Of a stretch of DNA of 46,436 nucleotides, positions 1 to 46,436 are shown in pieces. Positions within the stretch are counted from its first letter, which is position 1. The number at the start of each line of letters is the position of its first letter. The position numbers and the translations under genes are program-made. Origin of the DNA: Erysipelotrichaceae bacterium (GTDB lineage: Bacteria > Bacillota_I > Bacilli_A > RFN20 > CAG-449). Where the stretch lies: the NCBI GenBank assembly GCA_015059095.1, contig SVBA01000014.1, forward strand, positions 4,907-51,342, in the 5' to 3' direction. Under the pieces are notes generated by a model that was given only the letters and a program-made list of their open reading frames with translations, searched no databases and was not told the origin of the DNA.

Positions 1-132
1 GGACTATTAACAATGCGTACATTAGGTAGAAATATGGCATTCTTAATTAAGTCAATTAAATTAGGAAAAGAAGAAATGTCTTTACCTGAAAAAGAACCAT
101 TTGTTGGAACAAATTTTATAAGAAAAGTTTAG
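1..132 (+). CDS. C-terminal end of a probable flavodoxin-like/NADPH-dependent FMN reductase family protein (partial)
   Basis: The first 43 codons in frame 1 are open and end in TAG; the start lies before the window. The tail begins with T-M-R-T-L-G-R-N-M-A and ends with P-E-K-E-P ... T-N-F-I-R. This resembles from memory the C-termini of flavodoxin-fold iron-sulfur flavoprotein/FMN reductase proteins of Firmicutes. That match rests on a short stretch, so the family is tentative, but the reading frame is convincing because codon use matches the neighbours and the next gene follows at normal distance. Confidence 0.5.
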   Translation, partial: GLLTMRTLGRNMAFLIKSIKLGKEEMSLPEKEPFVGTNFIRKV

Positions 133-148
133 TTTTTCGCGAAAAACT
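131..148. repeat. 18-bp perfect palindrome between genes
   Basis: The sequence AGTTTTTCG followed at once by CGAAAAACT forms a perfect palindrome that overlaps the stop codon of the upstream gene. It could fold as a hairpin with a tight CGCG loop. No T-run follows it on the plus strand, so it is not a canonical terminator; attenuation or mRNA 3'-end protection is possible. Confidence 0.5.
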
Positions 149-167
149 AAGTAGTAAAGGTATTATT

Positions 168-1028
168 ATGAGTAAAAAAGTAAAAGGATTATTAATATTA
201 TTAGGAGTATATATTATTGCTTTAGGAGTAGGAATATTATACTTTAATTTATTTTTAAATAAGATGGATATTTATCTAAATATATTATTATGTAATGTAA
301 TAGGAACTATTATAGTTTGGGCAGGAGGAGTAATATTTAAAACTGCTTCTGTATATGATCCTTATTGGTCTATTCAAACTATATTGATCGGTTTAGGATT
401 AATGATTCATTATAATAATTTCAGTATAGGAAGTATTATCTTTTTAGTCACTATATTAATTTGGGCGATTAGATTGACATATAATTTTATTACTACGTTC
501 CATGATTTAACATATATTGATTGGAGATATAAACAGATTAAAGAAAAAACAGGTAAGTTATATCAACTTGTTAATTTATTAGGTATTTGTATGGTTCCTA
601 CTTTAATTGTTCATTTTGCTTCTATTCCATTCTATCATTATATTATTAATGATTATGAGTTTTCTTTATTAAGCTTAATTGGTGTAGGTATTATGTTACT
701 TGGAACGATTTTAGAATTAGTATCAGATATCAACATGCATAAATTTCAAAGAACAAGAACTTCTAAAGATCAAATTATTGATGTAGGATTATGGAAATAT
801 TCTAGACATCCAAATTATTTAGGTGAGATTTTATTTTGGTATGGAGTAGCTTTATTTACAATATTAAGTACTTTAAGTGGATGGCATCTTCTTATTGGTG
901 CGATTCTAAATACATTATTATTCTTATTTATTTCTATCCCATTAGCAGAAAATCATTTAGCATCTTATAAAGCTAATTATAGTGAATATAAGAAAAGAAC
1001 TAGAATGTTATTCCCTTTTAAAAAATAA
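168..1028 (+). CDS. DUF1295 / steroid 5-alpha-reductase-like integral membrane protein
   Basis: A 286-residue hydrophobic protein with about seven to eight predicted membrane spans. Near residue 207 it carries G-L-W-K-Y-S-R-H-P-N-Y-L-G-E, the signature of the DUF1295 family, which is related to 3-oxo-5-alpha-steroid 4-dehydrogenases and isoprenylcysteine methyltransferases. The C-terminal E-Y-K-x-R-T ending is also typical. The physiological substrate in bacteria is unknown; a reductase or methyltransferase acting on a membrane lipid is the usual guess. AAAGG precedes the ATG. A strong terminator follows, so it is probably transcribed alone or with the partial upstream gene. Confidence 0.8.
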   Translation: MSKKVKGLLILLGVYIIALGVGILYFNLFLNKMDIYLNILLCNVIGTIIVWAGGVIFKTASVYDPYWSIQTILIGLGLMIHYNNFSIGSIIFLVTILIWAIRLTYNFITTFHDLTYIDWRYKQIKEKTGKLYQLVNLLGICMVPTLIVHFASIPFYHYIINDYEFSLLSLIGVGIMLLGTILELVSDINMHKFQRTRTSKDQIIDVGLWKYSRHPNYLGEILFWYGVALFTILSTLSGWHLLIGAILNTLLFLFISIPLAENHLASYKANYSEYKKRTRMLFPFKK

Positions 1029-1034
1029 AAAATA

Positions 1035-1058
1035 TAGTTCCCTTTAGGGAACTATTTT
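1035..1058 (+). terminator. Rho-independent terminator after the DUF1295 gene
   Basis: An 8-bp stem (TAGTTCCC/GGGAACTA) with a TTTA loop is followed by a TTTT run, seven bases after the stop codon. Confidence 0.85.
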
Positions 1059-1117
1059 AATTTGTATATTTAATAAAAGTTATGTTTTATGATATATTAT
1101 AAGTAGAGGTGAGATAT

Positions 1118-1723
1118 ATGAAAAAACTTATAATTACAATTTCTAGAGAATTTGGTAGTGGAGGAAGAGAATTAGGCAAAAGAATTGCTGAAGCTTTGAA
1201 TATTGCTTACTATGATAAAGAAATATTATTAGAGATCGCTAAAAAGACTAAGTTAGCGTATGATTATATCGAACAGGTTGTAGAAAAAGAACCTATTGCA
1301 TATTATCCAATTACAATAGCACGTTCTATTAATTATTATGAAAATACATATGTTGATCATAATATCGTTATTTATACTGAACAGGCTAATGTTATTAAAG
1401 AACTAGCACATAAATCCAATTGTGTTATAGTTGGTAGATGTGCAGATTATATATTAAAAGATGAGAAGCCATTTAGAATACATGTATATTCTGATATGGA
1501 ATCGAAAATTAAAAGATGTAGAGAAAAAGGTGAAGTTGGTGAAAATCTAACAGACAAACAATTAATTAAACAAATTAAAAAGATTGATAATCGAAGAGCA
1601 AAATATTATGAATTCTATACTTCACAAAAATGGGGAGATAAATTAAATTACGATATTTGTATAAATACTTCTAATAAATCAATAAAAGAAGTGGTAGATA
1701 TGATATTAGAGGCCATAAAATAA
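1118..1723 (+). CDS. Cytidylate kinase-like family protein
   Basis: A 201-residue protein beginning M-K-K-L-I-I-T-I-S-R-E-F-G-S-G-G-R-E-L-G. The conserved I-S-R-E-F-G-S-G-G-R P-loop start and the later V-I-V-G-R-C-A-D-Y-I segment are typical of the cytidylate kinase-like family (Cytidylate_kin2), P-loop proteins common in Firmicutes whose in vivo substrate is mostly unproven; they are distinct from Cmk itself. The ATG at 1118 was chosen because AGAGGTGA sits six bases before it. An in-frame GTG at 1109 lies inside that ribosome binding site and is rejected. Single-gene unit ended by a bidirectional terminator. Confidence 0.85.
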   Translation: MKKLIITISREFGSGGRELGKRIAEALNIAYYDKEILLEIAKKTKLAYDYIEQVVEKEPIAYYPITIARSINYYENTYVDHNIVIYTEQANVIKELAHKSNCVIVGRCADYILKDEKPFRIHVYSDMESKIKRCREKGEVGENLTDKQLIKQIKKIDNRRAKYYEFYTSQKWGDKLNYDICINTSNKSIKEVVDMILEAIK

Positions 1724-1748
1724 AAAATAGTGTTTTAAACACTATTTT
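1724..1748. terminator. Bidirectional terminator between convergent genes
   Basis: An 11-bp perfect stem (AAAATAGTGTT/AACACTATTTT) with a three-base loop. A-run and T-run flanks on both sides let it serve the kinase-like gene and the convergent zinc-ribbon gene. The stop codon of the minus-strand gene lies within its right arm. Confidence 0.85.
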
Positions 1749-2167
1749 ATTTTGAGTTTAAATTCTTTTTGACACTTTGGACAAGTGACAGTGTGTTTTC
1801 CTTCTTTATTTGGAAGTCGCATTCTTTGTTTGCATTTTGGACATTTAGCGATAATCTTTAATGGATTAGTAGAATCTAGTACATATTTTGGTTCTTTCTT
1901 TTTAAATTTAAAAAAGTTAATGAATTTTAAATAAGCATTATTTTCTCTTTGACGATTATAAAATCTAGTAGAGAAGATTCTGAATATACAATAAATGATA
2001 CATAGGATGCCGCCTCCTAATACATACCATCTATATGGAGTAGGGATAACGATGCATACACAACATAATATTACTCCTAACCAAAAGAATAGTTTTGCTA
2101 AATCATCTAATCCATTTCTATTTTTCATGAAATTTCTAATCATTTCTTCTTGTTGTCTTTGATCCAT
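1742..2167 (-). CDS. Small membrane protein with a C-terminal zinc ribbon
   Basis: A 141-residue protein. A charged N-terminus is followed by two membrane helices (roughly residues 24-66), a basic linker, and a C-terminal C-P-K-C ... C-P-K-C knuckle pair like the MJ0042-type zinc ribbon. The ribbon would face the cytoplasm if the basic segments obey the positive-inside rule. Function is unknown. The ATG whose complement ends at 2167 has GGTGG six bases upstream. An in-frame GTG nine bases further upstream falls inside that ribosome binding site and is not used here. Confidence 0.7.
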   Translation of the reverse strand: MDQRQQEEMIRNFMKNRNGLDDLAKLFFWLGVILCCVCIVIPTPYRWYVLGGGILCIIYCIFRIFSTRFYNRQRENNAYLKFINFFKFKKKEPKYVLDSTNPLKIIAKCPKCKQRMRLPNKEGKHTVTCPKCQKEFKLKIK

Positions 2168-2288
2168 ACTTTCCACCTACTTTTATATATGATTCTTATT
2201 AATCTTATACGATTAAAAATAATAATTCTATATAAAAGTTTTTATTATTCTTTTTATTTTATGGAAATACTATTTATTAGGTGATTTT

Positions 2289-2918
2289 ATGAATAAATGG
2301 TATCCAGTCATTATTAATACTATAGGCGCAGTTGTATCTTTGTTATTTTATACTTTTACTCATTTAGAAGATATTAATTCTTATGTAATCATTCAAATTG
2401 TTGTAGGTGCGATGATTCCTTTTTTATTAATTGTAATTACTGATTTATTAAAGATTAAATTTCCAACTATTTTTAATTACTTAATTGTTGGATTGATTGT
2501 ACTTGCTCTCTATCTAGGGAATGGTTTTTCTTTTTATTCTTTATTTTCTATTTATGATAAGTTTTTACATACATATTTTGGTTTTATTTGTTCTTTGATT
2601 ATGATTTGCGTATTAATTTATTATGGAGGAGAGAAATTACCTACACCTTTAATACTATTTGTTGTTTTCTTTTTTACTTTAGGATTAGGTGGATTATGGG
2701 AAATATTTGAATTTGTTTGTGATTTAGTTACTTCAGGAGATTCTTTAGGAATAGATAAATCTATAAATAATGGATTTCATCCTTGCACGGATATAATGGT
2801 AGATTTATTAGTCACTATGCTAGGAAATTTATTGTTTTATTTGGTACTACTTATTGATAAATTTAATAATTTTTCCTTATGTCATTTATTAATTGAAAAA
2901 TTAGATAAAGAAAAATAA
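2289..2918 (+). CDS. YjdF/DUF2238-like integral membrane protein
   Basis: A 209-residue protein with about six membrane spans. The motif order D-K-F-L-H-T-Y-F-G-F, then G-L-G-G-L-W-E-I-F-E-F near residue 135, then D-I-M-V-D-L-L near residue 168 matches the YjdF/DUF2238 membrane family. Its function is not established. AGGTGA precedes the ATG at good spacing. The start region is flanked by a 7-bp inverted repeat (2272-2278 and 2292-2298) that would place both the ribosome binding site and the ATG in a loop. It is followed 63 bases later by the metal transporter and may be co-transcribed with it. Confidence 0.7.
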   Translation: MNKWYPVIINTIGAVVSLLFYTFTHLEDINSYVIIQIVVGAMIPFLLIVITDLLKIKFPTIFNYLIVGLIVLALYLGNGFSFYSLFSIYDKFLHTYFGFICSLIMICVLIYYGGEKLPTPLILFVVFFFTLGLGGLWEIFEFVCDLVTSGDSLGIDKSINNGFHPCTDIMVDLLVTMLGNLLFYLVLLIDKFNNFSLCHLLIEKLDKEK

Positions 2919-2937
2919 CAAGTTAAACTTTACTAAC

Positions 2938-2971
2938 TCTATCTAAAAATATTAATATATCTTTAGATAGA
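2938..2971. promoter_or_regulatory. 10-bp perfect inverted repeat just before the ribosome binding site of the CDF transporter
   Basis: TCTATCTAAA (2938-2947) and TTTAGATAGA (2962-2971) are exact reverse complements separated by an A/T-only spacer of 14 bases apart from one C. The right arm abuts the AAGGTGG ribosome binding site. No T-run follows, so it is not an ordinary terminator. It could be an operator for a metal-responsive repressor or an RNA hairpin controlling initiation. Confidence 0.55.
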
Positions 2972-2981
2972 AGGTGGTATT

Positions 2982-4151
2982 ATGGTTAATTTTTTAGCAA
3001 AATTATTTATTAAAGATTACAAAAATGTAGAAAATGAAAAAGTAAGAGAAAATTATGGAACTCTTTCTGGAGTATTTGGGATTATTACTAATTTAATTTT
3101 AGTAGTTATTAAAGTAATAATTGGATTATTATCTGCATCTATTTCAATTATTGCAGATGCGATTAATAATCTTTCTGATATGGGAAGTTCTTTATTGACA
3201 ATTATTGGTTTTAAAATATCTTCTAAACCTGCGGATAAGGATCATCCTTATGGCCATCAAAGAGTTGAATATATAATTTCTTTAATTATCGCGATGATTA
3301 TTGCTTTTGTTGGACTTGAATTATTAACTACTTCAATTGATAAAATTATTAATCCAGATATTATTAAAGTAGAGGTTATTACTTTTATTATTTTAGGTGT
3401 TGCGATTGTTTTAAAAGGATTACAAGGATTATTCTATTTAAGTGCGTCTAAAAAAATTGATTCTTTATCTTTAAAAGCTTCTGCAAAAGATTCTATTAAT
3501 GACTGCATTTCTACTTCTGCAGTATTAATTGGTACAATTATTTCTAAAACTACGGGATATAATGTTGATGGTATTGTAGGTATTTTAGTTTCTGGATTTA
3601 TTATTTATTCTGCAATTATGTTAATTAAAGAAACAATGTCTCCTTTAATTGGAGAAAAACCGGATCCAGAATTAATTGAAAAAGTAACTAGAACAGTATT
3701 ATCTTATCCTAAAGTATTAGGTATTCATGATGTTATTACTCATCTTTATGGACCAAGTAAAGTATTTATTTCTTTACACGTAGAAATAGATGCAAAAGAT
3801 GATATATTAGTTTCTCATGATTTAATTGATAATATTGAACAAGAAGTAAAAAGAGATTTTGGAATCGAATTAGTTATTCATATGGATCCAGTAGAAACGG
3901 ATAATGAAGAACTCAATAAAGGTAGTAAAGTTGTTAGAGAAGTATTAAAAGAAATCGATCCAATTATTATGTTTCATGATTTTAGAATGGTAAAAGGTGA
4001 AACTCATACTAATTTCATTTTTGATGTACTCGTACCATTTCAATATAAATATAGTGATGAAGAATTAGTTGAATTAATTAAAAAAGAAGTTAGTAAGAGA
4101 GATGAAAAGTATCGCTGTGTTATTTTAGTGGATAAAGATTATGTTAGTTAA
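2982..4151 (+). CDS. Cation diffusion facilitator (CDF) family transporter, candidate Mn(II) exporter
   Basis: A 389-residue protein with the CDF layout: six membrane helices in the first ~215 residues, then a cytoplasmic ferredoxin-like domain with a further C-terminal extension. Helix 2 reads I-A-D-A-I-N-N-L-S-D (Asn62 and Asp66 as the metal pair), the helix 2-3 loop has D-H-P-Y-G-H, and helix 5 has K-D-S-I-N-D (Asp-x3-Asp). An Asn/Asp-Asp/Asp site rather than His-containing sites fits manganese CDFs such as MntE better than zinc exporters. Metal choice is inferred. An inverted repeat lies directly upstream and a terminator overlaps the stop. Confidence 0.85.
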   Translation: MVNFLAKLFIKDYKNVENEKVRENYGTLSGVFGIITNLILVVIKVIIGLLSASISIIADAINNLSDMGSSLLTIIGFKISSKPADKDHPYGHQRVEYIISLIIAMIIAFVGLELLTTSIDKIINPDIIKVEVITFIILGVAIVLKGLQGLFYLSASKKIDSLSLKASAKDSINDCISTSAVLIGTIISKTTGYNVDGIVGILVSGFIIYSAIMLIKETMSPLIGEKPDPELIEKVTRTVLSYPKVLGIHDVITHLYGPSKVFISLHVEIDAKDDILVSHDLIDNIEQEVKRDFGIELVIHMDPVETDNEELNKGSKVVREVLKEIDPIIMFHDFRMVKGETHTNFIFDVLVPFQYKYSDEELVELIKKEVSKRDEKYRCVILVDKDYVS

Positions 4152-4175
4152 GACGAAGAAATTCGTCTTTTATTT
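4150..4175 (+). terminator. Terminator after the CDF transporter
   Basis: An 8-bp stem (AAGACGAA/TTCGTCTT) with a GAAA loop is followed by a T-rich tail; the stem begins within the stop codon. Confidence 0.85.
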
Positions 4176-4181
4176 TTAAAG

Positions 4182-4187
4182 TATAAT
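4182..4187 (+). promoter_or_regulatory. -10 box of the DAP operon promoter
   Basis: TATAAT lies just downstream of the preceding terminator. No good -35 hexamer is visible at 16-18 bases. Transcription would begin near 4194, giving a leader of about 35 bases that contains the whole start-codon hairpin at 4204-4237. No lysine riboswitch fits in so short a leader. Confidence 0.5.
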
Positions 4188-4203
4188 ATTTTAATAAAAA
4201 TCA

Positions 4204-4237
4204 TATCTTCATAAGAGGTGATAATCTTATGAAGATA
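4204..4237 (+). promoter_or_regulatory. 13-bp hairpin enclosing the dapF ribosome binding site and start codon
   Basis: Positions 4204-4216 (TATCTTCATAAGA) and 4225-4237 (TCTTATGAAGATA) are exact reverse complements. The eight-base loop 4217-4224 is GGTGATAA. The ribosome binding site AGAGGTGA straddles the loop and the left arm, and the ATG of dapF (4229-4231) is buried in the right arm. As RNA this would hold the first start codon of the lysine/DAP operon in a stable stem. It could instead be a DNA operator. A perfect 13-bp match is very unlikely by chance. Confidence 0.75.
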
Positions 4238-5002
4238 GAAAAGTATCATGGATTAGGTAATAATTTTTTATTAACAGATTATAAAAAAGGAATTGATTAT
4301 AAAGAAGCCGCAAGAAAGTTATGTAATCAAAAAACTTCTATAGGTGGAGATGGATTAATTGTTGTAAAAAAAGAACCTTTAGAAATGTTAATCTATAATC
4401 AAGATGGAAGTGAAGCAATAATGTGCGGTAATGGAATAAGATGTTTTATTCATTATTGTTTTTATAATGGCCTATTAAATAAAAGAAGAGAAAATATTGA
4501 AGTACGAACTAAAAGTGGAATATACATAGTAAGCATTGTTTCTTTATTACCTTTTATTACTAGAGTAAGGTTTAAACGTAGTCTTATTAGAAAAGAAATA
4601 ATAGGGATATATAATGAAGAATATGAATCTTATTTTGTTAAAGTTGGTGTTAATCATAATGTAATTGTTAGAGATGAAAATAATAAGGAAAAAATTAATA
4701 AGCTGAAAAATGATTTTAATAAATATAGCGGATTTTGTGAAGAAACTAATATTAATATTGTAGAAAAAGTAAACGATAATACTATTAAAGTGGAGACTTA
4801 TGAAAGAGGCGTAGGCCTTACCTCTAATTGTGGAACAGGTAGTGTGGCATCTAGTCTAGTAACTAATTATTTGTTTGATTGTTTAAATAATATTAATGTA
4901 ATAAATGAATACGGGAAAATATCAATTTCTATATTAGGAAACTATGTTTATATGGAAGGACCTTCAGAAAGAATATGTTCTATAGAGGTGAATTATGATT
5001 AA
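4229..5002 (+). CDS. dapF: Diaminopimelate epimerase
   Basis: A 257-residue protein that interconverts LL- and meso-diaminopimelate in the cytoplasm, for cell wall and lysine synthesis. The two catalytic cysteines are visible in M-C-G-N-G-I-R-C (Cys66) and T-S-N-C-G-T-G (Cys201). The opening K-Y-H-G-L-G-N-N-F and the substrate motif E-R-G-V-G are also present. It is slightly short of the usual ~270-280 residues. It is the first gene of the operon, and its last eight bases overlap dapA. Its start codon lies in the 13-bp hairpin, so translation of the leading gene is probably regulated. Confidence 0.95.
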   Translation: MKIEKYHGLGNNFLLTDYKKGIDYKEAARKLCNQKTSIGGDGLIVVKKEPLEMLIYNQDGSEAIMCGNGIRCFIHYCFYNGLLNKRRENIEVRTKSGIYIVSIVSLLPFITRVRFKRSLIRKEIIGIYNEEYESYFVKVGVNHNVIVRDENNKEKINKLKNDFNKYSGFCEETNINIVEKVNDNTIKVETYERGVGLTSNCGTGSVASSLVTNYLFDCLNNINVINEYGKISISILGNYVYMEGPSERICSIEVNYD

Positions 5003-5867
5003 AGGAAGTATAGTAGCATTAGTGACTCCTTTTACTAATGATAATAAGGTTAATTATAGTAAGTTATATGAATTACTTGATTATCAAATTAATAATGGAA
5101 GTGATGGAATATTACTCTTTGGAACGACAGGAGAAGGTTCAACTTTAACTAAAAATGAAAAAGTAGAAATTGCTAAAAGGAGTATTGAATATGTAAAAAA
5201 TAGAATTCCTCTTATTTTAAATGCTGGATCTAATTCGACTCAAGAGGCAATTGAATTAGTAAAAGAATTATCATCTTTACAACCTTACGCTTTATTAGTA
5301 ATTAATCCTTATTATAATAAGGGGAATGATGAAGGTATCTTTAAACATTATCAAGAATTAAATAAAGTAAGTGAGGTTCCTATTATTATTTATAATGTTC
5401 CTTCTAGAACTGGAAAAGATATGTCTATTTCTTTAATAAAAAGAATAATGACTTTAGATAAAATAATAGGTATTAAAGAGGCGTCAAGCGATATAAATAA
5501 ATTAATTGAATTATCTAAAATACAAAATGAAAAGTTTTATTGGTATTCTGGAAATGATTATCGAGTTATTGAAGATATAAAATTAGGGAGTAAAGGTCTT
5601 ATTGGAGTAATGACAAACTCTCATCCTAAATTAGTAAAAGAAATGATAGATTGTACTTTCATTGAGGATTTTGAAAAGGCATATGATATATTTTTCAAAT
5701 TAGAAAATTATATTAAATCGTTATCTCTTGAAGTTAATCCTATTCCAATTAAAGAGGCTTTAAATATTTTAGGATATGATGTTGGTAATTTTAGATTACC
5801 TTTATATAATCTTGAAAATGAAAAAAGAGAAATATTAATAGATGCTTTAAAGGAGATAGAAGAATGA
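4995..5867 (+). CDS. dapA: 4-hydroxy-tetrahydrodipicolinate synthase
   Basis: A 290-residue TIM-barrel aldolase that condenses pyruvate with aspartate semialdehyde. Landmarks are L-F-G-T-T-G-E-G (Thr44/Thr45), Y-N-V-P-S-R-T-G (Tyr133, Arg138) and the Schiff-base lysine in G-I-K-E-A-S (Lys161). Length is normal. The ATG at 4995 follows AGAGGTGA inside the end of dapF, giving an eight-base overlap typical of translational coupling. It ends in TGA within the ATGA that starts dapB. Confidence 0.96.
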   Translation: MIKGSIVALVTPFTNDNKVNYSKLYELLDYQINNGSDGILLFGTTGEGSTLTKNEKVEIAKRSIEYVKNRIPLILNAGSNSTQEAIELVKELSSLQPYALLVINPYYNKGNDEGIFKHYQELNKVSEVPIIIYNVPSRTGKDMSISLIKRIMTLDKIIGIKEASSDINKLIELSKIQNEKFYWYSGNDYRVIEDIKLGSKGLIGVMTNSHPKLVKEMIDCTFIEDFEKAYDIFFKLENYIKSLSLEVNPIPIKEALNILGYDVGNFRLPLYNLENEKREILIDALKEIEE

Positions 5868-6526
5868 ACATTGCTATTTTTGGATATGGAAAAATGGGGA
5901 AGAGTTTAGAAAATCAATTAATAACGAAACATAATTTAATAATTGTTAGTCCAGAAACGAATACGAGTTTTGAAGATATAAAAGAAAATATAGATGTTAT
6001 TATTGATTTTTCTTCTCATGAAGTAATTAAAGATATTGAAGAGTATTTATTAAATAAGAAGTGTTCTTTAATAATAGGTACTACTGGATATAGTGATGAA
6101 GAAAATAAAATAATAAAAAGAATTAGTGAAAACCATGTTGTAATTAAATCTTCAAATTATTCAAAAGGAATGAATATATTTTTAGATTTAATATCTTTAT
6201 TTCAAAATTATGATTTATTAAATGAACAATTATTGATAAAAGAAATACATCATAAAAACAAAAAAGATGTTCCTAGCGGAACAGCTTTAATGATAAAAGA
6301 TGTATTAAATAAAGATATTAATATTGAATCAATTAGAAAAGATGAACACGTTGGTGAGCATCAAGTAATTGTTAGTTTAAATAATGAAAAAATAATTTTA
6401 ACTCATCAAGCTTATTCAAGAGATGTATTTGTGAGTGGGGTAATTGAGGTATTAGAAATAATTAATAATTTGGAAGTTGGATTATATTCTTTAGGAGATC
6501 TTAGTTTATGGAAAGAGAAAAAATGA
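5864..6526 (+). CDS. dapB: 4-hydroxy-tetrahydrodipicolinate reductase
   Basis: A 220-residue NAD(P)H-dependent reductase, near the short end for the family (about 225-270). It has the Rossmann start I-F-G-Y-G-K-M-G-K, the I-G-T-T-G-Y segment, S-N-Y-S-K-G-M-N, and the substrate motif E-I-H-H-K-N-K-K-D-V-P-S-G-T-A with the catalytic His-His and Lys. It shares an ATGA with the dapA stop, and its end overlaps dapH. Together with DapA it makes tetrahydrodipicolinate. Confidence 0.94.
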   Translation: MNIAIFGYGKMGKSLENQLITKHNLIIVSPETNTSFEDIKENIDVIIDFSSHEVIKDIEEYLLNKKCSLIIGTTGYSDEENKIIKRISENHVVIKSSNYSKGMNIFLDLISLFQNYDLLNEQLLIKEIHHKNKKDVPSGTALMIKDVLNKDINIESIRKDEHVGEHQVIVSLNNEKIILTHQAYSRDVFVSGVIEVLEIINNLEVGLYSLGDLSLWKEKK

Positions 6527-7197
6527 TTAGTTTGATTAAAAATAAAAATAAAACAACTTTAGTAAAGGCTTATATACAAGCGAAAGAAGATATTGTTTTC
6601 AAAGGAGTTAAACAATTCGGAGATAAATCTTTATATTTAGTAATTGGGGATTTTAATATTATTAAAAAGACAATAGATGATAATAAAAAAATAATTAAAG
6701 CTTTTCATATTGATATTATTAATCGAAACTCCAATCTTCCTTTATTAGATTATTCGAAAGTTAATGCACGTATAGAACCAGGTGCAATTATTAGAGAACA
6801 TGTAAAGATAAAAGATAATGCAATCATATTAATGGGGGCAGTTATTAATATAGGAGCAGAAATAGGTAGTAATACAATGATAGATATGAATGCAGTTATT
6901 GGAAGTAACGCTAAAATTGGAGATAATGTCCATATTGGTGCAGGAGCAGTAATTGCTGGTGTATTAGAACCTCCATCAAGTAAACCTACAATTATTGAAG
7001 ATAATGTTTTTATAGGAGCAAATGCAGTTATTTTAGAAGGTGTTAGAGTTTGCAAAGATTCTATTGTCGGAGCAGGTTCGATAGTAACTAAAGATGTTCC
7101 AAGTGGAGTGGTAGTGGTAGGAGTGCCTGCTAGAATAATAAAAAGGAGTATTAATATAGATAGTAATAAAATAAAAAAAGAAGGGGATTTACGCTAA
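6508..7197 (+). CDS. dapH: Tetrahydrodipicolinate N-acetyltransferase
   Basis: A 229-residue protein. An N-terminal helical/alpha-beta region is followed from about residue 85 by left-handed beta-helix hexapeptide repeats (many I-G-x-x-A, I-G-A-x-V turns) and the end G-V-V-V-V-G-V-P-A-R. It uses acetyl-CoA, which defines the acetylase branch of DAP synthesis. The ATG at 6508 was chosen because the N-terminal helix then lines up residue for residue with Bacillus DapH (M-x-x-x-E/K-x-I-S-x-I) and AGGAG lies upstream. An alternative ATG at 6523 sits in an ATGA overlap with dapB and cannot be excluded. Confidence 0.93.
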   Translation: MEREKMISLIKNKNKTTLVKAYIQAKEDIVFKGVKQFGDKSLYLVIGDFNIIKKTIDDNKKIIKAFHIDIINRNSNLPLLDYSKVNARIEPGAIIREHVKIKDNAIILMGAVINIGAEIGSNTMIDMNAVIGSNAKIGDNVHIGAGAVIAGVLEPPSSKPTIIEDNVFIGANAVILEGVRVCKDSIVGAGSIVTKDVPSGVVVVGVPARIIKRSINIDSNKIKKEGDLR

Positions 7198-7199
7198 AA

Positions 7200-8183
7200 A
7201 TGACTAATTTATATAATGTTTTAGTTGTTGGGGGAACAGGATTAGTAGGTAAAAAATTAATAGAAATATTGATTGAAAACAATTTCCCATTTAATAGAAT
7301 TCGATATACTAAATCTGAATACTCTAGTAGATCTTTAATAATTAAAAATATTGAAATTGAAGAAGTTGAATTAAATAATTATTGTTTTGATGATATTGAT
7401 TTTTGTTTTCTTTGTTCAACTAGTGAAGTTTCTTCTAAATGGGGAAATGTTGCAAAAGCAAAATGTAAATATGTTATTGATAATTCATCTACTTTTAGAA
7501 TGGATAATAATGTTCCTTTAATAATTCCTGAAATCAACTTTGAAAGCATTAATTCTTCTTTCATCTCTAATCCGAATTGTTCTACTATTCAATCTTTACT
7601 AGTATTAAACGAAATTAAAAAAATATATAAAATAAATAAAATTATTTATAGCACTTATCAATCTTGTTCAGGTGGAGGAAAAGAAGAGTTAATAGAATTA
7701 AGTAAATCGTATGATAAAGTAAGTTCTATTTATTCTGAGTTATTGTGTGACACATGTATTTCACAAATTGGTGAAATTAATGATACTAGATTTTCATTAG
7801 AAGAATTAAAAATGATCAATGAAACAAAAAAGATATTTAATGATTATACTTTAGAGGTTCATGCTTCTTGTATTAGAGTGCCGGTATCTTATTGTCATGG
7901 AGTTTTTATTTACTTAGAAGTAGATAAAGAAGTAGATGTTAATAAAATAATCAACTTAATTAAAAATAGTGAACGACTAGAATATAAAAAAGATAATGAG
8001 ATACTTTATTTTCAAGAAGCTTATCAAAAAGATAAGGTATTAGTCGGAAGAATAAAAAAAGATTTAACAAATCCTAAAGCTTTCTCATTATTTTGTGTAG
8101 CAGATAATTTAAGGGTAGGAGCAGCTTTTAATGCATATAATATTGCATTACATTTAATAAGGAGAAATAATGAAAAAAATTAG
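7200..8183 (+). CDS. asd: Aspartate-semialdehyde dehydrogenase
   Basis: A 327-residue NADP-dependent enzyme that makes aspartate semialdehyde from aspartyl phosphate and so feeds DapA. The Rossmann motif V-V-G-G-T-G-L-V-G-K is at residues 9-18, the active-site cysteine is in S-N-P-N-C-S-T (Cys127), and H-A-S-C-I-R-V-P-V near residue 220 holds the substrate-binding residues. Only two bases separate it from dapH. Its end overlaps the following deacetylase by 14 bases. Aspartokinase, which must precede it in the pathway, is not in the window. Confidence 0.95.
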   Translation: MTNLYNVLVVGGTGLVGKKLIEILIENNFPFNRIRYTKSEYSSRSLIIKNIEIEEVELNNYCFDDIDFCFLCSTSEVSSKWGNVAKAKCKYVIDNSSTFRMDNNVPLIIPEINFESINSSFISNPNCSTIQSLLVLNEIKKIYKINKIIYSTYQSCSGGGKEELIELSKSYDKVSSIYSELLCDTCISQIGEINDTRFSLEELKMINETKKIFNDYTLEVHASCIRVPVSYCHGVFIYLEVDKEVDVNKIINLIKNSERLEYKKDNEILYFQEAYQKDKVLVGRIKKDLTNPKAFSLFCVADNLRVGAAFNAYNIALHLIRRNNEKN

Positions 8184-9237
8184 AGAAGATTTACATAAAA
8201 TTCCTGAGTTAAGTTTTAAAGAATATAAAACAAAAGAATATATTCTTTCTTTTTTAAATAATCGAGTGGAAAACATTATTGAGATTGGTGATACAGGATT
8301 AGGGATATATTTTGATTTTAAAAAAGAAAAGACTATTTGTTTAAGATGTGAGATGGATGCTCTTCCAATAAAAGAAGAAAATGATGTTGAATATAAATCT
8401 ACTCTTGACAATCAAATGCACGCATGTGGACATGATGGTCATATGGCAATTCTTTTGTCTTTAATCGATGATATTTTAGAAAATAAAGTAAAACCTCTTC
8501 ACAATGTATTATTTTTATTTCAACCTTCTGAAGAAGTATTTGGTGGAAGTGAACTTGTTATTAAATCAAAAATTTTAGATGATTATCAAGTAGATGAAAT
8601 TTATGGATTACATGTTTGGCCAAATCTTCCTGAAGGAGAAATATTTACTAGAAAGAAAGAATTATTATCCGAACCTATTGAATTTGATATTGAGATAAAA
8701 GGTAAAAATGCTCATGTTGCATCATCTTTTGAAGGGAAGGATGCATTATATGTTGGAGTAGAATTACTCCATGACATAAAAAAAGAAACTAATTTAATTG
8801 ATGAATCAATTGTTCATATTGGTGAAGTTTACTCGTATGGACAAAGAAATATTGTATCTGATAATTTTCTTTCAAAAGGAACTATAAGAGTATTTTCTTC
8901 AAATATAAAAAATAGAATATTGGATATTATTAATAGATGGTGTAATTTTTATAAAAGAACTTTTGATTTAGATATTAATTTAGTTATAAATTCTTCTTAT
9001 GCTCCATTAATTAATAATGAAGAATTAGTTTCAAAATCATTAAAATATGGTGTTCGACTTTTAAAATATCCATATTTTCATAGTGAAGACTTTTCTTTGT
9101 ATCTTCAAAAAATTAAGGGAGCATATTTTCTTCTAGGATGTGGAAATGTACCTCCTCTCCATAGTTCAAATTTTGATTTTAATGGAGATATTCTAAATAA
9201 AGGAAAAGAATTATTTATTAATTTATTATCAAATTAA
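8170..9237 (+). CDS. dapL: N-acetyldiaminopimelate deacetylase (M20 peptidase family)
   Basis: A 355-residue M20-type amidohydrolase. Landmarks are D-L-H-K-I-P-E-L-S, R-C-E-M-D-A-L-P-I, the metal motif M-H-A-C-G-H-D-G-H (residues 83-91) and Q-P-S-E-E with the catalytic Glu (121/122). The family includes many amidohydrolases, but the position directly after asd in a DAP operon with DapH argues for N-acetyl-LL-diaminopimelate deacetylase (YkuR type). AGGAG precedes the ATG and the gene overlaps asd by 14 bases. It is the last gene of the operon; no clear terminator is seen after it. Confidence 0.88.
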   Translation: MKKIREDLHKIPELSFKEYKTKEYILSFLNNRVENIIEIGDTGLGIYFDFKKEKTICLRCEMDALPIKEENDVEYKSTLDNQMHACGHDGHMAILLSLIDDILENKVKPLHNVLFLFQPSEEVFGGSELVIKSKILDDYQVDEIYGLHVWPNLPEGEIFTRKKELLSEPIEFDIEIKGKNAHVASSFEGKDALYVGVELLHDIKKETNLIDESIVHIGEVYSYGQRNIVSDNFLSKGTIRVFSSNIKNRILDIINRWCNFYKRTFDLDINLVINSSYAPLINNEELVSKSLKYGVRLLKYPYFHSEDFSLYLQKIKGAYFLLGCGNVPPLHSSNFDFNGDILNKGKELFINLLSN

Positions 9238-9290
9238 TCTACATGTAAGAATTCACTAGTCAATTAATTATTTTATTCGTTTGTTTAAAG

Positions 9291-9299
9291 TGATAAAAT
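9291..9299 (+). promoter_or_regulatory. Candidate extended -10 element for plsX
   Basis: TGATAAAAT fits a TGn-extended -10 box about 20 bases before the plsX start. No strong -35 box is seen. Transcription would start near 9306, partly inside the small inverted repeat around the ribosome binding site. Confidence 0.35.
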
Positions 9300-9302
9300 A
9301 AA

Positions 9303-9320
9303 ATAGTTGAGGTGAACTAT
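9303..9320 (+). promoter_or_regulatory. 6-bp inverted repeat framing the plsX ribosome binding site
   Basis: ATAGTT and AACTAT enclose the loop GAGGTG, so the ribosome binding site would be displayed in the loop and the ATG would follow the stem directly. Six A/T-rich pairs can arise by chance, and only part of the left arm is transcribed if the proposed -10 is right. Confidence 0.35.
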
Positions 9321-10301
9321 ATGATTAAAGTAATTGTTGATATTCATGGGGGAGATAAATCTCCAAAAGAATTACTTCCAGGAGTAATTAAAGCAATAGA
9401 TAATAATTTAGATTTAGAAGTTGTAGTTGCAGGTAATGAAGATATTATTAAAGATTATTTAAAAGAAGTAAATTATCAAGATGATAGATTGACTATTCTA
9501 TCTTGTAGTCAAGAAGTAACTAATAATGACAGTCCTACTGCTATATTAAAAGAAAAGAAAGATTCTTCTTTAGTTAAAGGAATGAAAGAATTATCGACTA
9601 GTGATGCGAGTGGAATTGTAAGTTGTGGATCAACTGGAGCAGTACTTGCTAGTGCGATGTTTATTCTAGGTAGAATTAATAGATGTAGACCATCTTTGGC
9701 TGCTACTTTGCCAAATGTGAAAGGTAAATTAACAATATTATTAGATTGTGGTGCGAATGTTGATTGTAAAGAAGAACATTTGATGGGATTTGCTACTATG
9801 GGTAGTGTCTTATCAAAAGCAACAGGTGTAGATAATCCAAGAATTGGTTTATTAAACGTTGGTGTTGAAGAGAAAAAAGGAAACGAATTAACTAAAAATG
9901 TACATAACTTAATGAAAGAATCAACGTTAAATTTTGTTGGTAATATTGAAGCTTCTAGTGTTTTAGATGGTAATGTTGATGTTATTGTTACTGATGGATT
10001 CCCAGGTAATGTTGTATTAAAAAATATTGAAGGAGTCGCTAAAACTTTAATTGGTGAAATGGTAATGAAAATGAAGACAAGTAATGATCCATTAGAACAA
10101 CAAGTGATTGGTAATTTGGTTGGATATTTTATGAGTAAATACGACTTTAATTCTCAAGGAGGAGGAATACTTCTTGGGGTAAATAAAATCGTTGTTAAAG
10201 GTCATGGTGCTGCTAATGCGGATACAATATATTCTACTATCAATATGGTGTACCGTTTGGCGAATAATAAAATGATTGAACAAATGAAAGAATTGTTATA
10301 A
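9321..10301 (+). CDS. plsX: Phosphate acyltransferase PlsX
   Basis: A 326-residue enzyme that makes acyl-phosphate from acyl-ACP for phosphatidic acid synthesis (PlsX/PlsY route), peripheral to the membrane. It shows V-D-I-H-G-G-D-K-S-P at the N-terminus, S-C-G-S-T-G-A-V-L-A near 103, D-C-G-A-N-V-D near 138, G-N-I-E-A near 210 and V-T-D-G-F-P-G-N-V near 225. The ATG at 9321 has GAGGTGA upstream; an in-frame GTG at 9312 belongs to that site and is rejected. The usual fab/acpP/rnc neighbours are absent and the gene stands alone. Confidence 0.95.
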   Translation: MIKVIVDIHGGDKSPKELLPGVIKAIDNNLDLEVVVAGNEDIIKDYLKEVNYQDDRLTILSCSQEVTNNDSPTAILKEKKDSSLVKGMKELSTSDASGIVSCGSTGAVLASAMFILGRINRCRPSLAATLPNVKGKLTILLDCGANVDCKEEHLMGFATMGSVLSKATGVDNPRIGLLNVGVEEKKGNELTKNVHNLMKESTLNFVGNIEASSVLDGNVDVIVTDGFPGNVVLKNIEGVAKTLIGEMVMKMKTSNDPLEQQVIGNLVGYFMSKYDFNSQGGGILLGVNKIVVKGHGAANADTIYSTINMVYRLANNKMIEQMKELL

Positions 10302-10304
10302 TTT

Positions 10305-10351
10305 ACTCTCTTTGTTAAGAAATTGTTAATTCTTAACATTGAGAGTTTTTT
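10305..10351 (+). terminator. Terminator after plsX
   Basis: A long two-part stem: ACTCTC/GAGAGT outside and GTTAAGAA/TTCTTAAC inside, followed by a six-base T-run. The arms start three bases after the stop codon. Confidence 0.85.
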
Positions 10352-10386
10352 GTTTAAAAAATGTTTTAAAAAATAAATGCAATTTA

Positions 10387-10415
10387 TTTACATAAAGAGC
10401 ATATATATTTATAAT
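10387..10415 (+). promoter_or_regulatory. Promoter of the MarR-ABC operon
   Basis: TTTACA (10387-10392) and TATAAT (10410-10415) are separated by 17 bases, a near-consensus vegetative promoter. Transcription would begin near 10422, inside the adjacent inverted repeat. Confidence 0.75.
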
Positions 10416-10431
10416 GTTAACGGTATTAACA
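10415..10431 (+). promoter_or_regulatory. Candidate autoregulatory operator of the MarR regulator
   Basis: TGTTAA and TTAACA are 6-bp inverted arms around CGGTA. The site begins at the last base of the -10 box and covers the predicted start point. MarR proteins commonly repress their own operon from palindromes in this position. The link is inference. Confidence 0.5.
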
Positions 10432-10447
10432 ATTTAAGGAGAAGTTT

Positions 10448-10897
10448 ATGGATTTAAAGATTAAAACTGAAGAATTTATGCTTGTTGTTAATGAATATAA
10501 CAAGATTAAAGAACATTCGAAAATGGTTGCACCAGATAAAGGATGTATGGCAGTTATGTCTAAACTATATTTCAATAAAGAAATGTATTCTTGTCAACTT
10601 GCTAAAGAGTTAAATCTTTCAAGAGCAAGACTATCTTTAATTGTTAAGAATTTGAAAAATAAAAAATATGTTTCTTCTCATTATCATTTAACTGATAAAA
10701 GGAAAATACTAATTAGAATTACAGAAGAGGGATCTAAGATTGTAAAAAATACTTATTATCAGACATTAGATAAATTAAAGAAATTGTTTAATAAGTTAGG
10801 TGAAGAAAAAACCGATTTAATGATCGGCTTAATGAGAGATATAATTAAAATTATTAAAGAAGATGAGAAAGGAGAAATCTATGCTAAAATTAAGTAA
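10448..10897 (+). CDS. MarR family transcriptional regulator
   Basis: A 149-residue protein with a winged helix-turn-helix. The recognition region is C-Q-L-A-K-E-L-N-L-S-R-A-R-L-S-L-I-V (about residues 45-62), and the wing has L-T-D-K-R-K-I-L-I-R-I-T (about 80-91), matching the D-x-R-x-x-x-x-x-L-T motif of MarR proteins. AAGGAG precedes the ATG. It overlaps the downstream ABC gene by 17 bases, so it very likely controls that exporter, and an inverted repeat over the promoter suggests autoregulation. The inducing ligand is unknown. Confidence 0.85.
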   Translation: MDLKIKTEEFMLVVNEYNKIKEHSKMVAPDKGCMAVMSKLYFNKEMYSCQLAKELNLSRARLSLIVKNLKNKKYVSSHYHLTDKRKILIRITEEGSKIVKNTYYQTLDKLKKLFNKLGEEKTDLMIGLMRDIIKIIKEDEKGEIYAKIK

Positions 10898-13616
10898 AAT
10901 TAGAAAAGTATACATAGCAGGAAATACTAAAGTTGAAGCCTTAAAAGGATTAAGTATTTCATTTAGAAAAAGTGAATTTGTTTCTGTTTTGGGTCCATCA
11001 GGATGTGGTAAAACAACTTTATTAAATATTGTTGGTGGACTAGATAAATATACTTCTGGTGATTTATTTATTAATGGAAGAAGTACAAAAGATTTCTCTG
11101 ATAGAGATTGGGATGTATATAGAAATCATAGAATTGGTTTTATTTTCCAAAGTTATAATCTTATTCCTCATCAAAATATTCTTTCTAACGTCGAACTTGC
11201 TTTAACTATTGCAGGTCTTCCAAAAAAAGAAAGACAAGAAAGAGCTAAGAAAGCTTTAGATAGAGTAGGATTAGAAGGTTTATATACTAAGATGCCTAAT
11301 CAACTTTCTGGTGGTCAATGTCAAAGAGTTGCAATTGCTAGAGCTTTAGTTAATGAACCAGAAATTCTTTTAGCAGATGAACCTACTGGAGCGTTAGATA
11401 CAGTTACATCTGTTCAAATTATGGAATTAATTAAAGACATTGCTAAAGAAAGATTAGTAATTATGGTAACTCATAATCCAGATTTGGCAAAACAATATTC
11501 AACAAGAATTGTTAAGTTATTAGATGGAGAACTTCAAGAAGATAGTAATCCTTATTCTGAAAAAGAAGAGGCGAAAGAAGAAAACATTAAGACTAAAGAA
11601 GAATTGAGAAAAGAAAGTGCTAAGATGAGTATCCCAACCGCGATTAAACTATCTGCACAAAACTTAAAATCCAAAGGTAAAAGAACTGCTTTAGTTTCTT
11701 TTGCAGGCTCAATTGGTATTGTTGGTGTTTCTTGTGTTCTAGCTTTATCTTCTGGTATTCATGGCTATATTGATACTATGCAAGATGACTTACTTTCTGG
11801 TAACCCAATTACTATTTCTAGACAAACATATAATGTTGAAGCTTTAACTGGTTTAGTTGAACAAATGGGAATTCAAGAAATTATTGAAGTAACTGAAGGA
11901 AAAGTAAACGTTAATTCTTTAATTGAATATGTTGTCAATATGAATAAGGCAACAAGTGATTTAATTATCAGTAATGATATTCAAGAAGAATATATTCAAT
12001 ACGTATTAAATATGCCTAAAGAATTTTATGCAGCTTTAACTTTAGATTATGGAATTAATCCAATTTATAATTTCTATACAGAATTTAGTGTAAATAATCA
12101 ATCTGAAAATAGATCTATCGCATCGATGGTTGAAAATTATGTACAAGTATTAAAAGATTCTGGTTATAGTTCGTTAACTTCTTCTTTTAATCAATTTACA
12201 AACGTTGTTCAACAAGCACCTAATAGTGAAGAATATATCTTATCTCAATATGATTTATTAGAAGGTGAAGTTGCAACTGAAGAAGATGAAATTATGTTAG
12301 TTGTATCTAGAGATACAGATCTAACTGATGTATTATTAACGGTTATGGGTTATTATACTCAAGAAGAATTTATGAATATTGCTTATAGAGCATATGATGA
12401 TAAAAAAGATGATACTAATAATTTCCCATATGATCCTTCTTTAGATAAAAAACAATTTACTTATGAAGAATTATTAGGTCATACAATTAAGTATTATCCT
12501 CATGATACTATTTATAAAGCCGAACCTAGTTTAGTAACTCCATTTACTCATAATTATAAAGAAACATCAGATTTTAAAAATGGTATGGATATGAAAATAA
12601 CTGGTATTTTAAGACCAAAACCAACTATTAACTTTGGATGTTTATCTTCAGGATTCTATTTCACTTCTAAATTTACTGAAAAATATTTAGAAGATGCAGG
12701 TAAATCTCAAATTATTCAATACATTGAAGAAAACGGCCTTCAAAATAAAGGATTTGGTGTTGCTTTCTCAAATGGTAATTATAGTCCAGAATTATCTGGA
12801 TCAATGAAAAATATAAGTTATATGATGGATTATACTTCTTATACTTATTCAGATAATCAAATTAATAAAGTTAATAATTCAAAGAAGATGTATGTAGGAC
12901 AAGAAACTTCTCTTACTGCGATGTTAGGATTTGCTTCTACTTCATCTAAAACATTCTCATATCGTCAATTTGGTGGTAATTCTCAAGCTAGTTCTATTTC
13001 TATTTATCCTAATAACTTTGAAAGTAAAGATTTAGTAACTGATTATTTAGATAAATGGAATGGAGACGAAGATATTACAATCACTTATCCAGATGGTAGT
13101 TCTAAAGTAATGGAAAAAACTGATACTAATGATGATAAGAGTGATAATAGAAATTCTGTTAAATATACAGATACTATTGGTTTAGTAATTAATATGGTTA
13201 ATACAATGATTGATATCGTATCTATCGCATTAATTGTATTTACTGCTATTTCATTAGTAGTATCAACTGTAATGATTGGTATTATTACTTATGTATCAGT
13301 AGTTGAAAGAATTAAAGAAATTGGGGTAATTAGATCTCTTGGTGGACGTAAGGGTGATGTTTCTAATTTATTTATTGCTGAAACAGTGATGATTGGTTTA
13401 GCAAGTGGAATTATGGGAATAGGAATTACTTATCTTGCTCAAGTTATTGCTAACTTCTTCTTAAGACCACAAATTGGATTCAATTTAGCAGATCTTCCAT
13501 TCCATGAAGCATTAATTATGATTGGAGTGAGTGTCGTATTAACATTAATTTCTGGGGTATTCCCTGCAAGAAGTGCTGCTAATAAAGACCCAGTAGTAGC
13601 ATTGAGAACTGAATAA
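10881..13616 (+). CDS. Fused ABC transporter ATPase/FtsX-type permease (MacB-like)
   Basis: A 911-residue fusion. Residues 1-220 are an ABC ATPase of the LolD/MacB type: Walker A G-P-S-G-C-G-K-T (38-45), signature L-S-G-G-Q (142-146), Walker B I-L-L-A-D-E-P (162-168). A charged linker leads to one membrane helix (about 275-295), a large extracytoplasmic domain of roughly 470 residues, and three C-terminal helices of an FtsX domain carrying V-V-E-R-I-K-E-I-G-V-I-R-S-L-G-G. This type usually works by mechanotransmission in peptide or drug resistance, or in envelope processes. The ATG at 10881 follows AAAGGAG; an upstream ATG at 10863 lacks such a site. Substrate unknown. Confidence 0.9.
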   Translation: MLKLSKIRKVYIAGNTKVEALKGLSISFRKSEFVSVLGPSGCGKTTLLNIVGGLDKYTSGDLFINGRSTKDFSDRDWDVYRNHRIGFIFQSYNLIPHQNILSNVELALTIAGLPKKERQERAKKALDRVGLEGLYTKMPNQLSGGQCQRVAIARALVNEPEILLADEPTGALDTVTSVQIMELIKDIAKERLVIMVTHNPDLAKQYSTRIVKLLDGELQEDSNPYSEKEEAKEENIKTKEELRKESAKMSIPTAIKLSAQNLKSKGKRTALVSFAGSIGIVGVSCVLALSSGIHGYIDTMQDDLLSGNPITISRQTYNVEALTGLVEQMGIQEIIEVTEGKVNVNSLIEYVVNMNKATSDLIISNDIQEEYIQYVLNMPKEFYAALTLDYGINPIYNFYTEFSVNNQSENRSIASMVENYVQVLKDSGYSSLTSSFNQFTNVVQQAPNSEEYILSQYDLLEGEVATEEDEIMLVVSRDTDLTDVLLTVMGYYTQEEFMNIAYRAYDDKKDDTNNFPYDPSLDKKQFTYEELLGHTIKYYPHDTIYKAEPSLVTPFTHNYKETSDFKNGMDMKITGILRPKPTINFGCLSSGFYFTSKFTEKYLEDAGKSQIIQYIEENGLQNKGFGVAFSNGNYSPELSGSMKNISYMMDYTSYTYSDNQINKVNNSKKMYVGQETSLTAMLGFASTSSKTFSYRQFGGNSQASSISIYPNNFESKDLVTDYLDKWNGDEDITITYPDGSSKVMEKTDTNDDKSDNRNSVKYTDTIGLVINMVNTMIDIVSIALIVFTAISLVVSTVMIGIITYVSVVERIKEIGVIRSLGGRKGDVSNLFIAETVMIGLASGIMGIGITYLAQVIANFFLRPQIGFNLADLPFHEALIMIGVSVVLTLISGVFPARSAANKDPVVALRTE

Positions 13617-13624
13617 TTTTAAAT

Positions 13625-13658
13625 AAGCATAGTCAACATTTGGTTAACTATGCTTTTT
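13625..13658 (+). terminator. Terminator after the ABC fusion gene
   Basis: A 13-bp stem (AAGCATAGTCAAC with GTTAACTATGCTT, one C/A mismatch) with a five-base loop, followed by TTT. Confidence 0.85.
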
Positions 13659-13667
13659 AAAAAAATG

Positions 13668-13676
13668 TGATATAAT
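13668..13676 (+). promoter_or_regulatory. Extended -10 promoter of the CBS protein gene
   Basis: TGA-TATAAT is a perfect TGn-extended -10 element, located 20 bases before the ATG and immediately after the terminator. Extended elements need no -35 box, and none is visible. Confidence 0.6.
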
Positions 13677-13695
13677 ATATAAAAGGAGGAAGGAA

Positions 13696-14118
13696 ATGAA
13701 CATTTTATTTTTCTTAATACCAAAAGCAAAAGTTGACTTCATTAAAGATACATCAACATTAAGACAAACAGTTGAAAAGATGTGTGATTGTGGTTTTGCT
13801 GCGATTCCAATGATTAATGAAGAAGGAATATATATTGAAACAATTACTAATGGAGATATCCTTTTACATTTAAAAGAACATTCGACATTAGATTTGTTTA
13901 AAGCAGAACATATATCTATTAAAGATGTAAAAATTAAAAGACCAACAAAAGCAATTAAAATTACTGCAAATATGGAAGATTTGATGGAAGTTGCAAAGAA
14001 TCAAAACTTTGTTCCTGTAGTTGATGATACTAATCATTTTATTGGTATTGTTACTAGAAAGGCTATCATTAATTATTTTGAAGATAAAATTAAAGAAGCA
14101 AAAAAACTAGGAGTTTAA
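13696..14118 (+). CDS. CBS-pair protein of the YkuL/DarB (CbpB) type
   Basis: A 140-residue protein consisting of two CBS motifs, about residues 10-65 and 74-130. The opening M-N-I-L-F-F-L-I-P-K-A-K-V-D-F-I followed by T-L-R-Q-T-V-E-K-M closely resembles the small Firmicute CBS proteins DarB/CbpB, which bind cyclic di-AMP and signal to (p)ppGpp synthetase or pyruvate carboxylase. Cyclic di-AMP binding here is inferred from that resemblance. A strong AGGAGGAAGG site precedes the ATG. Single-gene unit between two terminators. Confidence 0.8.
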   Translation: MNILFFLIPKAKVDFIKDTSTLRQTVEKMCDCGFAAIPMINEEGIYIETITNGDILLHLKEHSTLDLFKAEHISIKDVKIKRPTKAIKITANMEDLMEVAKNQNFVPVVDDTNHFIGIVTRKAIINYFEDKIKEAKKLGV

Positions 14119-14138
14119 AAACTTCTAGTTTTCTTTTT
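14103..14138 (+). terminator. Terminator after the CBS protein gene
   Basis: A 12-bp stem (AAAACTAGGAGT with ACTTCTAGTTTT, one G-T pair) that contains the stop codon near its loop, followed by TTTTCTTTTT. Confidence 0.85.
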
Positions 14139-14181
14139 AATAACATTTTATTATGATACAATAATTAACGAGGGAAACTTT

Positions 14182-14703
14182 ATGAAACTATTTAAACACT
14201 TTATTACTATTACTAAACATAGATGGTTAGTAAGAAAAATATGTTTTAAAATTGGTAGATATTGGCAAGGATTAACTCATGACTTATCTAAGTATTCATG
14301 GGTGGAGTTTTTTAATGGTGCAAAGTATTATTTAGGAACAAAAAGTCCAACGATTGCTGAAAGAGAAGATAAAGGATATTCTGCAGCATGGATGCATCAT
14401 AAAGGAAGAAACAAACATCATTTTGAATATTGGTTTGATGCTAATGAAAAAGGGATTTATGTACCAATTAAAATGCCAATTAAGTATTTAAAAGAAATGT
14501 TTGCCGATCGAGTAGCAGCGTCTAAAGTATATAAAGGAAAAGATTATTCCGAGGATTATCCTTTAGAATATTTGTTGACTCATAGAGGTAAAGAGATGCT
14601 TCATCCTGAATCTTTTGAAAAGTTAAAAGAGTGGTTAACTTTATTGAAAGATAAAGGGGAAAAAGAAACTTGTAAGATTATTAGAAAAGAAAAAAAATAT
14701 TAA
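14182..14703 (+). CDS. DUF5662 family protein
   Basis: A 173-residue soluble protein rich in His and Tyr. The motifs T-H-D-L-S-K-Y-S-W-x-E-F near residue 33, M-H-H-K-G-R-N-K-H-H-x-E-Y-W near 72, and F-A-D-R-V-A-A-S near 108 define the DUF5662 family as recalled. The clustered H-D and H-H pairs suggest a metal site like that of HD-type phosphohydrolases, but no activity is known. GAGGG precedes the ATG. It is followed by only a weak 5-bp hairpin with a T-rich tail. Confidence 0.75.
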   Translation: MKLFKHFITITKHRWLVRKICFKIGRYWQGLTHDLSKYSWVEFFNGAKYYLGTKSPTIAEREDKGYSAAWMHHKGRNKHHFEYWFDANEKGIYVPIKMPIKYLKEMFADRVAASKVYKGKDYSEDYPLEYLLTHRGKEMLHPESFEKLKEWLTLLKDKGEKETCKIIRKEKKY

Positions 14704-14705
14704 TT

Positions 14706-14730
14706 GCTAGTGAAAGCTAGCTTTTATTTT
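14706..14730 (+). terminator. Weak terminator after the DUF5662 gene
   Basis: A 5-bp stem (GCTAG/CTAGC) with a six-base loop is followed by TTTTATTTT. The short stem makes read-through into the toxin-antitoxin unit possible. Confidence 0.5.
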
Positions 14731-14737
14731 ACTATAT

Positions 14738-14761
14738 TTTGTATATACAAATGTATTTACA
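14738..14761 (+). promoter_or_regulatory. Tandem RelB-like operator palindromes over the antitoxin promoter
   Basis: A perfect 14-bp palindrome (TTTGTATATACAAA, 14738-14751) is followed directly by TGTATTTACA (14752-14761, arms TGTA/TACA), which contains the -35 box TTTACA. RelB/DinJ-type ribbon-helix-helix repressors of E. coli bind TTGTAA/TTACAA hexads in their own operators. The first gene here encodes a RelB/DinJ-like domain, so this is most likely its binding site. Confidence 0.7.
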
Positions 14762-14784
14762 AAACTATTACTTTTACATATAAT
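14756..14784 (+). promoter_or_regulatory. Promoter of the MNT/HEPN module
   Basis: TTTACA (14756-14761) and TATAAT (14779-14784) are separated by 17 bases. Initiation near 14791 would leave an untranslated leader of only about 16 bases, which is essentially the ribosome binding site. Confidence 0.75.
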
Positions 14785-14808
14785 AAAACTAGAGGTGAAT
14801 AGTTTTAT
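14783..14808. repeat. 9-bp perfect inverted repeat around the antitoxin ribosome binding site
   Basis: ATAAAACTA (14783-14791) and TAGTTTTAT (14800-14808) are exact reverse complements around GAGGTGAA. The left arm overlaps the -10 box and the right arm ends within the ATG. From the promoter above, the left arm would be mostly untranscribed, so a DNA-level operator at -10/+1 is as likely as an RNA hairpin. Confidence 0.55.
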
Positions 14809-15292
14809 GAATAAAGACTCAAATATAATTATTAGAATCGATTCCAAGTTAAAAGATGATTTTAAGGAATTATGTAATAAAAACGGCGTAAGTGTTTCTG
14901 GTGTAATTGGTATGACAATTGAAAAAATGGTTAAAAGAGATCAAATCCCAATGGCGATAACATATCGATTACGTTATTTGAAAAATTACAATAAGATGTT
15001 AACAATTCCAGTAATAAAGAAAAAATTGAAACATATTTTTGATCGAACTGAGGGAAAAGTCGAAAAAGCTTATTTGTTTGGTAGTTATTCTCGTGGAGAA
15101 GAAAATAACGATAGTGATGTTGATATTCGTTTAGTGGTTAAAAGAGGATTTACTTTAATTGATCAAGAAGAAATTATAAAAGAATGTGAAAAGATTTTAG
15201 AAAAGAAAGTAGATATTGTAACAAGTGGTAATTTAAATAGTGCTTTCTTGAACGAAATAAGAAAGGATGAAATCTGCATATATGAACAATAA
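14807..15292 (+). CDS. MntA-type nucleotidyltransferase antitoxin with N-terminal RelB/DinJ-like RHH domain
   Basis: A 161-residue two-domain protein. Residues about 5-52 read D-S-N-I-I-I-R-I-D-S-K-L-K then V-S-V-S-G-V-I-G-M and R-D-Q-I-P-M-A-I, the beta-strand/helix/helix plan and IPF-like tail of RelB/DinJ antitoxins. Residues about 85-140 are a minimal nucleotidyltransferase: G-S (92-93), ten residues, then D-V-D (104-106), with a later V-D-I (135-137). In known pairs MntA silences HepT by attaching AMP to a tyrosine. The RHH half likely binds the palindromes upstream. The ATG at 14807 follows AGAGGTGA; a GTG at 14795 lies in that site. It overlaps the toxin gene. Confidence 0.85.
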   Translation: MNKDSNIIIRIDSKLKDDFKELCNKNGVSVSGVIGMTIEKMVKRDQIPMAITYRLRYLKNYNKMLTIPVIKKKLKHIFDRTEGKVEKAYLFGSYSRGEENNDSDVDIRLVVKRGFTLIDQEEIIKECEKILEKKVDIVTSGNLNSAFLNEIRKDEICIYEQ

Positions 15293-15626
15293 AGACTTAT
15301 TTTTATTGAATGTTATCATTAATCATTATGAAGAAGTGAAAATGGCGTTGTCCGAATTAAAAAGTATAGAAGATTTTTTGAATAATGCTTATATTAGAAA
15401 GTCAATTATTTTAGATATTATTCAAATTGGAGAAAATGTTAATAAATTAAGTGATGAAATAAAGAATAAAATAGAAGAAAAAAATCTTAGGGGAGTAATT
15501 TCGTTTAGAAATTTTCTTGTTCATCAGTATGGTAATATAGATAATTATGTTGTTTGGGATACTGCTAATACTGTGTTGCCTGTTTTAATAAAAGAATTAG
15601 AAATAATAAAAAAATCTTTAATATAA
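15282..15626 (+). CDS. HEPN-domain toxin (HepT/DUF86 type RNase)
   Basis: A 114-residue all-helical protein. Its motif R-N-F-L-V-H-Q-Y gives Arg76, His81 and Tyr83, exactly the R-x4-H-x-Y motif of HepT toxins, where Arg/His cut RNA and the Tyr is the residue AMPylated by the partner. An upstream G-E-N-V-N-K-L-S (50-57) matches the conserved helix of the family. The start overlaps the antitoxin stop by 11 bases. An alternative ATG at 15267 adds five residues; neither has a well-spaced ribosome binding site, so coupled translation is likely. A terminator follows. Confidence 0.85.
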   Translation: MNNKDLFLLNVIINHYEEVKMALSELKSIEDFLNNAYIRKSIILDIIQIGENVNKLSDEIKNKIEEKNLRGVISFRNFLVHQYGNIDNYVVWDTANTVLPVLIKELEIIKKSLI

Positions 15627-15682
15627 AAATGTGTCTAGAATGAGAAATCTTTAATAGATTATCTTGTTAAGACACATTTTTT
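15625..15682. terminator. Terminator after the HEPN gene, possibly bidirectional
   Basis: A 12-bp stem (AAAAATGTGTCT with AGACACATTTTT) encloses a 33-base loop with its own small AATCT/AGATT hairpin and is followed by more T. The A-run on the left suits termination of the convergent minus-strand gene as well. Confidence 0.75.
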
Positions 15683-15702
15683 ATTTTTGGTATAATTTAT
15701 AA

Positions 15703-16059
15703 TTATTCTTCAATATTGCCTCTAGGTTTAGTAACGAATATATGGTAGACAGGTATTAATAAGAATAATACCCAAAGAGGATGCCATAAGAATATTTGAC
15801 CTCCTTCTGCTCCTTTAGTAGCTACTTGAACAGAAATACAAATTGTAAAGTAGATTACTGCAATTGCGAATTCAAAAGAAATTTTGATTTTCTTTAGTCC
15901 AACTAAAAATGGCATAGCAGGAACTAATATATATAATAAGAAACCATACCAATATCCATCACTTGATCCTGTGAAGTGTTTTAGTGTATATCCTAAGATC
16001 ATGTGTGCGATAACTACTAAGAAGAATGTAGCGGCACATAATTTTTTTCTAAAATCCAT
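15703..16059 (-). CDS. Small integral membrane protein of unknown function
   Basis: A 118-residue protein with four hydrophobic segments, near residues 8-26, 36-55, 62-82 and 89-108, and a charged C-terminus. No catalytic or binding motif is recognised. A good AGGAGG site lies seven to eight bases upstream of the ATG (complement). It stands alone, convergent with the toxin gene and divergent from the glycosidase gene. Confidence 0.6.
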   Translation of the reverse strand: MDFRKKLCAATFFLVVIAHMILGYTLKHFTGSSDGYWYGFLLYILVPAMPFLVGLKKIKISFEFAIAVIYFTICISVQVATKGAEGGQIFLWHPLWVLFLLIPVYHIFVTKPRGNIEE

Positions 16060-16111
16060 AAATTAATCCTCCTGGTTAATTATATTATACTATAAATATT
16101 ATATTTTAGTA

Positions 16112-16126
16112 GCAACCATTAGTTGC
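16112..16126 (+). promoter_or_regulatory. Candidate operator in the glycosidase promoter
   Basis: GCAAC and GTTGC are 5-bp inverted arms separated by CATTA, centred between the -35 and -10 regions. LacI/MalR-type sugar repressors often recognise GCAA...TTGC palindromes, although their usual spacing is shorter. No such regulator is in the window. Confidence 0.4.
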
Positions 16127-16131
16127 AAATT

Positions 16132-16140
16132 TGTTATAAT
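16132..16140 (+). promoter_or_regulatory. Extended -10 promoter of the GH13 gene
   Basis: TGT-TATAAT forms a TGn-extended -10 box 17 bases before the ATG. No -35 consensus is present at the normal distance. Confidence 0.6.
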
Positions 16141-16156
16141 ATTTTTAGGTGATTAC

Positions 16157-17809
16157 ATGAATAAAGAAGCGATATTCCATAAGATGGATAAAGAGTATGC
16201 ATATGCCTTGAGTGAAAACAAGTTCTTAATTAAAATAAGAACTAAAAAAGATGATATTAGTGAAGTCAAATTATTTTATTGTGATAAATATTTAAGAAAA
16301 TATAAAAGAAAAGAAGGTAGATTATTTTATAAAAAAATGCAAAAAGTTTTTACTGATGCATATTATGATTACTTTGAAGTAGAAATTGAAATTGATGTAA
16401 TTTGTTTGCGCTACTTTTTTAAATTTGTTTCTAATGATGAAATATCATATTATGGCAATTATCGATTCTATAATAGAAAGATAACTACTATTGATGAAAT
16501 GTTTGATTTATCTCAACAAGTAAGAGTAGAAGAAATATTTGATATTCCTTCTTGGGTAGAAGGGAGTATTGTTTATCAAATATTTCCAGATAGATTCTCT
16601 AGAACTAATTATGATACTAGTGGAATTTGGTATGATCCACCTAAAAAATTTTCAAGAACTTTATATGGAGGAACTTTAAAAGGTATCACTCAACATTTAG
16701 ATTATTTAGATGATTTGGGTATACAAGTTATTTATTTAACTCCTATTTTTAAATCTTCTTCTGATCATAAATATAATACGGATGACTATTTAAAAATTGA
16801 TAAGGATTTTGGGAGTGAACTCGACTTTAAAGAATTAGTAGATGAATGTCATAAAAGAAATATTAAATTAATTTTAGATGGTGTGTTTAATCATTCTGGT
16901 TTTATGTTTGAACCATTCCAAGATGTAATTAAAAATCAAGAAAAGTCTAAGTATAAAGATTGGTATTATATAAAAGAATTCCCAGTTGAAATTTCTTTTT
17001 CAAGAAATAAGGTATATAAAAAACCAACTTGGTTAACTTTTGGTTACGCAGGTATGATGCCTAAATTAAATACTTCTAATAATGAAGTAAGAGAATATAT
17101 ATTTAAAGTTGCTAGAAAATACTTAGAATTAGGAATTGATGGTTGGCGATTAGATGTTGCAGATGAGATATCTCATGACTTTTGGAAAGAATTTAGAAAA
17201 GTAGTTAAAAGTATTAATAAAGAAGCTTTAATTATTGGTGAAGTATGGTATGAATCTACTCCTTGGTTACTTGGAGATGAATATGATACAGTTATGAATT
17301 ATGAATTTTCTAGGGATATTGGATTACTGACTAATGATAAAAATTATAAATGTAGTGATTTTGTTAATGATTATTCTTTTCTCTTAGGTAGAGTTCATAA
17401 AAGAGTTAGAAATTATCTTTGGAATTTGATAGATTCGCATGATACTCCTAGATTTTTAACTTCTTCAAAAAGTAAGAAAAAGTTAAAATTTGCTTTAGCT
17501 TTACAAATGGTTCTTCCAGGTATGCCGATGATTTATTATGGAGATGAAGTAGGTATGGAAGGAAAAGAAGATCCTGATTGTAGAAGAGGAATGGTTTGGG
17601 ATGAAGAAAAACAAGATAAGGAGTTATTAACTTACTATAAAAAGTGGATTGATATTAGAAAGAACTCTAAAGCGTTACAAAAAGGAACAACCAAATTTAT
17701 TAATGTTAATGATGAAACTAAAACTTTTGAGATAATTAGAGAGTATAAAAAAGAATTAGTTAGAGTTTTAGTCGACCTAAAAAAATATGAAGTTAAAATA
17801 ATTGACTAA
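16157..17809 (+). CDS. GH13 alpha-glycosidase (neopullulanase/cyclomaltodextrinase-like)
   Basis: A 550-residue protein without a signal peptide, so cytoplasmic. Residues 1-125 form an N-terminal beta domain as in neopullulanase-type GH13 enzymes. The barrel follows with I-V-Y-Q-I-F-P-D-R-F (138-147), D-G-V-F-N-H (241-246), G-W-R-L-D-V-A-D with nucleophile Asp333, G-E-V-W with acid/base Glu362, and D-S-H-D with Asp429. It would hydrolyse imported maltodextrins or cyclodextrins. The C-terminal beta domain is short. AGGTGA precedes the ATG. The tyrS promoter overlaps its last codons and no terminator is seen. Confidence 0.9.
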   Translation: MNKEAIFHKMDKEYAYALSENKFLIKIRTKKDDISEVKLFYCDKYLRKYKRKEGRLFYKKMQKVFTDAYYDYFEVEIEIDVICLRYFFKFVSNDEISYYGNYRFYNRKITTIDEMFDLSQQVRVEEIFDIPSWVEGSIVYQIFPDRFSRTNYDTSGIWYDPPKKFSRTLYGGTLKGITQHLDYLDDLGIQVIYLTPIFKSSSDHKYNTDDYLKIDKDFGSELDFKELVDECHKRNIKLILDGVFNHSGFMFEPFQDVIKNQEKSKYKDWYYIKEFPVEISFSRNKVYKKPTWLTFGYAGMMPKLNTSNNEVREYIFKVARKYLELGIDGWRLDVADEISHDFWKEFRKVVKSINKEALIIGEVWYESTPWLLGDEYDTVMNYEFSRDIGLLTNDKNYKCSDFVNDYSFLLGRVHKRVRNYLWNLIDSHDTPRFLTSSKSKKKLKFALALQMVLPGMPMIYYGDEVGMEGKEDPDCRRGMVWDEEKQDKELLTYYKKWIDIRKNSKALQKGTTKFINVNDETKTFEIIREYKKELVRVLVDLKKYEVKIID

Positions 17810-17830
17810 AAATTATATTTAAAATATAAT
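17802..17830 (+). promoter_or_regulatory. Promoter of the T-box/tyrS transcript
   Basis: TTGACT (17802-17807) and TATAAT (17825-17830) are separated by exactly 17 bases. The -35 box overlaps the end of the GH13 gene. Initiation near 17837 gives a leader of about 280 bases. Confidence 0.8.
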
Positions 17831-17839
17831 ACTAGTGTT

Positions 17840-18097
17840 ATAAGTAAATACGAAGAAAAGAAGAAGTAGTATATAAAATTATTTATAGAGAGTTACTGGT
17901 TGGTGAAAAGTAATATTAGTTTATATATGAATACATCTTGGAGTTGTGTACCGAAAGAGAGTAGGCTACAACGAGTGATACCCGTTAAAGTATTAGAGTT
18001 ATTAACTCACTGAGGTAAATAGTGCGAACTATTTATGAATAAAGGTGGTAACACGGTGAAATTCATCGTCCTTTGGTTAATCTAAAGGACGTTTTTT
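17840..18097 (+). ncRNA. T-box riboswitch leader (tyrosine)
   Basis: This 306-base gap between the GH13 gene and tyrS is filled by a T-box leader. Stem I carries a TAC tyrosine specifier in GAATACATC (TAC at 17932-17934). The antiterminator T-box is at about 18041-18055, AAAGGTGGTAACACG, whose TGGT (18046-18049) would pair with the ACCA end of uncharged tRNA-Tyr. A terminator (18067-18097) ends it. Uncharged tRNA-Tyr would stabilise the antiterminator and allow tyrS transcription. The specifier, tRNA contact and gene identity agree. Confidence 0.93.
18067..18097 (+). terminator. Regulated terminator of the tyrS T-box
   Basis: An 8-bp stem (CGTCCTTT/AAAGGACG) with a nine-base loop and a six-base T-run. 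Its left arm lies downstream of the T-box sequence, so formation of the antiterminator competes with it. Confidence 0.9.
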
Positions 18098-18115
18098 ATT
18101 GAAAGGAGAAAGAAA

Positions 18116-19318
18116 ATGGGAATTTATGAAGAATTAGAATGGAGAGGACTTATTAAAGATGTATCTGATCCATCAATTAGAGAAAAATTAAATAAGGGTG
18201 GTATGACTTTCTATATTGGTACTGACCCAACAGGCGATTCTTTACATATTGGTCACTTTTCAAGTTTCTTAATTTGTAAAAGATTAAAAGATGCTGGTCA
18301 TCATCCAATTGTTTTGGTTGGTGGAGCAACTGGATTAATTGGTGATCCTAAACCAGATAGTGAAAGACCAATGATTACTAAGGAAACAGTTTTACATAAT
18401 TATGAATGTTTAAAGAATCAATTAGTTAATTTATTTGGATGTGAAGTAGTTAATAACTACGATTGGTCAAAAGATATTAACTTTATCGATTTTTTAAGAG
18501 ATTTTGGTAAGTTCTTTAATGTTAACTATATGTTAAGTAAAGATATTGTTGCTAGAAGATTAGAACAAGGTATTACATATACTGAATTTTCTTATATGAT
18601 TATGCAAGCTTTAGATTTCTGGTGGTTAAATCAAAATAAAGGTGTAACTCTTCAAGTAGCAGGTCAAGATCAATGGGGTAATATTACTGCAGGTATTGAA
18701 TTATGTAGAAGAAAATCTAATAAAGAAGTTTATGCTTTCACTATGCCTTTATTAACTAAGAGTGATGGAACTAAATTTGGTAAAACTAATGGTAAAGCAG
18801 TCTGGTTAGATAAAAATAAAACTACTCCATATGAAATGTATCAATTCTTTATTAATTCTGAAGATAGTAAAGTTATTGATTATTTAAAATTCTTAACATT
18901 CTTATCTAAAGAAGAAATTGAAGAATTAGAAGTTAAACATAATGCTGCTCCTCATTTAAGAGAAGCGCACAAAGCTTTAGCAAAAGCTGTTATTACTTTC
19001 CTTCATGGTGAAGAAGCATATAATGAAGCTTTAGCAACTGCTCAAGCTGTATTTAGTGGTCAAGGTTCATCTAATATGCCAACTTTAGAATTAAAAGAAG
19101 AAGATTTAGTTGATGGACAAATTGATATTTTATCTTTATTAGTTAAATGTGGATTTGCTTCTTCCAAAGGTGATGCAAGAAGAACTGTAGAACAAGGTGG
19201 AGCATCTATTGATAATGAAAAAGTTAGTGATGTTAAAGCATCATATTCTAAAGAACAATTAACAAACGGCCTAATTGTTAAAAAAGGAAAAAAGAATTTC
19301 AAAAAAGTTATTTTATAA
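18116..19318 (+). CDS. tyrS: Tyrosine--tRNA ligase
   Basis: A 400-residue class I aminoacyl-tRNA synthetase. The HIGH motif is H-I-G-H (44-47) after Y-I-G-T-D-P-T-G-D-S-L. The KMSKS-type loop is K-F-G-K-T (about 227-231), and A-G-Q-D-Q-W-G-N-I-T lies in the catalytic fold. The C-terminal part (about 335-400) is an S4 RNA-binding domain with G-D-A-R-R-T-V-E-Q-G-G. Length is normal. GAAAGGAG precedes the ATG. It is controlled by the T-box leader and ends at a strong terminator. Confidence 0.97.
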   Translation: MGIYEELEWRGLIKDVSDPSIREKLNKGGMTFYIGTDPTGDSLHIGHFSSFLICKRLKDAGHHPIVLVGGATGLIGDPKPDSERPMITKETVLHNYECLKNQLVNLFGCEVVNNYDWSKDINFIDFLRDFGKFFNVNYMLSKDIVARRLEQGITYTEFSYMIMQALDFWWLNQNKGVTLQVAGQDQWGNITAGIELCRRKSNKEVYAFTMPLLTKSDGTKFGKTNGKAVWLDKNKTTPYEMYQFFINSEDSKVIDYLKFLTFLSKEEIEELEVKHNAAPHLREAHKALAKAVITFLHGEEAYNEALATAQAVFSGQGSSNMPTLELKEEDLVDGQIDILSLLVKCGFASSKGDARRTVEQGGASIDNEKVSDVKASYSKEQLTNGLIVKKGKKNFKKVIL

Positions 19319-19319
19319 G

Positions 19320-19343
19320 AGTACTTGTTTACAAGTACTTTTT
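19320..19343 (+). terminator. Terminator after tyrS
   Basis: An 8-bp stem (AGTACTTG/CAAGTACT) with a TTTA loop, followed by TTTT. Confidence 0.88.
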
Positions 19344-19353
19344 CTAATACAAT
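19325..19353 (+). promoter_or_regulatory. Candidate promoter of the repeat lipoprotein gene
   Basis: TTGTTT (19325-19330) and TACAAT (19348-19353) are 17 bases apart; the -35 box sits inside the tyrS terminator. Confidence 0.4.
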
Positions 19354-19380
19354 AATATATGTGAAAAAAAGGAGATTTTT

Positions 19381-21210
19381 ATGAAAAATAATATTGCTAT
19401 AAAATTATTAAGTATAGGTCTACTTACTTTAACTTTAACTGTTGGTTGTACTACTCCAGGATCATCAAGTGAACAACCTTCATCAAATGACCCTGTTTCT
19501 TCTGAAGTATCAAGTGAAGTTTCAAGTGAACCAATATCATCAGAAACTTCAAGTGAAGAATCATCGAGTTCTGAAACTCCAGTTAAGAATACTTATACAA
19601 TTAAGATTGGGGATGTAGAAACTACTCTAGTTGAAGAAGAAAGTGGTAAATATACTACTGTTTTAGAATCAGTTACAAAGAATACAGAAATAAAATTCTA
19701 TTTAAATGGTAAAGAAAGATTCCCATCATGTACTGATTTAGGAAATAACTTAATTTTAAATTCTAGTTATGATACAGTAGTTCATAATGATGCGAGTAAT
19801 GTTAAATTAACATTAAATGTATCCGCGAATGGTATTTCTGCATTTTTGGAAGGATATCAACAAGCTGTTATTTCGGAGTTTAAAGCAACTGTAAATGGTG
19901 AAAGTGCTACACTAACAAATGAGACTCCAGGAACAAATGAAGTTGCTAAATTCTCTATCACTTTAGCAATTAATGATAAACTTGTTGTTTTAGGTGATGA
20001 TGAAGCATTATATATTGGTGAAAATGCAATGCACTTTGAAAGTGAATATACTGCACCACTTCCAGGTAAATATACAATTTCTGTTAATGAATATAATAGA
20101 ATTATTATTACTGAACCAGTATTATCTACTGAAGAATTATATTTAGTATATGTTAATGAAGAATTGATTACTCCAACATTCTTAACTCCAGGTAATCCTT
20201 CAGATAAAGCTGAATTTACTTTCGATTTGAAAAAGGGTGATGAATATCGAGTTGCGTATGTAAATGGCACTACTCTAGGTAGTGGTACTGCTCTTTATCC
20301 ATATACTCAAAAAGTATATATTAATGCTGAAGGTAGTTTCTTTGGTGTAAGTGAAAATGCTCAAATTACAATTACTGCAAAAGCAGATGGAGAAGATTTA
20401 GCATTACAAGAAAAAGCTCCAGGTGGAGACTTAGCAGTATTTATCATTGAAGTAGAAGCAAATCAAGTAATTGAATTTTTCTTAAATGGTGATCCATTAA
20501 CATATAAAGATACATCTGAAACTTCATTTAGTTATGAAGAAGGAGGCTTATTTAAAATTTATGTTAATGCATCTTTACAAGTTTGGGATGAAGCTTATGT
20601 TCCAGCAACATATAGAGAAATTACAGTCACAGGTATTGAACCAGCATTATTAGAAAATAGAAATATCTATACTTGGTCTTGGGAAACTGGTAAAGAGGGG
20701 ATGTGGGTTGAAGAATCTCCAAAAGTAAAGGAAGATGGTTCTTTAACTGTTTATCTTCCTGAAACATATGATAATTTCTTAATAATCACTACTTATAGTG
20801 ATAGAGTAGCTTCTTGGGATAATGTTAAGAGTCAAACCAATGATGTAGCTGTTCCAGTAGGTACAACAACTACTACTGTAACTTGGAAAACAAAAGAACA
20901 AATTTCTTCTGGGGGTACTACACCTACTCCAGAAACAACAGGCGTTTATGGATTGAGAGGTTCGTTTGTTGGTGGTAATAATTGGGGAACAACAAATTTA
21001 TTAACTAAAGTTAATGATGATTTATATGAATTAGTCGTTACTTCTGAAACTGCGGCAGAATTTAAAGTTGTAAAAGTTAAAGCTGATGATGCTTCTTATG
21101 TTGAGGAATGGATTGGTGATAATGGTGATGCTAACTATACTTTATCAGCAGGAACTTATAAAATTTCTTTCCAAATCTCAACAAAAACAGTTACAATTAC
21201 TGCTCAATAA
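19381..21210 (+). CDS. Surface lipoprotein with serine-rich stalk, tandem beta-type repeats and a C-terminal CBM-like domain
   Basis: A 609-residue lipoprotein (lipobox L-T-V-G-C, Cys23). Residues 25-66 are a Ser/Glu-rich stalk. Four degenerate blocks of about 75-95 residues follow (about 68-160, 160-245, 246-320, 321-415). At least blocks 2 to 4 share a core of V-N-G or A-D-G, P-G, A-x-F-x-I/F-x-L/V, and K/N-x-D/Q-x-x. Then come a tryptophan-rich domain (Y-T-W-S-W near 430) and a final domain opening G-L-R-G-S-F-V-G-G-N-N-W-G, which resembles starch-binding SusE/F or CBM modules. Glycan binding at the surface is inferred. Single gene, AAGGAG start, bidirectional terminator after it. Confidence 0.7.
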   Translation: MKNNIAIKLLSIGLLTLTLTVGCTTPGSSSEQPSSNDPVSSEVSSEVSSEPISSETSSEESSSSETPVKNTYTIKIGDVETTLVEEESGKYTTVLESVTKNTEIKFYLNGKERFPSCTDLGNNLILNSSYDTVVHNDASNVKLTLNVSANGISAFLEGYQQAVISEFKATVNGESATLTNETPGTNEVAKFSITLAINDKLVVLGDDEALYIGENAMHFESEYTAPLPGKYTISVNEYNRIIITEPVLSTEELYLVYVNEELITPTFLTPGNPSDKAEFTFDLKKGDEYRVAYVNGTTLGSGTALYPYTQKVYINAEGSFFGVSENAQITITAKADGEDLALQEKAPGGDLAVFIIEVEANQVIEFFLNGDPLTYKDTSETSFSYEEGGLFKIYVNASLQVWDEAYVPATYREITVTGIEPALLENRNIYTWSWETGKEGMWVEESPKVKEDGSLTVYLPETYDNFLIITTYSDRVASWDNVKSQTNDVAVPVGTTTTTVTWKTKEQISSGGTTPTPETTGVYGLRGSFVGGNNWGTTNLLTKVNDDLYELVVTSETAAEFKVVKVKADDASYVEEWIGDNGDANYTLSAGTYKISFQISTKTVTITAQ

Positions 21211-21219
21211 TTGATGAAA

Positions 21220-21246
21220 AAAAGGATATGTATTACATATCCTTTT
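21220..21246. terminator. Bidirectional terminator between convergent genes
   Basis: An 11-bp perfect stem (AAAAGGATATG/CATATCCTTTT) with a TATTA loop; A-run on the left and T-run on the right serve both strands. Confidence 0.9.
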
Positions 21247-21263
21247 AAAATGCCATTATTTCT

Positions 21264-22118
21264 TTAATTTTTGTTTCCTACAAAAATTTCAGCTTGCCCT
21301 TCATAGACTTCATTATCAAAGATGATTTCTTCGACTTCGTCTACTTTAATTGATCCAGAAAGAGGGTTTTTAATACTTTTCATTTTTCCTCTTACTTCAG
21401 CGGCAATATTAGTGCAGTTTTCAAATGCTAAATCACAACCAACCATAGTACAATTGATTAAAGTTAAATGTTTACAATAACATAATGGTTGTAAGCCAGT
21501 GATTGTACAATTAATTAAGGTTAAATCTTCTGAATACCAACCTAAATATTCACCTTTAACAACTGAGTTTTTAATTACGACATTTTTAGAATGCCAAAAT
21601 GCATCTTTAGTGTCTAATATAGATTCGTTAATGATTAGGTTTTTAACATATTGGAAAGAATATTTTCCTTTAAATTCCACATTTTTAAGGGTAATGTTAT
21701 TAGAATCAAAGAATAAATAAGCAGAATTAATTTTCGTATTTGCCATAATGATGTCATTACATTTCCAACCAAATTCATCAGAATTGATATCACAATGATT
21801 AATAGAAATATTTGAACATTCTCTTAATGCTTTAATTCCATGTAATTTTGATGAAGAGATTGTTCCATTTGTTGAATACCATAGTGCTGCTCTACAAGTA
21901 TCATACATATGACAATCTTTAATTAAAAAAGTATGATCGTGCCATAATGGATAGCGTAGTTTTAATTCGGTGTTAATAACATGAATGTTCCTACATTCTT
22001 TTAATGCAGATTCCCCATCTTCTTCACCTTCTATTTTACAATTTTGAACAATTGTATCTTTTAAATTGTATAAGTCTCTTTCTTTTGAAAAGATTTGGTT
22101 TTCTATAATGTTTTTCAT
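21264..22118 (-). CDS. DUF3737 family protein (predicted right-handed beta helix)
   Basis: A 284-residue protein that begins with E-N-Q-I-F-S-K-E-R-D-L-Y and continues as about ten repeats of roughly 20 residues built on N-I/V-x-I/L-x-N-C/S, for example L-T-L-I-N-C-T-I. This is the DUF3737 family as recalled, with the short rungs of a parallel beta helix. No signal peptide, so probably cytoplasmic. Function is unknown; resemblance to pectate-lyase-like folds does not imply that activity. A good AAAGGTGAT site precedes the ATG. Divergent from serine dehydratase. Confidence 0.8.
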   Translation of the reverse strand: MKNIIENQIFSKERDLYNLKDTIVQNCKIEGEEDGESALKECRNIHVINTELKLRYPLWHDHTFLIKDCHMYDTCRAALWYSTNGTISSSKLHGIKALRECSNISINHCDINSDEFGWKCNDIIMANTKINSAYLFFDSNNITLKNVEFKGKYSFQYVKNLIINESILDTKDAFWHSKNVVIKNSVVKGEYLGWYSEDLTLINCTITGLQPLCYCKHLTLINCTMVGCDLAFENCTNIAAEVRGKMKSIKNPLSGSIKVDEVEEIIFDNEVYEGQAEIFVGNKN

Positions 22119-22216
22119 AAATTTATCACCTTTAATAATTTTACAAGAAATATGTAATTATGACAATGAAATACAAAAATTATTTTATACTATAAAATAT
22201 GATAAAAAATTACTTG

Positions 22217-22246
22217 TTGCCTTTAAGTAAATAATTATTTTATAAT
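22217..22246 (+). promoter_or_regulatory. Promoter of the serine dehydratase unit
   Basis: TTGCCT (22217-22222) and TATAAT (22241-22246) are separated by 18 bases, 20 bases before the ATG. Confidence 0.6.
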
Positions 22247-22265
22247 TAAGAAGAGGTAAAAAGTT

Positions 22266-23459
22266 ATGTTTTCAATTAAGACACTTTATAAAATAGGTAA
22301 TGGTCCTTCTTCATCACACACTATGGGACCAAGAAATGCAGTTCTTTATGTATTAGAACATTATCCAAATGCGGATTTATACGAGATGTATGTTTACGAA
22401 TCTTTAGCGCTTACTGGAGTAGGACATTTATTGGATTATATTGTCGAAAAAACTTTTGGTGATATTCCACATAAAGTAATTTTTGATATGGAAACAAAAA
22501 GAGAACATCCAAATACAATGGTATTTAAGGTTCATAAAGACAACAAAATAGAAGAAGTTACAATCTATTCTGTTGGTGGTGGACTTATTGATGTAGTAGG
22601 TGTTGAAGATGAAGGATATGTTGATGTATTTCCACATAAAAACTTTTCGGAAATAAAAGAATATTGTATGTCCAGTAATATTACTTTAGTTGATTATATT
22701 AAAAAATATGATCAACCTGATTTAATGGAACATATGGAAAAAGTATATTCAACAATGACTACTATGGTAAAAGAAGGATTAGAAAAGAATGGCTTTTTAC
22801 CGGGAAAACTACATGTTGCAAGAAAAGCTAAAAAGATTTTTAATAAAGTAGTTCCTCATGAAAGAGCAGACATGAAAGAAAAAAGATTAATATCTGCATA
22901 TGCTTTTGCTGCTAGTGAAGAAAATGCTTGTGGTTCAACTGTTGTTACTGCTCCTACATGTGGTGCGTGTGGAATCTTACCAGCATTATTAAGATATTAT
23001 GAAGATTTAGGATTTACTCATGAACAATTAATTGAAGGATTATTAGTAGCAGGATTAATTGGTTTAGTTGTTAAACATAATGCATCTATTTCTGGAGCAG
23101 AATGTGGATGTCAAGCTGAAGTTGGTACTGCTTGTTCGATGGGTGCTGCTTTTATTGCACATTTATATTCTCAAGATATTTTAATTATTGAAAGAGCGGC
23201 AGAGATTGCTATGGAACATACTTTAGGATTAACTTGTGATCCAATTGATGGATATGTTCAAATACCATGTATTGAAAGAAATGCTCTTGGTGCTTTAAGA
23301 GCAATTGACTCTGCTATGTTAACTCATTTAATTACGACAACAGATTCAAAAATTTCTTTTGATACTGTAGTTGAAACTATGTATCAAACAGGTAAAGATT
23401 TAAATAATTCATATCGTGAAACATCGACTGGTGGATTAGCAAAAACATATACAAAATAG
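22266..23459 (+). CDS. L-serine dehydratase, iron-sulfur type, single chain
   Basis: A 397-residue enzyme converting L-serine to pyruvate and ammonia. The N-terminal beta domain starts with the typical Y-K-I-G-N-G-P-S-S-S-H-T-M-G-P-R. The alpha domain holds the Fe-S/catalytic segments A-C-G-S-T-V-V-T-A-P-T-C-G-A-C-G, A-E-C-G-C-Q-A-E-V-G and L-T-C-D-P-I-D-G-Y-V-Q. The single-chain form joins what Bacillus splits into two subunits, and is somewhat shorter than E. coli SdaA. The product pyruvate also feeds DapA. Ten bases separate it from the pyrophosphatase gene, so they are co-transcribed. Confidence 0.93.
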   Translation: MFSIKTLYKIGNGPSSSHTMGPRNAVLYVLEHYPNADLYEMYVYESLALTGVGHLLDYIVEKTFGDIPHKVIFDMETKREHPNTMVFKVHKDNKIEEVTIYSVGGGLIDVVGVEDEGYVDVFPHKNFSEIKEYCMSSNITLVDYIKKYDQPDLMEHMEKVYSTMTTMVKEGLEKNGFLPGKLHVARKAKKIFNKVVPHERADMKEKRLISAYAFAASEENACGSTVVTAPTCGACGILPALLRYYEDLGFTHEQLIEGLLVAGLIGLVVKHNASISGAECGCQAEVGTACSMGAAFIAHLYSQDILIIERAAEIAMEHTLGLTCDPIDGYVQIPCIERNALGALRAIDSAMLTHLITTTDSKISFDTVVETMYQTGKDLNNSYRETSTGGLAKTYTK

Positions 23460-23469
23460 GAGGACTTTT

Positions 23470-24000
23470 ATGAATATTTGGAAAGATATTGGAAAAGAAA
23501 GAATTAGTAAAAACGAGTTTATTGGATGTATTGAAATTTCTAAAGGAAGTAAAATGAAATATGAACTTGATAAGGAAACAGGAAGATTGATTTTAGATAG
23601 AGTATTATATACTTCTACTCACTATCCTCAAAATTATGGTTTTATTCCTAGAACTTATGCTGGTGATAATGACCCTCTTGATGTACTTGTAATGTGTCAA
23701 GAACCAATCGCTCCTCTATGCTTAGTTAGATGTTATCCAATTGGAGTTATTAAGATGATTGACTCAGAAATGGAAGATGAAAAAATTATTGCAATTTGTG
23801 CAGATGATCCTTCATTAAATTGTTATCAAGATATTTCTGATTTGCCACCACATATTTTAGAAGAAATCTGTCATTTCTTTAGAGTGTATAAACAATTAGA
23901 AGGAAAAGATACTTTTGTTAGTGAAATTAAAGGCGTTCATGAAGCTAAAAAAATTATACAAGAATCAATTGAGAATTACGAAAAAACATTTGGAAATTAA
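23470..24000 (+). CDS. ppa: Inorganic pyrophosphatase (family I)
   Basis: A 176-residue soluble enzyme that hydrolyses pyrophosphate. The family I signature D-N-D-P-L-D-V-L-V holds the Mg-binding aspartates (about residues 73-81). It is preceded by Y-P-Q-N-Y-G-F-I-P-R-T and followed later by an E/D-rich loop and F-F-R-V-Y-K-Q-L-E-G-K. Length matches bacterial family I enzymes. AGGAGG precedes the ATG. It follows serine dehydratase directly and is 19 bases before the CotH-like gene. Confidence 0.94.
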   Translation: MNIWKDIGKERISKNEFIGCIEISKGSKMKYELDKETGRLILDRVLYTSTHYPQNYGFIPRTYAGDNDPLDVLVMCQEPIAPLCLVRCYPIGVIKMIDSEMEDEKIIAICADDPSLNCYQDISDLPPHILEEICHFFRVYKQLEGKDTFVSEIKGVHEAKKIIQESIENYEKTFGN

Positions 24001-24019
24001 TTTTAAGTGAGGACGTAAA

Positions 24020-26098
24020 ATGAAAAACAAAAAAATAATTTTACTTTTATTATCGACTTGTTTATTAACAGGTTGTGATTTTCTTCAAAATATTATGAGT
24101 GGTTCAGGTACTAGTTCTAGTGAAAAACCCAATGTTAATTCTAGTGAAACTAACTCTTCTAGTAATTCCTCATCTACTTCAGAAGATGTTGAAACTTTTA
24201 ATTATTATAAAAATGATGCATATAAGGAGATTGTTTTAAAAACTCCTGATTTTTCAACTAGAAAGATTAATTCTATTGAAGAAGTTACTTTTGATGATTT
24301 ATTTAATTTAGGTAATAAAGTATCTATTAATGTAGAAGTTTCCGATGAACAATTAATGTTATTACAACAAGACTTTGAAACGGGATATAAATCAGAAATT
24401 TATAGAATCGCAGATAAAGTAGATATTACATTAGTAAATTATGGAAATACATATTCTTGGAGTTTTGATCAAGTTGGTATAAGACAAAAAGGAAATACTT
24501 CTAGAGAGAATATTTTTGTTGATGGAAAAATAAATGGGTTGAATCATTTTAAATTATCGTTTGATGAAACTTTTGATGATCCTGAAATGTATGGGAATGC
24601 ATGTGTTGATTGGACAAATAGAGAAGATGAAAAAATACTAAGAGAAGATAGAGATTTTTTAGGCTTATCTGGAGTAGATATTAAATGGAATAAAAATTAT
24701 GATTCTACACATATTAAAGAAATTTATGCTTCTTATTTATATGACGCATGTAATTTGATGACTCCTTCTGTTGGATTGACAACGTTCTCAATTAAGCAAT
24801 TAGGAAATAATCAAACTTATGATTTTGGTTTATGTACATTATTTGAACCTACAAGTAAATCATTTATTAAAAGGGAGTTAAAGAAAGGACCTTATGTAAA
24901 TACTTCAGTTTGGAAAGAAGAAAATAACGGTACATTTGGTGTCCCTGATTCTAAGTATGGAGATTATTACAAAGCAAGTTATGGAGTAGGCTCAGGGTTC
25001 TATGGTAACGGAGCTGATTTATCTAGCGGATCGACAATGGGGGATAAAGTTGGTGTAGGTAATATTTCTGGTTCATATATTCCAGCATATGAAAGAAAAA
25101 CAAACACTGATGTTGCTTATGATGATGCATTATTAAAAGGACTAACTAAAGCTATTTCTTCTGGAACTTACGATTCTATAAATAAAGTTTTGGATCTAAA
25201 ATATTTTGCGATTACTGAAGCGTGTAACTACTTTATTGGTAATCCCGATGATTTAAAAAATAATCATAATAACTATACAATTTATTTTAGAAGAACCGAT
25301 GGAAAAGGGATGATTATTCCTATTGATAATGATAGATGTTTTGGTATTACTAAAGATTGGAATCCTGATGGACACGGAATGACAGAAGTAGGGGTTTTTA
25401 GCCAAAAACCTGCCGCTAAAGATAGTGTAAACAAATTGCACAAAAAGACAATTTTAGCAACATCTAATGATTGTAAAGCAATATATTTAACTTATGTAAA
25501 GGCATTAAATGTTTCTTCGTGGTTAACAAATGAAACTTTCAAATCTTTATATGACATTGCTTATGCCACATATGGAAATAATTCTACTGTAACTTCTTTT
25601 GGAGATGGATTTGAATTCAGCTTAGATTCTACTTATGGTAATTTTACTTTCAATGATTATATTAATAAGAAAAAGAATATGGTTAATATGAATCAAACTA
25701 TTGTCAATAATAATAAACCAAATTCTGGCGATACAAATAATAATCAAACTTCAAGTAGCGAAACTTCTTCAAGCGAATCTAATGAAGGTTATTATGGAGA
25801 TATTTATTTGACTGGAAAATTTATTGAATGGGCTACATACAATAAGAATTATCCTTTTACATATAAAGGTAATGGTGTTTATACTATTACTTTTACAGTT
25901 CAAAATGTAGAAGATGGTGTTGCAAAAGTTAAAATTTATGATGGTGAAAATTATGATAAATTAGATTGGACGATAGTTGATAATACTTTAGTTATGGAAA
26001 AAGGATCGAGCGCAAAAATTTATGATTGTTATAATGGACAATCAGTAACTATTACAATCAATACGCTTACTAAAGCTGTTGAAATTGTGAAAGGATAA
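24020..26098 (+). CDS. CotH-kinase-like lipoprotein with C-terminal beta module
   Basis: A 692-residue lipoprotein (lipobox L-L-T-G-C, Cys19) with a Ser-rich stalk (about 28-55). Residues about 95-490 look like a CotH protein-kinase-like domain: G-I-R-Q-K-G-N-T-S-R, then K-L-S-F-D-E-T-F, A-S-Y-L-Y-D-A-C-N, C-T-L-F-E-P ... F-I-K-R-E-L, and the end N-H-N-N-Y-T-I-Y-F-R then I-I-P-I-D-N-D-R-C-F-G with the metal-binding Asp pair. A second Ser/Asn-rich stretch leads to a C-terminal beta module of about 100 residues opening G-D-I-Y-L-T-G-K-F. CotH in spores is a secreted kinase; a surface role here is inference. A 6-bp inverted repeat frames its start. Confidence 0.75.
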   Translation: MKNKKIILLLLSTCLLTGCDFLQNIMSGSGTSSSEKPNVNSSETNSSSNSSSTSEDVETFNYYKNDAYKEIVLKTPDFSTRKINSIEEVTFDDLFNLGNKVSINVEVSDEQLMLLQQDFETGYKSEIYRIADKVDITLVNYGNTYSWSFDQVGIRQKGNTSRENIFVDGKINGLNHFKLSFDETFDDPEMYGNACVDWTNREDEKILREDRDFLGLSGVDIKWNKNYDSTHIKEIYASYLYDACNLMTPSVGLTTFSIKQLGNNQTYDFGLCTLFEPTSKSFIKRELKKGPYVNTSVWKEENNGTFGVPDSKYGDYYKASYGVGSGFYGNGADLSSGSTMGDKVGVGNISGSYIPAYERKTNTDVAYDDALLKGLTKAISSGTYDSINKVLDLKYFAITEACNYFIGNPDDLKNNHNNYTIYFRRTDGKGMIIPIDNDRCFGITKDWNPDGHGMTEVGVFSQKPAAKDSVNKLHKKTILATSNDCKAIYLTYVKALNVSSWLTNETFKSLYDIAYATYGNNSTVTSFGDGFEFSLDSTYGNFTFNDYINKKKNMVNMNQTIVNNNKPNSGDTNNNQTSSSETSSSESNEGYYGDIYLTGKFIEWATYNKNYPFTYKGNGVYTITFTVQNVEDGVAKVKIYDGENYDKLDWTIVDNTLVMEKGSSAKIYDCYNGQSVTITINTLTKAVEIVKG

Positions 26099-26104
26099 AA
26101 AAAT

Positions 26105-27172
26105 ATGATTAATATATTACAAGGTTTTCCTGCAGAGTTAATTGTTGTATTTGTCATTTTAGGTATTATTTTAGTTTGTTTAGTTTTAGTATTTCTACTA
26201 GCAAAAAAAATTAGAGACATGGTTTTTAATAAAAGATATGACGACAATAATACTTTGAAATATTTTTATGCTAGTGATTTTGAAAATTTAGAAATTGAAC
26301 CGATTGAATTTATATCAAATAAAAATAAAATCGTAGGTTATATTTATAAAGATATAACGATTAATGATTATAAAGGGGTAATTGTTTTTTCTCATGGATT
26401 AGGGGTCGGACATAATCAATACACCACTGAAATTGATCATTTTTGTAAAAAAGGCTTTTTAGTTGTTGGTTATGATGTAAGTGGAACTGGTAAAAGTGAA
26501 GGGAAGACAATTAAAGGAATTACTACCGCTTTATACAATTTAAGAGATTGTCTAACTTTTGTTGAATCTCATCCTATTTTATCTAAATATAAAAAGATGG
26601 TTGTAGGACATTCTATGGGAGGATACGCTGCTAATAACATTACTAGATATAATCAAAATTTGGTAGGTATAGTTTCTATGGCAGGATTTGATACTCCACA
26701 CGGCTTATTGAGTGAAGAAATAGCATTAGCTAATGGTATGGATATAAAGATATTAGGTAGAATGTTTAAACTATTAGATTTTTTATACTTTGGTAAACAA
26801 GGTTTATATTCGTCTTTAGACGCCTTTAAAAAGACAAATATTAAACATTTATTAATATCTGGTAATAAAGACAATATTGTAGATACAGTTAAAAACTTTG
26901 AAAGATTCAAAGAAGAATTACAAGATAGAGAAAACTTTGAATTCTTATTAGTAGAAGATAGATATCATCGTCCAAATATATCTCTAGAGGCAAGTAACTA
27001 TGATCAAGAAACAAATATTCAACTTATGGAATTAAAAAGAGAATATAAAAACAAAATTCCAGAGGATGTAAATAGAGAATATTATGATTCATTGGATTAT
27101 AATCTACTAGTTGAATTAGATAAAGAAGTCATGGGGAAGATTGATGAATTTATCTTAGATTGCTTCAAATAA
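26105..27172 (+). CDS. Membrane-anchored alpha/beta hydrolase
   Basis: A 355-residue protein. One N-terminal membrane helix (about 12-33) is followed by an alpha/beta hydrolase domain: oxyanion region F-S-H-G-L-G (95-100), G-Y-D-V-S-G-T-G-K-S (122-131) and the nucleophile elbow G-H-S-M-G-G (Ser170). A candidate His is in E-D-R-Y-H-R-P near residue 287. Substrate is unknown; esterases and lysophospholipase-like enzymes share this plan. It starts six bases after the CotH-like gene with AAAGGA inside that gene's end, so the two proteins are probably made together. Confidence 0.8.
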   Translation: MINILQGFPAELIVVFVILGIILVCLVLVFLLAKKIRDMVFNKRYDDNNTLKYFYASDFENLEIEPIEFISNKNKIVGYIYKDITINDYKGVIVFSHGLGVGHNQYTTEIDHFCKKGFLVVGYDVSGTGKSEGKTIKGITTALYNLRDCLTFVESHPILSKYKKMVVGHSMGGYAANNITRYNQNLVGIVSMAGFDTPHGLLSEEIALANGMDIKILGRMFKLLDFLYFGKQGLYSSLDAFKKTNIKHLLISGNKDNIVDTVKNFERFKEELQDRENFEFLLVEDRYHRPNISLEASNYDQETNIQLMELKREYKNKIPEDVNREYYDSLDYNLLVELDKEVMGKIDEFILDCFK

Positions 27173-27208
27173 CATTATTTATCTCCGATAAATAAAAAAA
27201 TAAAAAAT

Positions 27209-27252
27209 AAAATCAACACTACCCAGCGTTTCAAAAAGTGTTGATTTTTTTT
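27209..27252 (+). terminator. Terminator after the hydrolase gene
   Basis: A 12-bp perfect stem (AAAATCAACACT/AGTGTTGATTTT) with a 16-base loop and a long T-rich tail. Confidence 0.9.
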
Positions 27253-27271
27253 ATTTTTTTTCAAAAAACTC

Positions 27272-27303
27272 TTGTTAATTTATATTAAATTGGGTAATAT
27301 AAT
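27272..27303 (+). promoter_or_regulatory. Promoter of the str operon
   Basis: TTGTTA (27272-27277) and an overlapping TAATAT/TATAAT -10 region (27295-27303) lie 17 to 20 bases apart. Transcription would begin near 27308, giving a leader of about 115 bases. Confidence 0.55.
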
Positions 27304-27319
27304 TTAGCGTGTGCCAAAA

Positions 27320-27384
27320 AGCACTAGGGTTTCATGATGCATCAGCATCTATTTTTTAAGGAAAATGATGAAACGCCCGGTGTT
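27320..27384 (+). promoter_or_regulatory. Structured leader of the str operon
   Basis: AGCAC-TA-GGG-TTTCAT (27320-27335) can pair with ATGAAA-CG-CCC-G-GTGTT (27368-27384), giving a stem interrupted by small bulges. A nested 5-bp hairpin GATGC-ATCA-GCATC (27336-27349) forms inside. GTGC/GCAC just upstream can form an alternative small hairpin. Ribosomal-protein operons are often controlled by binding of one product to such a leader; S7 or S12 would be the candidates. The fold is by eye. Confidence 0.55.
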
Positions 27385-27423
27385 GTGGCTTACAAAATAG
27401 AAACGAAAGGAGGATTTTCAAAA

Positions 27424-27843
27424 ATGCCTACAATTAATCAATTAGTTCGTCAAGGACGTACAGCAACAATTGAAAAATCCAAAGCCCCAGCATTAAACAA
27501 ACGCTGGAATTCACTCGCAAAGAAAACAAAAGATCAAAATGCAGCTCAAAAAAGAGGTGTCTGTACTCGTGTTGGTACTATGACTCCTAAAAAACCTAAC
27601 TCAGCTTTACGTAAGTACGCTCGTGTTCGTTTATCAAATGGATATGAAGTTACTGCTTATATCGGCGGAGAAGGCCACAACTTACAAGAGCACAGTACTG
27701 TTTTAATTCGTGGTGGACGTGTTAAGGATTTACCAGGTGTTCGTTACCATATCATTAGAGGTACATTAGACTGTGCTGGTGTTAACGACAGAAAACAAAG
27801 TAGATCATTATACGGTACTAAAAAACCAAAAGCAGCAAAATAG
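27424..27843 (+). CDS. rpsL: 30S ribosomal protein S12
   Basis: A 139-residue ribosomal protein of the decoding site. It starts [12 protein letters not shown], has the streptomycin-region loop T-P-K-K-P-N-S and [12 protein letters not shown], and ends with a basic K-K-P-K-A-A-K tail. The lysine and proline sites where resistance mutations arise are wild type. The ATG at 27424 follows AAAGGAGG. The frame stays open upstream to 27334 inside the leader, but that start has no ribosome binding site and does not match the family. First gene of the str operon. Confidence 0.97.
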
Positions 27844-27917
27844 TTTAGATATTGCTCGAATTTAATACGTATATAAAAATTCTAAAAAAATAAATTAATA
27901 GGAAAGGAGGATTTTTA

Positions 27918-28388
27918 ATGCCACGTAGAGGAGTTATCGCAAAACGCGATGTGTTACCAGATCCAATTTATAGTTCAAAATTAGTAACACGTTTAATTAA
28001 TAAAATTATGATTGATGGTAAAAAGGGTACAGCTCAAACCATCCTATATAATGCTTTTAATAGAGTAGAAGCAAAAACAGGTAAACCTGCAATGGAAGTT
28101 TTCGAAGTAGCACTTGGAAACATCATGCCAGCTCTTGAATTAAAAATGAGAAGAGTTGGGGGTTCTAACTATCAAGTACCAATCGAAGTATCTGCTGAAA
28201 GAAGAGTTACTTTAGGTTTAAGATGGTTAGTTAACTATTCTAGATTAAGAAATGAAAAAACAATGGAAGAAAGATTAGCAGCAGAAATTATCGATGCAGC
28301 TAATGGTACAGGCGCTTCAGTTAAGAAGAGAGAAGATGTACACAAAATGGCAGAAGCTAATAAGGCTTACGCTCATTACAGATGGTAA
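27918..28388 (+). CDS. rpsG: 30S ribosomal protein S7
   Basis: A 156-residue primary 16S rRNA-binding protein of the 30S head. It begins [18 protein letters not shown] and contains [15 protein letters not shown] near the middle. Length is exactly typical. AAAGGAGG precedes the ATG; 74 bases separate it from rpsL with no terminator. S7 is a known autogenous repressor of the str operon in E. coli. Confidence 0.97.
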
Positions 28389-28406
28389 TTGGAGGAATAA
28401 TTTAAT

Positions 28407-30467
28407 ATGTCAGATATTAAAATGACTCGTAATATCGGTATCATGGCTCATATTGATGCTGGTAAAACAACATGTTCAGAAAGAATTTTATTCTACACAG
28501 GTAAAATTTATAAAATCGGTGAAACTCACGATGGTTCTGCAACAATGGACTGGATGAAACAAGAGCAAGATAGAGGTATTACAATTACTTCTGCTGCAAC
28601 AACTTGTTATTGGAAAGGCCACAGAATCAACCTTATCGACACTCCTGGGCACGTAGACTTCACAGCTGAAGTTGAACGTTCTCTTCGTGTATTAGATGGT
28701 GCTGTTACTGTCTTAGATGGTAAGAGTGGTGTTGAACCACAAACTGAAACAGTTTGGAGACAAGGTACTAAATATAGTGTTCCAAGAATTGTTTTCGTAA
28801 ACAAATTAGACGCTATTGGTGCTGACTTCGAAATGTCAGTTAGATCAATCGGTGAAAAATTAGGTGCTAACGCTGCTCCAATTTGTTACCCAATTGGTTT
28901 AGAATCTCAATTAAAAGGTGTTATCGACATCGTTGAAATGAAAGCTTGGATTTATTCAGATGTTAAAGGTGAACACCCAACAGAAGTTGCAATTCCAGAA
29001 GAATACTTAGATAGAGTTACTGAATTAAGAGCTTCTTTAATTGAAAACTTAGCTAACTATGATGATGATTTCATGATGAAAGTCTTAGAAGGCGAAGAAC
29101 CAACAATTGAAGAAATCAAATCTTGTATCAGAAAAGCTGTATTAACAGCTGAATTCTTCCCAGTATTATGTGGTTCTGCATATAAAAACAAAGGTATTCA
29201 ACACTTATTAGATGCAGTTATTGAATACTTACCTTCACCAGTTGATATTAAAAATGCTGTTGGTACAGATGAAGATGGTAATGAAGTTGAATGTGTACCA
29301 TCAAATGATGCTCCACTTGCAGCATTAGCATTCAAGATTATGACTGACCCATTCATTGGTAAATTAGCATTCTTCAGAGTTTACTCTGGTGTTGCTAAAG
29401 CAGGTTCATATGTTTATAACTCAACAAAAGGTGTTAAAGAAAGATTCTCACGTTTAGTTATCATGAACTCAAACAAGAGAGAAGAAGTTGAAACAGTAGG
29501 TGCTGGTGATATCGGTGCTGCAGTTGGTTTAAAATCAACTACTACTGGTGATACATTATGTGATGAAAATCACCCAATCGTCTTAGAATCAATTAAATTC
29601 TCAGATCCAGTTATCTCAGAAGCTATTGAACCAAAATCAAAAGGCGATCAAGACAAAATGACAAATGGTCTTATGAAATTATCAGAAGAAGACCCAACTT
29701 TCAGATTCTATACAGATAAAGAAACTGGCCAAAACATCATCGCAGGTGTTGGTGAATTACATCTAGATGTAATGGTTACAAGATTAAGAGATGAATTTAA
29801 AGTTGCAGTTAACGTAGGTGCTCCACAAGTTGCTTATAGAGAAACAATCCGTAAATCAGCTGAATGTGAAGGTAAATACGTTAAACAATCAGGTGGTCAT
29901 GGTCAATATGGTCACGTATGGGTTAAATTTGAACCAAACCCAGGCAAAGGATTTGAATTCGTTGACGCTATCGTTGGTGGTGTTGTTCCAAGAGAATACA
30001 TTAAACCAACAATGGAAGGTTTAAAGGATTCATTAGATAGAGGTTTAGTTGCTGGCTATCCAATCATTGACATCAAAGCAACATTATTTGATGGTTCATC
30101 ACACGATGTTGACTCATCAGAAGCTGCTTATAAAGTTGCTGCTTCATTAGCATTAAAAGAAGCCGCAAAAAAATGTGATCCAGTTATCTTAGAACCAATC
30201 GTTAAAGTTGAAGTTACTACACCATCTGAATATTTAGGTGATATTATGGGTGACATCAGCGCAAGACGTGGTGAAATCAGAGAACAAACTGAAAAAGGTA
30301 ACGCTCAAATCTTAAGTGCATACGTTCCATTAGGTAATATGTTCGGTTATGTTACTGACTTAAGATCTATGTCTAAAGGTCGTGCTAACTACGTAATGGA
30401 AATGGACCACTATGAAGAATGTCCAAAATACATTCAAGAAGAAATTATTAAAAAATCACATAAATAA
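28407..30467 (+). CDS. fusA: Elongation factor G
   Basis: A 686-residue translocation GTPase. G1 is A-H-I-D-A-G-K-T, the switch II motif is D-T-P-G-H-V-D-F, and the guanine-specificity motif is N-K-L-D. The five-domain layout and end are complete, with Y-G-H-V-W in domain IV. Codon use is shifted to C-ending codons (AAC, TTC, CCA), as expected for a highly expressed gene. It starts 18 bases after rpsG with GGAGG. Confidence 0.97.
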
Positions 30468-30482
30468 TTGATTTTCAATTAT
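30464..30482 (+). repeat. Hairpin between fusA and tuf
   Basis: An 8-bp stem (ATAATTGA/TCAATTAT) with a TTT loop covers the fusA stop codon. There is no T-run after it, so it is more likely an mRNA-processing or stability element than a terminator. Confidence 0.4.
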
Positions 30483-30490
30483 GAAGAATG

Positions 30491-30519
30491 TTGATTTTAA
30501 ATAAAAAATGCTATATTAT
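30491..30519 (+). promoter_or_regulatory. Candidate internal promoter for tuf
   Basis: TTGATT (30491-30496) and TATTAT (30514-30519) are separated by 17 bases in the 96-base fusA-tuf gap. A separate tuf promoter is common in bacteria. Confidence 0.45.
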
Positions 30520-30563
30520 GAATACGTTGAAGTTCAAATTTAATTAATAGGAGGAATTCAATA

Positions 30564-31748
30564 ATGGCAAAAGAAAAATTTGATAGAAGTAAAACCCATG
30601 TTAATATTGGTACAATCGGTCACGTTGACCATGGTAAAACTACTTTAACTGCTGCAATTACAACAGTTTTAGCTAATGCAGGTTTATCAGAAAAGAAAGC
30701 ATACGATCAAATCGATGCTGCACCAGAAGAAAAAGCACGTGGTATTACAATTAACACAGCTCACATCGAATATCAAACAGCAACAAGACACTACGCTCAC
30801 GTTGACTGTCCAGGACACGCAGACTATGTTAAAAACATGATTACAGGTGCTGCTCAAATGGATGGTGCAATCTTAGTTGTTGCTGCTACTGACGGCGTTA
30901 TGCCACAAACTAGAGAACACATCTTATTAGCAAGACAAGTTGGTGTTCCATACATCGTAGTATTCTTAAACAAAGTAGACTTAGTTGACGACCCAGAATT
31001 AATCGACTTAGTTGAAATGGACGTAAGAGACGTATTAAGCCAATATAACTTCCCAGGTGATGACACACCAGTTATCCGTGGTTCAGCTAGAATGGCATTA
31101 GATGGTGATCCAGAAGCTGCTAAAGCAATTATGGAATTAATGGATGCTTGTGATTCTTATATCCCAGCTCCAGAAAGAGATACAGACAAACCATTCTTAT
31201 TAGCTATCGAAGACGTTTTAACAATCACAGGTCGTGGTACAGTTGTTACTGGTAGAGTTGAACGTGGTACAGTTACAATGGGTTCAGAAGTTGAAATCGT
31301 TGGTATTAAAGAAACTAAGAAATCAGTTATTACTGGTATCGAAATGTTCAGAAAACAATTAGATATGGCACAAGCTGGTGACAACGCTGGTATCTTATTA
31401 AGAGGTGTTTCACGTGACGAAGTTGTTCGTGGTCAAGTATTAGTAAAACCAGGTTCAGTTACTCCACATACAAAATTCAACGCTGAAGTTTACGTATTAA
31501 CTAAAGAAGAAGGTGGCCGTCATACAGCATTCTTATCTAACTACCGTCCACAATTCTACTTCCGTACTACAGACATCACAGGTGTAATTACTCTTCCTGC
31601 AGGTGTTGAAATGGTAATGCCAGGTGATAACGTTAACTTAACAGTTGAATTAATCCACCCAGTTGCTATTGAAAAAGGTACAAAATTCTCAATTCGTGAA
31701 GGTGGCCGTACAGTTGGTGCTGGTACAGTTGCTGAAATTATTAAATAA
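30564..31748 (+). CDS. tuf: Elongation factor Tu
   Basis: A 394-residue GTPase that brings aminoacyl-tRNA to the ribosome. G-H-V-D-H-G-K-T (G1), R-G-I-T-I-N-T-A-H (switch I), D-C-P-G-H-A-D-Y (switch II) and N-K-V-D (G4) are intact. Length is normal and codon bias is strong. AGGAGG precedes the ATG. It is the last gene of the operon and ends at a very strong terminator. Confidence 0.98.
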
Positions 31749-31769
31749 TTTTAGAAAGCTAGAATTTAT

Positions 31770-31797
31770 AGACTATCCATTGGATAGTCTTTTTTTT
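31770..31797 (+). terminator. Terminator of the str operon
   Basis: A 9-bp perfect stem (AGACTATCC/GGATAGTCT) with an ATT loop, followed by a run of seven T after the stem. Confidence 0.92.
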
Positions 31798-31815
31798 GCT
31801 TTGAAACCGTTTTTA

Positions 31816-31824
31816 TGCTATAAA
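31816..31824 (+). promoter_or_regulatory. Candidate extended -10 for the RDD pair
   Basis: TGC-TATAAA fits a TGn-extended -10 box after the str terminator. A second possibility is TTGTCA (31833-31838) with TGA-TAATAT (31851-31859) at short spacing. Confidence 0.4.
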
Positions 31825-31912
31825 TACATTTTTTGTCAAAGAATATAGATTGATAATATATCAATTTTATGAGATAATTAAGTGGATATCGAATGATAGA
31901 ATGAGAGGGATT

Positions 31913-32890
31913 ATGAAGCAAACAATTAAGTTTCAAAGAGTATCATTGTTTAGAAGAATTTGTTCCATAATTTTTGATGGAATAATTGCAGTATGTCTTT
32001 TTGTCATCCTTTTTGCTTTCGTTAGTCAACCTACCATTTCATCAACTACTTCTTATGATGAAACATACGAAAAATATAATAATGAATTAGTTTCTACACA
32101 TTTATATTTATATTATGAAGAAAATCAAGCGGTCTCTTTAATATCAGGGAATTATGATAAATATTTACTAGAATTTTATAATGATAATGATTTTAATTAT
32201 GATTATGAAGATTATTATCAGTTAAAATATGAAAAATCAAATATTAATCCTTCCTTAGATAGTAAAGAAGTACCACTTTTTATTTATAACGAAGATAATG
32301 ATACATTTTTAGAAAATGTATATGTATTAGATAAAGATGGTAATTTTACTAGTGAGATAGATGAAGAAAAGAAAATCAAAGTAAATGAATTTTATAAAAA
32401 TTTATTAAATGATTTGAATGCAAAAATATTAAATCAAGAAAAAGTTTTAGAATATACTCAAAAATTAACTGCACTTACAATGCTGATGTTTTTTATAGCG
32501 ATTATACCAACTATAATCATTTTATATTTATTAATACCGTTATTAATTAAAGATGGTACAACAATGGGGAAAAAGATGCTACAAATGCGAGTTATTGATG
32601 CAAAAAGTGGGAAAGATGCGAGTAAATTTCAATTGCTTATTCGCTTTGTTTTCTTTGCATTGATTAATGTAGTATTAGGTATTTTTACATATGGATTAAC
32701 GATTGTTTTTTCAATTATTATGATGTTCATTTTTAAAACTAGACAAACTTTACATGACTTAGTGTCTGGAACTATGGTTGTTTGTAATTCGTTTAGTGAA
32801 AGTGAAAAAATATCTCAAAATGAAATAATTGAAATTACTTTTGATGATGGAAGAAAAGAAGAAGTAAATGAAGAGGCAGTAGAGGAATAA
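31913..32890 (+). CDS. RDD family membrane protein (first of a tandem pair)
   Basis: A 325-residue membrane protein. The first helix (about residues 13-35) carries the R-x-x-x-x-x-F-D-G-I start of RDD domains. An extracytoplasmic Tyr/Asp/Asn-rich stretch of about 140 residues follows, then three more helices with the conserved G-T-T-M-G-K-K-M-L-Q-M-R-V-I-D and T-L-H-D-L-V-S-G-T. The acidic C-terminal tail is cytoplasmic. Some RDD proteins act as transporters, but function here is unknown. The ATG at 31913 follows AGAGGGA; in-frame ATGs at 31850 and 31901 are less well placed. Three bases separate it from its paralogue. Confidence 0.8.
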   Translation: MKQTIKFQRVSLFRRICSIIFDGIIAVCLFVILFAFVSQPTISSTTSYDETYEKYNNELVSTHLYLYYEENQAVSLISGNYDKYLLEFYNDNDFNYDYEDYYQLKYEKSNINPSLDSKEVPLFIYNEDNDTFLENVYVLDKDGNFTSEIDEEKKIKVNEFYKNLLNDLNAKILNQEKVLEYTQKLTALTMLMFFIAIIPTIIILYLLIPLLIKDGTTMGKKMLQMRVIDAKSGKDASKFQLLIRFVFFALINVVLGIFTYGLTIVFSIIMMFIFKTRQTLHDLVSGTMVVCNSFSESEKISQNEIIEITFDDGRKEEVNEEAVEE

Positions 32891-32893
32891 AAT

Positions 32894-33712
32894 ATGTCTA
32901 AAAAGCAAGAAAAAATTAATAAAAATGTGTCAATTTATACTCCAAAAACTCCTAAAAATAGTAAAAGATTTGCGGCTTGGGTAGTAGATATGATTTTAAT
33001 AATTGTAGTCGCGACAGGTATTGCGTTTTTAACTAGTTTATTATATGGATATGATAAGTATAATAATGCTTGTATTGAAAAGGAAATAGAGTATGGATTA
33101 TATGTTGAGCAAGAAAAAGGTCCTATTAGTTTTGAAGGAAAAAACTATGTATTAATTACAGATATTGAAGGAATTAGCGAAGAAGAAGTTAATCAAAGAT
33201 TAACTAACCTTTCAAAAGATAGTGAATATCAAGAGGCTTATCAAAAAAGAAGTATAGGTCCTGTAGTTATTGTTACAACCGGATTATTCGGATCATTATT
33301 AATATTTGAGCTTATTCTTCCATTATGTTTAAAACATGGTAGAACCATAGGTATGAGATTTTTCGATATAGGTTATGTGACTGATGAAGGCATTGAAGTA
33401 GGGTTTAAACAATTATTTATTCGTTTTTTATTTGGTAAATTGGTTGTTCAAGCGTTAATTCCATATGCGGGAATTATGTATATCATTTATCCAAGTTATT
33501 ATACAATTGTCGGTTTTGTAGCGTTATTTGGGGTACCTATTCTTAATATGTTATTAATGTATATAACTCCAGAAAAAAGAGGAATTCACGATTTTATTTC
33601 TAAATGTGTCCCAGTAGATAACTCATGTCAAATCTATTTTAAAACAGTTGATGAATTATCTAGGGCTAAAGCAGAAGAGGAAAGAAATAAAAATGAGAAA
33701 AAGTATTATTAA
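32894..33712 (+). CDS. RDD family membrane protein (second of a tandem pair)
   Basis: A 272-residue membrane protein with the same plan as its neighbour: first helix with K-R-F-A-A-W-V-V-D-M-I-L, a shorter extracytoplasmic insertion (about 55-110), then H-G-R-T-I-G-M-R-F-F-D-I and R-G-I-H-D-F-I-S-K at the end of the domain. It also has a charged C-terminal tail. The tight spacing suggests the two RDD proteins are co-made and may form a hetero-oligomer. Confidence 0.8.
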   Translation: MSKKQEKINKNVSIYTPKTPKNSKRFAAWVVDMILIIVVATGIAFLTSLLYGYDKYNNACIEKEIEYGLYVEQEKGPISFEGKNYVLITDIEGISEEEVNQRLTNLSKDSEYQEAYQKRSIGPVVIVTTGLFGSLLIFELILPLCLKHGRTIGMRFFDIGYVTDEGIEVGFKQLFIRFLFGKLVVQALIPYAGIMYIIYPSYYTIVGFVALFGVPILNMLLMYITPEKRGIHDFISKCVPVDNSCQIYFKTVDELSRAKAEEERNKNEKKYY

Positions 33713-33737
33713 TTTATCTATAAGATAGATAATTAAT
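33708..33737 (+). terminator. Hairpin after the RDD pair
   Basis: A 13-bp stem with one bulged T (left arm 33708-33721, right arm 33725-33737) begins within the stop codon. Only two T follow, so termination may be weak and some read-through into the transporter operon is possible. Confidence 0.5.
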
Positions 33738-33766
33738 TTGACTTTAACTTATACAAATATTAGAAT
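33738..33766 (+). promoter_or_regulatory. Promoter of the nuclease-transporter operon
   Basis: TTGACT (33738-33743) and TAGAAT (33761-33766) are separated by 17 bases. A small TAGCA-ATA-TGCTA hairpin (33774-33786) lies at the predicted start. A second -10-like TATAAT at 33797-33802 has no -35 partner. Confidence 0.65.
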
Positions 33767-33826
33767 TAAAGTATAGCAATATGCTAGAAGTAAAAATATA
33801 ATTTTTAAAAATAGGATGGTAAGATT

Positions 33827-34702
33827 ATGCAAGAAAGAGTATTAGGATCAATCATTATGGGCGGAATCGCTATTTTAGGCGTTGTCTGGGCAGTTATTGA
33901 AGGTGTCCCACCTTTAACAAAAGCTAAAAAACAAGAAAGTGAATTAGAAAGCAAAATAGTTGAAAAAGTCAATAACAAATATGGTCTTTCATTAACTGAA
34001 TTAGATATTAGAAGAGTAACTTTTGTCACTAGAGGCGTCGAAGAAGAATATAGAGGTGGAACTAGAGTTGTTCCATATCCATTAATTAGCTTAGAAGGAT
34101 TTACAGAAGATGAAAAATATTTTAAATGCGATGTTTTAGGTGATGATGATTATATTTTAGATTTACAACAAAAGATTGGATCAAGTGTAACTCTAGCTCA
34201 CATTGCTTTAGAATATGATATTTATCAAAACTATTCAATGACTTTATCAGAACTATTAAACACTATTGTTAATGATAGAGACTCAACATTTGAATCATTC
34301 TCATTTGGTGACGGATTATATGGTAGATTGCAATCTGATGCAGGTGTATCAATTTATGGAGTTGATGATACAGATAGAGATTATGCAGACGCTAAAATCT
34401 ATACTGTCGAAGAAGCAATTGAAGCTGTTAAAGATTTCGAATATGGAGAAAGATCTGAAGAAGAAGTTTTCTTAAGAGGCACAATCGAAAGTGTAGTATC
34501 TTCTTATGATGAAAGTGCTAAAACAACTTATTACACTTTCAAGTTAGTTACTAACGGAAAAGATGATGCACATAGATTTGAAATTTTCTCTGCTAAAACT
34601 TTAGATGATAAAGTTGATGCGAGTAAATTAGTTGTTGGTGCTACAGTAACTTGTAAGGGTTATCTATCAACAAACATGGCTTATAAAGAAGCTAATAAAT
34701 AG
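33827..34702 (+). CDS. Membrane-anchored protein with a C-terminal OB-fold-like domain
   Basis: A 291-residue protein with a single N-terminal helix (about 6-24) and an extracytoplasmic body. Residues about 205-285 look like a small OB-fold: E-V-F-L-R-G-T-I-E-S-V-V, a strand-rich middle, then V-V-G-A-T-V-T-C-K-G-Y-L-S. Similar segments occur in the last two lipoproteins of this unit, which suggests a related job. The protein stops soon after the K-G-Y strand, so the final strand of the OB-fold may be missing. Ribosome binding site is a modest AGGATGG. No family is recognised. Confidence 0.55.
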   Translation: MQERVLGSIIMGGIAILGVVWAVIEGVPPLTKAKKQESELESKIVEKVNNKYGLSLTELDIRRVTFVTRGVEEEYRGGTRVVPYPLISLEGFTEDEKYFKCDVLGDDDYILDLQQKIGSSVTLAHIALEYDIYQNYSMTLSELLNTIVNDRDSTFESFSFGDGLYGRLQSDAGVSIYGVDDTDRDYADAKIYTVEEAIEAVKDFEYGERSEEEVFLRGTIESVVSSYDESAKTTYYTFKLVTNGKDDAHRFEIFSAKTLDDKVDASKLVVGATVTCKGYLSTNMAYKEANK

Positions 34703-34863
34703 GTTAAAACATTATTAAAATGTTGAGCTGAAATGTAGACATAGCAAAGTAAGCAATGAATTATTTCATTATATAAATATGTCAAATAATAAAAACAACA
34801 TTTAGAGAGTGTGGAACTCTAGATGAAAAAGAATCAATTTTCAATTAGGAGGAAAAAGAAATT
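34703..34863 (+). other. 161-base structured spacer before the ABC genes
   Basis: No gene is supported here. Three small inverted repeats are visible: AACATT/AATGTT (34709-34725 region), AATGAA-TTAT-TTCATT (34755-34770), and TAGAGAGT with ACTCTA around 34803-34822. None has a T-run. No convincing promoter is seen, so the spacer is probably transcribed and could adjust the ratio of upstream to downstream products. Confidence 0.4.
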
Positions 34864-35946
34864 ATGAGAGTTAAATTAGAAAACTTAACTAAGATTTTCC
34901 CAAACAAGAAAGATTCTGGAGAAGTTATTGCTGTTAACGATTTCACATTTGAAATCCCAGACGGTAAATTAATTGGTCTTCTAGGTCCTTCAGGTTGTGG
35001 TAAATCAACAACATTATTTATGCTAAGTGGTCTTCAAAAACCAAGTGGAGGTCACATCTATTTCGGTGATGAAGATGTAACAAACTTACCACCAGAAAAA
35101 CGTGGCGTTGGTTTAGTATTCCAAAACTATGCTTTATACCCACATATGACAGTTAAACAAAACATCATGTTCCCACTTCAAAGTCAAAAAATGGCTAAAA
35201 GAGAAATGATGGATAGAGTTCTTGAAGCTGCTAAACTTGTTCAAATTGATGAATTACTTGAACGTAAACCAAGTGAATTATCAGGTGGTCAACAACAACG
35301 TGTAGCTATCGCTCGTGCTTTAGTAAAATCACCTAACGTTCTATTATTAGACGAACCATTATCTAACTTAGACGCTAGATTAAGATTACAAACACGTGAA
35401 GAAATTAGACGTATCCAAAGAGATACAAAAGTAACAACAATCTTCGTTACTCATGACCAAGAAGAAGCTATGAGTATTTCAGATTTAATCGTCGTTATGA
35501 AAAAAGGTGTTGTCCAACAAATCGATGAACCTCAAAAAGTTTATGACGAACCAGTAAATCTATTCGTTGCTAAATTCTTAGGTACACCTCCAATTAACGT
35601 CTTCGTAGGTAAGATCGAAAATGGTTCATTATATATCGGAGAGGAATGTGTTTCTAAATTTAACGCACCTGATCAAGAAGTTTATGTTGCAGTAAGACCT
35701 GAAGGATTCAATGTTGATCCAAATGGTCCATTCAGTGCAACTATGAAATCTGTCGAAGTAATGGGAAGAGATAGCTCAATTGTTTCCACACATCCAGCAG
35801 CTGAAACTCCAATCATTAGATCGATTATTGCTTCAGATACAAATGTTGTTCCTGATGCTAACGGAAAAGTTCACTTCACTTTAAAACCTTATAAAACATT
35901 CGTATTCAATAAGGAAACAGAAGAAAGAGTTATCTCTAAAGAATAA
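34864..35946 (+). CDS. ABC transporter ATP-binding protein, MalK/UgpC/MsmK type
   Basis: A 360-residue ATPase. Walker A is G-P-S-G-C-G-K-S (41-48), signature L-S-G-G-Q-Q-Q-R (139-146), Walker B L-L-L-D-E-P (160-165), followed by L-S-N-L-D-A-R-L-R. From about residue 245 it has the C-terminal OB-type regulatory domain (V-A-V-R-P-E-G-F) found in ATPases of carbohydrate-family importers. Codon use resembles highly expressed genes. AGGAGG precedes the ATG. It heads the transporter genes, with 12 bases to the first permease. Confidence 0.9.
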   Translation: MRVKLENLTKIFPNKKDSGEVIAVNDFTFEIPDGKLIGLLGPSGCGKSTTLFMLSGLQKPSGGHIYFGDEDVTNLPPEKRGVGLVFQNYALYPHMTVKQNIMFPLQSQKMAKREMMDRVLEAAKLVQIDELLERKPSELSGGQQQRVAIARALVKSPNVLLLDEPLSNLDARLRLQTREEIRRIQRDTKVTTIFVTHDQEEAMSISDLIVVMKKGVVQQIDEPQKVYDEPVNLFVAKFLGTPPINVFVGKIENGSLYIGEECVSKFNAPDQEVYVAVRPEGFNVDPNGPFSATMKSVEVMGRDSSIVSTHPAAETPIIRSIIASDTNVVPDANGKVHFTLKPYKTFVFNKETEERVISKE

Positions 35947-35958
35947 AGGAGTTAGTAT

Positions 35959-36987
35959 ATGGTAGATTCAAAACAACAATGGAAAGCGTGGGTGTATCTT
36001 CTACCAGCACTTATTTTATTAGCAGTATTTACTGTTTATCCAATTATTAATACTGTTAAAATTTCTTTACTTGAAGGTTATCAACCTTTAGGTGCAGTTG
36101 GTGGAGAACAATATGCTATCGGCTTTGCAAACTTTACAAAAGTTATTCAATATAAAGATTTCTTAACTTGTTTAAAAAATACCGTATTACTTTGTGTTCT
36201 TACAGTTCCATTATCATGTTTCTTAGCATTAATTGTTGCTGTATGTTTAAACTCAATCGGTAGACTAGGTAAATTACTTCAAACAATTTACTTCTTACCT
36301 TATGTAACTAACTCAATTGCCATCGGTATGGTATTCGCTATGATGTTCAATATCGTTGGTCTTACTTCTGTAGAAGTTCAAGGTTATACAGGTACATTTG
36401 AAATTTATAACATCTATGTTGACTCTAATGGAGTTGAAAGAGGTTATATTGCTCAATCTTGGGGTATTGTTAATAACTTAATTCAAGCATTTGGTGGAGA
36501 TCCTATTAACTGGATTAACGCATTTAAAAATATTAACCAAGAAGGTGCTTCTACTTATGTAGCAAATATCACTGTAATGGTTATCTATATTGTATGGAAC
36601 GCTTTACCATTTAAAATCTTAATTTTATTAGGTGGTCTTCAAGGTGTTAATAAACAATATTATGAAGCGGCAAAAATTGATGGTGCTTCAAGAATTAGGA
36701 CATTCTTTAGAATTACCGTTCCATTATTATCTCCTATGATTGCATATGTAGTAATTACAGGATTTATTGGTGGATTTAAAGAATATTCAAGTATTGTCGG
36801 TATCTTCGGTGAAGATATGGGTCCTGCTGGTGATGGATCATTAATGACAATCGTTGGTTATATTTATAAACAAATTTCTAGTAATAGTTATGGGGTTGCT
36901 TCTGCTGCTTCATTAATCTTATTCGGAATTATTCTAGCAGTTACATTAGTTAACCTATATGTATCTAGCAAGAATACTCATTATTAG
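35959..36987 (+). CDS. ABC transporter permease, MalF/UgpA type
   Basis: A 342-residue inner-membrane permease with about six helices and a longer loop between helices 3 and 4 (about 140-200). The EAA loop reads Y-Y-E-A-A-K-I-D-G-A-S-R-I-R-T-F-F (about 230-246), which contacts the ATPase. The sequence belongs to the carbohydrate-uptake class 1 family by type, but such permeases also carry other solutes. AAAGGAG precedes the ATG; the second permease follows 10 bases later. Confidence 0.88.
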   Translation: MVDSKQQWKAWVYLLPALILLAVFTVYPIINTVKISLLEGYQPLGAVGGEQYAIGFANFTKVIQYKDFLTCLKNTVLLCVLTVPLSCFLALIVAVCLNSIGRLGKLLQTIYFLPYVTNSIAIGMVFAMMFNIVGLTSVEVQGYTGTFEIYNIYVDSNGVERGYIAQSWGIVNNLIQAFGGDPINWINAFKNINQEGASTYVANITVMVIYIVWNALPFKILILLGGLQGVNKQYYEAAKIDGASRIRTFFRITVPLLSPMIAYVVITGFIGGFKEYSSIVGIFGEDMGPAGDGSLMTIVGYIYKQISSNSYGVASAASLILFGIILAVTLVNLYVSSKNTHY

Positions 36988-36997
36988 GAGGTGCAAT

Positions 36998-37996
36998 ATG
37001 GAAGAAAATAAAAACTTAAACGTTGAAACTCCTAATTTAGAAGAAGCTACATCTAAATATTCGGCTTTAACTTCTGCTAATAACTCTTTAGCAGCAGCGC
37101 TTAAAAAAGATGCAGCAACTTATGATGTAAAAAAGGTAGAAAGAAATGCAAAAATTCAAAAAACAATAGTAACAGTCATTATTTATGCATTCTTATTCTT
37201 CTTAGCAATCGTGGTAATCTTCCCATTCTATTGGATGATTATCTCATCATTAAAAACTTATGATGAATATATTTTATCTACTCCAACTTTCTGGCCTACT
37301 CAAACAGTTTACTGGAAAAACTATGTAGATGCATATTCTGCAGCTAACTTGGGTTTATTATTCTTAAATACAGTATATGTTGGTTTAGTATCAACTTTAT
37401 TATCATTAGTTATTACAGTTCTATCAGCATTTGCATTTGCTAGATTAGAATTCAAAGGAAGAGATTCAATGTTCGCATTCATGCTTGCAACAATGATGAT
37501 TCCTGGTGAATTATTCACAATTACTAACTATCAAACAGTTATTGTATTCTTAGATTGGAAAAATACATTCACAGCACTTATTGTTCCATTCTTAGTATCT
37601 GTCTTCTATATTTATTTATTAAGACAAAACTTCAAACAAATTCCAAACGAGTTATATCTTGCTGCTAAAGTAGACGGCAAAACAGATATGGAATACTTAT
37701 TAAAAGTAATGATTCCATTAGCACTTCCTTCATTAATTTCTATTACAATTTTAAAGATGATGGGTGCTTGGAACTCATATATCTGGCCTCGTTTAGTTAC
37801 AGACGATACAACTCATAAATTAATTACTAATGGTCTTCGTGGTGCATCATTCTTCGTTGATGGTGATGAAAACAAGATCAACTATCCTGCGCAAATGGCA
37901 GCAGTAGTAATTGTATCCGCTCCACTATTCTTAGTATTTATCTTCTTAAGAAAATACATTATGAAGGGTGTTTCAAGAAGCGGTATTAAAGGTTAG
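36998..37996 (+). CDS. ABC transporter permease, MalG/UgpE type
   Basis: A 332-residue permease. An unusual hydrophilic N-terminal extension of about 50 residues precedes the six helices. The EAA loop is L-Y-L-A-A-K-V-D-G-K-T-D-M-E-Y-L-L-K (about residues 218-235), and the C-terminus M-K-G-V-S-R-S-G-I-K-G matches the MalG-type ending M-x-G-x-x-x-G-x-x-K-G. The ATG at 36998 follows AGGAGGTG at ideal spacing; the frame is open upstream but overlaps the preceding gene. Confidence 0.88.
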   Translation: MEENKNLNVETPNLEEATSKYSALTSANNSLAAALKKDAATYDVKKVERNAKIQKTIVTVIIYAFLFFLAIVVIFPFYWMIISSLKTYDEYILSTPTFWPTQTVYWKNYVDAYSAANLGLLFLNTVYVGLVSTLLSLVITVLSAFAFARLEFKGRDSMFAFMLATMMIPGELFTITNYQTVIVFLDWKNTFTALIVPFLVSVFYIYLLRQNFKQIPNELYLAAKVDGKTDMEYLLKVMIPLALPSLISITILKMMGAWNSYIWPRLVTDDTTHKLITNGLRGASFFVDGDENKINYPAQMAAVVIVSAPLFLVFIFLRKYIMKGVSRSGIKG

Positions 37997-38057
37997 GAAT
38001 ATCGATATCCGTATGTGGTATCTTATTCATATAAAAAAGGAAAGGGAAAAAAAGAAA

Positions 38058-39428
38058 ATGAAAAAAATTAACAAATTATCATTAGTATTACTATTAGGCT
38101 CATTACTTTCAGTAGCTTCATGTGGTAATCCAGGATCATCTCAAAACCCTAATGAAGAAGTCGAAATTACTTTCTATTCAACAATGGGTGCAAGCTTAAA
38201 AGCAGTATTTGATACTTATTTAGAAGATTTCAATGCTGAATATCCTAACATTAAAGTAACTCACAACAATGAAATCGGTGGTTATGATGAAGTTAGAGAT
38301 CAAACTGCAACTGAGTTATCAGTTGGTGCAGGTCCAGATATCGTTTATTGTTATGCTGACCACGTTGCTCTTTATAACAAAACAAAGAAAGTTGTTGCAT
38401 TAGATTCTTATATCGATGACAAAAACGTAGGTTTATCAGATGATGAATATAATGATTTCATTCCAGGATACTTAAAGGAAGGTTCACAATTTGGTGATGG
38501 TAAAACTTATATGTTACCATGGTCAAAATCTACTGAAATCTTATATTACAATAAAGATGTATTCGCAAAATTAAATTTACAAGTTCCAACAAAATGGTTT
38601 GGTGAAGACGATCCAACATCTATGGAATATGTTTGTAAAAAATTAAAAGAATACGATGCAAACTCTATCCCATTAGGTTATGACTCAGAAGCTAACTTCT
38701 TTATTACACAATGTGAACAAATGAATTTACCATATACATCTGCTACAGGTGAAAACTTCTTATTCAATACTCAAGCTCACAAAGATCACTTTGCAAAATT
38801 TAAAGCTTGGTATGATAAAGGTTATATCACAACTCAAGCTATTTATGGTTCTTATACATCAGGTTTATTCATTGAAACTGGTGCAGAAAATCAAAAATCA
38901 TATATGTCAATTGGTTCATCAGCTGGTGCTAAACACCAATGTCCAGATGCAGTTGGCGGAAAAGATCCATTCCAAGTTGGTATGGCACAAATCCCTCAAC
39001 ACAATGAAAACAACAAAAAAGTTATTTCTCAAGGTCCATCTGTTTGTTTATTAAATAATGGCAACCAAGCAAAAATTGATGCTGCATGGAAATTAGCAAA
39101 ATGGTTTACAACTAATGTTGAATTCCAAGCTGAATTCTCAATTGCTTCTGGTTATGTTCCAGTAATTCAATCAGTAATGGAAAATGAAACATACGCTGCT
39201 CACATCGCTTCTGCTGAAAACGAAGCTACTCCACAAGAAGATAGAGCTCCAGCTTATGCTACAAAAATTTGTATGGATCAAGTAGACAACTACTTCACAT
39301 CTCCAGCATTCGTTGGTTCTTCTGAAGCTCGTTCTCAAGTTGGTAACTTAATTACTCAATACTTCAAAGGCACAGATATTGATACAGCATTTGCTGATGC
39401 AATTGCAAAATGTAAAGCAGCTCTATAA
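38058..39428 (+). CDS. ABC transporter substrate-binding lipoprotein (copy 1)
   Basis: A 456-residue lipoprotein (lipobox S-V-A-S-C, Cys22). The mature part is a family 1 solute-binding protein: V-E-I-T-F-Y-S-T-M-G, then Y-L-E-D-F-N-A-E-Y-P-N-I-K-V, a G-A-G-P-D-I-V segment, and W-S-K-S-T-E-I-L-Y-Y-N-K-D-V-F in the hinge region. It delivers substrate to the two permeases. The ATG at 38058 follows AAAGGAAAGGG; upstream in-frame ATGs overlap the permease gene and lack the signal peptide. A close paralogue follows 28 bases later. Confidence 0.9.
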   Translation: MKKINKLSLVLLLGSLLSVASCGNPGSSQNPNEEVEITFYSTMGASLKAVFDTYLEDFNAEYPNIKVTHNNEIGGYDEVRDQTATELSVGAGPDIVYCYADHVALYNKTKKVVALDSYIDDKNVGLSDDEYNDFIPGYLKEGSQFGDGKTYMLPWSKSTEILYYNKDVFAKLNLQVPTKWFGEDDPTSMEYVCKKLKEYDANSIPLGYDSEANFFITQCEQMNLPYTSATGENFLFNTQAHKDHFAKFKAWYDKGYITTQAIYGSYTSGLFIETGAENQKSYMSIGSSAGAKHQCPDAVGGKDPFQVGMAQIPQHNENNKKVISQGPSVCLLNNGNQAKIDAAWKLAKWFTTNVEFQAEFSIASGYVPVIQSVMENETYAAHIASAENEATPQEDRAPAYATKICMDQVDNYFTSPAFVGSSEARSQVGNLITQYFKGTDIDTAFADAIAKCKAAL

Positions 39429-39456
39429 TTAAAATTTAGAAAAAAAGGAGAAACAT

Positions 39457-40827
39457 ATGACACATAACAAATCTTTATTAAAAACTGCATTAATTTCAAC
39501 TATGTTATTATGTGGTGCTGTGTCTTGTTCAGATCCTAAACCTGAAATGGGTCCTGTAAACTTCCAAGTTCCTGAAGAAGGATTTAATACTTCTCAAGAT
39601 GTAACTATTAAATTCTATACTACAATGGGACAAGATTTACAAAATGTTTTCAATTTATATTTAGAAGATTTTAATGCTTTATATCCAAATATTCACGTTG
39701 ATGCACAATTTATTGGTGGTTATGATGATGTTCGTGACCAAATGAATACTGAAATTGCATCAGGTAAATCAGATGTTAACGTTGCATATTGTTATCCAGA
39801 CCATATCGCAACGTATAACACTGCAAAATCAGTAATTACTTTAGATAACTTAATCGATGATCCAACTTATGGATTTAGTGATGCAGAAGTGTTTGATTTT
39901 GTAAAAGCATATTATGAAGAAGGTTCTTCATTAGGTGATGGAAAGATGTATTCTTTACCATTCTCAAAATCTTCTGAAGTCTTATATTACAATAAGACAG
40001 TATTTGAAAAACACGACTTAACTGCTCCAACTCATTGGTTCAGTGAAAATGAAAATGATAAAACATCAATGGAATATGTTTGTGGCGCTTTAAAAGCATT
40101 ATACCCAGACTCAATTCCATTAGGTTATGATTCAGATTCAAACTGGTTCATTACAATGTGTGCTCAAAACAATATTCCTTATACTGCAGCAACAGGAAAT
40201 AACTATTTATTTAATAATGATAGTGCAAAGGAATTTGTTGGAACATTCAAAAATTGGTTTGATAAGGGTTGGTTAACTACTAAATCATTATATGGTGGTT
40301 ATACTTCAACATTATTTACAACTACAGATAAACAAAATAGTTTCATGACTATTGGTTCTTCTGCTGGTGCATCTCACCAAAGTCCATCTGATGGTAGATT
40401 TGAAGTTGATATTGTTCCAGTTCCTCAATGTAATGAAGATAATAAGGCAGTAATTCAACAAGGTCCAAACGTTTGTATTTTCAATAATACAGATCCTCAA
40501 AAAATTATGGCGTCTTGGTTATTTGTAAAATTCTTTACAACTAATGTTGAATTCCAAGCTCAATTCTCAATGACTTCAGGTTATACTCCAGTTATTAAAT
40601 CAGTATTTGAAAACGATACTTATAAAGAATTCTTAAATGATAAAACAAATATTCAAGCTTTATCTACTAAAGTTTGTGTAGAACAAGAAGCAAATTACTT
40701 TACTTCTCCAGCATTTGATGGTTCTTCAATGGCTCGTGATCAAGTAGGTACTATTATTAATAGAGTATTTAAAGGTGAAGATATTAACACTGTATTTGCT
40801 GATGCTGTAGCAAATTGTCAAAAATAG
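39457..40827 (+). CDS. ABC transporter substrate-binding lipoprotein (copy 2)
   Basis: A 456-residue lipoprotein (Cys24 in G-A-V-S-C), a paralogue of the preceding gene along its whole length: I-K-F-Y-T-T-M-G, Y-L-E-D-F-N-A-L-Y-P-N-I, I-G-G-Y-D-D-V-R-D-Q and F-S-K-S-S-E-V-L-Y-Y-N-K align directly. The two arose by tandem duplication and have diverged clearly, notably replacing G-A-G-P-D with G-K-S-D-V. They may bind different substrates for one transporter. AAAGGAG precedes the ATG. Confidence 0.9.
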   Translation: MTHNKSLLKTALISTMLLCGAVSCSDPKPEMGPVNFQVPEEGFNTSQDVTIKFYTTMGQDLQNVFNLYLEDFNALYPNIHVDAQFIGGYDDVRDQMNTEIASGKSDVNVAYCYPDHIATYNTAKSVITLDNLIDDPTYGFSDAEVFDFVKAYYEEGSSLGDGKMYSLPFSKSSEVLYYNKTVFEKHDLTAPTHWFSENENDKTSMEYVCGALKALYPDSIPLGYDSDSNWFITMCAQNNIPYTAATGNNYLFNNDSAKEFVGTFKNWFDKGWLTTKSLYGGYTSTLFTTTDKQNSFMTIGSSAGASHQSPSDGRFEVDIVPVPQCNEDNKAVIQQGPNVCIFNNTDPQKIMASWLFVKFFTTNVEFQAQFSMTSGYTPVIKSVFENDTYKEFLNDKTNIQALSTKVCVEQEANYFTSPAFDGSSMARDQVGTIINRVFKGEDINTVFADAVANCQK

Positions 40828-40839
40828 TAGGTGAAATCT

Positions 40840-42636
40840 ATGAAAAAAATATTAATTTTAGGATTAGCTAGTTTACTTACATTAGGTACAGCATTATCAT
40901 TAACTTCTTGTGGTGGTGGAGATAAGCCATTCCAAGAAAAAGTTTATCCAGAAAAAGTCGATTATGCATCAAATTTAAAGTTTGATGCAAATTCTGGAAG
41001 AAAATATGTAAAAGTTACAACTAAATTGCTAATTGATGGTGATACAACTCACTTCTATATTAGTGATCAAGATAAAGCTTCTTTCCCAGAAGGACATTTG
41101 ATTAGAAGTGATGGTATCTTAAAACTTCGTTATTTAGGTATCGATACTCCTGAATCAACAGGTCAAATTCAAGAATGGGGTAAAACAGCATCTAATTTCA
41201 ATAAATCTAAATTATCAAATGCAACAGAAATTATTGTTGAATCAAATGATGACAAATGGAATTTAGACTCTACTGGTTCAAGATATTTAGGTTATGTTTG
41301 GTATAAAACTGCAGAATCTAATGAATTTAAATGCTTAAACCTAGAAATTCTTCAAGAAGGTTTATCTTATGCTAAATCTTTAGGTGATTTATGTTATAAG
41401 GATGTATTCCAATCTACATATTCTCAATCAAATACATTAGAATTACCAGTATTCTCTAAAGCTGCTTCTAGTTGGAGATTTGATGATAATTCTGATTCAT
41501 TAATCGATGCTCAAGGTTGGATTTTGGGTTCAACTAAGAGAAATAAAAACATTGTTTCTTTCAAACAAACTGAGTTGGAAAAAAATAATAATATTCATTT
41601 ATATGATGATAAGTATGCATTAATTGATAGTCCACAAGATATTATCAATATCTTAAATTTAGAAGAATCTAAATCTAAGAAGATTGAATATTATTTAGGT
41701 TTAGATATTGGAGGAACAGTCTCATATTTTACAGGAAATATTGAAGAAGGTGTTGCTTCTACTTCTACTTCTAAAGAAGATGCAGCAAAGGTATATGTTG
41801 AAAAAGATACTTCAAAGCCGGGCTATTACAATATGTATGTTATAGGTGAAGATGAAGTAAACGATTATATCACTATTAATACTTCAAACAATATTGATTA
41901 TATGAATAGAGATGCTAACTATTACTATGGAGCATATATTGAAACAACTGTTAAAGGTTTAAGAACATTTAAAGAAGACTATGTTGGTAAACTAGTTAGA
42001 TTTGAATCAATTGTTTCTAAGGATAACGGCGATACAATTTATGTTCAAGATTATGATGAAGAAAGTGGATTAACTTATGGCTTACAAGTATATTTAGGCA
42101 ACAATTTCACTGGTAAATCATTATTATTAGAAGGTAATAAAGTATCTATCTGTGGTACATTTACTTATTATGAAGGCGGAGATACTTATCAAGTATCTGG
42201 TCTAACATATATGAAAATGAAACCAAATTATGAAAAAAATACAAGACTTATTGAGACAGGTGTAGAAATCCCATTAAAAGAAATTTCTGCTACTGACTTA
42301 AATAAAACAAAAGTAGAAGAAACCGATCCTTATGATGGTATTTCTTATACTGAAACTCTTAATAACACTTTAGTTCAAGTGAAAAACTTAACTGTAAATC
42401 GCGTTTATACAACTGATAATGGAGGAGCTTCTGATGGAGCAATGACATTAACTTGTAGCGATGAAAACGGTAAAGAAATTACTGTTAGAACAGAAGTGTT
42501 AACTAACGACGAAGGAAAACTAGTCGTTGAAGCAGACGTATTAAATAAAACTATCTCTGTTACAGGTATCGTTGATTATTACAATGGTTCATATCAAGTA
42601 AAAGTATTTAGTTATAGTGATATGGTTATTGCTTAA
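40840..42636 (+). CDS. Thermonuclease (SNase-like) lipoprotein with OB-fold-like C-terminal domains
   Basis: A 598-residue lipoprotein (Cys24 in L-T-S-C). Residues about 55-235 form a staphylococcal-nuclease domain: I-D-G-D-T (65-69), L-R-Y-L-G-I-D-T-P-E (Arg97, Asp102, Glu105) and G-S-R-Y-L-G-Y-V (Arg148), which keep the spacing of Arg35, Asp40, Glu43 and Arg87 of the classic enzyme. Two OB-like domains follow (about 375-475 and 495-598), each with a V-x-x-x-G-x-x-x-Y-Y-x-G strand. It should cut DNA/RNA at the cell surface. The ATG at 40840 follows TAGGTGA; the GTG at 40831 lies in that site. Confidence 0.85.
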   Translation: MKKILILGLASLLTLGTALSLTSCGGGDKPFQEKVYPEKVDYASNLKFDANSGRKYVKVTTKLLIDGDTTHFYISDQDKASFPEGHLIRSDGILKLRYLGIDTPESTGQIQEWGKTASNFNKSKLSNATEIIVESNDDKWNLDSTGSRYLGYVWYKTAESNEFKCLNLEILQEGLSYAKSLGDLCYKDVFQSTYSQSNTLELPVFSKAASSWRFDDNSDSLIDAQGWILGSTKRNKNIVSFKQTELEKNNNIHLYDDKYALIDSPQDIINILNLEESKSKKIEYYLGLDIGGTVSYFTGNIEEGVASTSTSKEDAAKVYVEKDTSKPGYYNMYVIGEDEVNDYITINTSNNIDYMNRDANYYYGAYIETTVKGLRTFKEDYVGKLVRFESIVSKDNGDTIYVQDYDEESGLTYGLQVYLGNNFTGKSLLLEGNKVSICGTFTYYEGGDTYQVSGLTYMKMKPNYEKNTRLIETGVEIPLKEISATDLNKTKVEETDPYDGISYTETLNNTLVQVKNLTVNRVYTTDNGGASDGAMTLTCSDENGKEITVRTEVLTNDEGKLVVEADVLNKTISVTGIVDYYNGSYQVKVFSYSDMVIA

Positions 42637-42661
42637 AAATAATAAAGAAAGGAAAAACAAA

Positions 42662-44899
42662 ATGAATTTAAAGAAATTATTAACTTTATCAGCAGCAGCT
42701 TTAATGGTTGGAACTGTTGCTGTAGGCTGTAGTGATAATAGTCAAGAAACATTAACTGCAGCAGCTGAATATGTCTGGCAAATGTATAGAGCTACAGACG
42801 ATTCATCAGTTACAGCATCTTTCGATGTTGTTAACAAAGTTTTAGTTGGTGATGAAACAGTATCAGTCACTTGGACTTTAGAAGTAACTGGTTCACAAGA
42901 TGCATTCTCATTAACTAAGAAAAACGACAACTTCTCAACAGTAAACGTTGGTTATTATGATGGTAAAGTTACTGAAGCTTCAACAGTAAAATTAGTTCCT
43001 ACATTTACATTAGGTAAAAAATCTATCACTTTAAAAGATGTTTATGCTGAAGAAGCAGCTAAACATGCTATTGACTTCAATACTCCAGTATTAACAATAA
43101 ATACTCATGAAGATTGGGATAAAGCAGCTGATGGCGATTCAATCACTGTTAAAGGTACAGTTGTTGATGTTATTGCTAAAGAATCTGGTTCTTCAAGTGC
43201 TGGTTCTCTCTATATGGTAGATGATAAAGGTAATGGTTACTATATCTATAAACCAACATCAACAGGCGCTAAAGCTGGTGATTTAATTATTGCTACTGGT
43301 GCTAAAACTATTTACAATGGTCAAGAAGAAACTAAAGCTGGTGGTTCTTACCAAGTTATTGGTGAAGGTACTACAATTCCTGTAGTTAACGCTTCAGCAG
43401 ATTTTGCAGCAGCTACTTCAAATAAAGTTGATGGCGAATTAGCTAACAAATATCAAAATATTCCAGTTAAATTAGAAAAATGTACTCCAATAAAAGTTGA
43501 TGGCAGTTATTACTGGTTCACAGTTGGTGAAGGAAAAACTCAATTCAACATCTATGAAAATAACTATTTCTTAAACGCTGATCAAATCGCAGCTTGGAAA
43601 GCATTATTCAATGATGCATTAGAAAAAGGTTATACATTCACAGTTGAAGGTATTTCTACAGTTTATTCTAAAGCTTACCAAATTTATCCTTCATCAATCG
43701 CTCCTCATGTTTTAACAAAAGAAGCTGAATTATCAGTTGACGAAAAACATGTTCTTGTTAAAGGTGCATTAGAAGGTGCTATTTTAGAATCATATAATGC
43801 TGCACAAGAAATCGCATTTGAAATTCCTTCATATGCTACAGTTGCATTAGAAGTTATTTCTCCAGCAGAAAACGCTACTGTTTCAATTAAAGATGGTAAA
43901 ATTGTTGTTACTCCAACTCCAGTTGAAACAACTAATAAAGTTAAAGCTACAGTTACAATTGGTGAATCAACTAAAGAAGTTGAATTAACTATTAAAACAG
44001 AAGCTTTAAAATATGATGGATTTGTTGGTACTGCTAAAGTTGATGATTTAGTATCATCAAAAACTCCAGAAACTAAAGATGTTACAGTTAAGGCAGTTAC
44101 TTATGATGCTTCAGAAGAAGTTGATGTAAAATTCTCAGTTAAAAACTTATTTAAAGATTTCAAAGCTGTTTACTTCGGTAAGAGCATTGATGGTGACGTA
44201 TTAACAATCAGTGTACCAGAAGGTTACGTTATTTCTAAATTAGAAATTGAACAATATGGCACATATGATAACTTCAAATTCCATAAAGGCGCAGATGCAA
44301 CTGGTGAAGAAATTGCTCATACTTTAACTGGAAATTTATTAGAAGTTTCTCCAAAGGTTGCTCAAGTTACAATTGATAATCCATCTTCATTCAATTGTTC
44401 TTTCTATGATGTTAAAGTTACAGTTGCAAAAACAGAAGTAGGTTTAACAAATGCTAAATTATTAGGTTTTGCTGGAACTAACGTTGCTTATGGTGATGGT
44501 GAAGCTACAGTTGATGGCGTTAAAATGAAATATACTCAAGTTTCATGTTTTACAAATAGAGACGATGCTACTAAAAATGATGGTCTTCAAATGAGAAACA
44601 AAACATCTGAAGGTGGTGTTGCTTCTTCAATTCAAACAGCTAGTGCAATTGAAAGTGGTATTAAATCAGTTAAATTAACTTTTGCTGCAACAAAATCAAC
44701 ATATGATAATGAAGGTATGATGAAATTTGAATTCTCAAATAATGCTGATTTCTCAGAAGCTGAAACAGTATTAATGAATACAGTTAAAGGTACTAAAGAA
44801 TATGAAGTAAAAGCTAGTGTTGATACATATAAATATGTTCGTATCACAAATAACTTAGGATATACAACATACTGGGATTCAATCGTAATTGATTATTAA
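42662..44899 (+). CDS. Large surface lipoprotein with OB-fold-like and beta-sandwich domains
   Basis: A 745-residue lipoprotein (lipobox V-A-V-G-C, Cys23). Residues about 25-140 are a beta region. Then come two OB-fold-like domains, about 145-235 (D-S-I-T-V-K-G-T-V-V-D-V ... G-D-L-I-I-A-T-G-A-K) and 240-355 (Y-Q-N-I-P-V-K-L-E-K-C), a Big-like domain (about 360-450), and C-terminal sandwich domains containing D-G-L-Q-M-R-N-K-T-S. Such OB-plus-sandwich tails accompany secreted nucleases and adhesins. No catalytic residues are recognised, so a nucleic-acid- or glycan-binding role is inferred. AAAGAAAGG precedes the ATG. Last gene of the unit. Confidence 0.65.
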   Translation: MNLKKLLTLSAAALMVGTVAVGCSDNSQETLTAAAEYVWQMYRATDDSSVTASFDVVNKVLVGDETVSVTWTLEVTGSQDAFSLTKKNDNFSTVNVGYYDGKVTEASTVKLVPTFTLGKKSITLKDVYAEEAAKHAIDFNTPVLTINTHEDWDKAADGDSITVKGTVVDVIAKESGSSSAGSLYMVDDKGNGYYIYKPTSTGAKAGDLIIATGAKTIYNGQEETKAGGSYQVIGEGTTIPVVNASADFAAATSNKVDGELANKYQNIPVKLEKCTPIKVDGSYYWFTVGEGKTQFNIYENNYFLNADQIAAWKALFNDALEKGYTFTVEGISTVYSKAYQIYPSSIAPHVLTKEAELSVDEKHVLVKGALEGAILESYNAAQEIAFEIPSYATVALEVISPAENATVSIKDGKIVVTPTPVETTNKVKATVTIGESTKEVELTIKTEALKYDGFVGTAKVDDLVSSKTPETKDVTVKAVTYDASEEVDVKFSVKNLFKDFKAVYFGKSIDGDVLTISVPEGYVISKLEIEQYGTYDNFKFHKGADATGEEIAHTLTGNLLEVSPKVAQVTIDNPSSFNCSFYDVKVTVAKTEVGLTNAKLLGFAGTNVAYGDGEATVDGVKMKYTQVSCFTNRDDATKNDGLQMRNKTSEGGVASSIQTASAIESGIKSVKLTFAATKSTYDNEGMMKFEFSNNADFSEAETVLMNTVKGTKEYEVKASVDTYKYVRITNNLGYTTYWDSIVIDY

Positions 44900-44928
44900 T
44901 TCTTAATTTGTTAATTATTTTTTGAAAT

Positions 44929-44958
44929 AAAGGCGTTAGTCTATGACTAACGTCTTTT
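44929..44958. terminator. Terminator at the end of the transporter operon
   Basis: A 13-bp stem (AAAGGCGTTAGTC/GACTAACGTCTTT, one G-T pair) with a TAT loop and T tail. The A-run on the left makes it usable for the convergent LysM gene as well. Confidence 0.88.
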
Positions 44959-44959
44959 A

Positions 44960-45643
44960 TTATTTTAGTATTCCAAGTTTATTAATTATTTCTATTTTAC
45001 TTAATAGTTCATTAAAGACAATATCAGCCTCATAATAATCTTTTGTGAATAATTTTATAGATAGTTTGATTACGAGGCTAGAAATGTCTCTAAATGTGGT
45101 TTTTAATAAATCTACGTTGACACTAGAATCATATTTAATTATTAAATTATCGAATTCTTCGAGTAGAGAATTTAATTCTTTTTTATATTCAGTTAGTATC
45201 TCTTTATTTGAAGATTGTAAGATTGGAATTATAGAAAATAATTTAGAAGATATACTTTCTAATATTTCAACAACTTTTGCTTTTTCATCCTTTGAAAGAG
45301 TAGTAAATTCATCAACTAAAATAGTGTTTTGATAAAGTAAATTTCTTTTAACAATACTGAAGTTTTCAGGGAAATATAGGATGGAAGCATATCCTTCTTT
45401 AAATAGATGAGCAATACTAGTAAGTGCAAGAGATAGCTTTTCATTTTCTAGATCCATTTCAATAATTTGTTCTTCATAAAAACTAATAATGTGTAAAGGT
45501 TGATTTTCTACTAATGGAACATATTTTGTCATTTTGTTGTAACGATAAAACACTTCTTTTGACATATTAAATTTTTTAATAATTGAATCGATAGTGTCTC
45601 CTTTTTGTACAACATATAAGTTTACAATAGATTTTGATTTCAT
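44960..45643 (-). CDS. LysM-domain protein without a signal peptide
   Basis: A 227-residue protein. Residues about 8-55 are a LysM domain: Y-V-V-Q-K-G-D-T-I-D-S-I-I-K-K-F-N-M-S followed by N-Q-P-L-H-I. The remainder is helical and charged, with no recognised family. LysM normally binds peptidoglycan outside the cell, yet no signal peptide or membrane helix is visible, so the protein is predicted to be cytoplasmic. A GAGGT site precedes the ATG (complement). It lies convergent to the nuclease-transporter operon and divergent from uridine kinase. Confidence 0.75.
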   Translation of the reverse strand: MKSKSIVNLYVVQKGDTIDSIIKKFNMSKEVFYRYNKMTKYVPLVENQPLHIISFYEEQIIEMDLENEKLSLALTSIAHLFKEGYASILYFPENFSIVKRNLLYQNTILVDEFTTLSKDEKAKVVEILESISSKLFSIIPILQSSNKEILTEYKKELNSLLEEFDNLIIKYDSSVNVDLLKTTFRDISSLVIKLSIKLFTKDYYEADIVFNELLSKIEIINKLGILK

Positions 45644-45743
45644 AAAATTAGACCTCTATATAAATCTATGTTAGAAAGTTAAATTAATTAACTTTAATTT
45701 GAACAATATATTCTTTATAATAAAGTTTAGTGGGGTGATTTTA

Positions 45744-46364
45744 ATGGAAAAAGTTATTGTAATAGCAGTTGCTGGTGGATCTGCAAGTGGTAAAACTACT
45801 GTTATTAAAGAAATTTATGATGCTTTAGGTGGAGAAGATATTGCAATTATTAAACATGATGATTATTATAAGGATCAATCTCATTTAACTAGAGAAGAAA
45901 GAAAATTAACAAACTATGATCATCCATCTAGTCTAGAAAATGAATTATTAATTTCTCAATTAAAAGATTTAATTGATGGTAAATCTATTAAAAAGCCTAC
46001 TTATGATTTTATGCTTCAAACTAGAAGTGATAAATATGAAATTGTTGAACCTAAAAAGGTTATTATTCTTGATGGTATTCTAATTTTAGAAGATGAAAGA
46101 ATTAGAGAACTAGCAGATATTAAAATCTTTGTAGAATGTGATGAAGATTTAAGATTAATCCGTAGAATCAAAAGAGATATGGTAGAAAGAGGTAGATCTT
46201 TTGAACATATTATTGAACAATATTTAACTACAGTTAAACCGATGTATCATCATTTTGTTTCTAAAACAAAAAGATATGCAGATATTATTATTCCAAATGA
46301 TTTCTCACATAGTGTTGCAACTGATTTGTTAATTGAAAAAATTAAATCTATTTTAAAAAAATAG
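45744..46364 (+). CDS. udk: Uridine kinase
   Basis: A 206-residue P-loop kinase that phosphorylates uridine and cytidine in nucleoside salvage. Landmarks are the P-loop G-G-S-A-S-G-K-T (11-18), K-H-D-D-Y-Y-K-D-Q, Y-D-H-P-S-S-L-E, I-I-L-D-G-I-L-I-L-E-D and R-R-I-K-R-D-M-V-E-R-G-R. Length is normal. The ATG at 45744 follows GGGGTGA; the frame is open upstream only to a TTG without a ribosome binding site. Its proximity to the nuclease operon fits pyrimidine nucleoside scavenging, though it is a separate transcription unit. Confidence 0.93.
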   Translation: MEKVIVIAVAGGSASGKTTVIKEIYDALGGEDIAIIKHDDYYKDQSHLTREERKLTNYDHPSSLENELLISQLKDLIDGKSIKKPTYDFMLQTRSDKYEIVEPKKVIILDGILILEDERIRELADIKIFVECDEDLRLIRRIKRDMVERGRSFEHIIEQYLTTVKPMYHHFVSKTKRYADIIIPNDFSHSVATDLLIEKIKSILKK

Positions 46365-46436
46365 TTAATTACACAACTAAATGCAACAAATAAAAGTTTG
46401 TATAGAAAAGAGTAAAAAAGTCGGATAAAAAAGCAA

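Follow-up and report, generated by a model that had tools for sequence, protein, structure and literature searches.

The dapF gene, which heads a diaminopimelate (DAP) operon in the 46,436-nucleotide stretch of Erysipelotrichaceae DNA analysed here (the window), has its start codon inside a long perfect hairpin, and the question that this locus raises is on which RNA such a hairpin could act. All features of the locus are on the forward strand. Upstream stands a gene for a cation efflux (CDF) transporter (2982-4151; Pfam Cation_efflux and ZT_dimer), and a terminator scan placed its intrinsic terminator at 4150-4169, with an 8-bp stem, a loop of 4 and a T-run, which limits read-through into dapF. 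The operon then comprises dapF itself, for diaminopimelate epimerase (4229-5002; TIGR00652 above cut-off), dapA (4995-5867; TIGR00674 above cut-off), and the genes for a DapB-like reductase (5864-6526; TIGR00036, 115.5 of 122 bits), a tetrahydrodipicolinate N-acetyltransferase (6508-7197; TIGR03532 above cut-off), aspartate-semialdehyde dehydrogenase (asd, 7200-8183; NF011456 above cut-off) and an M20-type amidohydrolase (8170-9237; TIGR01891 above cut-off). The amidohydrolase is probably the N-acetyl-DAP deacetylase, a substrate suggested by its place in the operon. The operon is tight, with gaps of -19 to +2, and since the N-terminus of DapF is normal, the ATG at 4229 is the right start.

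The perfect inverted repeat TATCTTCATAAGA-GGTGATAA-TCTTATGAAGATA occupies positions 4204-4237. The repeat search and the predicted fold agree on a loop (GGTGATAA, 4217-4224) that holds the core of the Shine-Dalgarno (SD) sequence, and on a right arm (4225-4237) that includes the ATG (4229-4231) and codons 2 and 3; the left arm (4204-4216) overlaps a predicted -10 element. The SD of dapF (AGAGGTGAT, 4214-4222) spans, as AGAGGTGA, the junction of left arm and loop, and its core GGTGA is predicted to be unpaired with a probability of 0.99. An earlier note on this DNA had described an exact 13-bp repeat with an eight-base loop, a ribosome binding site over the loop junction, a start codon within the right arm and pairing that reaches codons 1-3, and all of this was borne out: none of 100 dinucleotide shuffles reproduced the pattern. 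The note had also proposed computing the folding energy, which for RNA 4188-4260 was predicted to be -17.3 kcal/mol (z -3.97), with no shuffle equally stable.

We then compared this hairpin with the rest of its genome, sampled as 46 stretches that cover about half of it. Among 300 predicted gene starts, dapF ranked first both in stem length (13 bp, the next being 9) and in folding energy, a ranking that does not contain the true glmM start with its 15-bp stem, the gene prediction having placed glmM at another ATG. A search of 708 kb for perfect repeats with arms of at least 13 and loops of 3-20 returned six distinct ones, at 11 counted positions, compared to counts of 0, 4 and 2 per 708 kb in first-order Markov sequences. 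Four of the six carried T-runs and were terminator-like. The remaining two, at dapF and at glmM, were thus the only hairpins of this size outside such terminators, and both have a -10 in the left arm and the ATG in the right.

The -10 at dapF is part of a motif with exact spacing, ATA(4183-4185)-N16-CATATCTT(4202-4209), whose CATAnnnT-type -10 lies 19 nt before the ATG. The earlier note had placed a -10 box at 4182 instead. A TATAAT is present there, but it has no matching -35, and nothing at this place passed a sigma-70 scan; the ATA of the new motif lies within that TATAAT, which would thus supply the predicted sigma-E -35 core. Each of the six family genomes that have dapF-dapA carries CATAnnnT just upstream of dapF, in five of them preceded by [AC]TA-N16, and CATATCTT gave the most leader matches among 420 permutations of its letters. 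The sequence was first conspicuous before dapF of the own genome (G000) and of G005 and G010, and before a second dapA-like gene (dapA2). When the 18 genomes of the family set were scanned for CATATCTT followed by an SD and an ATG, the genes recovered, leaving aside a phage-like gene and matches that fell within genes by chance, were dapF (in three), aspartokinase (in three), dapA2 (in two), the D-Ala-D-Ala ligase gene ddl (in one), a SpoVID-like gene (in one) and also a D-Ala-D-Ala carboxypeptidase. In the own genome, this type of -10 precedes sigK, gerQ, ylbD, yjcZ, yabP, spoVD and a SleB-like hydrolase, and CATATCTT stands also in the sigK leaders of G009, G012, G015 and G016. The idea that CATATCTT was part of an operator or an RNA motif was dropped once it had been seen before sigK, coat and cortex genes.

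SigE, SigF, SigG and SigK are all encoded in the own genome, the SigE gene adjoining ftsZ and spoIIGA-like genes and the SigF gene having spoIIA-type neighbours. In Clostridioides difficile, the sigma-E promoter of spoIIID reads ATA-N16-CATATATA, sigma-K promoters are distinguished by AC at -35, and dapG is on the sigma-E list (PMC3789822); in Bacillus subtilis, the cortex genes spoVD and yabPQ are under sigma-E control (PMC517825). Because of the ATA at -35 and the set of genes, we prefer sigma-E to sigma-K. From these sequence comparisons, the left arm of the dapF hairpin probably forms the core of a promoter that is active in spore formation only. Promoters of this kind were also noticed in other settings. 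The murE start ATG lies 5 nt past CATATCTT, with no SD (L265:8170-8235, G000:C28), and an ftsW/spoVE-like start on the minus strand lies 5 nt past CATATGTT (L264, near 2690), so spaced that both may give leaderless sporulation transcripts. At the right end of the window, CATAGATT (45641-45670, minus strand) precedes a LysM-domain gene that is likely to be another sporulation gene.

If the -10 lies in the left arm, transcription would start about six to nine bases downstream, at 4215-4218, as judged from the usual distance between -10 and start. Such a sporulation RNA would begin at the SD, and the predicted probability that its AUG is unpaired was 0.2-0.55, with a minimum free energy of about -5. 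For RNAs starting at 4195-4208, the predicted probability was 0.00 and the minimum free energy -17 to -12. RNA from 4215-4218 lacks the left arm, and the stem can therefore act only on RNA begun upstream. We infer that some RNA leaks past the terminator at 4150-4169; it would carry both arms, its AUG would be fully paired and no DapF would be made from it, whereas the shorter sporulation RNA should be translatable. We thus propose, with a probability of about two in three, that the -10 of a sigma-E-type promoter doubles as the left arm of the hairpin, and that this hairpin keeps read-through RNA from being translated, so that the enzyme at the head of a complete DAP operon would be confined to the sporulation promoter. 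The earlier note had put the whole element in a leader of ~35 bases. This is not supported, the main start being predicted close to where the left arm ends, for a transcript without the stem. Its idea of a compact translational switch stood in part: the hairpin is able to close the start codon and a regulatory role is plausible, but the promoter and the signals then proposed found no support.

The same design recurs at glmM (best match TIGR01455), where a 15-bp stem, ATATTTCATATATTA / AAAAGAGGA / TAATATATGAAATAT (L129:3765-3803, G000:C1), has the -10 CATATATT in its left arm, the SD in the loop and the ATG in the right arm. No ATA-N16 was found before the glmM -10, a point against the proposed reading. 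A terminator-like hairpin, AGTACTAG-TAAT-CTAGTACT-TTTTT, lies between this element and its upstream gene, and glmM heads an operon that continues with an alpha/beta hydrolase, a MurF-like ligase and ddl. The dapA2 gene (L148:18662-19504, G000:C28) has a CATATCTT promoter and, at its start, a hairpin of 9 bp (18638-18664); where DapA has its Schiff-base lysine (GIKEASSD), the dapA2 product has isoleucine (GLIESSSD) and is therefore probably no active synthase. When 828 kb were scanned for left arms with CATAnnnT whose right arms contain ATG, nine hits were obtained, with stems of 15, 13, 12 and 9 bp and five of 8 bp, against none in the reversed sequence; two of the hits are both strands of one divergent site. 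One hit is a PemK/MazF-like gene (L201:3260-3796, minus strand, G000:C23) whose start is enclosed by a perfect 12-bp hairpin that has CATATATT at its left arm, and its lack of a known sporulation role counts against the proposed silencing. In a related arrangement, seen in two genera, it is the SD that would be masked: GGAGGT pairs with ACCTCC just 5′ of the -10 in L274 (yabP) and in L297 and L189 (SpoVID/LysM-like). Within the window, a start hairpin of like kind (CATATAATAAAACTA-GAGGTGAA-TAGTTTTATG, 14777-14815) was observed at a nucleotidyltransferase-like gene (14807-15292) that is possibly part of a toxin-antitoxin system.

A palindrome that covers a -10 could also be the site of a DNA-binding repressor, and each arm at dapF is itself a partial palindrome, TCTTnnnAAGA. 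In a search of the whole genome with the two-site pattern, zero mismatches occurred only at dapF, a result little above the control, and a regulon defined by this pattern was rejected. Furthermore, the palindromes at dapF, glmM and dapA2 share only the -10. As their sequences and spacings differ, what recurs is the pairing and not a protein site, and we regard an operator as very improbable.

A stronger objection to silencing of read-through RNA is that the sigma-E promoter is real and the hairpin incidental. CAT... and ATG, 15-20 nt apart, are partly complementary in an AT-rich genome, so this pairing comes for free, and further pairing could have arisen by drift, the stem being absent from the sporulation transcript in any case. 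Indeed, CAT...ATG pairing of 5 bp is seen at 21% of all ATG starts, so that exact pairing of this kind is by itself weak evidence; control leaders reach 9-bp stems, the dapF leaders of relatives have best stems of 5-7 bp, and the Markov sequences contained some repeats of at least 13 bp. We assembled 24 sigma-E-type leaders from the family. Half of them had stems of at least 7 bp from the promoter side to the SD or start, compared to 11% of 388 intergenic leaders, and random control sets of 24 leaders never had more than seven genes with such stems. In a swap test, pairing between each start and its own upstream region averaged 6.79 bp versus 5.66 bp for swapped partners (P 5e-5). Leaving out dapF gave P 8e-4, and leaving out both dapF and dapA2 gave P 1.5e-3. 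These two genes had been included partly for their stems, a point against the proposed silencing. Intergenic control leaders slightly exceed their swaps too, and part of the enrichment is therefore general local palindromy. The swap result, the empty reversed-sequence control and the fact that 13- and 15-bp stems head both wall-precursor operons, while elsewhere repeats of this length are terminators only, argue against coincidence. All in all, an incidental hairpin appears unlikely, though it keeps an appreciable share of our belief.

Conservation of the arms in relatives, whose absence the earlier note would have taken as refutation, gave a divided answer. In the dapF leaders of relatives, the hairpin was absent and the sequence of the arms unconserved, which, like the short stems of those leaders, speaks against silencing; the architecture stood, in its recurrence within the own genome and its enrichment across the family. 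DapF of these relatives is 33-38% identical, too distant for covariation to be assessable, and a broad GTDB scan yielded no closer DapF (best 40%).

Read as the switch of the earlier note, the hairpin would be part of the translated RNA and would respond to temperature, ribosomes, lysine or a protein. The stable stem and the paired AUG agree with this, but the position of the promoter, the SD free in the loop, the unconserved arms and the evidence on lysine do not. The core GGTGA is unpaired, unlike in ROSE and fourU thermometers, and an SD paired in a stem, which would mark an RNA thermometer, was not found at dapF; temperature sensing is thus unsupported. As the note had stated, no lysine riboswitch precedes dapF: no Rfam riboswitch was found there, RF00168 had no match in the window, and the only Rfam match of the window was a T-box leader (RF00230, 116.6 bits) at 17844-18076. 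The only lysine riboswitch of the genome stands before an amino-acid ABC transporter (G000:C32), and lysA is absent from the own genome and from 17 of the 18 family genomes, which makes lysine an unlikely signal. Taken together, we consider a sensing switch in the working transcript to be improbable in the extreme.

The proposed silencing of read-through RNA has, in turn, a bearing on the cell wall. With lysA missing and the lysine riboswitch on a transporter, DAP would serve peptidoglycan, and perhaps dipicolinate, rather than lysine. DNPR, the mDAP motif, is present in MurE, and a DAP wall in growing cells would call for DAP enzymes made during growth; no source of these was found in the half or so of the genome that was read. 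A wall restricted to spores would agree with all of this. One tentative view, which we think doubtful, is that this lineage makes peptidoglycan precursors for the spore alone and that growing cells have little or no wall. The DAP and glmM-murF-ddl operons would then both be under mother-cell promoters, and the terminators and promoter-embedded start-codon hairpins would stop growth-phase read-through from making the enzymes. The joint absence of sigK, murE, dapF and dapA from three complete genomes (G008, G011 and G014), which belong to one sister genus, is consistent with this. So is a survey of Bacilli in which wall and spore genes were lost together, large losses of wall genes being seen only where sporulation genes had gone too; it predicted thin walls for RF39 (PMC10868615). 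Whether uncultured Bacilli near Mycoplasmatales have a wall when growing or only in spores thus becomes testable.

Several known systems are comparable. The MS2-type operator hairpin contains the SD and AUG of the replicase gene and, like the dapF hairpin, is small and has the AUG in the 3′ arm; it differs in being bound by a protein, on the RNA that is in use. As for promoters, the dapF motif is of the same ATA-N16-CATA type as sigma-E elements of B. subtilis and C. difficile (PMC517825, PMC3789822); unlike there, a whole DAP operon begins with one, and the predicted leader is about 12-14 nt. A close parallel is bacteriophage T4, where an inhibitory helix hides the SD and/or AUG of genes e, soc, 49 and I-TevI in early, longer transcripts. 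Its 5′ strand is encoded by the late promoter, so that late transcripts lack it and are translated, the effect at gene e being ~100-fold (PMC3014915). Likewise, the long dapF RNA is predicted to fold over its AUG, the predicted promoter encodes the 5′ strand and the predicted short RNA is free of the stem. The differences are the phage late promoter TATAAATA there and, here, a sigma-E-type CATATCTT on a bacterial chromosome, before wall-precursor operons. In B. subtilis sigG, a large leader hairpin has been proposed to block translation of spoIIGA-sigE read-through RNA, and it cannot form in RNA from sigG's own sporulation promoter (PMC5942855). That hairpin has 20 or more bp, a forespore promoter and a single regulator gene; those described here have 13-15 bp, use the -10 as the left arm and head metabolic operons. 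On the best reading, the dapF element would be a read-through silencer like those of T4 gene e and B. subtilis sigG. If so, the T4 late-gene trick, also proposed for sigG, would be used repeatedly in one bacterial genome, where the masking strand would be the -10 itself and wall-precursor enzymes would be confined to one developmental stage.

Follow-up and report, generated by a model that had tools for sequence, protein, structure and literature searches.

Type II antitoxins usually comprise a DNA-binding half and a half that inhibits the toxin stoichiometrically, with the toxin often tuning repression; RelE, for its part, acts as a co-repressor. The E. coli operator relO, TTGTAATGACAT|TTGTAATTACAA, consists of two abutting 12-bp sites with four hexads (PMC2812701). 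These hexads are [A/T]TGT[A/C]A-like, the inner base of each being less critical, and the layout without a spacer is required, as a 2-base insertion between the sites destroys repression (PMC2812701). For proteins of the other family concerned here, the literature describes HepT/MntA enzymology, promoter binding by an MntA that lacks a DNA-binding domain, and HEPN-RHH (ribbon-helix-helix) fusions in Pyrobaculum (PMC7641770, PMC4621449, PMC2701414). Little is known about the regulation of type VII operons: in the sole reported case, the MntA of S. oneidensis, with 139 aa and no predicted or recognised DNA-binding domain, still binds its own promoter, with a 1.6-fold effect (PMC4621449), so an RHH is unnecessary for type VII autoregulation in general. 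In the Pyrobaculum fusions (paREP1), an RHH is likewise joined to one half of an MNT/HEPN pair, but it sits on HEPN with no adjacent MNT gene (PMC2701414), whereas in the locus described here it sits on the MNT antitoxin. The domains themselves are known; no earlier description was found of an RHH-MNT protein and HEPN combined with a matching operator, and a full-text search of the openly licensed literature (in itself weak evidence) returned no description of an RHH-MNT fusion beside HEPN.

The two-gene module belongs to a gut or rumen bacterium, and lies in the 46,436-nucleotide stretch of DNA analysed here (the window). As in the type VII pairs SO_3166/SO_3165 of S. oneidensis and HEPN-MNT of L. 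pneumophila, an MNT gene lies upstream of and overlaps a HEPN gene, and both folds are present. The antitoxin gene (161 aa; 14807–15292, forward strand) comes first and the toxin gene (114 aa; 15282–15626, forward strand) second, with an 11-bp overlap in one operon. The best antitoxin start is the ATG at 14807, next to a ribosome binding site, GAGGTG, at 14792–14797 (forward strand); there is also an in-frame GTG at 14795. A terminator-like hairpin at 14706–14721 (forward strand; 2 found versus 0.1 expected in shuffles) separates the module from an upstream DUF5662 gene, and a long terminator-like hairpin followed by a T run at 15625–15682 (forward strand; z −5.6) closes the transcription unit. 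A first-pass annotation made from the sequence alone had placed the module correctly, and its start at 14738 also takes in an operator that it did not mention. Just 5' of the module are genes for a CBS-domain protein resembling the c-di-AMP-binding CbpB (13696–14118) and for the DUF5662 protein (14182–14703). In all seven sibling genomes (7/7) the DUF5662 gene is present and the module is not next to it; as the gene that follows is a different one, no clean empty site was obtained among them.

We give a probability of roughly 0.8 to the reading that the locus encodes a type VII HepT/MntA pair in which the antitoxin has gained a RelB-type operator-binding domain, to be filed as a HepT/MntA variant and not under RelBE. 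The Pfam curated cut-offs are exceeded for RelB, for Polbeta/NTP_transf_2 and for HepT-like. The NCBIfam equivalog cut-offs are missed (MntA 49.2 versus 60; HepT 32.1 versus 60; RelB_DinJ, TIGR02384, 37.1 versus 45.65), which leaves Pfam, motifs and folds as the basis of the assignment. Other genera contain full-length relatives, 34–40% identical, in which the two domains follow in the same order, which speaks for more than chance.

The C-terminal part of the antitoxin (residues 72–161; 15020–15289, forward strand) is a minimal nucleotidyltransferase, as had been proposed, with matches to Polbeta (5.5e-17) and NTP_transf_2 (1.6e-13). Its GSx10DxD motif at residues 92–106 (G92, S93, D104 and D106) and a third Asp, D136, are invariant in an alignment of six intact fusions, and the spacing from D104/D106 to D136 equals that from D39/D41 to D71 in S. 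oneidensis MntA (PMC7641770). Using Foldseek, the best PDB matches of the antitoxin model are MntA 7bxo (1.4e-6) and 8xeo. The overlapping gene, which starts with the ATG at 15282, encodes a predicted HepT-like HEPN RNase toxin, again in agreement with the first reading: PF01934 matches at 1.9e-16, and the Rx4HxY motif reads R76-N-F-L-V-H81-Q-Y83 and is invariant in 8 aligned HEPN proteins. The HEPN model has a pLDDT of 91, and its best Foldseek matches are HepT 5yep and 6m6u with modest E-values, the former combining a weak E of 7.3e-3 with a probability of 1.0. GSx10DxD, a third Asp at equal spacing and the HEPN Rx4HxY are all shared with the known type VII pairs, and the toxin partner is a HEPN RNase, not one of the RelE/YafQ type. 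Some HEPN proteins of related loci carry additional parts. Those of one sub-branch (L010, L011 and L012) have an extra C-terminal stretch of about 80–110 residues with no match among the families or structures searched, which leaves a pyrophosphatase-like domain, considered as a candidate, unsupported. Others have C-terminal fusions, to ASCH in L050 (1308–1973) and to a GNAT acetyltransferase in L069 (1284–2156) and, by similarity, L062.

The same motifs bear on whether the antitoxin could be a conventional type II one, neutralising HEPN by tight binding with the MNT fold merely as a docking surface. HepT/MntA partners do bind tightly, and S. oneidensis Y104A was at first reported to be still neutralised (PMC4621449); an RHH-MNT protein with a dead catalytic motif also persists at one related locus, L057. 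However, neither this module nor those aligned relatives that retain HEPN have lost any of the three catalytic Asp, the GS motif or the acceptor Tyr, and in later work mutating either motif lowers neutralisation (PMC7641770), which makes this reading unlikely.

The N-terminal part of the antitoxin is an RHH of RelB/DinJ type (residues 6–53; 14822–14965, forward strand). PF04221 (RelB) matches these residues with an E of 1.2e-7 and 31.9 bits (cut-off 22.4), over profile positions 3–50 of 82, in line with the earlier placing of the domain at residues ~5–52. Searched alone, residues 1–57 match RelB at 3.1e-8. A profile built from 11 such N-termini retrieves DinJ/RelB structures (9lew 4e-8, 4q2u 4.1e-7, 4ml0 4.5e-7, 2k29 6e-6 and 4fxe 1.6e-5) and no better natural family, with two matches to designed helical repeats spanning 21 residues only. 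The AlphaFold model of the antitoxin (mean pLDDT 78) shows helices at 13–26 and 30–43 and a linker helix at 49–63, followed by the MNT fold. The monomer model is weak at residues 1–6 and has no ribbon strand, as expected if the RHH takes shape only on dimerisation. Binding to relO is lost when RelB R7, K13 or S28 is mutated, and the antitoxin has R10, K16 and S31 at the corresponding positions; K16 and S31 are kept in 11/11 RelB-type N-termini and R10 in 10/11. The antitoxin is therefore like those of E. coli RelBE and DinJ-YafQ, both type II, in its RHH family and key operator-binding residues. It differs from them in having only the N-terminal half of RelB, without the toxin-wrapping tail, and in having no RelE-type toxin. 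As the RelB C-terminal region is absent and the MNT domain follows instead, RelE-like wrapping is not expected. The proposal that this antitoxin unites two antitoxin strategies is thus supported with a correction: RHH repression together with MNT silencing is the best-supported reading, but there is a single strategy of neutralisation, to which an operator-binding domain is added.

Between the upstream hairpin and the antitoxin start codon there is a single strong promoter of sigma-70 type, TTTACA-17-TATAAT (14756–14784, forward strand; 11/12), and its −35 box sits inside a predicted relO-like operator, TTGTATATACAA|ATGTATTTACAA (14739–14762). As on the promoters of RelBE and DinJ-YafQ, this element consists of two abutting 12-bp sites, each a pair of hexads; in E. 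coli relO lies at −10 to +17, whereas the predicted operator lies at −35. On the minus strand 20/24 bases are identical to relO, which is the top position in the 46-kb window, the runner-up among non-overlapping matches having 17 of 24. The outer TGTA/TACA cores match those of relO and the inner hexad base varies. The two-site pattern occurs once in the window and in 0 of 100 shuffles. Six loci (the window, L008, L009, L010, L011 and L012) have a perfect pair of TGTn4ACA cores at a distance of 12 or 13 bp; one mismatch is present in L085 and two in L087 and L090, where the first site is degraded, and no relO-like operator was found upstream of L091 or L057. Allowing ≤1 mismatch, the two-site element precedes 7/11 RelB-type fusions versus 0/141 MntA genes with other N-termini, a pattern drawn from sequences already seen, for which the fair tests are this contrast with other groups and the comparison with relO. 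Only the relO comparison is independent of those sequences, and taken alone it is significant for some relatives and not for others. A scan of 147 relatives gave 6 sites, 4 of them at RelB-type fusions; the other 2, in L080 and L082, lie within unrelated coding genes or at the end of one. The relO-like operator and the three conserved relO-binding residues make it likelier that the RHH half was captured from a RelB-type locus, as had been surmised.

These observations also weigh on the idea that the RHH mainly dimerises or assembles the antitoxin, for example into a large MntA-HepT complex, with DNA binding being incidental. RHH domains are obligate dimers and S. oneidensis HepT/MntA is a hetero-octamer (PMC7641770), both of which would suit such a role. 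Nevertheless, the DNA-contacting positions R10, K16 and S31 are kept, and the relO-like element is found on the promoters of most members and is absent from the 141 MntA genes with other N-termini, so we regard a mainly structural RHH as improbable.

The module most likely operates through two activities: RHH dimers on the two sites repress its own promoter, and the MNT domain AMPylates Tyr83 of HEPN. We infer DNA binding, repression, AMPylation and toxicity here from sequence: autorepression from homology and from the conservation of residues and operator, AMPylation from the conserved motifs and the MntA literature (PMC7641770, PMC11586414). The HEPN protein would act as an RNase toxin, and the MNT domain would silence it by moving AMP from ATP onto Tyr83, beside the Rx4H active site. 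The antitoxin would dimerise via its RelB-type RHH, and two dimers would occupy the two adjacent 12-bp sites over the −35 box, repressing the operon. Upon loss of the antitoxin, the promoter would be derepressed and new, unmodified toxin would act until the antitoxin was restored.

For finding relatives, a genome search with the alignment outperformed one with the single protein, which gave no match. The full-length fusion is rare: about 395 genomes from the class yielded only three that contain it; a similar draw of genomes at phylum level gave the same three full-length matches. The named relatives are uncultured Bacillales or Erysipelotrichaceae-like MAGs. A plasmid search for the module gave no match, and phage records and viral contigs gave matches to the MNT domain only, with no full-length fusion, so carriage by phages is unsupported. 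On the MNT tree, nine intact RelB-MNT fusions and the dead-MNT L057 group together, with a support of 91 in a quick tree, and of 94/83 for the nine intact fusions in a careful tree. L091, likewise a RelB-MNT fusion and accompanied by a HEPN gene, lies on a different MNT branch. Its MNT is 61% identical to an MNT without that N-terminus, and it also lacks the relO-like element. It formed one clade with the others in 0/200 bootstrap trees, which suggests a second, independent origin of the fusion, but an AU test does not reject a single origin (p 0.24).

Downstream of the fusion, a HEPN gene is present in the window and in L009, L010, L011, L012, L085 and L091. In L008, L087 and L057 it is absent or has decayed, which suggests that antitoxins outlive toxins. 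In L057 (998–1477) the RHH-MNT protein has lost GSx10DxD and has neither a HEPN gene nor a relO-like operator; it is possibly a domesticated regulator. That the module in the window is itself decayed or domesticated, a repressor with a vestigial enzyme and a harmless HEPN that no longer form a toxin-antitoxin pair, is very improbable, since despite the toxins lost or broken at those three loci and beside two other MntA genes of the same genome (C11 and C14), both genes here are full length and overlapping, with intact motifs in one transcription unit.

The RelB-MNT fusion is real but less of a singleton than the first reading implied, as several known or putative N-terminal DNA-binding domains are common on MntA proteins of the order. 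These proteins are mostly about 160 aa long, and their extra 60 residues are dissimilar among them. The collected set, gathered through its resemblance to the RelB-MNT fusion and hence no census of proportions, contains 53 Xre-HTH-like, 31 FRVKK, 11 RelB-type and 5 CopG-like N-termini, and 61 proteins with none. The HTH type is backed by PDB profile matches to PezA and MqsA and by Pfam HTH_3, and one member of the CopG-like type is over the RHH_1 cut-off. The CopG-like RHH, which has an insertion, was seen on Eggerthellaceae/Slackia MntA in L113, L125, L141, L142 and L160, a separate RHH-MNT clade. The FRVKK N-terminus, about 55 residues with the consensus YKMYQFRVKK..., matched no known fold or family in Pfam and PDB profile searches. 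It is not called an RHH here, as its profile found no RHH structure. A palindrome, ATATGATATCATAT, lies upstream of 28/30 FRVKK genes (≤2 mismatches) versus 3/122 others, and the FRVKK N-terminus is probably a DNA-binding domain. Among the 30 FRVKK loci with a near-invariant ATATGATATCATAT are L013, L015, L019, L021, L041 and L111. A second palindrome, TGCCAAAATGGCA, lies upstream of 18/49 HTH-type genes versus 1/103 others; Xre-HTH-MNT loci include L006, L018, L020, L023, L035, L066 and L185, and others of this type carry GGACAA/TGTCC-like variants. The Xre-HTH, FRVKK and CopG types, found in Bacilli and Eggerthellaceae, share the plan of the module described here: a putative DNA-binding domain, then MNT, often with HEPN. 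The HTH and FRVKK types have their own conserved palindromes, as the RelB type has its relO-like element. The three types differ from it in DNA-binding domain and operator, and on the tree their MNT domains belong to other clades.

Four MntA genes occur in the genome of the window: one of RelB type, one of FRVKK type and two of HTH type. The palindrome of the respective type accompanies three of them (3/4), and none of the three motifs was found upstream of the remaining one, on C19. The toxin genes beside two MntA genes of this genome are broken, in C11 (L041) by an in-frame stop in the Rx4H region and in C14 (L052) by several stops. On C17 (L077:1471–2510), the genome's other RelB-family protein is followed by a Fic/VbhT-like protein rather than RelE. 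Fic/VbhT-like proteins are another family of AMP-transferring toxins.

The odds appear about even that the type VII antitoxins collected here are interchangeable repressor-enzymes, in which an adenylyltransferase repeatedly acquired differing DNA-binding N-termini (RelB, Xre-HTH, CopG, FRVKK), some with their operators, and that the RelB domain and the relO-like promoter region may have come as one piece from a relB locus. A catalytic antitoxin that would also be a two-site repressor raises the testable question of whether the toxin-to-antitoxin ratio still sets transcription when silencing is covalent. For domain swaps, the N-termini with their matching palindromes are a ready set. If the interchangeable reading is true, the paralogous modules of one genome would be wired to separate operators.
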